A stretch of DNA of 34,605 bases. It comes from a virus. Under the pieces are notes generated by a model. That model was not told the DNA's origin. It searched no databases and saw only the letters and a program-made list of their open reading frames with translations. Every line of letters begins with the position of its first letter. Within the stretch, counting starts at the first letter, position 1. A program made the position numbers and the translations under genes. This document shows, piece after piece, positions 1-34,605 of the stretch. The stretch spans positions 1 through 34,605 of IMG/VR virus record IMGVR_UViG_3300042936_000762, one strand, 5' to 3'.

Positions 1-238
1 TCATAGTTGTTGGTAGTATAACCTTTTGTAAAGCAAAACAATTTGTAAAGGCACTCGCCAATGATGATCCAGTCCATGTGGTAGGAAGTTTTACATATTC
101 TAAATTTGAATAATTACCTAATGTTCCGTTTGAGTATTTAGATGTGAGAGTAAGAGCAGATGCAATTGTATCACCGTGGTATAGTTCTAATAATCCTGAT
201 GGAAAATTCAAAGGCGAACCAAGATTTACAGGAGCAAT
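1..238. repeat. Left copy of contig-end overlap (circular junction)
   Basis: These bases match 34368-34605 over 238 positions with four mismatches (68, 71, 128, 134). The reading frame of the minus-strand fibre gene passes through the junction without a break when the ends are joined. The simplest reading is a circular or circularly permuted genome whose contig ends overlap. A true direct terminal repeat would normally be identical, so the differences argue for reads from slightly different strains. Confidence 0.9.
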
Positions 239-628
239 AAGATTACAAGTTGTTAGTGAGACGGTTGGATCTACCGTAATAGTAATGACCCAAGTATTAT
301 ATCCTCTTGAACAAGTAGTTCCACCAGTTGTATAATCATGACTTGTGTTTGTAGTTGTTGTTGTGCTTACTTGATCTGATGAACCATCACCCCAATCAAT
401 ATAGATTGAATATGTAGCACCTGTTCTTGTGAATATACTATTGATTGTATATGATGTTGTTGCTCCAGTTCCAGCAAATGACTGAGTTCCTATATCACTT
501 ACTAACATTTGAATCTTATTTACATTATCAGTAATAGAAATCCAGTCACCTGGTCTTGTCCATTCTGTTGGCGGAGTTAAAGGTTTTTTTGGTATGTTAG
601 ATACTTGTCCTGGTGTAAAAAATGCCAT
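1..628 (-). CDS. PKD + leucine-rich-repeat tail fibre, N-terminal part (continues at 34605)
   Basis: This is the first part of a 743-residue protein that starts at ATG 628, runs off the left edge and continues in frame at the right end of the window down to 32764. The start (MAFFTPGQVSNIPKK) is followed by a segment with W23 and W29. A PKD-like beta domain lies at about residues 55-120, with the signature IDWGDGS at 77-83 and a closing SHDY near 96-99. PKD domains are common in phage and bacterial surface proteins as spacers or glycan-contact modules. The gene begins 6 bases after the stop of the 323-residue collagen-like fibre gene, in a run of fibre genes, so a receptor-binding or fibre role is inferred. 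The leader is AT-rich with no Shine-Dalgarno. Confidence 0.8.
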   Translation of the reverse strand, partial: MAFFTPGQVSNIPKKPLTPPTEWTRPGDWISITDNVNKIQMLVSDIGTQSFAGTGATTSYTINSIFTRTGATYSIYIDWGDGSSDQVSTTTTTNTSHDYTTGGTTCSRGYNTWVITITVDPTVSLTTCNLIAPVNLGSPLNFPSGLLELYHGDTIASALTLTSKYSNGTLGNYSNLEYVKLPTTWTGSSLASAFTNCFALQKVILPTTM

Positions 629-634
629 AGTTTA

Positions 635-1606
635 TTAGAATATTTGTATATCACCTATTATTGTTGTAATAGGTAAGTAATAAGAATAGAATATAGAGTA
701 AGAAGCTCCAACAAGATTATAAGGAAGTAATCTTGAATTTATACACTCTGTATAACTATCATTGTATGGTATATAATTAACTATACTTTGAGTTCCTATA
801 TTCGCATTAGAAAAAGTATAACCCCAAAAAGAGCCTGTTGCGAACCAACCAGAAGTTGTAAGTGATTGACTTGTTAAGAATACTTTTGCTGCTGAACCGC
901 CACCTGAAACACCTGATGTTCCTGATGAGCCATTAGAACCAGTTGCTCCTGTAATAGATATACCAGAAGAGCCGGAGGTTCCATTAGTTCCATCTAATCC
1001 ATTATATACAAATGATATAGAATAATCAACTGATGAAAATGTTCCATTCGCGGTAAGAGCCGAACCTAAATCAGCGTCTAACCAACTACCAGGTATAGAA
1101 TAATTAAAAGCAGCTGATGTGATCGGCCATACAGCAGAGACCGTGTTATTATTAACCTCGGATACTTTTATATAAACTATATTTCCGTTATTATATAATG
1201 TTTCTATTTCTTGAAGCCATGCTTGGCAAACAACCATGTTTATATTTTTAGAACTTATAGAAAGTTTTGTAGTAGATGATAAAGAATTTGAATCACTAAT
1301 GAAATATGTATTTCCTGGATTAACATTTTCGCCTAATCCAGACCAGCTCCATCTTATAGAATTAGATCCATCAACACCAGCAAGACCTGAAGATCCACTT
1401 GAGCCACTTGAGCCACTTGAGCCAGGTGATCCGCTTGACCCCGAAGTTCCGCTTGTTCCAGATGTTCCAGATGTTCCAGACCCAGTTCCTCCACCACCTG
1501 TTGATGTTGTGCCACTTATCAAACCAGAATTATCTACTTGAAGTAATCTATTTCCAGATCCAGCGAGTGAATCTAATTGTATCTCATCATTAGTTGTTAA
1601 TTTCAT
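635..1606 (-). CDS. Collagen-like tail fibre protein
   Basis: 323 residues. The N-terminus (residues 10-30, LDSLAGSGNRLLQVDNSG) resembles the opening segment of many phage fibre proteins that ends in NRLLQVD or NRMV. Two collagen-like blocks of Gly-X-Y triplets built from Gly, Ser and Thr follow: about residues 40-77 and 205-235. A globular segment lies between them and another of about 85 residues ends the protein. Collagen-like triplets in phage fibres form trimeric stalks; here they would join knob domains. It sits between an 84-residue gene and the PKD/LRR fibre. The exact receptor is unknown. The fibre assignment rests on composition and neighbours. Confidence 0.75.
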   Translation of the reverse strand: MKLTTNDEIQLDSLAGSGNRLLQVDNSGLISGTTSTGGGGTGSGTSGTSGTSGTSGSSGSPGSSGSSGSSGSSGLAGVDGSNSIRWSWSGLGENVNPGNTYFISDSNSLSSTTKLSISSKNINMVVCQAWLQEIETLYNNGNIVYIKVSEVNNNTVSAVWPITSAAFNYSIPGSWLDADLGSALTANGTFSSVDYSISFVYNGLDGTNGTSGSSGISITGATGSNGSSGTSGVSGGGSAAKVFLTSQSLTTSGWFATGSFWGYTFSNANIGTQSIVNYIPYNDSYTECINSRLLPYNLVGASYSIFYSYYLPITTIIGDIQIF

Positions 1607-1625
1607 CTTCTAATTTATTTTTAAT

Positions 1626-1880
1626 TTACAAATATGGTGGTTTTGGTATGGCAGGAACTTCTATAAAAACTCCATTATCCCAGTAGTATTGTTTATTTGG
1701 ATCAGGAACAAGTATATCATCTGTTATTATTTCAGCGGTTGTATAATCGGTTCCTATATACCAATCATTCGCACCATCTACATAAACTTTAATGATTCCA
1801 ATTTCTCCTCTTTCATTTACTTTTCTTATATCAGTTGATGATGCCAACACATAATTATTTGTTATATCTATTACTATCAT
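1626..1880 (-). CDS. Small protein of the fibre cluster, function unknown
   Basis: 84 residues, acidic, beta-rich in appearance (MIVIDITNNYVLASS, IIKVYVDGANDWYIG) with a proline-rich end (VPAIPKPPYL). It lies between the Kelch protein and a collagen-like fibre with gaps of only 17-19 bases, so it is surely in the same transcript. A small structural or fibre-assembly role is plausible from position only. No family was recognised. Confidence 0.6.
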   Translation of the reverse strand: MIVIDITNNYVLASSTDIRKVNERGEIGIIKVYVDGANDWYIGTDYTTAEIITDDILVPDPNKQYYWDNGVFIEVPAIPKPPYL

Positions 1881-1897
1881 TTTTATTTATATTATTT

Positions 1898-2911
1898 TTA
1901 TATTTGTTGCCATATAGATGCACTTGTGCCGGCTGCACCACCACCGGGACCAGCATATATACTACAATTAAAAGCGGTAATATGAGCATTATAAAGGACT
2001 TCCGGTAAATTAGTTCTTTGTGTCCAAACATCTGTTAATATATCATACTCCCACACATCCTGCATTGGTATAGTTGCTGTATAACCACCTATCAAATATC
2101 CTTTATTACTTGGAATACCTGTTCCGATTGAACCATACATCATATTTTCTCTTGCCACCGATGGTAGTGATGTTTTTTTAGTCCATTGTAAAGTGTCTAT
2201 ATCAAATTCCCATAAGTCATTTTGTAAAACATTCGCGGTTGCTCCACCACAACTTACATAGGCTTTTGTTCCACTCGCGTTGGTCCAGTATCCAGGATAA
2301 AATCTTGGACCTGCTTTGAAATCTGGTATAGAATAAGTTCCATTACCACCACCTTTTCCTACGGTTGTATACCAAGCGTCATCAGTCGCATTATATCTTC
2401 TAAAATCTTTAAATTCACCAGCACCACCAGAAAGAGTTCCAAGTCCATAGTATGCTTCACCTTTTAATATAAAAGATATTGCTATTCCTCTTGTTGTTCC
2501 ACTATATGTGGCTGCTTTTGCCCATGAGTTTGTAGTTGGATTATATCTCCAAAGATCTTTATAATATGGAGCACCCGTTGCGAAAGGAGCTCTACCACCA
2601 AGAATGAATCCATATCCATTTAGTGCAAATCCCTGTGCTCCATTTCTCGCAGTTCCCGAAAGGGGAGCGGTCGCTGTTGCGGACCAAACATTATTAATAG
2701 TATCATATCTATAAAATGATTGTGTTGATGTGATGGCAGCGGTTGCTCTACCAGTTCCAAGGTAAATATAATTACCAATAGTAAAAGATGCTGCCGCAGC
2801 TAATCCAGGAGTTCTATTTGTATATTGAGCGATCTTTGACCATACATAGGTCAAAGAACAAAGTATAGCTGGCGTGGGGGCTACCCAAAATGCGACGCCT
2901 GTGTTAAACAT
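1898..2911 (-). CDS. Kelch-repeat protein, probable receptor-binding tail protein
   Basis: 337 residues from ATG 2911. Repeats of about 50 residues carry the Kelch pattern: small hydrophobic run, double glycine, then a spaced Tyr and Trp. Examples are GFILGGRAPF...LWRYNPTTNSW, GYLIGGYTA...VWEYDILTDVW and DLWEFDIDTLQW. Five or six blades would make a beta-propeller, a fold often used to bind glycans or proteins. A longer start at 2947 exists, but ATG 2911 overlaps the stop of the collagen gene as TAATG, the same one-base coupling used elsewhere in this genome, so it is preferred. It lies among fibre genes; host recognition is inferred. Confidence 0.8.
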   Translation of the reverse strand: MFNTGVAFWVAPTPAILCSLTYVWSKIAQYTNRTPGLAAAASFTIGNYIYLGTGRATAAITSTQSFYRYDTINNVWSATATAPLSGTARNGAQGFALNGYGFILGGRAPFATGAPYYKDLWRYNPTTNSWAKAATYSGTTRGIAISFILKGEAYYGLGTLSGGAGEFKDFRRYNATDDAWYTTVGKGGGNGTYSIPDFKAGPRFYPGYWTNASGTKAYVSCGGATANVLQNDLWEFDIDTLQWTKKTSLPSVARENMMYGSIGTGIPSNKGYLIGGYTATIPMQDVWEYDILTDVWTQRTNLPEVLYNAHITAFNCSIYAGPGGGAAGTSASIWQQI

Positions 2912-5544
2912 TAGTAAGATAAATAATTTTTTATTGTTGAAATCCACATATCAGTTCCATCATATATTCCAGACATAACAAAAGATCCTGTAAATCCAAG
3001 AGCGGTTGCGCCGACCGTCTGCCAAGCGTAAGCACTATCAAGTGAAAAACTATATGTTCCTGCTTTTATTAAGAAGTTATATACTGATGTTGTAGCCGAA
3101 ACATAACCAAAAGTTGTATTACCAGTCAGAGTATAAGCATAGGTATTGGTTGATGCTAAAGAAACGGCTGTTGTTCCAGTTATATTAGACACCGATACAT
3201 TTGTGGTATAAGAATTTATACCTATGCTGTAAGTTCCAGCATTATTTCCAATCGCGAGTGTTTGAGCGAGTGATTGAGTTCCAGTATCTCCTTTCGGACC
3301 AGACATCTCTATAATAGAATAGTGTATGTTTGTAAGTGAGAATGTTCCGCTTATTTGACCTACCGTGCTGAATTGTAAATCTATCCAATAGTTAGTATTA
3401 CTTGATAAATCAACAACAACATTTGTATCAACAGGACTAACACCAGTAGTGCTGTTGAATTCATATGGCATACTATATGTTAATCCATTTGTTGATGAAG
3501 CAGTTGTTCCCGCTGCTGGTGATGACCCAGTTCCTATAATTAAACTAACTCTACCATAACTTACTGGTGTGAATGATATATTAACATATAATTTACCAAT
3601 AGTGCTTGTTGAAAATGTTGTTCCAATGCCAGCAATCTTCATTGTTTGATCCGCAGTTCCGTTTGGTAAATATCCACCATAGTATGGCCCAGGAATTACA
3701 GAGTGTGTTCCTGCCGAAATTGATCTATTTGTGCTTTCAAATATAAATTGACCTGTTGATATATTGTAAGAGGTAAGATAAAAGTTGGCTGTTAAATCCC
3801 AATCAGGACTTAAAGCATCACCAGGACTAATACCACCAGGTGATCCCCATGATAAACCAGTCGGTGCTGTGATTACATAATATCCATTAGGTAAGGTTGA
3901 GGCACTCCAGCCAATCGCACTTGATCTAAATGAGTATAAGTCAATTGTTCCAACACTTTTATTACTTGATGTTCCACTTATACTTTTCATAGAACCTGAT
4001 ATAATAGTTGAACCATTTATACCAGAAGAACCACTTGAGCCTGATGATCCACTTGAACCAGATGATCCAGAAGACCCAGAAGAACCACTTGACCCAGAAG
4101 ATCCACTTGATCCTGCTTGACCGACAGCACCAGCCAAATTAATTTGCCAACTGGCGTATGTTCCTGAACCAGTTTTATGTTTAATATCATAAACTAATAA
4201 ACCAGTTGATGGATTATAAGAAACAACTTCTGCGTGCATATGATTACTTAAATCATGTGCGATAATTATACTTTGAGCAATTGAATAATCAAGATTTAAA
4301 TCATTTGTTATTAATGATTGAGTTCCATTACTCGCGATTGTTAGATTAGTATTTGAAGTTGTTGAATAAACATCACCATCTATACCAGAAGTTCCATCTA
4401 CACCAGATGTGCCGCTTGAACCAGAAGTTCCATCTATACCAGAAGTTCCATCTATACCAGATGTGCCACTTGATCCTGATGAGCCAGAAGATCCTGATGA
4501 GCCACTTGACCCTGAGGTTGCAGAAGATCCACTTGTTCCATTTATACCAGAAGACCCAGAAGTTCCATCTACACCAGATGTGCCGCTTGAACCAGAAGTT
4601 CCATCTATACCAGATGTGCCACTTGATCCTGATGAGCCAGAAGATCCACTTGAACCTGAAATACCTGATGAGCCACTTGAACCCGATGAACCGCTTATAC
4701 CACTTGACCCTGATGATCCATTCACACCATTTGTTCCATCTATACCAGAAGATCCAGAAGTTCCATCTATACCAGATGTGCCAGAAGTTCCATCTACTCC
4801 TGATGTGCCGCTTGATCCTGATGAGCCTGATATACCACTTGAGCCTGATGTGCCATTTATACCAGAAGTTCCTGATGAACCACCACCACCTGATGGACCA
4901 GTTGCACCAGTTATACCTGAAGTTCCTGATGAACCTGATATACCTGATGTGCCACTTGTGCCAGCAGCACCCGTTGCTCCTTGCGGACCTATTGGACCAG
5001 GAGGACCCGTTGGACCAAAGTAAGTAATTGTATATCCATTTGTTGAAAGAACGGTTGAATAACCGACCATCGCACTTACTGGATCATTACAAGGTGAATA
5101 TCTTAAAGGAAGTTTTAGAGTAAAAGTAGTCATCCAACCATTACTATTCTCATCCTGTGCTTCATACGCTGGCTGACCTTCAAAGGTTCCATCAATACTT
5201 AAATCTAAATCAACATAATAAGGATGCTGATCTAATTCAGCGAATATAGTTTTACTTATATAATCACAATCAGAAGATGTATCTTGATAATTGGCATCAC
5301 CTTTATTAATCTTATCCATAATATACATAGTGAATGTATAGTATTCTACGCCTTGTGAATTACCACCACCTGTTTGAACTCTTGTTGATATAGGTTCAAT
5401 CCACATATAAGGAAGTAAGGGCGGTCTTTCATTACCTATATTGTATGAAGGTCCGAATCCAAAGTCATTGATAAAACTATGGCGATTTGCTAAATCTTCA
5501 AATATAGATTTAATCTTTGTTAGTGTTAAAGTATTATTACTCAT
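2911..5544 (-). CDS. Collagen-like fibre with tail-completion-like N-terminal domain
   Basis: 877 residues. Residues 1-165 form a globular domain (FGFGPSYNIG, YTFTMYIMDK, FTLKLPLRYSPC) that looks like the small tail-completion or neck proteins of Bacteroidota phages. A classical collagen stretch (GPTGPPGPIGPQG) begins near residue 174 and grades into about 200 residues of SGTSGSSG-type triplets. A globular insert (about 388-470), a second collagen block (about 475-510) and a long beta-rich C-terminus follow. The start overlaps the stop of a 56-residue gene as ATGA. The N-terminal domain would anchor the fibre to the virion; that fusion is inferred from sequence resemblance and could be checked by structure prediction. 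Confidence 0.75.
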   Translation of the reverse strand: MSNNTLTLTKIKSIFEDLANRHSFINDFGFGPSYNIGNERPPLLPYMWIEPISTRVQTGGGNSQGVEYYTFTMYIMDKINKGDANYQDTSSDCDYISKTIFAELDQHPYYVDLDLSIDGTFEGQPAYEAQDENSNGWMTTFTLKLPLRYSPCNDPVSAMVGYSTVLSTNGYTITYFGPTGPPGPIGPQGATGAAGTSGTSGISGSSGTSGITGATGPSGGGGSSGTSGINGTSGSSGISGSSGSSGTSGVDGTSGTSGIDGTSGSSGIDGTNGVNGSSGSSGISGSSGSSGSSGISGSSGSSGSSGSSGTSGIDGTSGSSGTSGVDGTSGSSGINGTSGSSATSGSSGSSGSSGSSGSSGTSGIDGTSGIDGTSGSSGTSGVDGTSGIDGDVYSTTSNTNLTIASNGTQSLITNDLNLDYSIAQSIIIAHDLSNHMHAEVVSYNPSTGLLVYDIKHKTGSGTYASWQINLAGAVGQAGSSGSSGSSGSSGSSGSSGSSGSSGSSGSSGINGSTIISGSMKSISGTSSNKSVGTIDLYSFRSSAIGWSASTLPNGYYVITAPTGLSWGSPGGISPGDALSPDWDLTANFYLTSYNISTGQFIFESTNRSISAGTHSVIPGPYYGGYLPNGTADQTMKIAGIGTTFSTSTIGKLYVNISFTPVSYGRVSLIIGTGSSPAAGTTASSTNGLTYSMPYEFNSTTGVSPVDTNVVVDLSSNTNYWIDLQFSTVGQISGTFSLTNIHYSIIEMSGPKGDTGTQSLAQTLAIGNNAGTYSIGINSYTTNVSVSNITGTTAVSLASTNTYAYTLTGNTTFGYVSATTSVYNFLIKAGTYSFSLDSAYAWQTVGATALGFTGSFVMSGIYDGTDMWISTIKNYLSY
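4018..5025. repeat. Imperfect tandem DNA repeats encoding collagen-like triplets
   Basis: Two blocks (about 4018-4115 and 4380-5025) are built from 9-base units and larger units such as ccagaagttccatctatacc and gatgtgccacttgatcctga, repeated with small changes. They encode Gly-X-Y triplets on the minus strand. Such tracts recombine and slip easily, so copy number is likely to vary among related phages. Smaller blocks of the same kind occur at about 895-1000 and 1375-1500. Confidence 0.85.
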
Positions 5545-5711
5545 AATAATTTATTTAATTTTTGCTCTCTGTCTTTTGATATACACCAAAGGCGTATTTC
5601 TTGCCTAATTGGCGGCAATTTGCTTATCTCTTTTAATTTGTCCTTATCTTCTTTGGTGATTTTATGCTTTATATCATCCCATTCCGCATCTAATAATTCA
5701 GTGTAAGTCAT
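5541..5711 (-). CDS. Small protein of 56 residues, function unknown
   Basis: Starts at ATG 5711, eight bases after the stop of the frameshift extension (5719), and ends in TGA 5543-5541, overlapping the next start as ATGA. The sequence is highly charged and helical (MTYTELLDAEWDDIKHK ... KLPPIRQEIRLW). Position between the chaperone extension and the first fibre, tight coupling at both ends, and a complete frame support a real gene. Function unknown; a small tail-assembly factor is possible. Confidence 0.65.
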   Translation of the reverse strand: MTYTELLDAEWDDIKHKITKEDKDKLKEISKLPPIRQEIRLWCISKDREQKLNKLL

Positions 5712-5718
5712 TTCTTTA

Positions 5719-5973
5719 TTATTTCATTTTATTTGCCATTCTTTCAGCATCATCTCTTATCTTCCAATATGAAAGAAGATTTAGAGTTTCAATATATCCA
5801 CATCTATATACTTCTTCATGTCTTGTTATATCACCATCAGCCAATCTATCCATAAAAGCGACCCATCTATACTTATGTGATTGGTCATCATTCATTGCGT
5901 GTGCGATTTTATTATCACTTTCTACACTGAATAGGCTTTCATAATCTATACTGATATTTCTTTCCCACTCAAA
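5719..5973 (-). CDS. Tail assembly chaperone, -1 frameshift extension
   Basis: An open frame of 84 residues (EWERNISIDYESL ... RDDAERMANKMK) overlaps the end of the 196-residue gene in the -1 frame and has no suitable start near its beginning. It is entered if ribosomes slip back one base on the T9 run at 5971-5979, giving a 272-residue fusion. This is the arrangement of the lambda G/GT tail chaperones. Alternatives are independent translation from an internal ATG (MNDDQSHK) or one continuous gene broken by a homopolymer sequencing error. Confidence 0.65.
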   Translation of the reverse strand, partial: FEWERNISIDYESLFSVESDNKIAHAMNDDQSHKYRWVAFMDRLADGDITRHEEVYRCGYIETLNLLSYWKIRDDAERMANKMK

Positions 5974-6536
5974 AAAAAATTGACAATAGGAATCACATCA
6001 CCAGCCTTTGCTTTATTCAAAAATAAATCTGCTCTTAATTCTAAATTCATTATATCTCTTCTATTGAATTTTTCAACCGTCCAAATTTCTTCTTTCTTTT
6101 CTGAATCATATTCCATCTTACCTGGTCTGATTAGGACAGCCAACATCTTTGGAAATAAGCCTCTAACATCATCACCATATTGTTCTTTTAATAGATTCAA
6201 AGATATATACTCACCATTATCTAAATTATTTATATCTTTAACAACATAATCAACGCCTTCTAAATTAAAATGATTAGATCCTTTTTTAAATTCAGTAAAA
6301 TTATCAATTAATTGTTTTACTTCATGTGATATAACATTCATTTCTTCTAATGATAGGTCATCAATCTCTTCTTCTGTTGAACCAGTAATGATTTCAACCA
6401 ACTTATATGTTCTCAATGTTGATTGCATAGATCCATCATCTAATAATCCTTCTGCTGTTGATGTAAAGTCCAAGTATTGCTTCAATGTAATCTCATCAAA
6501 GGATTTTGGAACTATAATTTCTTTCTTCATACTCAT
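5946..6536 (-). CDS. Tail assembly chaperone (short form)
   Basis: 196 residues, acidic and mostly helical, opening MSMKKEIIVPKSFDEITLKQY. The short form ends only eight residues after the T9 slippery run (codons AAT TTT TTT TTG, residues 186-189). Tail assembly chaperones of siphophages bind the tape measure protein during tail building, and the long/short pair made by programmed frameshifting is their hallmark. Family resemblance is modest; the call rests mainly on the frameshift. In most siphophages this pair sits just upstream of the tape measure gene, but here the tape measure is thousands of bases further along the operon. The leader ends in TATATTT immediately before ATG and has no Shine-Dalgarno. 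Confidence 0.6.
   Translation of the reverse strand: MSMKKEIIVPKSFDEITLKQYLDFTSTAEGLLDDGSMQSTLRTYKLVEIITGSTEEEIDDLSLEEMNVISHEVKQLIDNFTEFKKGSNHFNLEGVDYVVKDINNLDNGEYISLNLLKEQYGDDVRGLFPKMLAVLIRPGKMEYDSEKKEEIWTVEKFNRRDIMNLELRADLFLNKAKAGDVIPIVNFFLSGKEISV
5971..5979 (-). promoter_or_regulatory. Slippery T9 site for -1 frameshifting
   Basis: Nine T residues on the minus strand contain the heptamer T TTT TTT in the frame of the 196-residue gene, fitting the X XXY YYZ rule for a -1 slip. The -1 frame stays open for 84 codons downstream. Confidence 0.6.
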
Positions 6537-6564
6537 AAATATATTTTATTTTTTATTTATCATC

Positions 6565-7761
6565 TTACCATTCATCACTTTCTGGTCTGATTGTTGGAAC
6601 AAATATAGTTGTTGCTCTAAATTTCTTTTTCTGATGTGAATGAATCGCATATCTTAAAGCATCCATACTATCATCATTTAATTTTATAGGTTCATCTAAA
6701 ATCTGATCCTTATTTGTTTTCCAACTATACATTTTATATTCTTTTAAGGTATTAGTTGATGCTTTATGAATCCAAATCTTATTTGACTTCACCGTGTTTA
6801 TACCTGCTTTAACTTCTTTATTTGCCTCTTTTATATTATATCCCGCTCTTCTTAAATCTGTGATGATTTCAGGTCTTGAATAATCTGCGTAGATATATTT
6901 TTGCTTATCTATACCATACTGATTGAATAGGCTTACTAAATCACCAGATGTTAAGAATTGTTTATAGATTATTTCTTCACAATAATATCCTTCATCTGTT
7001 ATACTTACTTTAATTAAAACTGATGGGTGATTATATCCAAAGTCAAGTCCATATACCGTATCAATTACATCAAGCGGATTTATATCATACTGATTAAAGT
7101 GAGTGTATATTCTTGTTGTAGGTATAGGCTTCTCACCTAACGCGTATATCTTATAATAATTTTCATCAACTGATATTAAGTTTTCTATTTCTTTTATTAT
7201 ATCATCAGCAAGAAAAGGATTATCTTTGTATGTAGATTTAATAAATTTAGTTTCTGATCTATTTATTAAATCATACAACCAACTTTCATTATCAGATGGA
7301 TTAAAGTCAAAGATTAATTTGTCGGTGGTTCGCATATTCAATTGATTAAATTCTTCAAAAGATAATTCATTCGCTTCATTACACCATAAGACATGCCTTT
7401 TTCTACCTCTTAACTTTTGTTCATCATCAACAGAAAAGAATTCAATAGAAGATCCATTATAAAAATTATACATATTTTCTGTTTTGTGATGTTCAGATAA
7501 TTTATACAATCCTAAATCACGCATTACTTCTATGAAATCTCTTAACACGGATGATCTTAAAGAAGGAAATGATTTTCTTACTATACTGACTAACTTACCT
7601 GGATTGGTAAGACAATAAACAATTACCATTTGACATAGTGAATATGTTTTGGAACTTCTACTTCCTCCTTGATTGACCACAAATCTTATTTCATCATCAT
7701 TAAGTGCTTCATAGTTCCAAGAAAATACTTCTGTGTGCTTTATGTTTAATGATTTACTCAC
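6565..7761 (-). CDS. terL: Terminase large subunit
   Basis: 398 residues; the DNA-packaging motor that cuts concatemers and pumps DNA into proheads. The ATPase half has a Walker A variant GGSRSSKT (residues 32-39), Walker B HVLWCNEA (123-130) and coupling motif FDFNPS (151-156). The nuclease half has GLDFGYNHP (238-246), an acidic YADYSRPE (291-298) and DDSMDALRY (363-371), the metal-binding acidic set of the RNase H-like fold. It belongs to the Terminase_3-type large subunits and is of normal length. Its start overlaps the small subunit by 8 bases. High confidence. Confidence 0.96.
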   Translation of the reverse strand: MSKSLNIKHTEVFSWNYEALNDDEIRFVVNQGGSRSSKTYSLCQMVIVYCLTNPGKLVSIVRKSFPSLRSSVLRDFIEVMRDLGLYKLSEHHKTENMYNFYNGSSIEFFSVDDEQKLRGRKRHVLWCNEANELSFEEFNQLNMRTTDKLIFDFNPSDNESWLYDLINRSETKFIKSTYKDNPFLADDIIKEIENLISVDENYYKIYALGEKPIPTTRIYTHFNQYDINPLDVIDTVYGLDFGYNHPSVLIKVSITDEGYYCEEIIYKQFLTSGDLVSLFNQYGIDKQKYIYADYSRPEIITDLRRAGYNIKEANKEVKAGINTVKSNKIWIHKASTNTLKEYKMYSWKTNKDQILDEPIKLNDDSMDALRYAIHSHQKKKFRATTIFVPTIRPESDEW

Positions 7762-8149
7762 CTATATCATCCTTTTTTAATATCTGAATAAGTTTTATTT
7801 CTGTGATCGCATTACCACCTGATGTTATATCAACCTTATCTGCTGCGTATAGACCCATCAACTTATTAATCTCTTTTTGTGTTTCTAATCTTTCTTTGTT
7901 AGTTCCTACTTCATAAAGTTCTTCTAATCTTTGTATTGCATTTGTGAATGCTTTATTTACATCTTTATCAGTTATATCCATGATATACTTTTGAGCATCA
8001 GTCAGGACTTCATAAGCAATCTTTCTACTCATACCTATTTGAACCATAAGAAAATCTAATAATGTATGTGTGCTCTTGCCTTTAATCCTCATCATTGCAA
8101 CTTTTGTAACCAGGAATTCTCTGTCATATTTTTTATTCTTGTGTGCCAC
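7754..8149 (-). CDS. terS: Terminase small subunit (probable)
   Basis: 131 residues. The N-terminal half has a basic helix-turn-helix-like stretch (VAMMRIKGKSTHTLLDFLM ... GMSRKIAYEVL) that would recognise the packaging site. A helical, acidic middle suited to oligomerisation (residues about 60-100) follows. The end (TEIKLIQILKKDD) resembles the segment that contacts the large subunit. It lies directly upstream of terL and overlaps it by 8 bases, the usual position. The call is by position and architecture rather than a firm family match. Confidence 0.75.
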   Translation of the reverse strand: MAHKNKKYDREFLVTKVAMMRIKGKSTHTLLDFLMVQIGMSRKIAYEVLTDAQKYIMDITDKDVNKAFTNAIQRLEELYEVGTNKERLETQKEINKLMGLYAADKVDITSGGNAITEIKLIQILKKDDIGE

Positions 8150-8516
8150 GGGTTATTATATTATTTTTTATTCTTTCAACCACTTTTTTATTTAATATAC
8201 TATTGACATTAAATCCTTCTGATCCTTTATACATAGAGTAAAGGACCTTTAAGAATTCTTCAAACGCCTTTTCAGTTTCAATGTGAGTATGACAATTACA
8301 AGTTTGGATGTCAGCCATATCAGAGGTGATATTAAAATAACTACTGCTGATAAACTCACTCCTATTAATGCAAGTGCTAAGGTGGTCGCGGATCTCCATA
8401 ATGAATTTTTGATTAGGTGTCTTGACCTCATCATCACCAAGTATCTTTTCAATTTTGATTTCTCTATCATACGCCCTTGTTCTTTTTATTATTTCATCTA
8501 ACTTCTTGTCCATCAT
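8133..8516 (-). CDS. Hypothetical phage protein
   Basis: 127 residues, charged and helical, with a Cys/His cluster CNCHTHIETEKAFEEF near residues 74-89 that might bind a metal. It overlaps the neighbouring genes on both sides (4 bases upstream, 17 bases into terS), so it is translated with the packaging genes. Function not recognised. An accessory packaging or DNA-binding role is only a positional guess. Confidence 0.65.
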   Translation of the reverse strand: MMDKKLDEIIKRTRAYDREIKIEKILGDDEVKTPNQKFIMEIRDHLSTCINRSEFISSSYFNITSDMADIQTCNCHTHIETEKAFEEFLKVLYSMYKGSEGFNVNSILNKKVVERIKNNIITRGTQE

Positions 8517-8719
8517 AATCCAAGTTGTTCTATTTTTCTATTCCTTTCATACTGGTCAAAATCTATAAAGAATTCTTTATATCCAACATGACCTGCCTGA
8601 TCCGATTGATATATGAGATATGCTATACATTCACCATCTGTTATGAACTCATCACCTTCATAAGTATTACCTACAATAAGTAGGGGATGTTCTTTTATAC
8701 ATACTAACTTCTTTCTCAT
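8513..8719 (-). CDS. Hypothetical small protein
   Basis: 68 residues. The first half looks like a small beta barrel (KLVCIKEHPLLIVGNTYEG, then ECIAYLIYQ); the C-terminus is charged. It starts at ATG 8719, overlapping the previous stop by one base (TAATG), and its own stop overlaps the next start (ATGA). Short beta-barrel proteins of this type are common in Bacteroidota phages but have no assigned role. Confidence 0.65.
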   Translation of the reverse strand: MRKKLVCIKEHPLLIVGNTYEGDEFITDGECIAYLIYQSDQAGHVGYKEFFIDFDQYERNRKIEQLGL

Positions 8720-8958
8720 TAACTAAATTTATTTCCGTTTTGTCCTACCCAATCTCTTAACTTATTAAAAGCATTCGCGTATGACATACTACAATTACAA
8801 CCACTAATAGGTCTTGGATGATTTGGATCAATATACTTCTTCAACATTTCATATATTAAACTTTGTTCTGAATCTCTAAACGGACCTATGTGTCTAAATA
8901 GAATAAACATCTTTTCTAAATCTTCTTTCGGATAATTATTTATTTCTTTTTTCGCCAT
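8719..8958 (-). CDS. Hypothetical small protein with Cys motif
   Basis: 79 residues. A helical N-terminus is followed by PISGCNCSMSYANAFNKLRDW, where the CxC pair and the aromatic helix after it stand out. It overlaps the upstream membrane-protein gene by 19 bases and the downstream gene by one base. No function recognised. Confidence 0.65.
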   Translation of the reverse strand: MAKKEINNYPKEDLEKMFILFRHIGPFRDSEQSLIYEMLKKYIDPNHPRPISGCNCSMSYANAFNKLRDWVGQNGNKFS

Positions 8959-9221
8959 ATGTAATTTATTATGTTTTGTTCGCCTTGTGTATAAAGGTAA
9001 GCGATATAAGAAGCACCAGCAGCAATAAATATATCACCTGATACAATCCAACCTACCCAGAAAGAAGCACACTTAAAACAACTTGTAATAACTATTAAGA
9101 GGTATTTAAAGATGTTAAGTTGTTTTAATTCTAATACTTCAAGAAACCATTGAAGCGGCTCAAATGATGTAATGAATTTTGCCAGTAAGAGTATTTTTGT
9201 TAGTATAATTATTAATGTCAT
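8940..9221 (-). CDS. Small membrane protein, possible holin-like
   Basis: 93 residues with two or three hydrophobic segments: LIIILTKILLLAKFI (about 3-17), IFKYLLIVITS (about 37-47) and FWVGWIVSGDIFIAAGASYIAYL (about 54-76). It ends in a basic tail (IWRKKK). A CFKCASFWVGW motif links two segments. Size and topology fit a holin or other inner-membrane protein, but it is located among early/packaging genes rather than near a lysin, so the holin idea is weak. The start overlaps the stop of the sigma-like gene as ATGA. Confidence 0.65.
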   Translation of the reverse strand: MTLIIILTKILLLAKFITSFEPLQWFLEVLELKQLNIFKYLLIVITSCFKCASFWVGWIVSGDIFIAAGASYIAYLYTQGEQNIINYIWRKKK

Positions 9222-9766
9222 ATCTTTATTTTAGTTTTTAAATACGCTTTTGTTTTTCTTACAGATCTACTTACCGCATTAAAATTTATACCGGTAAGTT
9301 TTTCTATTTGTTTTAAGTTTAAATCATCAAAGTAATAAAGGTGAAAGAGTGTTTGATGATATTGATTAATCATAAAATCTTCATATTGTTCTTTTAATAA
9401 TTCCATCATCCTTTTTTTAATTTCTACACTATCTATCTCTATTACTTCTTCATCTTTTAAGTCAGATCCTATTTCATAATCTACAAAGTCAATTATTCTT
9501 TCACCAGAAAATCCGTTGTTTTTATGTATCTTATAGTATGTTGATGTTTTACTTTTCCACTGATTAGTTATTATGTTTAAGCAATAATAATCTAAATATC
9601 TTTTTTCATAATACTCTATTAATTTATGTTCTTTTATTTCACATACTTGTTGTAAGAAGTGTGATCTGAAATCTTCATAATGATTTTTATCGGTCACTAT
9701 ATTTCTTATGGCGTCGGACAACATTTTATTATTATAAATATATTCCAGTATCTCATTTTTAGTCAT
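9218..9766 (-). CDS. Sigma-factor-like (ECF-type) protein
   Basis: 182 residues in two helical halves. Residues about 30-75 (DFRSHFLQQVCEIKEHKL ... NIITNQWKSK) resemble sigma region 2. Residues about 138-178 (LFHLYYFDDLNLKQIEKLTG, then NAVSRSVRKTKAYLK) form a helix-turn-helix like sigma region 4, including the typical start LxxLYYFxxLxxxxIAxxxG. Such proteins could direct the host RNA polymerase to phage promoters or act as a plain DNA-binding regulator. It follows a GIY-YIG gene with a one-base overlap. Reasonably confident of the fold; the role is inferred. Confidence 0.7.
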   Translation of the reverse strand: MTKNEILEYIYNNKMLSDAIRNIVTDKNHYEDFRSHFLQQVCEIKEHKLIEYYEKRYLDYYCLNIITNQWKSKTSTYYKIHKNNGFSGERIIDFVDYEIGSDLKDEEVIEIDSVEIKKRMMELLKEQYEDFMINQYHQTLFHLYYFDDLNLKQIEKLTGINFNAVSRSVRKTKAYLKTKIKI

Positions 9767-10056
9767 TACCTATCGCTTATATTAGGAACCTGTTGTTTTA
9801 ATTTCTTTTGACCGAAGTGGTCTTGTAGAATTAGGAACATCTCCATTCTTTTTGCTTCTGTTTTACTTGAATAAGATTTTAAAATAACTAATTCAATATC
9901 GCCTTCATAACCTCCTTCTCTTAAAAAATCATATACTAATTTCTTTTTACCATTTTTTAGGGCTCTTCTATGTTCTGCTGATCTTCTCTTAATGTTATTT
10001 GTTCTTCCGATATAGATACAATGACTATTCCAAAGAATACTATACACATGAATCAT
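9766..10056 (-). CDS. GIY-YIG nuclease domain protein
   Basis: 96 residues from ATG 10056. The GIY-YIG signature is present as HVYSILWNSHCIYIGRTNN (residues 3-21), followed by the catalytic-type RR pair (24-25), EHRR (28-31) and a later metal-binding Glu in KRMEMFLIL (E72). These small single-domain enzymes cut or nick DNA; free-standing phage copies may be homing endonucleases or recombination/repair nucleases. An ATG at 10095 gives a 13-residue longer form, but the domain starts right at 10056. The last codons of the upstream gene overlap this start by 17 bases. Confidence 0.8.
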   Translation of the reverse strand: MIHVYSILWNSHCIYIGRTNNIKRRSAEHRRALKNGKKKLVYDFLREGGYEGDIELVILKSYSSKTEAKRMEMFLILQDHFGQKKLKQQVPNISDR

Positions 10057-10408
10057 TGTTGTTAAATAATTTTTTAAGATTAGAAGCGATTTCATATTCT
10101 TCTAACTCTACCGCCCTCTTTTGCCATAGAACTATTGTATCACCAATATAAATCCAGGTTAATAAATAATCTTTATCATTAAGTATATTACTTATATCAC
10201 CAGATATTCTATTTATATCTTCTAATGATTCACTAATCTTTTTATCAGATAAAATACTTGATTCTATTACATCAATATAATTATAAAATATATTTGCGAC
10301 CAACTCAATCACCATTTTTTTCTGTGAGTAGTGTAGTTTAGGACTTAATGTTAGTTTAATCTCCTTAATTGTTGAAAGAGCATAACTTAAAACTGCGTTA
10401 GTTTTCAT
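10040..10408 (-). CDS. Hypothetical helical protein
   Basis: 122 residues, nearly all helical (SYALSTIKEIKLTLSPKL, IELVANIFYNYIDVIESSI), with no motif I recognise. It overlaps the upstream gene by 11 bases and the GIY-YIG gene by 17 bases, which makes it a firm member of the coupled chain. Function unknown. Confidence 0.65.
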   Translation of the reverse strand: MKTNAVLSYALSTIKEIKLTLSPKLHYSQKKMVIELVANIFYNYIDVIESSILSDKKISESLEDINRISGDISNILNDKDYLLTWIYIGDTIVLWQKRAVELEEYEIASNLKKLFNNNDSCV

Positions 10409-10619
10409 TTAAGATTTGATTTATTTTTTTGTTTCTCCTTCTGACCGTGATTTCTTGTTGAACTAAATTACACCAATCAGTCCATTCATCTATTATCTGC
10501 CCGTTTGCTATCAACTTATTATCTAATTGATAAAATCCTTTTTCTGTTATTTTACTTACATCTCTTAAATATATTATTGAACCCCTAATGTAAATCTTCT
10601 TTATTAAATTATTAATCAT
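10398..10619 (-). CDS. Hypothetical small protein
   Basis: 73 residues, basic, with a beta-like core (KIYIRGSIIYLRDVSKITEKGFYQL) and a Trp-rich middle (IDEWTDWCNLVQQ). It begins 10 bases after the stop of the zinc-finger sigma-like gene and overlaps the next gene by 11 bases. Function unknown. Confidence 0.6.
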   Translation of the reverse strand: MINNLIKKIYIRGSIIYLRDVSKITEKGFYQLDNKLIANGQIIDEWTDWCNLVQQEITVRRRNKKINQILNEN

Positions 10620-10629
10620 TAACTATATA

Positions 10630-11490
10630 TCAAGAACTCTTCTTTTCCTTACTCTTTTGATAATACATTTTTCTTGCGTAAGCGCTTTGAAATGTTTTAA
10701 CCAAGATATTTCTACATTCCTCTGAACAGGTTTTAGTGTTAGGACCCATACCAGGTTCAAAATTAAAATCCTTTTTACAATTCTTACAATTTCTTATAGG
10801 TGTTAAGAAAACCTTTGGCTTCTTTTTAGATCCTTTTGTAAAAGCGTTAAGAGGTTTTCTTCCTTCTATGACCTCATTATCAATTCCTTTTTTAATTATT
10901 TCTTCCTTAAGTATTTCGCGTTCTTTTTTCCATAAGACAGCCATTTGATGTGTTCGCATACCTAATATCTTAGCCATAGTTGAATAGGATTCACCTTGAA
11001 CTCTTAATTTAAGAATTACATAATCACCTTCATTAATCATTTTAATAACTTCCTGTGTGAATTCTATAATTTCTTTTTTATCATCATCTTCACCATCAGA
11101 ACATTTAAGAAGTGCTTGACCAACCACATCTCTATTCTCATCACTACCTTCATCATCTTTCCAATCAAGTGAATAATGATGTCTAATGTGTCTATTATAC
11201 TTTGGATCAACCTCATTAATAAATATATTTCTTAATATAGATTGAAACCAAACCAGTTTAGAAGCCTTCTCTGAATTATACTGGTGTGATACTCTTAATC
11301 CTTGAAGTATAGTCATATGTATTACTTCCTCGTGATAAGTTTTATACTTCATAAACATATGTCCTTTAAGAAGATTAATCATTTCTTTTATTTCATCATC
11401 AGTCATAAAGGAATTATTAAGTGTCCAGTCGGATATATCCCACTTACTTCTTGTTGCCTTTGCTTCATAAGTATCTTTTTTCTTTCTCAT
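10630..11490 (-). CDS. Sigma-like regulator with C-terminal zinc finger
   Basis: 286 residues. The N-terminal part (about 40-100) is helical and resembles sigma region 2 (ASKLVWFQSILRNIFINEV). Residues about 157-196 give a sigma region 4-like helix-turn-helix (DYVILKLRVQGESYSTMAKI, then LGMRTHQMAVLWKKER). The C-terminus has C235-x2-C238 and C255-x3-C259, a four-cysteine zinc-finger pattern, in a basic region. It is the first gene after the terminator at 11531-11568, so it probably opens a separate transcription unit. A switch to later genes is a reasonable role but is inferred only. Confidence 0.65.
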   Translation of the reverse strand: MRKKKDTYEAKATRSKWDISDWTLNNSFMTDDEIKEMINLLKGHMFMKYKTYHEEVIHMTILQGLRVSHQYNSEKASKLVWFQSILRNIFINEVDPKYNRHIRHHYSLDWKDDEGSDENRDVVGQALLKCSDGEDDDKKEIIEFTQEVIKMINEGDYVILKLRVQGESYSTMAKILGMRTHQMAVLWKKEREILKEEIIKKGIDNEVIEGRKPLNAFTKGSKKKPKVFLTPIRNCKNCKKDFNFEPGMGPNTKTCSEECRNILVKTFQSAYARKMYYQKSKEKKSS

Positions 11491-11530
11491 ACACTTATAG
11501 ATATATTTTTAAGTAAGGTTTATCAAGCAC

Positions 11531-11568
11531 AAAAAACCCTGATAAGAAGATTAAAACTTACCAGGGTT
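11531..11568 (-). terminator. Rho-independent terminator after the helicase gene
   Basis: On the minus strand a hairpin AACCCTGGTAAG / CTTATCAGGGTT (10-base loop, one G-T pair) is followed by six T. It ends the early left transcript 29 bases after the helicase stop and isolates the downstream sigma-like operon. Confidence 0.88.
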
Positions 11569-11596
11569 AAAATAAATAATAGTAATATAAATTATA

Positions 11597-13231
11597 TTAT
11601 ATTTTAGAAGAAAGTTTTCTTTTTGCTTTTCTCACTTCATTTTGTTTTGACCACTTTAATTTTTTATTAGAGTGAGCCTCTGCTTGTCTTTTTTCAACGG
11701 TTTGTGCTGTTGTTAATCCAGAACTATATACAAACAAGTGAGTGATTTTTTGTGAAGAGGACCATTTATATTTTGATGGCTCTGATTTCAAATAGTCAGA
11801 TGCGCTGTCATACTTTTTTGCTGACGCGATTACTTCTTGTATATCATAAACGGTTTTGTTTGATTGAATCTTCCAACCTCTTTCAACACAAAGTTTTTCT
11901 TTGAAACCATTTGATTGAATCCAGTTCTGGTCATTTCTTGACATAGTTCTGAATTCATTCCAAGAAGAAGCGGATTGTGATGATTGAAAACAACTTTCAT
12001 AAGTTCTTTTTACAACGCCAGTAAGTTGATTTAGGACAACATCAGCGTCAGCGAAATCACAAACATCAAAGAAGTTTTGAATATCACCGAAGTCAGGAAT
12101 TGATACTGATGATGCTGACGCTGATTTTCTTGAAGAAGAAACTCCTGTTGAAGTTTGCTTAACAACAGGAATTTGTAATCCTGCAAAGTTTTTGCCGTTG
12201 AATGATAATAAATTTTCTTTCTTCATTAAAGAAATTGAAATAGAAACCATAACGCGAGTTAGTGCATTTAAGGTGTTGTTGGTCACCTTAATATAAAACT
12301 TATTTTGTAATTGATTTCCGCGATTTGATCTTGACATCATTTGGTGAATAGTATCAGGATTGTGAGTGAATGACATATCAATAGTATAGTAAAGATTATT
12401 ATCTGAATAACCAAGACGCATTCTATCAACAACAACAAGAGATTGAATATCACCTGACTTAAATTTGTTTGATATAATTGAATCTGGGTCAGATTTAGAA
12501 TCAGAAACAACTGAATCAATACCAACAGAAGTAAGATATTGTGCGGTCAATTGAGCGTGTTTAATATCACGGCAGATAAATAGTTTTTTACCGTCAGCGA
12601 TGTGTGGAAGAACTGAATCAACTGATGATTTTACTTCATCATTTGAAAACATAATACCTGATTTTAAAACTCTGTCATCATTGTAAGAGTTAGAATCAAT
12701 TTTAACATCAGCATTTACTATACGGAAGTTTAAGCGAGCAAAGAACTCATTAGGAATATCAAGTCGAGCGATTGGTAAGATATACTTAACGCCATCAGCA
12801 ACAAATTTTGAAGGTGTTGCAGTTAAAAGAACTTGATGATTTACACAACCAATGCGTGATTGAATAGTATCAGCGAAGTAGTTTTGGTGTGCCTCATCAA
12901 CAATAACAAGTGAGAATTGTGAAAGGTCAAGATTAACAATTGAAGATCTGATTGCAACAAAGCAATCAACATCTGTTGAAGTTTGAGACCAAGTAAAGTC
13001 AGGATTAATTTGAGCCAAACGCTGACAGAAATTATCTTTGATTACATTAGTGTGGTGAGCAATAACAAGAACTTTGCCGAAGTTTGACTTAACAAAAGAA
13101 GAAACCAACATAATCGCGATTTCAGTTTTGCCTGAACCAGTAGCCGCAGCGAGAACAACTTTTGAAGTAGGTGCTGAAAAGCCTGATACTACTTCTGTGA
13201 TTGCTTTTGATTGATAGTTTCTTGGTGTCAT
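11597..13231 (-). CDS. SF2 DEAD/DEAH-box helicase
   Basis: 544 residues. Superfamily 2 motifs appear in order: RNYQ (4-7), Walker A AATGSGKTE (29-37), motif Ia VIAHHTN (56-62), motif II VDEAH (111-115), motif III LTATPS (136-141) and motif VI HQMMSRSNRGN (296-306). A C-terminal region of about 210 residues (335-544) has an unfamiliar Trp-rich stretch and a basic tail (RKAKRKLSSKI). It would unwind DNA, probably in replication or recombination, and is the only clear replication-type enzyme here. It is driven by its own early promoter, which is a copy of the one in front of the next gene upstream. Confidence 0.92.
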   Translation of the reverse strand: MTPRNYQSKAITEVVSGFSAPTSKVVLAAATGSGKTEIAIMLVSSFVKSNFGKVLVIAHHTNVIKDNFCQRLAQINPDFTWSQTSTDVDCFVAIRSSIVNLDLSQFSLVIVDEAHQNYFADTIQSRIGCVNHQVLLTATPSKFVADGVKYILPIARLDIPNEFFARLNFRIVNADVKIDSNSYNDDRVLKSGIMFSNDEVKSSVDSVLPHIADGKKLFICRDIKHAQLTAQYLTSVGIDSVVSDSKSDPDSIISNKFKSGDIQSLVVVDRMRLGYSDNNLYYTIDMSFTHNPDTIHQMMSRSNRGNQLQNKFYIKVTNNTLNALTRVMVSISISLMKKENLLSFNGKNFAGLQIPVVKQTSTGVSSSRKSASASSVSIPDFGDIQNFFDVCDFADADVVLNQLTGVVKRTYESCFQSSQSASSWNEFRTMSRNDQNWIQSNGFKEKLCVERGWKIQSNKTVYDIQEVIASAKKYDSASDYLKSEPSKYKWSSSQKITHLFVYSSGLTTAQTVEKRQAEAHSNKKLKWSKQNEVRKAKRKLSSKI

Positions 13232-13301
13232 AATTTCTAATTTTTTAAGTGGTTATTTCTATACTATAAAGATACGGAACTTTTCTGAATTGACCTAATT
13301 T
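13229..13301 (-). repeat. 73-bp promoter-leader repeat, copy 1
   Basis: Identical base for base to 13571-13643. It covers the start codon, the leader with AACCACTTAAAA, the -7 and -33 elements and a little upstream DNA. Duplication would give the two genes the same regulation. Confidence 0.95.
13267..13298 (-). promoter_or_regulatory. Early promoter of the helicase gene
   Basis: Minus-strand TTAG (13298-13295), a 20-base spacer ending in GTTCCG, then TATCTTTA (13274-13267). This matches the Bacteroidota housekeeping pattern TTTG-N19-21-TAnnTTTG with one change in each box. Transcription would start near 13262, leaving a leader of about 30 bases. The promoter overlaps the end of the upstream gene. 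Confidence 0.85.
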
Positions 13302-13573
13302 TATCCTAAAATAAAAGAACAAATTGCATCTATAATATCATCTTCTGTGTTGAATTTCCACTTGTTAAATGTCTTATAAGTTGATTGGTCATCGCTGAAA
13401 GGTTGAAATGATGCAATGATAGATTGATTACAATTAAGGTCACCTATGCTGAAATTACGGTCATTTCTTAATTCACCAGATACTTCATATACTCCTTTTT
13501 TTTCAGTTCTATGAACGCTGAAAGATCTTAAATCCTTTAATAATTTTGCCTCTATTTTTTCTTGAATTGTCAT
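13301..13573 (-). CDS. Hypothetical early protein
   Basis: 90 residues, starting MTIQEKIEAKLLKDL, with a mixed alpha/beta look (YEVSGELRNDRNFSIGDLN; EDDIIDAICSFIL at the end). It has its own early promoter and a leader identical to that of the helicase gene. Such small early proteins often target host functions, but nothing here identifies a partner. Confidence 0.7.
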   Translation of the reverse strand: MTIQEKIEAKLLKDLRSFSVHRTEKKGVYEVSGELRNDRNFSIGDLNCNQSIIASFQPFSDDQSTYKTFNKWKFNTEDDIIDAICSFILG

Positions 13574-13643
13574 AATTTCTAATTTTTTAAGTGGTTATTT
13601 CTATACTATAAAGATACGGAACTTTTCTGAATTGACCTAATTT
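13571..13643 (-). repeat. 73-bp promoter-leader repeat, copy 2
   Basis: Exact copy of 13229-13301, 342 bp away, in the same orientation. Confidence 0.95.
13609..13640 (-). promoter_or_regulatory. Early promoter of the 90-residue protein gene
   Basis: Minus-strand TTAG (13640-13637), 20-base spacer, TATCTTTA (13616-13609), identical to the helicase promoter because both lie in the 73-bp repeat. Confidence 0.85.
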
Positions 13644-13646
13644 ATT

Positions 13647-13943
13647 TTACATAAATTTACTCATTTCAACATCTGCAATGAATGTAATACCATCAACCCT
13701 AACTGATGATAAACCATTCCAGAAATCAATCACAAAGTCATTTTGAGCCCAGCATCCTGTAATCTTCCAGAAAGCGTAGTTCTCGGCTTGGATTCTTGTT
13801 GGATACTCAATAGAGTCAGGATCTCTTCTAACACCATTAACCATCGCTGGAGTAGGTCCATTAAAAATAAGTATAGGACTTGCCATTTCATCTAAAACTA
13901 CTTTGTCAAATTCTGCTCTTGATATTTTATTAGTTGTTTTCAT
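13647..13943 (-). CDS. Hypothetical early protein, leaderless start
   Basis: 98 residues (MKTTNKISRAEFDKVVLDEM ... ADVEMSKFM) with a Trp-rich middle (YAFWKITGCWAQNDFVIDFW). It is the first gene to the left of the divergent control region. Only four bases separate the -7 box from the ATG, so the message probably has almost no leader. Function unknown. Confidence 0.7.
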   Translation of the reverse strand: MKTTNKISRAEFDKVVLDEMASPILIFNGPTPAMVNGVRRDPDSIEYPTRIQAENYAFWKITGCWAQNDFVIDFWNGLSSVRVDGITFIADVEMSKFM

Positions 13944-13947
13944 ACTT

Positions 13948-13979
13948 CAAAGATACGGAACTTTTTCTCAACCACCAAA
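13948..13979 (-). promoter_or_regulatory. Leftward divergent early promoter
   Basis: Minus-strand TTTG (13979-13976), 20-base spacer ending GTTCCG, TATCTTTG (13955-13948): a full match to the Bacteroidota consensus. The predicted start point falls at or next to the ATG at 13943. Confidence 0.9.
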
Positions 13980-14002
13980 TTTATTTTTGATTATTTTCCT
14001 AT

Positions 14003-14017
14003 TTAGAATGATTCTAA
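14003..14017. promoter_or_regulatory. Palindromic operator, left copy
   Basis: TTAGAATGATTCTAA is a perfect 7-1-7 palindrome. It lies exactly 23 bases from the -33 box of the leftward promoter. The shape recalls Fur/PerR-family boxes, so a host metalloregulator or a phage regulator could bind; the binder is not known. Confidence 0.65.
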
Positions 14018-14038
14018 TTAACACTATATAGCACTTAA

Positions 14039-14049
14039 TCGCATTGCGA
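14039..14049. promoter_or_regulatory. Short palindrome at the centre of the control region
   Basis: TCGCATTGCGA is a 5-1-5 inverted repeat close to the midpoint between the two operator copies. It is also a rare GC-rich spot in an AT-rich region. It may be a second protein-binding site or part of an origin; this is tentative. Confidence 0.35.
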
Positions 14050-14064
14050 GCGAAGTATCCTTAT

Positions 14065-14079
14065 TTAGAATGATTATAA
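14065..14079. promoter_or_regulatory. Palindromic operator, right copy
   Basis: TTAGAATGATTATAA repeats the left operator with one mismatch in one arm. It is exactly 23 bases from the -33 box of the rightward promoter, mirroring the left side. Confidence 0.6.
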
Positions 14080-14102
14080 ATATCAAAAAAGATGAAAATA
14101 AA

Positions 14103-14134
14103 TTTGGTGAATAGGGAAATCCTCCGTATCTTTA
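14103..14134 (+). promoter_or_regulatory. Rightward divergent early promoter
   Basis: TTTG (14103-14106), 20-base spacer ending CTCCG, TATCTTTA (14127-14134). Four bases later comes ATG 14139, so the transcript is probably leaderless. Upstream the A-rich stretch GAAAATAAATTTGG is shared with other early promoters here. Confidence 0.88.
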
Positions 14135-14138
14135 CAAT

Positions 14139-14414
14139 ATGAAATACACAGATACATATATTAAGGACATCATCACAGATAGATTTTTAGACATTGACGG
14201 CTGTCATTTTGATTGGTCAAGTAAAGAGTTCAAAACGGTTTTTAAGTTCAAATTAACCGTTCCTGGCGACCCTGGTGATGATAATTTAGTAGATTGCCTT
14301 GACTTTATTGTTAGTTATTTTGGATTCAAAAAGGTTGATTTTGAATATACTGGTGGTATGAAGGTAGGTCGCAATTACACTCAAAGAAGAATTGAAGTAA
14401 AATTAACAAAATAA
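14139..14414 (+). CDS. Hypothetical early protein, leaderless start
   Basis: 91 residues (MKYTDTYIKDIITDRFLDID ... RRIEVKLTK), alpha/beta in appearance with a loop GDPGDDN. First gene right of the control region. The predicted transcription start coincides with the start codon. Function unknown. Confidence 0.7.
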   Translation: MKYTDTYIKDIITDRFLDIDGCHFDWSSKEFKTVFKFKLTVPGDPGDDNLVDCLDFIVSYFGFKKVDFEYTGGMKVGRNYTQRRIEVKLTK

Positions 14415-14425
14415 TTGAAAATAAA

Positions 14426-14457
14426 TTTGGCAGATTAAAATAAGTTCCGTATCTTTA
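14426..14457 (+). promoter_or_regulatory. Early promoter of the 96-residue protein gene
   Basis: TTTG (14426-14429), 20-base spacer ending AAGTTCCG, TATCTTTA (14450-14457). The leader of about 40 bases carries AACCACTTAAAA at 14480-14491, the same element as in front of the helicase. Confidence 0.88.
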
Positions 14458-14502
14458 TAGTATAGAAAAACACAATATTAACCACTTAAAAAATTAGAAA
14501 AT

Positions 14503-14793
14503 ATGAAAAACTTAATCACAAAAAAAGGCCGTTTAAGCAAAACAGCAATCAAGTCAATTCAAAAAATCGGATTTACTCTTTGGTTACAAGATTCTCGCGA
14601 TGACAAAACATCTTTATCAATAGTTCTAAACTACATCACAAAAGATGGAATTGAAATTGACCAAAAACCAGACAGCCGCGGCGACGCTCACAGCATGGCT
14701 GTATGGACTTATGACATCAGAAACAATGATGGACTTGATTTATTAGATTATGACTTCATCGCGGCTTTTGGTTCAAGAGCAGATGTTTATTAA
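14503..14793 (+). CDS. Hypothetical early protein
   Basis: 96 residues. A basic N-terminus (MKNLITKKGRLSKTAIKSIQK) is followed by beta strands (GFTLWLQDS, LSIVLNYITK) and a loop DSRGDAHSMAVW. It has its own early promoter and the shared leader element. Function unknown. Confidence 0.7.
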   Translation: MKNLITKKGRLSKTAIKSIQKIGFTLWLQDSRDDKTSLSIVLNYITKDGIEIDQKPDSRGDAHSMAVWTYDIRNNDGLDLLDYDFIAAFGSRADVY

Positions 14794-14799
14794 AATAAA

Positions 14800-14831
14800 T
14801 TTGGCAGATTAAAACTTTATCCGTATCTTTA
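14800..14831 (+). promoter_or_regulatory. Early promoter of the GNAT-like gene
   Basis: TTTG (14800-14803), 20-base spacer ending ATCCG, TATCTTTA (14824-14831). It starts inside a few bases of the upstream stop codon. The leader carries AACCACTTAAAA at 14849-14860. Confidence 0.87.
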
Positions 14832-14869
14832 TAGTATAGAAAAACATAAACCACTTAAAACTTAAAAAT

Positions 14870-15433
14870 ATGAAAACACAATTTATGACAAGCACAACTT
14901 CTGTTAAAGAATTTTCAAACAACGCAACATATTCTTATATGGCTTCAATGATTAAAGATATGTCTTGTGAAAGTATTAAAGTTTCAACCTACCCATTAAT
15001 ATCTATGGTTCAAAATTCAAAAGGTAAATTCAATATGTATAGTTCAGAGGTTTGTAATATATCTTTACCTGATGGCTCACATATTAACTTTAAGTCATAT
15101 GAAGGTAATGTTGATATAAGCCGAATCATATCAAACACAAAAGGATGCGGTAGTATCTTAATGAAGATAGTTTTGTTTGCTTACTTCTCCGCGGTTGTTA
15201 AAATAAGTGATTCAGTTGGTGACTTAATCCTTGAATGCACTGGTTCAGTTGGTATTGGATCTAACAAAAGAGATACACCTGTGGCTCAACAAACTTCTTT
15301 TTTCAGAAAGTTTGGATTTAGAAAAGTTGGTAAGTATAATCCTAATCACATTCATATGTCGCTTCATAGTAATGATGATATGAAAAAAACAGCAAATGAG
15401 ATTACTGATTTATTAAAAAAATTAAGTGTATAA
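14870..15433 (+). CDS. GNAT-like acetyltransferase (tentative)
   Basis: 187 residues. The segment NTKGCGSILM (about 89-98) resembles the acetyl-CoA-binding motif Q/RxxGxG/A with the helix after it. Downstream come a strand with LILEC and the segment AQQTSFFRKFGFRKVG (139-154), which matches the GNAT motif B pattern FYxkxGFxxxG, then a closing strand HIHMSL. This would be a small-molecule or protein acetyltransferase acting early in infection, perhaps on a host protein. The N-terminal 85 residues are unassigned. The fold call is moderate; the substrate is unknown. Confidence 0.55.
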   Translation: MKTQFMTSTTSVKEFSNNATYSYMASMIKDMSCESIKVSTYPLISMVQNSKGKFNMYSSEVCNISLPDGSHINFKSYEGNVDISRIISNTKGCGSILMKIVLFAYFSAVVKISDSVGDLILECTGSVGIGSNKRDTPVAQQTSFFRKFGFRKVGKYNPNHIHMSLHSNDDMKKTANEITDLLKKLSV

Positions 15434-15439
15434 TTTATT

Positions 15440-15467
15440 AAGGACAACGGCAATCCTTTAAACCGTT
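15440..15467 (+). other. Possible H-type pseudoknot or weak terminator between two early genes
   Basis: AAGGA (15440-15444) pairs with TCCTT (15454-15458), while AACGG (15446-15450) pairs with CCGTT (15463-15467), followed by TTT. The interleaved order is that of an H-type pseudoknot. Taken alone, the second stem plus T run could be a weak terminator. It sits seven bases after one stop codon and 15 bases before the next ATG, so it could control the 85-residue gene. Confidence 0.45.
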
Positions 15468-15482
15468 TTTAGATATAATAGT

Positions 15483-15740
15483 ATGGATAATAAAGAAAAA
15501 ATAAAACTTGTAGTTGAGCATATGATGAGTTCCTACAAACCACAATTAATTAAAAGTGATATGGTGAGCGAAGTAATTATACATGACGCTTATGATAGAT
15601 ACTTATTTAAACCGTCAGAGGTTGAACTTAATTGGTTAATATGCCGTTTAAGATTCATAGTTGCTGATGAAGAATATCAAGATGAAATTAAAAAGCAGGA
15701 TGATTTAGATTTTATGAATTGGATTTATAACACAAAATAA
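15483..15740 (+). CDS. Hypothetical early protein
   Basis: 85 residues, acidic and helical (EKIKLVVEHMMSSYKPQL, EVELNWLICRLRFIVAD). It starts at ATG 15483 just after TATAAT-like DNA and the pseudoknot-like element, and its stop marks the left edge of the long non-coding stretch. Function unknown. Confidence 0.65.
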   Translation: MDNKEKIKLVVEHMMSSYKPQLIKSDMVSEVIIHDAYDRYLFKPSEVELNWLICRLRFIVADEEYQDEIKKQDDLDFMNWIYNTK

Positions 15741-16270
15741 TTTTTATTTTCTAACAACAAGAAAGCGGATATTTAATATATATTTTACAGCAATTGGAGG
15801 AAATAGAAAGCATTAAAAAGAACATACTACGAGCAATAAGAGGTAAATATAATTTAATAAGAAGATGAAATGCTCATGGTGTAGTCCATGCCTGGTCAGC
15901 CAGAGATAAATTGCAGTAATGTCCTTTTTGTTAGTATATTAATAAACTTAAAAACAGAAAAGTTAATTAGTATATTAGGTATTGGAGGCTAAAACATTAG
16001 AAGATTAAATAAAAATAAATCCTACAAAATCCTTAAAGATAATATCTTGGGTAGGTCACTCTAATATTCAATAGGGCGCTGTGTCTAAATTCACAACCCG
16101 ATCAATCAACAGAATATTAATCCGCGGTTGGAACCATAGTTAAGAAAGGTGGTTCAGGAAGATGATGGCTTGAATGTAGAAACTTAAAGGTCTTCATTAC
16201 TTCCTATACTAAATGAGGTTGTAATACTTTCTATGCTTAAAAGGAAAACATAATAGTTAATATATAGAAT
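15741..16270 (+). ncRNA. Candidate large structured non-coding RNA (about 430-500 nt)
   Basis: A 530-base stretch with no credible gene in an otherwise gene-packed genome, and with local GC-rich segments. Complementary segments nest neatly. A closing helix ATAGAAAG (15803-15810) pairs with CTTTCTAT (16227-16234). Inside are CATGG/CCATG (15875/15886), CTGG/CCAG (15892/15900), TAAT-AACTT/AAGTT-ATTA (15940-15969), CCTAC/GTAGG (16021/16051) around AAGAT/ATCTT, and TAATATTC/GAATATTA (16062/16112) around GGG..TGTG/CACA..CCC. Then come GAACCA/TGGTTC (16131/16150) and GGAAGATGA/TCAT-ta-CTTCC (16157/16194). Size and phage setting recall the ornate large RNAs ROOL and GOLLD, but no class is assigned. 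The strand follows the neighbouring genes. Confidence 0.6.
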
Positions 16271-16540
16271 ATGAAGAAGAATAAAAAAGAAGAAAGAAAA
16301 CAAAGATTAGAATCATTCAGAAGTGATATACTACCTCTTATATCAAAAATGTATAAAGTATCATCACACGGTCCAGAAAACGCACCAGACACTATGTATA
16401 AGATTACCATACATAGTGAATTAACATATGACTACTATCCTATGAGTGAAAAACTCCGAAGGAATAAAGGCGGTATATGTGAATGGGGATCAACCACATC
16501 AAATGATGTATTAGATGGTATAAAAAGATTAAAAAAGTAA
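16271..16540 (+). CDS. Hypothetical protein downstream of the structured RNA
   Basis: 89 residues, starting with a very basic helix (MKKNKKEERKQRLESF) and followed by a compact alpha/beta part (KITIHSELTYDYYPM; GGICEWGST). The charge suggests nucleic-acid contact. It begins right after the RNA region and is followed two bases later by the next gene. Function unknown. Confidence 0.65.
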   Translation: MKKNKKEERKQRLESFRSDILPLISKMYKVSSHGPENAPDTMYKITIHSELTYDYYPMSEKLRRNKGGICEWGSTTSNDVLDGIKRLKK

Positions 16541-16542
16541 AT

Positions 16543-16971
16543 ATGAAAGAAAGAATAAAGCCACTAACACCAGAAATGACGCAGTGCGATCATGATAAAG
16601 TCATACCTCATTTAATAAAACTTCTTGAATTGAATGCGAGTAATTATAAAAAAGGAATAACCGCAAATAGAATTATTGTTTGGTTCAATAATCATCAAGG
16701 TAGAATTGGATTCAACGGATCTTTTGGTAAAGCAAGATTGATGAAGTGTATAAATTATATCAGAGGTAGAAGATTATCACCAATATGTTCTGGTGCGTCA
16801 GGATATTGGATTGAGCATGATACAAAAGTAATCAGAGAATTTACAAAGAGAGAAAGAATAAGAATAGAAGCACAACTATTTATGATTAAAGGTATGGAGG
16901 AATTGGCAAATGAAATTGATGAAGCGAATAGTAAAAATAAAACCGATATTTTAGGATTTACTTGGAACTAA
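16543..16971 (+). CDS. Winged-helix-like phage protein
   Basis: 142 residues. The middle has a winged-helix layout: ITANRIIVWFNNHQ, a helix KARLMKCINYIRGR, then the wing-like RLSPICSGASGYWI. This pattern occurs in small phage proteins thought to bind DNA. The C-terminus is a long charged helix. It is the last plus-strand gene and its stop overlaps the stop of the opposing late operon. A replication or regulatory role is possible but unproven. Confidence 0.65.
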   Translation: MKERIKPLTPEMTQCDHDKVIPHLIKLLELNASNYKKGITANRIIVWFNNHQGRIGFNGSFGKARLMKCINYIRGRRLSPICSGASGYWIEHDTKVIREFTKRERIRIEAQLFMIKGMEELANEIDEANSKNKTDILGFTWN

Positions 16972-17213
16972 TTTCTTTTATTGAGTTGCTTGATTTCATT
17001 TGTTAAATCACTTATTACTTCTTTTAATTCCGACATCTTTTCTGTAAGATTATCATACTTATTTGTGTGATCATTAGAAAGAACATCTAATTTATTCTTT
17101 GTTCTATAAGATAAATCCTTTACAGATTTTAATTCATCCATAGTTTGTTTTAAGAAATATCCTATTATGGCTAACATCAAGCCACCAATAAATGTTAATA
17201 TGTTAATCATCAT
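16968..17213 (-). CDS. Single-span membrane protein with coiled coil, possible holin or spanin
   Basis: 81 residues. A transmembrane helix at about 4-22 (ILTFIGGLMLAIIGYFL) is followed by a charged heptad-rich helix to the end (KMSELKEVISDLTNEIKQL). This layout fits small lysis proteins and is placed at the very end of the late operon. No endolysin is found next to it, so the lysis role is tentative. The start overlaps the 49-residue gene as ATGA. Confidence 0.65.
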   Translation of the reverse strand: MMINILTFIGGLMLAIIGYFLKQTMDELKSVKDLSYRTKNKLDVLSNDHTNKYDNLTEKMSELKEVISDLTNEIKQLNKRN

Positions 17214-17359
17214 TTTTTTACTTTCTTTTTTTCATTCTCAAAGTTTTCTAAAAGGCATATACAAGGAAGTTCATTACACTCACCGCACTTTTCTTTACTT
17301 TTATCTTTCAAGTATTTACTAAACTTGTTCAGATTTGATTTGTATGTTCCGTTTCTCAT
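17210..17359 (-). CDS. Small cysteine-cluster protein (49 residues)
   Basis: MRNGTYKSNLNKFSKYL opens a basic peptide with the cluster CGECNELPCIC (residues 25-35), four cysteines that could hold a zinc ion or form disulfides, and a lysine-rich tail. It is coupled at both ends: the start overlaps the connector stop as TAATG and its stop overlaps the next start as ATGA. This strongly supports a real gene despite its size. Function unknown. Confidence 0.65.
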   Translation of the reverse strand: MRNGTYKSNLNKFSKYLKDKSKEKCGECNELPCICLLENFENEKKKVKK

Positions 17360-17961
17360 TACCAGTTTAACGGGGTCCCCCATGGCTCATCGCAGCAGTC
17401 AGGATCTCCGTAACCATTATTAGGTTTTTTTGTTGTGCCACCCGCATTACCTGACCAACCAGAAAAATATGTTGTTCTTTTAGGTCTAATTCTATCTATA
17501 CCGACACTTTGGAAGTATTCTGGGTAATCACTTGGATTATTAATTATCAACTCTCTAATCCTTTGATTATAGAAATCTGCATAGTGCTTAACATTGTCCC
17601 TCATATACATCAATTCTTTTAATCCAGTAGTGGTCGCGGAGTCAGTAGTTTTAGAAAGAATAGATTTATTTGTTAATCTATATTGAATTGATGGAAGTGA
17701 GTGCCATACCGTGTGATGACATAGTGCAGGCTGAACAAAGTTAGCAAGTAATAATAAGTATTTAGAGTTTCCGGCGTCATTTATTGCACCGGTTGTGACC
17801 AAGTCCATTAACTTCTGATATAAAGTATATCCTAATATCTGTTGTATATTAGTATCCTGAGCAACTATAATGTTTGGTGCGATTAAATCAGCATCAGTAT
17901 TTTTATCTATTGTAGAGTGAATAAAAACATATTCAACATCTATAAGTGTTGCGAAAGCCAT
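17359..17961 (-). CDS. Head-tail connector / adaptor protein (probable)
   Basis: 200 residues, helical, with internal segments NIQQILGYTLYQKLMDLV and LANFVQPALCHHTVWHSLP. The first resembles the head-tail adaptor families found in Bacteroidota phages. The C-terminal tail is Gly/Pro-rich and polar (GNAGGTTKKPNNGYGDPDCC). It is coupled to the portal by a TAATG overlap, the normal neighbourhood for a connector that docks under the portal ring. Moderate confidence. Confidence 0.6.
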   Translation of the reverse strand: MAFATLIDVEYVFIHSTIDKNTDADLIAPNIIVAQDTNIQQILGYTLYQKLMDLVTTGAINDAGNSKYLLLLANFVQPALCHHTVWHSLPSIQYRLTNKSILSKTTDSATTTGLKELMYMRDNVKHYADFYNQRIRELIINNPSDYPEYFQSVGIDRIRPKRTTYFSGWSGNAGGTTKKPNNGYGDPDCCDEPWGTPLNW

Positions 17962-19289
17962 TATGCAGGAGGATTATTTTTTGGTTCAGTTGGTGCCGGA
18001 TTAGTGATTACTAATTTATTTGCGTCCTCTTCCGTTATACCATTAATGATAAGAAGATTTCTTTTTGCATCATCAGTAATAGGTGCCGACAAAATAGAAA
18101 GAGTATCACTTATTGATAAATCCATCTTTGCGAAATTTAATTCATAGTTCGCAAGTTCTAATCTGTCAGTGATTCCATTTATTCTTGATAATCTATTAAA
18201 CTGCTTTTCAATAAATCTTTGTTTAGGAACTATATACTGACTTCTAAACATTTCAAGTGAATTTAATATGTTAGTTTGACCAAATGTTATACCACCATCA
18301 TGATTTCCTAAACCAAAAAGATCTGGATCATTTACTCTATGTGATCCTAATATACCTTCTGTAATCATATCATTAAGATCAATATATTTTGTATCACTAC
18401 TATTTGTTTCTATTGGTTGAATAGTTGGTGTTGAATCTTTATCTTCTGAATAGGTAATAAATGCTTTACCACCGCCTTTTGGTCCAGCCAATTGACGCAT
18501 TAACTTTCTGTCATTGATTAACATTTCTTCATCAGTAGGAATACCTGTTGGAAAATTAATAAACATACTTGGCGCAAAACCATTCTTGATATTTGAAAGG
18601 TGAAATTGTGAAATCTCAAATTCCATTTCAATCCATCTCGCGCCTGATATATATTCAGGAACACCATACCAGTATTTACCCGCTTGATATGTTTTACAAT
18701 ATAATAATTGATTAGGATTACTTCTGTCCTTTGTTGAAAACGCTGGATAATAAATAGGTTTATTGTCTAATTTATTTACATTAGTCCAGTCCTTACAAAT
18801 TAAATATCCTTCTGTTTGTGGATAATCTTTACTCGGAACTACAATACGCATTGATTGAGGATTCATATAATTAATCTCCGCGATCTTTGTTCTGTCTTTT
18901 GACCATACTATGTTAAGTAAGAAAGCACCATACACTTCTAAATCATATCCTACTCTGGTCACAATTTCTTCTAAATCATCTTCATTCATAGAGTTAGATA
19001 AAAACTTTAATGCTTCATTAGAAAGATTATTTTTAATCCAACCATTACCAGAAATCATTGCTGCTTTCTGATGAATTATCGCGTTATGTTTTGGTGATCT
19101 GTCAAGTAAAGAAATATAATAATCAGGCATTAAATTATCATCACCGAAGTTAATGAAGCCGCCTCTTGGATTCATACTTTCTTTATATTGTGGTATATCT
19201 TTACCGATCATATTAAATTCAACTGCTCTCAAAGCGAACGGCTTCCCCGTTTCATTATCAAGTCCATCTCTTATTATTCTTTCTTCCAT
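17961..19289 (-). CDS. Portal protein
   Basis: 442 residues. The portal dodecamer forms the DNA gate at one capsid vertex. The sequence follows the phage portal pattern: an N-terminal region with PRGGFINFGDDNLMPDYY, a helical body with IIHQKAAMISGNGW, strands with MNPQSMRIV, and a stem-like part with LAGPKGGGKAFITY. A helix rich in Gln/Phe/Arg (EMFRSQYIVPKQRFIEKQFN) follows. It lies next to a probable connector but downstream of the capsid and tail tube genes, where most phages have it upstream. Confidence 0.85.
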   Translation of the reverse strand: MEERIIRDGLDNETGKPFALRAVEFNMIGKDIPQYKESMNPRGGFINFGDDNLMPDYYISLLDRSPKHNAIIHQKAAMISGNGWIKNNLSNEALKFLSNSMNEDDLEEIVTRVGYDLEVYGAFLLNIVWSKDRTKIAEINYMNPQSMRIVVPSKDYPQTEGYLICKDWTNVNKLDNKPIYYPAFSTKDRSNPNQLLYCKTYQAGKYWYGVPEYISGARWIEMEFEISQFHLSNIKNGFAPSMFINFPTGIPTDEEMLINDRKLMRQLAGPKGGGKAFITYSEDKDSTPTIQPIETNSSDTKYIDLNDMITEGILGSHRVNDPDLFGLGNHDGGITFGQTNILNSLEMFRSQYIVPKQRFIEKQFNRLSRINGITDRLELANYELNFAKMDLSISDTLSILSAPITDDAKRNLLIINGITEEDANKLVITNPAPTEPKNNPPA

Positions 19290-19291
19290 AA

Positions 19292-19696
19292 TTATATTCT
19301 ATTTTGATTTCTATACACAACGGTCACATCATCATTTGATTGAGTAAATGATTTTGGTCTTGAAAAAGTTGCGTTATATGTTATTATTCCATTTTCAACT
19401 ATACCTAATGAATTACTTAAATTTAAGTCATAAGGATTAGTCATTTCATATACCTCATAAGAATAAGTTGATGGTGGTATATTAACATATCCTGCTGTCG
19501 CTGATCCAACACCGACTGATACGGTAAATGAATTCCAATAATAAGGTGCGGTTGATTTATCAGCAGCATAAAACAAATATGTCGCATCTGAATCTTTATC
19601 AATTAACTTCCAAGTAAAGTAAGGATTAATAAGATTACTACATCTTTCATATAGGGTCGCAACTATACTATTTGTTCCAGAGTTTAAGTATATCAT
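19292..19696 (-). CDS. Hypothetical beta-rich structural protein
   Basis: 134 residues, beta-sandwich-like (NSIVATLYERC, YFTWKLIDKDSDATYLFYA, YSYEVYEMTNP). It sits between the 66-residue gene and the portal with gaps of 2-3 bases. A minor virion protein is likely from composition and context; no family was recognised. Confidence 0.6.
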   Translation of the reverse strand: MIYLNSGTNSIVATLYERCSNLINPYFTWKLIDKDSDATYLFYAADKSTAPYYWNSFTVSVGVGSATAGYVNIPPSTYSYEVYEMTNPYDLNLSNSLGIVENGIITYNATFSRPKSFTQSNDDVTVVYRNQNRI

Positions 19697-19699
19697 TAC

Positions 19700-19900
19700 T
19701 TACTTTTTCTTTTTAGTAGGTTCAGTAAAAAATTCTTCTTCACTAATCTCTTTAACTTCTTCTTCAAACAACCATTCATATCCTTTACTTGAATAGTGTG
19801 AATATACTGATGGTTCTAACTCTCTTACCCAAAGGTGTTTTCCGGTAAAAGGACAAGAAATGTTTTTGTCTAAATGTTCTTCTTTTATCTTCATACTCAT
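19700..19900 (-). CDS. Hypothetical small acidic protein
   Basis: 66 residues with a charged N-terminus, a compact middle (SCPFTGKHLWVREL) and an acidic helix ending in a lysine tail. It is the first gene after the terminator at 19929-19966, with a leader of about 28 bases, so it needs either read-through or its own promoter. Function unknown. Confidence 0.6.
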   Translation of the reverse strand: MSMKIKEEHLDKNISCPFTGKHLWVRELEPSVYSHYSSKGYEWLFEEEVKEISEEEFFTEPTKKKK

Positions 19901-19928
19901 AAATATAAATTTTTAATTTTTTATCAAT

Positions 19929-19966
19929 AAAAAACCCCACCTTGATTACTATGTCAAAGTGAGGTT
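19929..19966 (-). terminator. Rho-independent terminator after the tail tube gene
   Basis: On the minus strand a hairpin AACCTCACTTTGA / TCAAGGTGGGGTT (8-base loop, some G-T pairs) is followed by six T. It would lower expression of portal and connector relative to the abundant capsid and tail tube proteins. Confidence 0.85.
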
Positions 19967-19991
19967 CTTTTATTCTAATTGGAAAATAGAA

Positions 19992-20504
19992 TTAAGCGAT
20001 AAGTGTTAAAGCCGCTGCTGAATTTACTTCATAAAGTGGTTGATCTTCTTTTGATGTAAAAGTAATCATTGCACCTGTTAAGTCAGTTCCTGCTTTTCCT
20101 AATCCACTATCAATTGCTGATACTTGAACTGGTCCAGATTTACCCATTAAAAAGTAAAGTCCGTTTTTATCCAATATAAGAATTCTCCACACACCTTGAC
20201 CTAATGTTTTAATTTGATTAAGTAAAGCAGCGTTCATACCTTGAACATTAATTGATAATGTTTGATTATATTGAATTGCGTTATTTTCTGTATTCACCTC
20301 TGCTGGCGCAGTATAAGATGATGTTTCAATCGGTTGTTGAAAAGTATAGAATGAAGTAGTAGCACCACCGAATGCAGTGATTATACTATTTGTTCCGAAT
20401 GTATAAGTTAATGAAGTATCATTCCATTGACCTATAAATACTTTTTGGACGCCTGCTTGTGTTTTACAACCGATACTATATCCTGATGTTAATAAACATG
20501 CCAT
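19992..20504 (-). CDS. Major tail tube protein (probable)
   Basis: 170 residues with alternating beta strands and a short helix. An opening SIGCKTQAGVQKVFIGQW, a middle SINVQGMNAALLNQIKTL and a closing KAGTDLTGAMITFTSKEDQP resemble the closing strand and loop of phage tail tube folds. It follows the capsid gene and is followed by a strong terminator, as expected for a protein needed in many copies. The tube is the DNA conduit of the long tail. Call by fold pattern and position. Confidence 0.65.
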   Translation of the reverse strand: MACLLTSGYSIGCKTQAGVQKVFIGQWNDTSLTYTFGTNSIITAFGGATTSFYTFQQPIETSSYTAPAEVNTENNAIQYNQTLSINVQGMNAALLNQIKTLGQGVWRILILDKNGLYFLMGKSGPVQVSAIDSGLGKAGTDLTGAMITFTSKEDQPLYEVNSAAALTLIA

Positions 20505-20525
20505 TTGTTTTTAATTTCTTTTTAT

Positions 20526-20569
20526 TTAACTCTGTGGGGTTTGAATCAATCTCCCCCCTAATGAGTTAA
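20526..20569 (-). other. Stem-loop between capsid and tail tube genes
   Basis: TTAACTC (20526-20532) pairs with GAGTTAA (20563-20569), enclosing GGGG (20536-20539) and a C6 run (20553-20558). There is no T run after it on the minus strand, so it is not an ordinary terminator. It may protect or process the message for the two most abundant virion proteins. Confidence 0.55.
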
Positions 20570-20587
20570 TTTAATTTTGTTTATTTA

Positions 20588-21568
20588 TTACTTAAAATAA
20601 ACTATGTTTTGGTAGTAGTATGCTGCTGCACCGATTTTAAATTTCGCTCTGAAATAAACTTGGTCATATAAGTTTTCATACCAAATTCTGAATGATGAAT
20701 AATCAGACATTAAATCAGTTCCCATTGCTAGGTTTTTTGCGTTAGTTAATAATCTTTTGTTAGTTCCGTTAAGACCTCTTACTGCAACAATTCTAACTGG
20801 TTGTCCTGGATACATAAAAGTCCATCTTGAAGCACCTGTTTCTTCTTGTCCTACTGAATAGTGAAAGTAATTTGCGTTTCTTAAAGCAACAACTAATGTA
20901 TTAAAATCAGCGTAAGATAAGAAAATTGTTAAATCATTTTCAGTTAAGATTTGAGATGCACTTGAATTCATCGCGTTAATCATACCATCAACAATATTGA
21001 TTGCGTTAGCAACCGTCATAGTTGTGTTAGTTGAATGAGTTCCATTACCAGAAATTACTGACATAGAAGCAGAAGTGTAATCTATTGTTTCAAGAATACC
21101 TGTGCATAATCTCAAGTTAGTATCAGTAGAATATCTATCTGCAGTTGGTGATGCTTTCCAGAAAAGGTCATCCATATACGCTTGAAGTTTAGCTTGTTTA
21201 TCAGCTGTATAAACTTGTGCGAATTGTTTTGGTGATAGGTCTTCTGTATAAGAACCTGCTGCCATGAACATACCTAACCAGTATTGTTCTATGTCATTTT
21301 CACATACGCTTTCTTCAATTTTAATTGGACAAACCGTTAGAGCGTTTTGTTGTATCGCCACTGAACCAGTTGGTGATATGATTCCACAACCACCAGCAAC
21401 CGCGTTGAATGATGATGTGATTTTGTTTAAAGCGTCAGAGTATTTGATATTTGGAATTACGGTGATATACTTAAAAGTTTCACCACCTAATACTGATTCT
21501 CTAACTAATGCTTGTGATAATTGGTCGGTATATTTCGCCAGACCCGATAAATCAATTGAACTTGCCAT
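20588..21568 (-). CDS. Major capsid protein
   Basis: 326 residues, soluble, rich in beta strands with a long helix (SPKQFAQVYTADKQAKLQAY). The Ala/Ser/Gly-rich ends and mid-sequence hydrophobic patterns fit an HK97-fold capsid subunit. Residues about 120-150 would form the spine-like helix and the C-terminus (FRAKFKIGAAAYYYQNIVYF) the last strand of the A domain, a region typical of phage capsids. It follows the protease and scaffold-like genes and precedes the tail tube, the usual context. No long N-terminal delta domain is visible; the separate 225-residue gene may supply scaffolding. Confidence 0.75.
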   Translation of the reverse strand: MASSIDLSGLAKYTDQLSQALVRESVLGGETFKYITVIPNIKYSDALNKITSSFNAVAGGCGIISPTGSVAIQQNALTVCPIKIEESVCENDIEQYWLGMFMAAGSYTEDLSPKQFAQVYTADKQAKLQAYMDDLFWKASPTADRYSTDTNLRLCTGILETIDYTSASMSVISGNGTHSTNTTMTVANAINIVDGMINAMNSSASQILTENDLTIFLSYADFNTLVVALRNANYFHYSVGQEETGASRWTFMYPGQPVRIVAVRGLNGTNKRLLTNAKNLAMGTDLMSDYSSFRIWYENLYDQVYFRAKFKIGAAAYYYQNIVYFK

Positions 21569-21592
21569 TTTATTTAGTTATTTTTTTTTGTT

Positions 21593-22270
21593 TTATGCTT
21601 TTTTACTGCTAAAATTGTATGAATTATCTGTGTTGAATCTTTTTCTCAATTCTTTTAACTCTTCTAATTCATTTTTTACTGAACTGAACGCAACACCTGA
21701 TCCTGTTGAAGTTGATTTACCAACCTTAATAGATTTTTCTGCTGGTGATTCAGCAATTTCATTAATTTTACTCATCGCCATTTCCTGTGCGTTAGACATA
21801 CCTTGTAGTAATTCTAAAATTTGTGAAATGTGCTCTTCTAATTTACCAACTCTTTCTTCAATAGAAATTTCAACCTCTTCTTTTTCTGGTTCTTCTTCTG
21901 CCATCTTTTCTGGCGTTCCCATTTCTTGTTTTTCTGCTGTTGTATTTGCTGGATTTTCTGGACTTTCTTCAACTTTCTCATCACTTGCATCACTAACGGT
22001 TTCAATTTTACCACCACTAACAACAATAGATTGTCCGTTTTCTAATTCATAAGATCCGTCAGCACAAGCGATTTGATTTCCATCTGCATCCATTGTATAA
22101 CAATCAACACCAGGTTCTAAATTTGAACCATCTGGAATCATAATCTCTGAACCATCTTTAAGTTTCATGCTCTCACACTTAACATTTTCCATGGGTGCTG
22201 CTTCTGCTGAAAAAGTCATCAACTTTTTTAATTGATCCTTAATCTTTAACATTGCTTCTTCTTTATTCAT
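21593..22270 (-). CDS. Scaffold-like acidic coiled-coil protein
   Basis: 225 residues. After a helical start, two or three short beta repeats built around DG (DGSEIMIPDGS, DGSYELENGQ) are followed by a very acidic, Glu/Pro-rich linker (about 90-130). A heptad-patterned helix comes next (VGKLEEHISQILELLQGM) and then a basic C-terminus. Position between an XkdF-type protease and the capsid protein, composition and coiled coil suggest an internal scaffold that the protease removes. The role is inferred. Confidence 0.6.
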   Translation of the reverse strand: MNKEEAMLKIKDQLKKLMTFSAEAAPMENVKCESMKLKDGSEIMIPDGSNLEPGVDCYTMDADGNQIACADGSYELENGQSIVVSGGKIETVSDASDEKVEESPENPANTTAEKQEMGTPEKMAEEEPEKEEVEISIEERVGKLEEHISQILELLQGMSNAQEMAMSKINEIAESPAEKSIKVGKSTSTGSGVAFSSVKNELEELKELRKRFNTDNSYNFSSKKA

Positions 22271-22336
22271 GTTTTTATTTGTTTTTTTATCCTACTATTA
22301 AATATAATGCAGGTTTTTTTTATCATTTCGCGATAA

Positions 22337-23254
22337 TTATCTTAATGAACCACCTTCTGTATAAGGAACGCCACCAACGGTTAAGATTTTATATACTGCC
22401 GCTCCTACTGATGGTGTTTTACCAACCCACCATCTACCTTCACCAGATGTATCATCACTTACACAAGAAGCATTTCCTTCAAATACATCTCTAAACATAT
22501 CAAAATCAACATTAAAATATGTATAAGTTGAACCATCATTAAACCTAATAACTAATTCATAACTTTCATCATTATACATAATTTTATCTACATTAGAACT
22601 ATCAGGTGATGAACGCCATTTCTTAAACTCAATAAGTATGTCCTCTATTTCATCATCATTTAAATTATCAATATGATCTTCAAAGGTCATTATCTTTGAA
22701 TACTCTAATGGCTTCTCACCCATAACACCTTCAATAGAAAATCCGAACTTACCTAATTCTTTTACTTCTTTATTCCAGAATTCTTTATCTTCTATTTTAA
22801 TACTAACCATCCAAGTTCCAACAGGAACATTAAATCCATACATTCTACTTTTATCATAGTAAGTATCTTCAACAATCCAGTTTTCCATTATGTAAGCATT
22901 TACCATTTTATTAGAATGATCTACATTTATTTTTCTATTTGTTCCTTGACTATTAAATTTCTGAACTAACTTTAATATAGTTTCTGCTTTGAATACATTA
23001 TAGTAGAAATTACCATCTTCATCTTTTCTTAAAATCTTTTTATTTGGAATCATTCCTGGTCCGACTATCATTTGTTTATCCTCCTGTGCTTTGAATTGGT
23101 AATCCTTCATAGATGTATCTATACTAAAAGCAACACCCATCATTTCAATTGCTGGTTCATCAACTATACTTAATAATCTTATACCAGTTCTTTCTGTATC
23201 ATCACATACTATTTCATAAATAGGATAATCAGCATCTTTAAATTGTTTTTTCAT
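22337..23254 (-). CDS. XkdF-like prohead protease fused to a KTSC domain
   Basis: 305 residues. Residues about 60-190 fit the XkdF family of putative phage serine proteases: IVGPGMIPNKKILR, a YYNVFKAETI strand-helix, INVDHSNK with a conserved His, WIVED, GTWMVSIKI and FGFSIEGVM. After an acidic linker, residues about 213-290 resemble the KTSC domain (VDKIMYNDESYELVIRF, GSTYTYFNV, FRDVFEGNASC). The protease would trim scaffold and capsid before DNA packaging. The extra KTSC-like tail is unusual and its job is unknown. Confidence 0.75.
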   Translation of the reverse strand: MKKQFKDADYPIYEIVCDDTERTGIRLLSIVDEPAIEMMGVAFSIDTSMKDYQFKAQEDKQMIVGPGMIPNKKILRKDEDGNFYYNVFKAETILKLVQKFNSQGTNRKINVDHSNKMVNAYIMENWIVEDTYYDKSRMYGFNVPVGTWMVSIKIEDKEFWNKEVKELGKFGFSIEGVMGEKPLEYSKIMTFEDHIDNLNDDEIEDILIEFKKWRSSPDSSNVDKIMYNDESYELVIRFNDGSTYTYFNVDFDMFRDVFEGNASCVSDDTSGEGRWWVGKTPSVGAAVYKILTVGGVPYTEGGSLR

Positions 23255-23269
23255 AATTATATTTATATT

Positions 23270-26002
23270 TTATAGTGTTGTAGTTGCTCTTGTTTCAACT
23301 CTTTGAATTCCTTTTTGTGTTCTTGTTATATCACTTTCTAATACATAAACTCTTTGTGCCATTCCACCACCCATATTAGATCCGCCTTGTCCTAATTTAT
23401 AGAATGTAGGTGCTGAAAAATTACCACCACTTCCTGATCCACCACCTCCGCCAGATCCACCACCTGATCCACCACTCGCAACAGGTGCAGTTGATAGTAT
23501 AGGCGGTTTTGGTGGTGCGCCAGCGTCACCTTCTTTTGTGTTTGCGATTTTTGCGATGTTTGCAATACCAGCAGCAATAACAGCGACCATAGAAGCAATA
23601 CCAACAGGATTCGGAATAACACCAATCGCGAGAGGTGCTGACGCTAATGACTTCATCACCGCTGACGCTGTGTCCATCACCGCTCCGCCTAATTGAAATG
23701 CTTTATTCCTTTTGAATTCTTTACTTTTTATTTCTTTATTGAATTCATATAAGGCAAGTTTTGTTGTATATTCATCTTGTGCTTCCTTATCCTGTAAATC
23801 CTTTTTTCTTTGAGCGAGTGCGTCTATCTGTGCTTGTTTTTCACCGTTCGCATCACCTTCTGCTTTTATACTCTCTTGAATCCTTGTTTGTTCATCAGTC
23901 CATACTTGAACCTGAGCGTCTGTTTTGTAAGCCATATTACCCAACTCTTCTTCGGCTGCAGCATTACGCGCATCTTTTTCTTGTTGTAATGATTGTGATG
24001 CGATTTCATTTACTGATGATAAAGCACCCTTGATGGCATCTACATATTGAGCCGCCAGATTTAATTTTGCAGCGTTTGCCTTTCTTTGTTCTTCAAGATC
24101 TTTATCAATAAATAATTTCTTTACATCAAATTCTTCTTTTTCATACCTTTGAGTTATATTAAGTTTTTCTCTGTCGGTTAATCCTTTAACATTTAATTCT
24201 AATTCTTTTTGTTTTTCAAGTATTGATATTTTATTTCCAAGATATTGTTTGTCCTTGTCATTTAAATTATCATACCTCTTTTGTTCAACGCTGTTTAGTT
24301 GTGATATACCATCTTCATATATCGCGACCTGTGTTTCAAGTGCAATAATTTCTCTTTTAAGATCTCTATCAAGCCTTGCTGAAATTACTGCTTCTTTTTT
24401 ATCAGCATAATCCTTTTTGTAGTGATCAATTGCTTGTTCATATGCCTTCACGGTCACATCATTTCTTAACTTTTCATCTTCTATATCTTTGAGCATTGCG
24501 ACATCCTTCGCCGCCTTTTTTTGCTCTTCATATGTTTTATCAAATGCCGCCTTCTTGTCATTGGCTTGTTGAAGTAAAATTGTTTGAGCCTCTAAACCTG
24601 TTTCATAATGCTGAAAGTAAATTCCATCTTGCGATTCAAGTTGTTTTCTTAAAGCAGCAGCATTTTGTTCTTCATCTTCGGTTGAATTTTTTAATAACTT
24701 TTGTTTTAAATCTATAAATGATTCCTCTTGTTCAAACCTCGCTGTAATATCTCTTACCATCCACTTAACATCAATCGCTGATAAATCCTCATTGAGTTTA
24801 TTTCTTAATGACAAAAGATTTTGACTATATGTGGAACTTGGTCCATATAGTGCAATTTGACTTTCTATGTCCTTTATTCTTCTTTCATAAGCAGTTTTTA
24901 AAACCGCTTTCTCGCGGATCTCTTCACCTTTTATTGCCTGGTTTTGTAAATCTTTAAGTTCTTCATTCGCCTTCTTTTCAGCAGCAACTTTTGCTTTTGC
25001 AAAGTCAGCATATTTTTTTGTTCTATCAGCAAGTGATTCTTTTTCTTTATCTGACTTTTCTTTTTCAATCTGTGTATCTAAAACCGCTTCTTTATTTTTA
25101 CTCGCAACATACTTATAATGAATCTCCCATAACTTTTCATTATACTCTTTTTCCTTAATCATTTTTCTATTCAACTGATCTGTCAGATTTACAACTTCAT
25201 CATCCATGATCTTCCTCATCATTTGTTCTCTTTCTTTTTCAATTAAAAGAGTTTCCTTACCTGCTGCTTGAGCCATCGCAACTTCCTGATCATACTTAAT
25301 TTCAGTGTCCTTCAATAACTTTGTATTTCTATCCATCTGCTTTTGAGCAGCCTCATCACCAGCAAAGTCAGTAATTCCGATCCAGTCAGCAAAATCTTTT
25401 AATGACTGAACAACAACATCAATTACTTTACCAAATGCCTCTACAGCCATTCTTAAAGGAATAATCTTATCATAGAATTCAACAACAAGAACAACTAATC
25501 CAATGATTACAGCAGCCAATAACATAATAGGATTTGTTAATATCGCTTTTCCTAATTGAACTATTGATTTAGTTAATTCACCAACACCAGATTTGCTTAA
25601 ATCTTTCATTGATGATCCAAGGTTCTTAAAATTTAATCCTTTAATAACAACCGCAAGTTTTGTAAATTCAATCGCGAGTGCTTTTGGTAATTGTTTTAAA
25701 CCGCTTAATCCTATTTTTATTTTATCTAAATCTAAATTATTTAAACCATCTCTTAATAAGTATGATGATGTTGTTAGACGCTCCATACCTGAACCAGCAA
25801 GAGTTTTGAAACTATCATTTAGATCACCTATTCTACCTTCTGTGTCGGTAATACCCGCTGCGAGTTTAGAAAAGTCAGGTGATGATTTATCAACGCCCTC
25901 TTGTGCTGATACTAATTCCTTTAACGCCTTTTTTAATTCACGCACATTGGTTGCTGAATTCGCGGTGTTAATTAGTATGTCTATATTTGTTTTATCTGCC
26001 AT
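23270..26002 (-). CDS. Tape measure protein
   Basis: 910 residues, the longest mainly helical protein here. It has a membrane-like segment at about 154-176 (NPIMLLAAVIIGLVVLVVEF) and long coiled-coil stretches rich in Lys/Glu/Ala (about 215-700). A second hydrophobic region lies near 775-822 and a Gly/Ser-rich segment near 835-865. These are standard features of the ruler that fixes siphophage tail length. By the usual rule of about 0.15 nm per residue the tail would be near 137 nm. It is separated from the chaperone gene by the fibre cluster and the hub genes, which is unusual. Confidence 0.9.
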   Translation of the reverse strand: MADKTNIDILINTANSATNVRELKKALKELVSAQEGVDKSSPDFSKLAAGITDTEGRIGDLNDSFKTLAGSGMERLTTSSYLLRDGLNNLDLDKIKIGLSGLKQLPKALAIEFTKLAVVIKGLNFKNLGSSMKDLSKSGVGELTKSIVQLGKAILTNPIMLLAAVIIGLVVLVVEFYDKIIPLRMAVEAFGKVIDVVVQSLKDFADWIGITDFAGDEAAQKQMDRNTKLLKDTEIKYDQEVAMAQAAGKETLLIEKEREQMMRKIMDDEVVNLTDQLNRKMIKEKEYNEKLWEIHYKYVASKNKEAVLDTQIEKEKSDKEKESLADRTKKYADFAKAKVAAEKKANEELKDLQNQAIKGEEIREKAVLKTAYERRIKDIESQIALYGPSSTYSQNLLSLRNKLNEDLSAIDVKWMVRDITARFEQEESFIDLKQKLLKNSTEDEEQNAAALRKQLESQDGIYFQHYETGLEAQTILLQQANDKKAAFDKTYEEQKKAAKDVAMLKDIEDEKLRNDVTVKAYEQAIDHYKKDYADKKEAVISARLDRDLKREIIALETQVAIYEDGISQLNSVEQKRYDNLNDKDKQYLGNKISILEKQKELELNVKGLTDREKLNITQRYEKEEFDVKKLFIDKDLEEQRKANAAKLNLAAQYVDAIKGALSSVNEIASQSLQQEKDARNAAAEEELGNMAYKTDAQVQVWTDEQTRIQESIKAEGDANGEKQAQIDALAQRKKDLQDKEAQDEYTTKLALYEFNKEIKSKEFKRNKAFQLGGAVMDTASAVMKSLASAPLAIGVIPNPVGIASMVAVIAAGIANIAKIANTKEGDAGAPPKPPILSTAPVASGGSGGGSGGGGGSGSGGNFSAPTFYKLGQGGSNMGGGMAQRVYVLESDITRTQKGIQRVETRATTTL

Positions 26003-26036
26003 ATACCATTAAATATATTTTTATTTATTATTATTA

Positions 26037-29000
26037 TTATATAGGAATATCCATACACATCTTTCTAATCTTAACCATAAAGTTCCATTCAAGAGAAGAA
26101 GGATCAGTTGTTGTAATCTTTACTTCAAGAAAATCACCTGTTCCTTTTTGTATAACAACGGATACTGACCTACCGGAAGTTAAAGTATTCTTTTCAATTT
26201 GATCAGTTGTTCCTATTTCAACACCACCATTATTCATTACCTTTAATACCTTGGTATAATATACTTCATTGTTAGAATAAATCATACCTTGTATCTCAAC
26301 CTCGGTAGTATTTACACTATCATATGATCCACTTATCTTTTCTGCTTGTAAGGTCATAGTTTCACCGCCTGTCATAAAGCATCTATGTAGATATAATTTC
26401 TCATATCCACTTCCCGTGCTTATATTAGACATAAGTAAAGCGGAGAATGTTCCAGTTGAATAAGATCCTCTTACTATACTAAATGGACCACCCGATCCTG
26501 TTGCTCCTCCTGATACAACAACATCAGCGATATACACCTTATCACTTTCATCAGCATTTATATTTCTACCAATCGCTGTTGAATTACTTACATTAGAAGC
26601 AAAGGTTATATTATTTCCAAAGATTTTTGCATTGTATGTTGTATCTGGAACTATATTATTATCACCAAATACTGCTGCTGATGAAGCATCAACCATATTA
26701 TTAGAACCAATTACTATTGATTGTGTCACCGCTGCTGCGATTATATTATCCGAACCAACAATATATCCAACTGAATTTGTTCCAAGTATATTTCTTGAAC
26801 CAAACACCGTGTTAAGTGGTGTGATACTTGGGTGAATCATATTATCAGATCCAACAATATGAATAATAGAAAGATCATTTGTGGATGCTGATGTTGGAAT
26901 AATATAATTACCATTACCTAATATATGAGTAGTGTTAGAAGCAGTTCCACTTTCAGCAACTATATTATTAGAACCTAATATGTGAGTAGCGGTTGAATTT
27001 GTTCCAATTATATTATTATATCCAAATATAGTGCTTACTTCTTCTGTTAAGGCATGTGCTTCATTTAAAGAATTACCTGACCCTATAACTTGTGCATTTA
27101 CATTTGTTCCTACTGAATTTAGATTACCAAATACATTGATAAAAGAAACCTCACTCACGGTCACACTTTGAACTACACCAATAGTATTAGTATCACCAAA
27201 AACATTCACAAAAGAATTCGGTAAAATTGTATTAGTATTACCAAATATATTTGCTGATGAATTAGAACTGATTCTGTTTGTATCACCAGATATAATTGAA
27301 CTAACAGCGCCTTCACTGACTAAATTAGAATTACCTGATATAAAAGTTCCTGGATTATCACCATCTAATCTATTACCATTACCAACTATAAGCGTTCCAT
27401 CAGAATTTCCTGGTATAGCATTTCCTATACCAAATGCTGCTGACCCCTGCGACATAATAGTATTTCTACTCGCACCAATCGCTGTAATCAATCCACCTGT
27501 TGGTGTTGATATATTAACCTTTGTTGATCTTGCTCTTGGAACCGTTATATCTAACGCCTTTATAAGTGTCACCTTACTTGTTGATCTTTGTGTTGGATCA
27601 TATCCATCAATCTTAACAACCCTATAATACTGATTATCTATAATTATATTATCATTAAATTTAAAATCATAAATATCCTTTGGATTTAAATAAAATGAAC
27701 CTGTAAGTAATCTGCTGTCCTTATCAGAATACTCATTCATTTGTTTATAGTAATACTTTGTGTATAGATTTTGATTTGTTGCTCTTGTTTGATCAGGATA
27801 ATATAAATCAATTGTTTGACCGAAGTTAATATCATCAGTTGGAACATAAGGATTATCAAAGTGTCCAGCATATGGATAATATGAATAGGTCGCAGCGGTT
27901 GAAGAAGTTGTTCCAAATCTCCATACCTCACCAAATATATTACTTACGGTTCCAGATGTTGTTTTTCTTAAAATTCTTATATTAGAATCTGTTTTATTAA
28001 AAACGCCATTAGACGCTTTTACTATTTTCGGCATTACAAATCCTCTTGACCCAACAACATTAACCATAGGTGATGGAGAGAAAGCGACTTCAACTTTCTT
28101 TTCACCTTCAATAAAATCATTATCTAATTCAAACTTGAATTCACCATAAGTTGATTCATGTCTTGATTTGTAATCTTCATTATAGTAATCTTTATCATCT
28201 TTATACTTAAATATGGTTGTTTTATTTTGTATATCACCTAAAATTTGTATCTCAACATCTTCATTCCTATCTAATTTAGAAGTCCAATCTCTTACAGAAC
28301 CAGCAGCATAATAATCATCTCTTGGTTCTATATTCATCATATTCGGAACCTGCTTATCAGGCTCAATAGTTAGATTAAACATCTTTATTAAGGACATCAT
28401 ATAATCTCTTTGCTTAATACTCGCTGGTAAAAACTGGTTCATATCAACGGTTTCACCTGGTCCTAAATCAGGCATAAATTCAATCCACATTGCAGTTTTT
28501 CCATCAATTTTAGAAAGCGTCATACCAGCATATCCTGCTGGATTGTAATTATTAACACCCGCTTTATATTCTAAATAAAAATCTTCACCTTGCCAAGTTG
28601 GATATTGGTTCGCGTTTGAACCATTTAACCAAGCGGTATAAAATTCACCTTCATATAATCTACCTGTTAATCCGCTGTCTGGATCAACTCCTGATTGACC
28701 TGAGTTATACACTTTCTGATCACCATATCCAGGTATGTTTAAAGGTATGCCAGTGTTGTTTATGGCAAATCCATTTGCTTCTGGAACATAAGGAAATCTT
28801 ATAGGTTTTACTTCATTATTAACATTCGGAATTAATCCTGTAAAGTCAGACCAAGAGTATATTGCCTGCCAAGAATTTGAGGGAGCACCAATCGCTTTAC
28901 CAGTTCCATTATAAACATCCGAATAATAACCCATAAAATTATATCCTTGACTACTAAAAGGAACAGGCGTGAATGTTGCACCATTTATATTTCTTGTTCT

Positions 29001-30521
29001 TCTAACAGATACTTCACCATATCCACCGTGCGCATTGTTCTGCAAACTATCACCAAACATCCATATCTTATAATAAACACCAAATCTTATTTTCATTCTA
29101 CCATTCCAACCATCATTAGCAGTTGCCGAAAAAACACCAGTATTATATCTGTTGTATGGTGAGTATGAAGATGAATTAGGATTAAAAACATGACCTGGAT
29201 CTGATGAGAATGAGTTTTGATATGGATAAAGAACACCAGTATCAGCAAATCTAATTCTTATACCAGCGGACACATAATTATTCGCACCACTTCCTGGCGC
29301 AGAAGTTGCACTTAAATTACCTATACCAGGAATTCCACCATAAAACTCTGCACCAAATCTTGGTGTTGTTGTTCCAGGTGCTAATTGTAAATAAAAATTA
29401 TTACTTTGAGTTCCATAAGACATAGTTGCTGACTTACCATTATTCACAACACCTAATCCAATAGTGAATGTTTTATTTGTTTCCCAAGAAGGAGCCCTGC
29501 GAAGAATACTTCTATTGAAAGGTATAATTAAATTCTTAAAGTATGATGAATTTAAGAAGTTAGATTTATATTGATAGCCTATGTTTTGAAATACCTTATC
29601 CCATATTGTTTTTGCATAAACAGAAGGATACATCATCTCTGGTGTGATAAAGTGCGAGCCTGTTGAACCACCTAAATCTTTAAGCGTCCAATCACCTGTT
29701 GCGTAAAAGGCAGTTCCATCAGCACCAAATACTAAATGCTGAGCCGTTCCCCATCCACCATAATCTATGAGCGGATAATAATAACCACCATCAGATGTGC
29801 TTGAACCCCAAGAAGCAACTATGTTTTCTAAATCTCTATTGTGATTTAATTCACTTAAATCAATCTGCTCTAATGTTGCTTCACCAATAGAAGTCCAAAG
29901 GTTTGCGTTGTCAGCATAGATTGTGCATTCAAACTTATCTAATTGTTTTAATTCATTCTTAACTACTTTTGTTAATTGAATCCAACCATCTAAAACAACA
30001 ACTGAATCCGCTTCAACATAAACTCTACATCTTTTATTTGGATTAAAAGTTGAATCAGCAGAAAGGTCGGATATAAAACCGAACGCTTCTTGATTTCTTT
30101 TTGATCCAGGTAGTGATATAGTTTTTGTAAATGAACTATTCACCGTTGATATATCGGTCACATCTGATAATTGATATGTTGTTGGTATTTGTGTATCACC
30201 ATCAGGAAAAAGATCTAATGAATATCTACCAGTAAAGTTATTTACTACTGGTGGAATTGGAACATAAGGTAATAGGGGTGTGAATCCAGCGGTAGCACCA
30301 GGAGGACCAACACCAGGTAAGCCTTGCTGATCAACAGCCATTAACTGCTGTTGAGGAAATCTATAAACATTTTCTGGTATTTCAGGTGCGTTAGTATTAA
30401 CTGCGTATCTACCATTATTCTGACCAACAATAACGGCGTTTATTGGATTTCCTGTGCCTGCCAATCTTCTTACAACCGGCGCGATGTTGTTTATTACAAC
30501 TATAATTTCTACTCTATTCAT
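26037..30521 (-). CDS. Tail hub/spike protein with C-terminal beta-roll repeats
   Basis: 1494 residues. The N-terminal third has features of Bacteroidota phage tail-tip proteins (SLPGSKRNQEAFGFISDLS; RCRVYVEADSVVVLDGWIQL), and the middle (about 700-880) has acidic strands with YMMSLIKMFNLTIEP. From about 1010 to 1310 there are roughly 18 short repeats of the form GxxN with hydrophobic spacers (IISGDTN, NIFGNTN, VFGDTN, IFGYNN, HILGSNN), like the left-handed beta-roll of trimeric adhesin heads. A C-terminal domain of about 180 residues follows. The protein probably forms the tail tip and also contacts the cell surface. Confidence 0.75.
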   Translation of the reverse strand: MNRVEIIVVINNIAPVVRRLAGTGNPINAVIVGQNNGRYAVNTNAPEIPENVYRFPQQQLMAVDQQGLPGVGPPGATAGFTPLLPYVPIPPVVNNFTGRYSLDLFPDGDTQIPTTYQLSDVTDISTVNSSFTKTISLPGSKRNQEAFGFISDLSADSTFNPNKRCRVYVEADSVVVLDGWIQLTKVVKNELKQLDKFECTIYADNANLWTSIGEATLEQIDLSELNHNRDLENIVASWGSSTSDGGYYYPLIDYGGWGTAQHLVFGADGTAFYATGDWTLKDLGGSTGSHFITPEMMYPSVYAKTIWDKVFQNIGYQYKSNFLNSSYFKNLIIPFNRSILRRAPSWETNKTFTIGLGVVNNGKSATMSYGTQSNNFYLQLAPGTTTPRFGAEFYGGIPGIGNLSATSAPGSGANNYVSAGIRIRFADTGVLYPYQNSFSSDPGHVFNPNSSSYSPYNRYNTGVFSATANDGWNGRMKIRFGVYYKIWMFGDSLQNNAHGGYGEVSVRRTRNINGATFTPVPFSSQGYNFMGYYSDVYNGTGKAIGAPSNSWQAIYSWSDFTGLIPNVNNEVKPIRFPYVPEANGFAINNTGIPLNIPGYGDQKVYNSGQSGVDPDSGLTGRLYEGEFYTAWLNGSNANQYPTWQGEDFYLEYKAGVNNYNPAGYAGMTLSKIDGKTAMWIEFMPDLGPGETVDMNQFLPASIKQRDYMMSLIKMFNLTIEPDKQVPNMMNIEPRDDYYAAGSVRDWTSKLDRNEDVEIQILGDIQNKTTIFKYKDDKDYYNEDYKSRHESTYGEFKFELDNDFIEGEKKVEVAFSPSPMVNVVGSRGFVMPKIVKASNGVFNKTDSNIRILRKTTSGTVSNIFGEVWRFGTTSSTAATYSYYPYAGHFDNPYVPTDDINFGQTIDLYYPDQTRATNQNLYTKYYYKQMNEYSDKDSRLLTGSFYLNPKDIYDFKFNDNIIIDNQYYRVVKIDGYDPTQRSTSKVTLIKALDITVPRARSTKVNISTPTGGLITAIGASRNTIMSQGSAAFGIGNAIPGNSDGTLIVGNGNRLDGDNPGTFISGNSNLVSEGAVSSIISGDTNRISSNSSANIFGNTNTILPNSFVNVFGDTNTIGVVQSVTVSEVSFINVFGNLNSVGTNVNAQVIGSGNSLNEAHALTEEVSTIFGYNNIIGTNSTATHILGSNNIVAESGTASNTTHILGNGNYIIPTSASTNDLSIIHIVGSDNMIHPSITPLNTVFGSRNILGTNSVGYIVGSDNIIAAAVTQSIVIGSNNMVDASSAAVFGDNNIVPDTTYNAKIFGNNITFASNVSNSTAIGRNINADESDKVYIADVVVSGGATGSGGPFSIVRGSYSTGTFSALLMSNISTGSGYEKLYLHRCFMTGGETMTLQAEKISGSYDSVNTTEVEIQGMIYSNNEVYYTKVLKVMNNGGVEIGTTDQIEKNTLTSGRSVSVVIQKGTGDFLEVKITTTDPSSLEWNFMVKIRKMCMDIPI

Positions 30522-30537
30522 ATTTTCTATATATTAA

Positions 30538-32088
30538 TTATCCTTGCGCTGTGTTTATAGGGTAAGCAGTTCTATATGTTAATGTAATTGCAATTGATTT
30601 ATCATTTAATTTTGTTTTTACTTGGAATGAACTATCCATTATTAGTATAGGAAGTTTTGTGACCACTATATTTGATATATCTGAACCATCCGCTGAAATA
30701 ACATACACTTCTGTTGATTTAATTAATTCTTTTAACCAACTCGCTGTATTATCATTTAAGAAATCAGTTGATATAGTATAGGTTTCAGTCGCTCTTTGAC
30801 TTAAAACAAAATCTTGTCTATCACCAACGGTATAATTAAAATCTAATTCTCTTTTGAAGTAAGTTTTTTCTGTGTTCATAGTATTCACTGACTTAAAATT
30901 AAAGGTAAAATAATCTATACCACCTAATGTATTCACAAATGCTAATCTAATCTTTGGATATGGTGAGCAGTTTGCAATCGGATCATAATCTTTAATCTTA
31001 TAGTATCTTAATCCATATGAATTAATTGCTGACAATGGAATCATAGGTCTTCCAGGTAATGGAACCGTTGATGATTGAAGGCAAACCATATAATATAGAT
31101 TACTGCTTTGTGTGAATATATTAAATCCAAGAGCGTTTGTTATATTTAATGGACCTGTTCCTATATCTATTCTTTTATAAGCAGTATTTACATTAATTGA
31201 ATAAGTAAAGTAATCAGTGGATGTAATTGCTGATGATGTTCCAAGAGCGCTGTATAACTGAATACCAACCAAGTCGGGTCTATATGAGTATGACCTATCA
31301 ACTAAATAAGAAGTTGTTTCAACATCATTCAGTTCAATAGTTTTTGATCCTTCATATGTTGGATAATATCCATCAATAAAAGAATAATTTGTTAATGAAT
31401 AAGTTGAACCGCCTTCACTTTGAGTTCCTGTATGTAAGTATTTACCTATTGTTCCATAATTGAACGCTTTTAATTCATAAGGTCTAACACCATTAAAAGC
31501 ATTTAATGTCCTTGATATATTTTCTAATCTTAAAAAAGAAATAATCGCGCCGCTTTCATTTGGATATGGAACTAAATAAGTTTTATCAGTTGTTATAGTA
31601 TAAGTTGTTGTTGCGGTGACAGAAGCCGTGCCGTCATATTCATAATTCACGGTTTTATCATCTTTACTTACCTGTATAATATCATTAACAGAAAATGGAT
31701 GAGCTGTTGAAAAACTTAATCCTAATTTAGAAGCGGTTGTTCCGAATGTTGATACAAATAGTTTATTTGGGTTGTATTCAAAACCATAATTTATATTATA
31801 TGATGTTAGTGAATTCGGCGCTTGATATGATGTTATGGCTGGATTTAAATCATAAGTCAATTGTGTTTGTAAAACTCTTGATGAGTTGTATAAACCATAT
31901 CCAGCGACAGATGGTGGAACCTTATATCTTCCTAATGATGAGGTCACACCAGTAATACTTATTTTTTGTAAGTCAAAAACATATTTAAAATTAGTAAGAG
32001 CATATGAGGTTGAAGTTAATTGAAACCACAGATCACCATAGACAGGTGAGTAGTCATTTGGATATGTTGATAGAGTTGTAATTGGCAT
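30538..32088 (-). CDS. Tail protein, probably distal tail or baseplate component
   Basis: 516 residues, beta-rich, Tyr/Ser/Thr-rich (VYGDLWFQLTSTSYALTNFK, IDYFTFNFKSVNTMNTEK). The last 130 residues (ATETYTISTDFLNDNTASWL, then SDISNIVVTKLPIL) look like a tail-protein domain ending in strands. It lies between the gp10-like gene (one-base overlap) and the hub gene, as expected for a distal tail or baseplate part. The name is by position. Confidence 0.6.
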   Translation of the reverse strand: MPITTLSTYPNDYSPVYGDLWFQLTSTSYALTNFKYVFDLQKISITGVTSSLGRYKVPPSVAGYGLYNSSRVLQTQLTYDLNPAITSYQAPNSLTSYNINYGFEYNPNKLFVSTFGTTASKLGLSFSTAHPFSVNDIIQVSKDDKTVNYEYDGTASVTATTTYTITTDKTYLVPYPNESGAIISFLRLENISRTLNAFNGVRPYELKAFNYGTIGKYLHTGTQSEGGSTYSLTNYSFIDGYYPTYEGSKTIELNDVETTSYLVDRSYSYRPDLVGIQLYSALGTSSAITSTDYFTYSINVNTAYKRIDIGTGPLNITNALGFNIFTQSSNLYYMVCLQSSTVPLPGRPMIPLSAINSYGLRYYKIKDYDPIANCSPYPKIRLAFVNTLGGIDYFTFNFKSVNTMNTEKTYFKRELDFNYTVGDRQDFVLSQRATETYTISTDFLNDNTASWLKELIKSTEVYVISADGSDISNIVVTKLPILIMDSSFQVKTKLNDKSIAITLTYRTAYPINTAQG

Positions 32089-32567
32089 TATAGATTTATT
32101 AGTATTTTATTCAAGGCATCCATCACATCTTTTGTTGCTGCTTTTGCCAAGATTTCAGTTTTCTTTTTTATTATATTATCTTTCGCTTTCTGTATCACAT
32201 TTGTTGGTCTTATTCCTTTTATTCCTATACTTCTCGCAATAATAAATGAAAGTGATTTATCTGTTATGAACCTTCCTTTACTATCTCTACCCTTTATACT
32301 TCTTAATTTAATCCAAGGAAGTATCTTGTCAGATGGTGGTGGCTTCGCTCCTGCTCTTCTACCCTTATCTACATTTATTAAATATGGTTCGCTATGTAAT
32401 CTTATCATCAAATTGTCTAAAAGTTCTATAACTTCATAATCTAATGATTTAATTAATTTACCAGATGCTGCTTTATCTGCAATTAATAATTGATTAATCA
32501 ATTCCATTACAAATTCATCACCTAATTTATTAACCGCTTTTTTTAATTCTGGAAATTCAGTTGCCAT
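32088..32567 (-). CDS. HK97 gp10-like tail/connector protein
   Basis: 159 residues, basic, with helical ends and a central segment YLINVDKGRRAGAKPP, the compact strand-loop typical of gp10-like tail completion proteins. Further on come LPWIKLRSIKGRD and FIIARSIGIKGIRPTN. In HK97-type phages this protein joins head connector and tail. Here it sits with tail-tip genes, far from the portal. It overlaps the 63-residue gene by 11 bases. Confidence 0.65.
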   Translation of the reverse strand: MATEFPELKKAVNKLGDEFVMELINQLLIADKAASGKLIKSLDYEVIELLDNLMIRLHSEPYLINVDKGRRAGAKPPPSDKILPWIKLRSIKGRDSKGRFITDKSLSFIIARSIGIKGIRPTNVIQKAKDNIIKKKTEILAKAATKDVMDALNKILINL

Positions 32568-32748
32568 CTTCCTCTTTAATTATTTCTATGTTGTAATAAG
32601 TCATCGCTTCTTCAATTGAATCAAATGAATCCCATCCAACATTATCACCTTCTGGTGTCCAAGCCCAATTGACTTCCATTAAGTTTTTTAACTCACCAGT
32701 TGTCTTATCTTTATACTCGCCTTCTTCATCAAATAATTTATAATACAT
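32557..32748 (-). CDS. Hypothetical small acidic protein
   Basis: 63 residues (MYYKLFDEEGEYKDKTTGEL ... YYNIEIIKEEDGN), acidic, with two Trp near WAWTPEGDNVGW. It starts 15 bases after the LRR fibre stop and overlaps the gp10-like gene. Function unknown; it may be a small virion or assembly protein. Confidence 0.6.
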   Translation of the reverse strand: MYYKLFDEEGEYKDKTTGELKNLMEVNWAWTPEGDNVGWDSFDSIEEAMTYYNIEIIKEEDGN

Positions 32749-32763
32749 ATTTTATATTTATTT

Positions 32764-34605
32764 TTATCCTGTTATAGTCCAACCTTTACTTGTGATGATT
32801 AATCTATCACCTGCTGTTAATGAGGCAGCACCTGTAGCACTGGTTATGTTTATAGTTTTACCAACAATGTTTCCTTGAGCCGCCATATCATTAAACAGAG
32901 CAACTAAATTAGTATAAGTAATACCTGTATAAGATATATTTATTTGTGGTGAAGTTCCACCCCATTGACCAGTTAAAGCAACTGCTGGTAATCTTAAAGT
33001 CCTTACAAAGGTATTTCTATTTGCAACAACACCTGATATATCAAGCTTAGAAAATCTTGTAGAAAATGAGTATGTAGCACAAAACGGTGTAGTATTTCCG
33101 AGTGTTGTCGCATCTATAAGTGATGCCGTTGTTCCAAATGAAGAAGTATTTAATAATGTATTTACACCACTTCTTAATAACATACTGGTTGCTGATATTG
33201 CGGCATTACTCATAGTTCCTGTATTGAAGTTAAGAGTTTTTAAATTCCATGTATCTTGAAATGCGGTTGCGAATGAGGTCACGCCAGTTCCTAACACTGG
33301 AAGTGTAATAGATGTTAATGAATTACATCCATTAAAACAAGAAGTCATATTTGTAATACCATTTGTGACCACGGTTGTTGGTAGAGTAAGTGAGGTCAAT
33401 GATCTACAATTTTGAAATGCTGTTTGTAATCCTGTTCCTGTTAAAGCAGGCATAGATGAAGGAAGTGTAATAGAAGTTAAAGCATAACAACTATTAAAAC
33501 AAGAAGTAATGGTTGTGCATGCATTTAGTGATGTCGGAAGTTGAACCGAAGTCAAATTAAAACAACTTTCAAATGTTCTATTTAATGTGGTGATGCTGTT
33601 TGCTGCTGATGCTGGAAATGAAATTGTTTGTAAATTACCACTTGATAAGAATGTTGAGTTTAAGTCGGTCAGTGAAGTAAGAACCCAGTTGCTTGGAAAA
33701 ACAACAGAGGTCAGCACGGCACAAGAAGTAAAAGCAGACAGCATTGATGTTGGTGTTGGTGATCCAGCACTTGGAAATGTAATATAAGTAAGGTTATAAC
33801 ACTGATAGGCAAATGAAGCCATAGTAAAACTTCCATTCAGAGTTGTTGGCATATCTATTCTTACTATATTTGAACATCCATTAAATGTGCCTGAGAAGTT
33901 ATTAACCGTTAGTGTTGCTGGAAATGAAAAGTAAGCAAGAGCCTTACAATCCTGAAGCATATTCCCGCAGTTCCAAGTTGCTGTTCCTGATGTTGTTGGT
34001 ATATCCGCTCTCACCAATGACTGACTATTTAAGAAAGCATTAGTCCAATCAATAGTTCCTGATGTTCTTAATGCTGTAAGTTTCATATTTGTAAGTGAAT
34101 AACACCTCGCGAAGGCGGCAGAAAAAGAAGAGCATGTGTTGGTTGATGGTATAGTAAGATTATCTATTGATACACAATCAAGAAATGTGCTGTTAAAAGT
34201 AGTCACCGCATTTAATGTTAATGACGGTGGAAAACTAACCAAGTATAACTCTGAACATCCATTAAAAGTTAAGGCCAAAGTATTCAGTAGGGTCGCGCTC
34301 TCGGGCATTGTTATTTTTTTTAATGATACACATCCACTAAAACAAGAAGCCATACTTGTGCAAGAATTCATAGTTGTTGGTAGTATAACCTTTTGTAAAG
34401 CAAAACAATTTGTAAAGGCACTCGCCAATGATGACCCGGTCCATGTGGTAGGAAGTTTTACATATTCTAAATTTGAATAATTACCTAATGTTCCATTTGA
34501 ATATTTAGATGTGAGAGTAAGAGCAGATGCAATTGTATCACCGTGGTATAGTTCTAATAATCCTGATGGAAAATTCAAAGGCGAACCAAGATTTACAGGA
34601 GCAAT
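32764..34605 (-). CDS. PKD + leucine-rich-repeat tail fibre, C-terminal part (continued from position 1)
   Basis: Continuation of the gene that starts at 628. Residues about 145-600 of the 743-residue protein consist of BspA-type leucine-rich repeats of 23-25 residues with the core LxxLPTTxxxxxSLxxAFxxCxxL (for example KVILPTTMNSC, SCFSGCVSLKKITMP). The last 100 residues form a different cap (QINISYTGITYTNLVALFND, IINITSATG-like end). BspA-type repeats bind host surface proteins or polysaccharides. TTG 34578 would open a shorter frame within the window, but the intact frame across the junction shows it is internal. Confidence 0.82.
   Translation of the reverse strand: MAPVNLGSPLNFPSGLLELYHGDTIASALTLTSKYSNGTLGNYSNLEYVKLPTTWTGSSLASAFTNCFALQKVILPTTMNSCTSMASCFSGCVSLKKITMPESATLLNTLALTFNGCSELYLVSFPPSLTLNAVTTFNSTFLDCVSIDNLTIPSTNTCSSFSAAFARCYSLTNMKLTALRTSGTIDWTNAFLNSQSLVRADIPTTSGTATWNCGNMLQDCKALAYFSFPATLTVNNFSGTFNGCSNIVRIDMPTTLNGSFTMASFAYQCYNLTYITFPSAGSPTPTSMLSAFTSCAVLTSVVFPSNWVLTSLTDLNSTFLSSGNLQTISFPASAANSITTLNRTFESCFNLTSVQLPTSLNACTTITSCFNSCYALTSITLPSSMPALTGTGLQTAFQNCRSLTSLTLPTTVVTNGITNMTSCFNGCNSLTSITLPVLGTGVTSFATAFQDTWNLKTLNFNTGTMSNAAISATSMLLRSGVNTLLNTSSFGTTASLIDATTLGNTTPFCATYSFSTRFSKLDISGVVANRNTFVRTLRLPAVALTGQWGGTSPQINISYTGITYTNLVALFNDMAAQGNIVGKTINITSATGAASLTAGDRLIITSKGWTITG
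34368..34605. repeat. Right copy of contig-end overlap (circular junction)
   Basis: Matches 1-238 with four synonymous differences in the fibre gene. See the left copy. Confidence 0.9.

Follow-up and report, generated by a model that had tools for sequence, protein, structure and literature searches.

The gap at positions 15741-16270 lies in a rightward early operon of a phage genome whose whole IMG/VR record, the window analysed here, is 34,605 bases long and encodes portal, large terminase, head protease and tail-fibre genes. The gap is bordered by an 85-amino-acid (aa) open reading frame (ORF) on one side and an 89-aa ORF on the other, with a convergent structural module nearby. The nearest cultured relatives, as judged by the portal protein, are the Nonlabens phages P12024S/L (28%). 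Early genes are preceded by promoters of the form TTG-N-TATCTTTA at 14104, 14427 and 14801, which we take to be of the Bacteroidota type. The phages carrying the element described below probably infect flavobacteria or other Bacteroidota. Its neighbours are as follows.

15483-15740 (+): 85-aa ORF, upstream neighbour, without family match
16271-16540 (+): 89-aa ORF, downstream neighbour, without family match
16543-16971 (+): 142-aa protein, homologue (29%, E 3e-11) of a 139-aa protein near the element in a second phage, G006, which anchors the equivalent position
16968-17213 (-): 81-aa protein, homologue (73%) of a G006 83-aa protein adjoining the 139-aa gene

Several other features of the early region were observed. 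The promoters at 14104, 14427 and 14801 belong to near-identical promoter and leader units (TTTGG..TATCTTTATAGTATAG, then a common A-rich leader) 5′ of consecutive early genes, and further copies occur across the divergent region, on the other side. A protein encoded at 10630-11490 (-) has a weak match to the phage sigma-factor family phrog_1740 (E 1e-6) and might be a candidate reader of phage-specific promoters. Just 3′ of an early 187-aa gene, at 15440-15467, AAGGA/TCCTT is interleaved with AACGG/CCGTT and followed by a T run, forming a possible H-type pseudoknot or terminator-like element. The 187-aa gene itself has 48% relatives amid structural genes in other phages (L087 4959-5510, L085 and L086), indicating that it moves between modules.

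Coding content and single-sequence folding of the gap

A sequence-only reading of this locus had described a gap with no credible gene in an otherwise gene-packed genome, and both points hold. The 530 bases contain no ORF of at least 60 aa (the longest internal start-to-stop ORF has 34 aa), and this is the sole stretch of more than 200 bases in the 34,605 bases that lacks an ORF of at least 50 aa. The period-3 signal of the gap is 0.60, which only 8 of 682 genome windows equal or fall below, and same-strand genes score 1.0-5.6. An alternative genetic code was rejected, as each of the six frames of the gap contains at least two kinds of stop.

The same reading had inferred a large ornate RNA from the number of nested helices, a label that the sequence by itself would not justify. 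An AT-rich 530-mer yields about as many helices by chance. Indeed, perfect helices of 7-10 bp occur at counts near shuffled levels, helices of at least 8 bp including G-U pairs number 53 versus 42 ± 5.5 in shuffles, and Watson-Crick helices of at least 9 bp number 1 versus 1.0. There is a slight excess of 12-bp helices with G-U allowed (3 versus 0.6), and the strongest inverted repeat is equalled by 27 of 60 shuffles. Fold z values for the 530-mer are -0.63 (+) and -1.51 (-), which are ordinary in a genome-wide scan; single-sequence values range from -0.63 to -1.70 for the + strand of the window, with 0.26 for L108, the homologue described below.

Individual elements of the earlier fold fared unevenly. 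Its 8-bp closing helix ATAGAAAG/CTTTCTAT (15803-15810 with 16227-16234) is present letter for letter, but only five of the eight pairs are kept in L108, where the helix is replaced. A second helix, TAATATTC/GAATATTA (16062-16069 with 16112-16119), is present and retains seven of eight pairs in L108, but is not beyond chance. The segment ATTGGAGG, reported as a repeat, does recur at 15793, with its second copy at 15981 rather than 15982; since the copy at 15793 is not conserved in L108, the repeat looks coincidental. Fold energy may fail to set large RNAs of AT-rich phages apart from random sequence, so that they go unnoticed unless homologues are available.

A homologous element in a related phage

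Viral contigs were scanned for exact matches to two DNA probes. The first, a 21-mer, matched the same virus only, and the second, the 16-mer TAGTTAAGAAAGGTGG, matched 42 stretches, one of which is a true new homologue. This stretch, L108, is found in contig IMGVR_UViG_3300032240_001691 (22,607 bases) of phage G006, a relative of the window phage with its structural genes in the same order. Same-virus records aside, the other 16-mer matches have little in common beyond the probe. Positions 15771-16237 align to L108 with 74% identity over 487 columns (blastn E about 1e-83 to 1e-88; nhmmer E 2e-62); the pairwise alignment sets window positions 15768-16240 against L108 695-1150 (-). The gap can be divided accordingly.

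15771-16238 (+): conserved non-coding element, the proposed RNA gene, matched by blastn to L108 of G006; well-conserved core from about 15821
15741-15770 and 16239-16270: flanks, poorly conserved in the alignment to L108

Within the core, 322 of 376 ungapped columns are identical (86%, gaps excluded). Codon-aligned comparison of the window with G006 gives 56% identity in the capsid gene (45% aa), 58% in the portal gene (44% aa), 71% in the 81-aa gene and 45% in the 142-aa gene. The element is also the top nucleotide match between the two genomes, at 315 bits versus 141 for the next. Elsewhere in these genomes, collagen-type repeat-like tail-fibre segments (window 4480-4960) match G006 at about 13,090-13,980 and 21,400-22,340, and these matches in several places suggest reshuffling of fibre repeats.

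The chance-level helix counts and fold energy would be expected of a decayed gene or a neutral spacer whose helices arose by chance, but this reading is scarcely credible, since no other DNA is as well conserved between these two phages, whose capsid and portal proteins share only about 45% identity. Conservation above that of capsid and portal essentially refutes neutral DNA, unless transfer was very recent, and a decayed gene is ruled out by the conservation pattern. Very recent transfer, in which a mobile fragment of any passenger DNA owes its identity to horizontal movement rather than constraint, would fit both the patchy occurrence of the element, which is found in the window phage and G006 but not in L013 or the other relatives searched, and its inverted orientation in G006. 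We nevertheless consider such a fragment highly improbable, because the match stops at the element and sits in the equivalent genomic place, and because uneven identity (0.64-0.91 by block), with identical loops and changing stems, is a sign of selection.

A protein frame conserved across the stretch, which the sequence-only reading had named as one finding that would speak against an RNA, is absent. Insertions and deletions between the window and L108 measure 16, 38, 1, 1, 1, 1, 1 and 2 bases; they are not multiples of 3 and exclude a shared reading frame. The alignment consists of long identical blocks between hairpins that differ in length (L108 has 16 more loop bases, and the window alone has a 38-base arm), as would be typical of a structured RNA.

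Over the parts that they span, three further records of this virus do not differ from the window, one of them only partially covering the element, and so they say nothing about variation. The element is absent from L013/G002, the closest relative represented by a full record (32.8 kb), and is thus dispensable. Other relatives recovered by portal and capsid searches of viral contigs are also without it, and the same searches of bacterial genomes returned nothing. Nonlabens phage P12024S has no detectable copy, and in blastn searches of cultured phages and plasmids the gap gave AT-rich chance matches or none. Searches for homologues with neighbouring proteins found the same virus only or no match, and a search with the 187-aa protein led to the 48% relatives, in which the gene lies elsewhere and the element is absent.

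A gene-free stretch of 610 bases also occurs in a comparable place in another related phage (L007 9558-10167, IMGVR_UViG_3300021142_000141), with a GC content of 0.36 versus 0.30 for the locus, no codon periodicity (0.09) and a fold z of about -3.5 on both strands. Homology of this stretch to the element was rejected as unsupported by sequence, profile or covariance model; it does not resemble the window element and matches nothing in Rfam. It is possibly a second, unrelated large RNA.

Consensus structure, strand and orientation

RNAalifold applied to the window and L108 yields an 89-pair fold. Among 400 column-shuffled alignments, 5 reach its consensus energy on the + strand and 1 on the - strand. 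A 79-pair structure was assembled from the better helices of this fold, with the base of a variable arm added by eye. Its parts on the + strand are listed below with alifold probabilities.

15831-15835 with 16234-16238 (+): consensus closing helix P1, GAGCA/UGCUU (GGGCA/UGCUC in L108); probability 0.93; two one-sided compatible changes
15852-15874 (5′) with 15987-16010 (3′) (+): long interrupted stem; no broken pair
15852-15857/16005-16010, 15864-15867/15995-15998 and 15872-15874/15987-15989 (+): helices of the interrupted stem
15875-15890 (+): hairpin CAUGG-UGUAGU-CCAUG; probability 0.98; stem kept in L108, with 16 extra loop bases between 15882 and 15883
15892-15903 (+): invariant hairpin CUGG-UCAG-CCAG; probability 0.99
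15922-15986 (+): arm of variable length; L108 lacks 15940-15977 (38 bases, the greater part of an AU hairpin)
16031-16051 (+): hairpin CCU..AAGAU-AAU-AUCUU-GGG; probability 0.65-0.83; one GU>AU change
16064-16117 (+): AUAUUC/GAAUAU outer helix (probability 0.41) around the invariant GGGCGCUGUG..CACAACCC hairpin; probability of the inner hairpins 0.86-0.94
16133-16153 (+): hairpin ACCAU-AGUUAAGAAAG-GUGGU; probability 0.89; its loop is the 16-mer probe that found the homologue
16156-16232 (+): 3′ domain, with outer helix 16156-16161/16227-16232 and two sub-hairpins; three compatible G-U changes; outer helix probability only 0.36

Across the two sequences, the 79-pair structure has four two-sided compensatory changes, seven one-sided compatible changes and two broken cells. 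Three of the four compensatory pairs fall in the interrupted stem (AU>GC, AU>UA and CG>UA, accompanied by one GU>GC), and the UCC/GGA base of the variable arm contributes a C-G to G-C change. Two U-U mismatches of the window in that arm are the sole broken cells. The AUAUUC/GAAUAU helix is the inner part of the second helix noted earlier, and a 35-base block around the GGGCGCUGUG..CACAACCC hairpin is identical in both phages.

Shifting partners by one to three columns lowers pairing from 98.7% to 39-47%. The observed compensatory values are reached by 33 of 500 partner shuffles, which for two sequences is not significant, and at least three compensatory pairs occur in 139 of 400 shuffled alignments, again of two sequences. 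The compensatory changes are therefore suggestive rather than significant evidence for the fold. The earlier proposal of a large structured phage RNA, possibly of a new class, thus draws most of its support from the homologue, the indels and the compensatory changes, whereas the helices and the repeat on which it was first based are at chance level.

Base composition distinguishes the two strands. Unpaired columns on the + strand are 49% A and 9% C, with 24% A in paired columns; read on the - strand, unpaired columns are 30% A and 43% U. The A-rich unpaired columns favour + as the RNA strand.

The G006 element is found in the equivalent region, upstream of the counterparts of the 142-aa and 81-aa genes; the adjacent 73-aa and 139-aa genes, however, are encoded on the other strand. 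The element diverges from the 73-aa gene (5′ side, 1244) and converges with the 82-aa gene (3′ side, 452-700), and the immediate flanking genes are non-homologous between the two phages. A cis-acting leader or operon regulator of the 89-aa gene, such as a riboswitch-like element or attenuator, would explain why the window element sits directly 5′ of that gene on the same strand, but such a role is very unlikely given these neighbours in G006 and the lack of a terminator. Neither a strong early-type promoter nor an intrinsic terminator was recognised at the element ends, which also counts against the proposed RNA gene. The flip in orientation relative to neighbouring genes disfavours a cis leader and favours an independently transcribed, trans-acting RNA.

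The main rival is an element conserved as DNA, such as a replication origin or a recombination or packaging site, which would be orientation-independent and whose hairpins would matter as DNA or not at all. The flipped orientation, the position close to where early and structural modules meet, the long identical blocks and the low consensus energy on both strands all agree with such a site. We judge it unlikely, however, as a search of the gap for an iteron array found none, just a few short two-copy direct repeats, and because the element, at about 440 bases, would be long for an origin. Moreover, conserved segments are interspersed with variable-length hairpin arms and compensatory changes, and the unpaired columns are A-rich on a single strand.

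On balance, we consider it probable that the + strand encodes a structured non-coding RNA of about 410-470 nucleotides, of a class outside Rfam, present in two related phages. This RNA would span 15771-16238, closed by pairing of 15831-15835 with 16234-16238. Early in infection it may be transcribed from a promoter of its own; it is predicted to fold into a compact multi-domain structure and presumably acts in trans. The likeliest route would be as a scaffold or decoy that binds a host or phage protein or RNA, rather than as the leader of the next gene.

Comparison with known large RNAs

The sequence-only reading had suggested kinship with ROOL, GOLLD, OLE or group I introns. An Infernal search of Rfam found no match to any of these for the window or the homologue, and there was no match of any kind at gathering thresholds for the window or L130. 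The ROOL model is included in Rfam 15. Permissive cmscan returned nothing above chance to E 10 for window positions 15600-16400 or to E 5 for L108, and ARAGORN detected no tRNA or tmRNA in the window or in L130 and L131. A catalogued RNA too diverged for Rfam, such as a self-splicing intron, an RNase P-like ribozyme or a tmRNA, would be in range as to size and multi-domain fold, but has little chance of being the answer in view of these permissive searches and the position of the element outside any gene. By these comparisons, the element cannot be recognised as ROOL, GOLLD or OLE and would not be filed as an intron or tmRNA.

OLE, a cellular RNA of extremophilic Gram-positive bacteria, likewise has an ornate, large, conserved multi-helix fold, but the element has no Rfam match to it. 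Group I and group II introns interrupt genes, whereas the element lies between complete ORFs in both phages and has no intron match to E 10. Among cultured phages, P12024S is comparable as a flavobacterial phage of about 35 kb with a related portal.

ROOL is a large structured non-coding RNA of phages and prophages, of unknown function and often near tRNA islands (PMC12286853). The element is likewise carried by a phage, with portal, terminase and tail genes in the window, but differs in having no ROOL match in Rfam, no tRNA in the scanned records and another genomic setting. GOLLD is another large RNA encoded by phages; its function is unknown, it has variable domains, and many examples exceed 800 nucleotides (PMC12286853). 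The element is similarly a large phage RNA candidate with variable-length parts, but at about 410-470 nucleotides, with no Rfam match and no tRNA in the scanned records. A closer parallel, in which the element would form a self-assembling RNA-only particle, as ROOL and GOLLD do, or act as a ribozyme, encoded by an orientation-independent gene that moves between phages, seems distinctly unlikely. The resemblance to ROOL and GOLLD would be limited to that of large phage-encoded RNAs without an assigned function. Few large phage RNAs are known, and the functions of ROOL and GOLLD are still unassigned; a further class in Bacteroidota-type phages, better conserved than capsid and portal genes, would offer a new system in which to study what such RNAs do.
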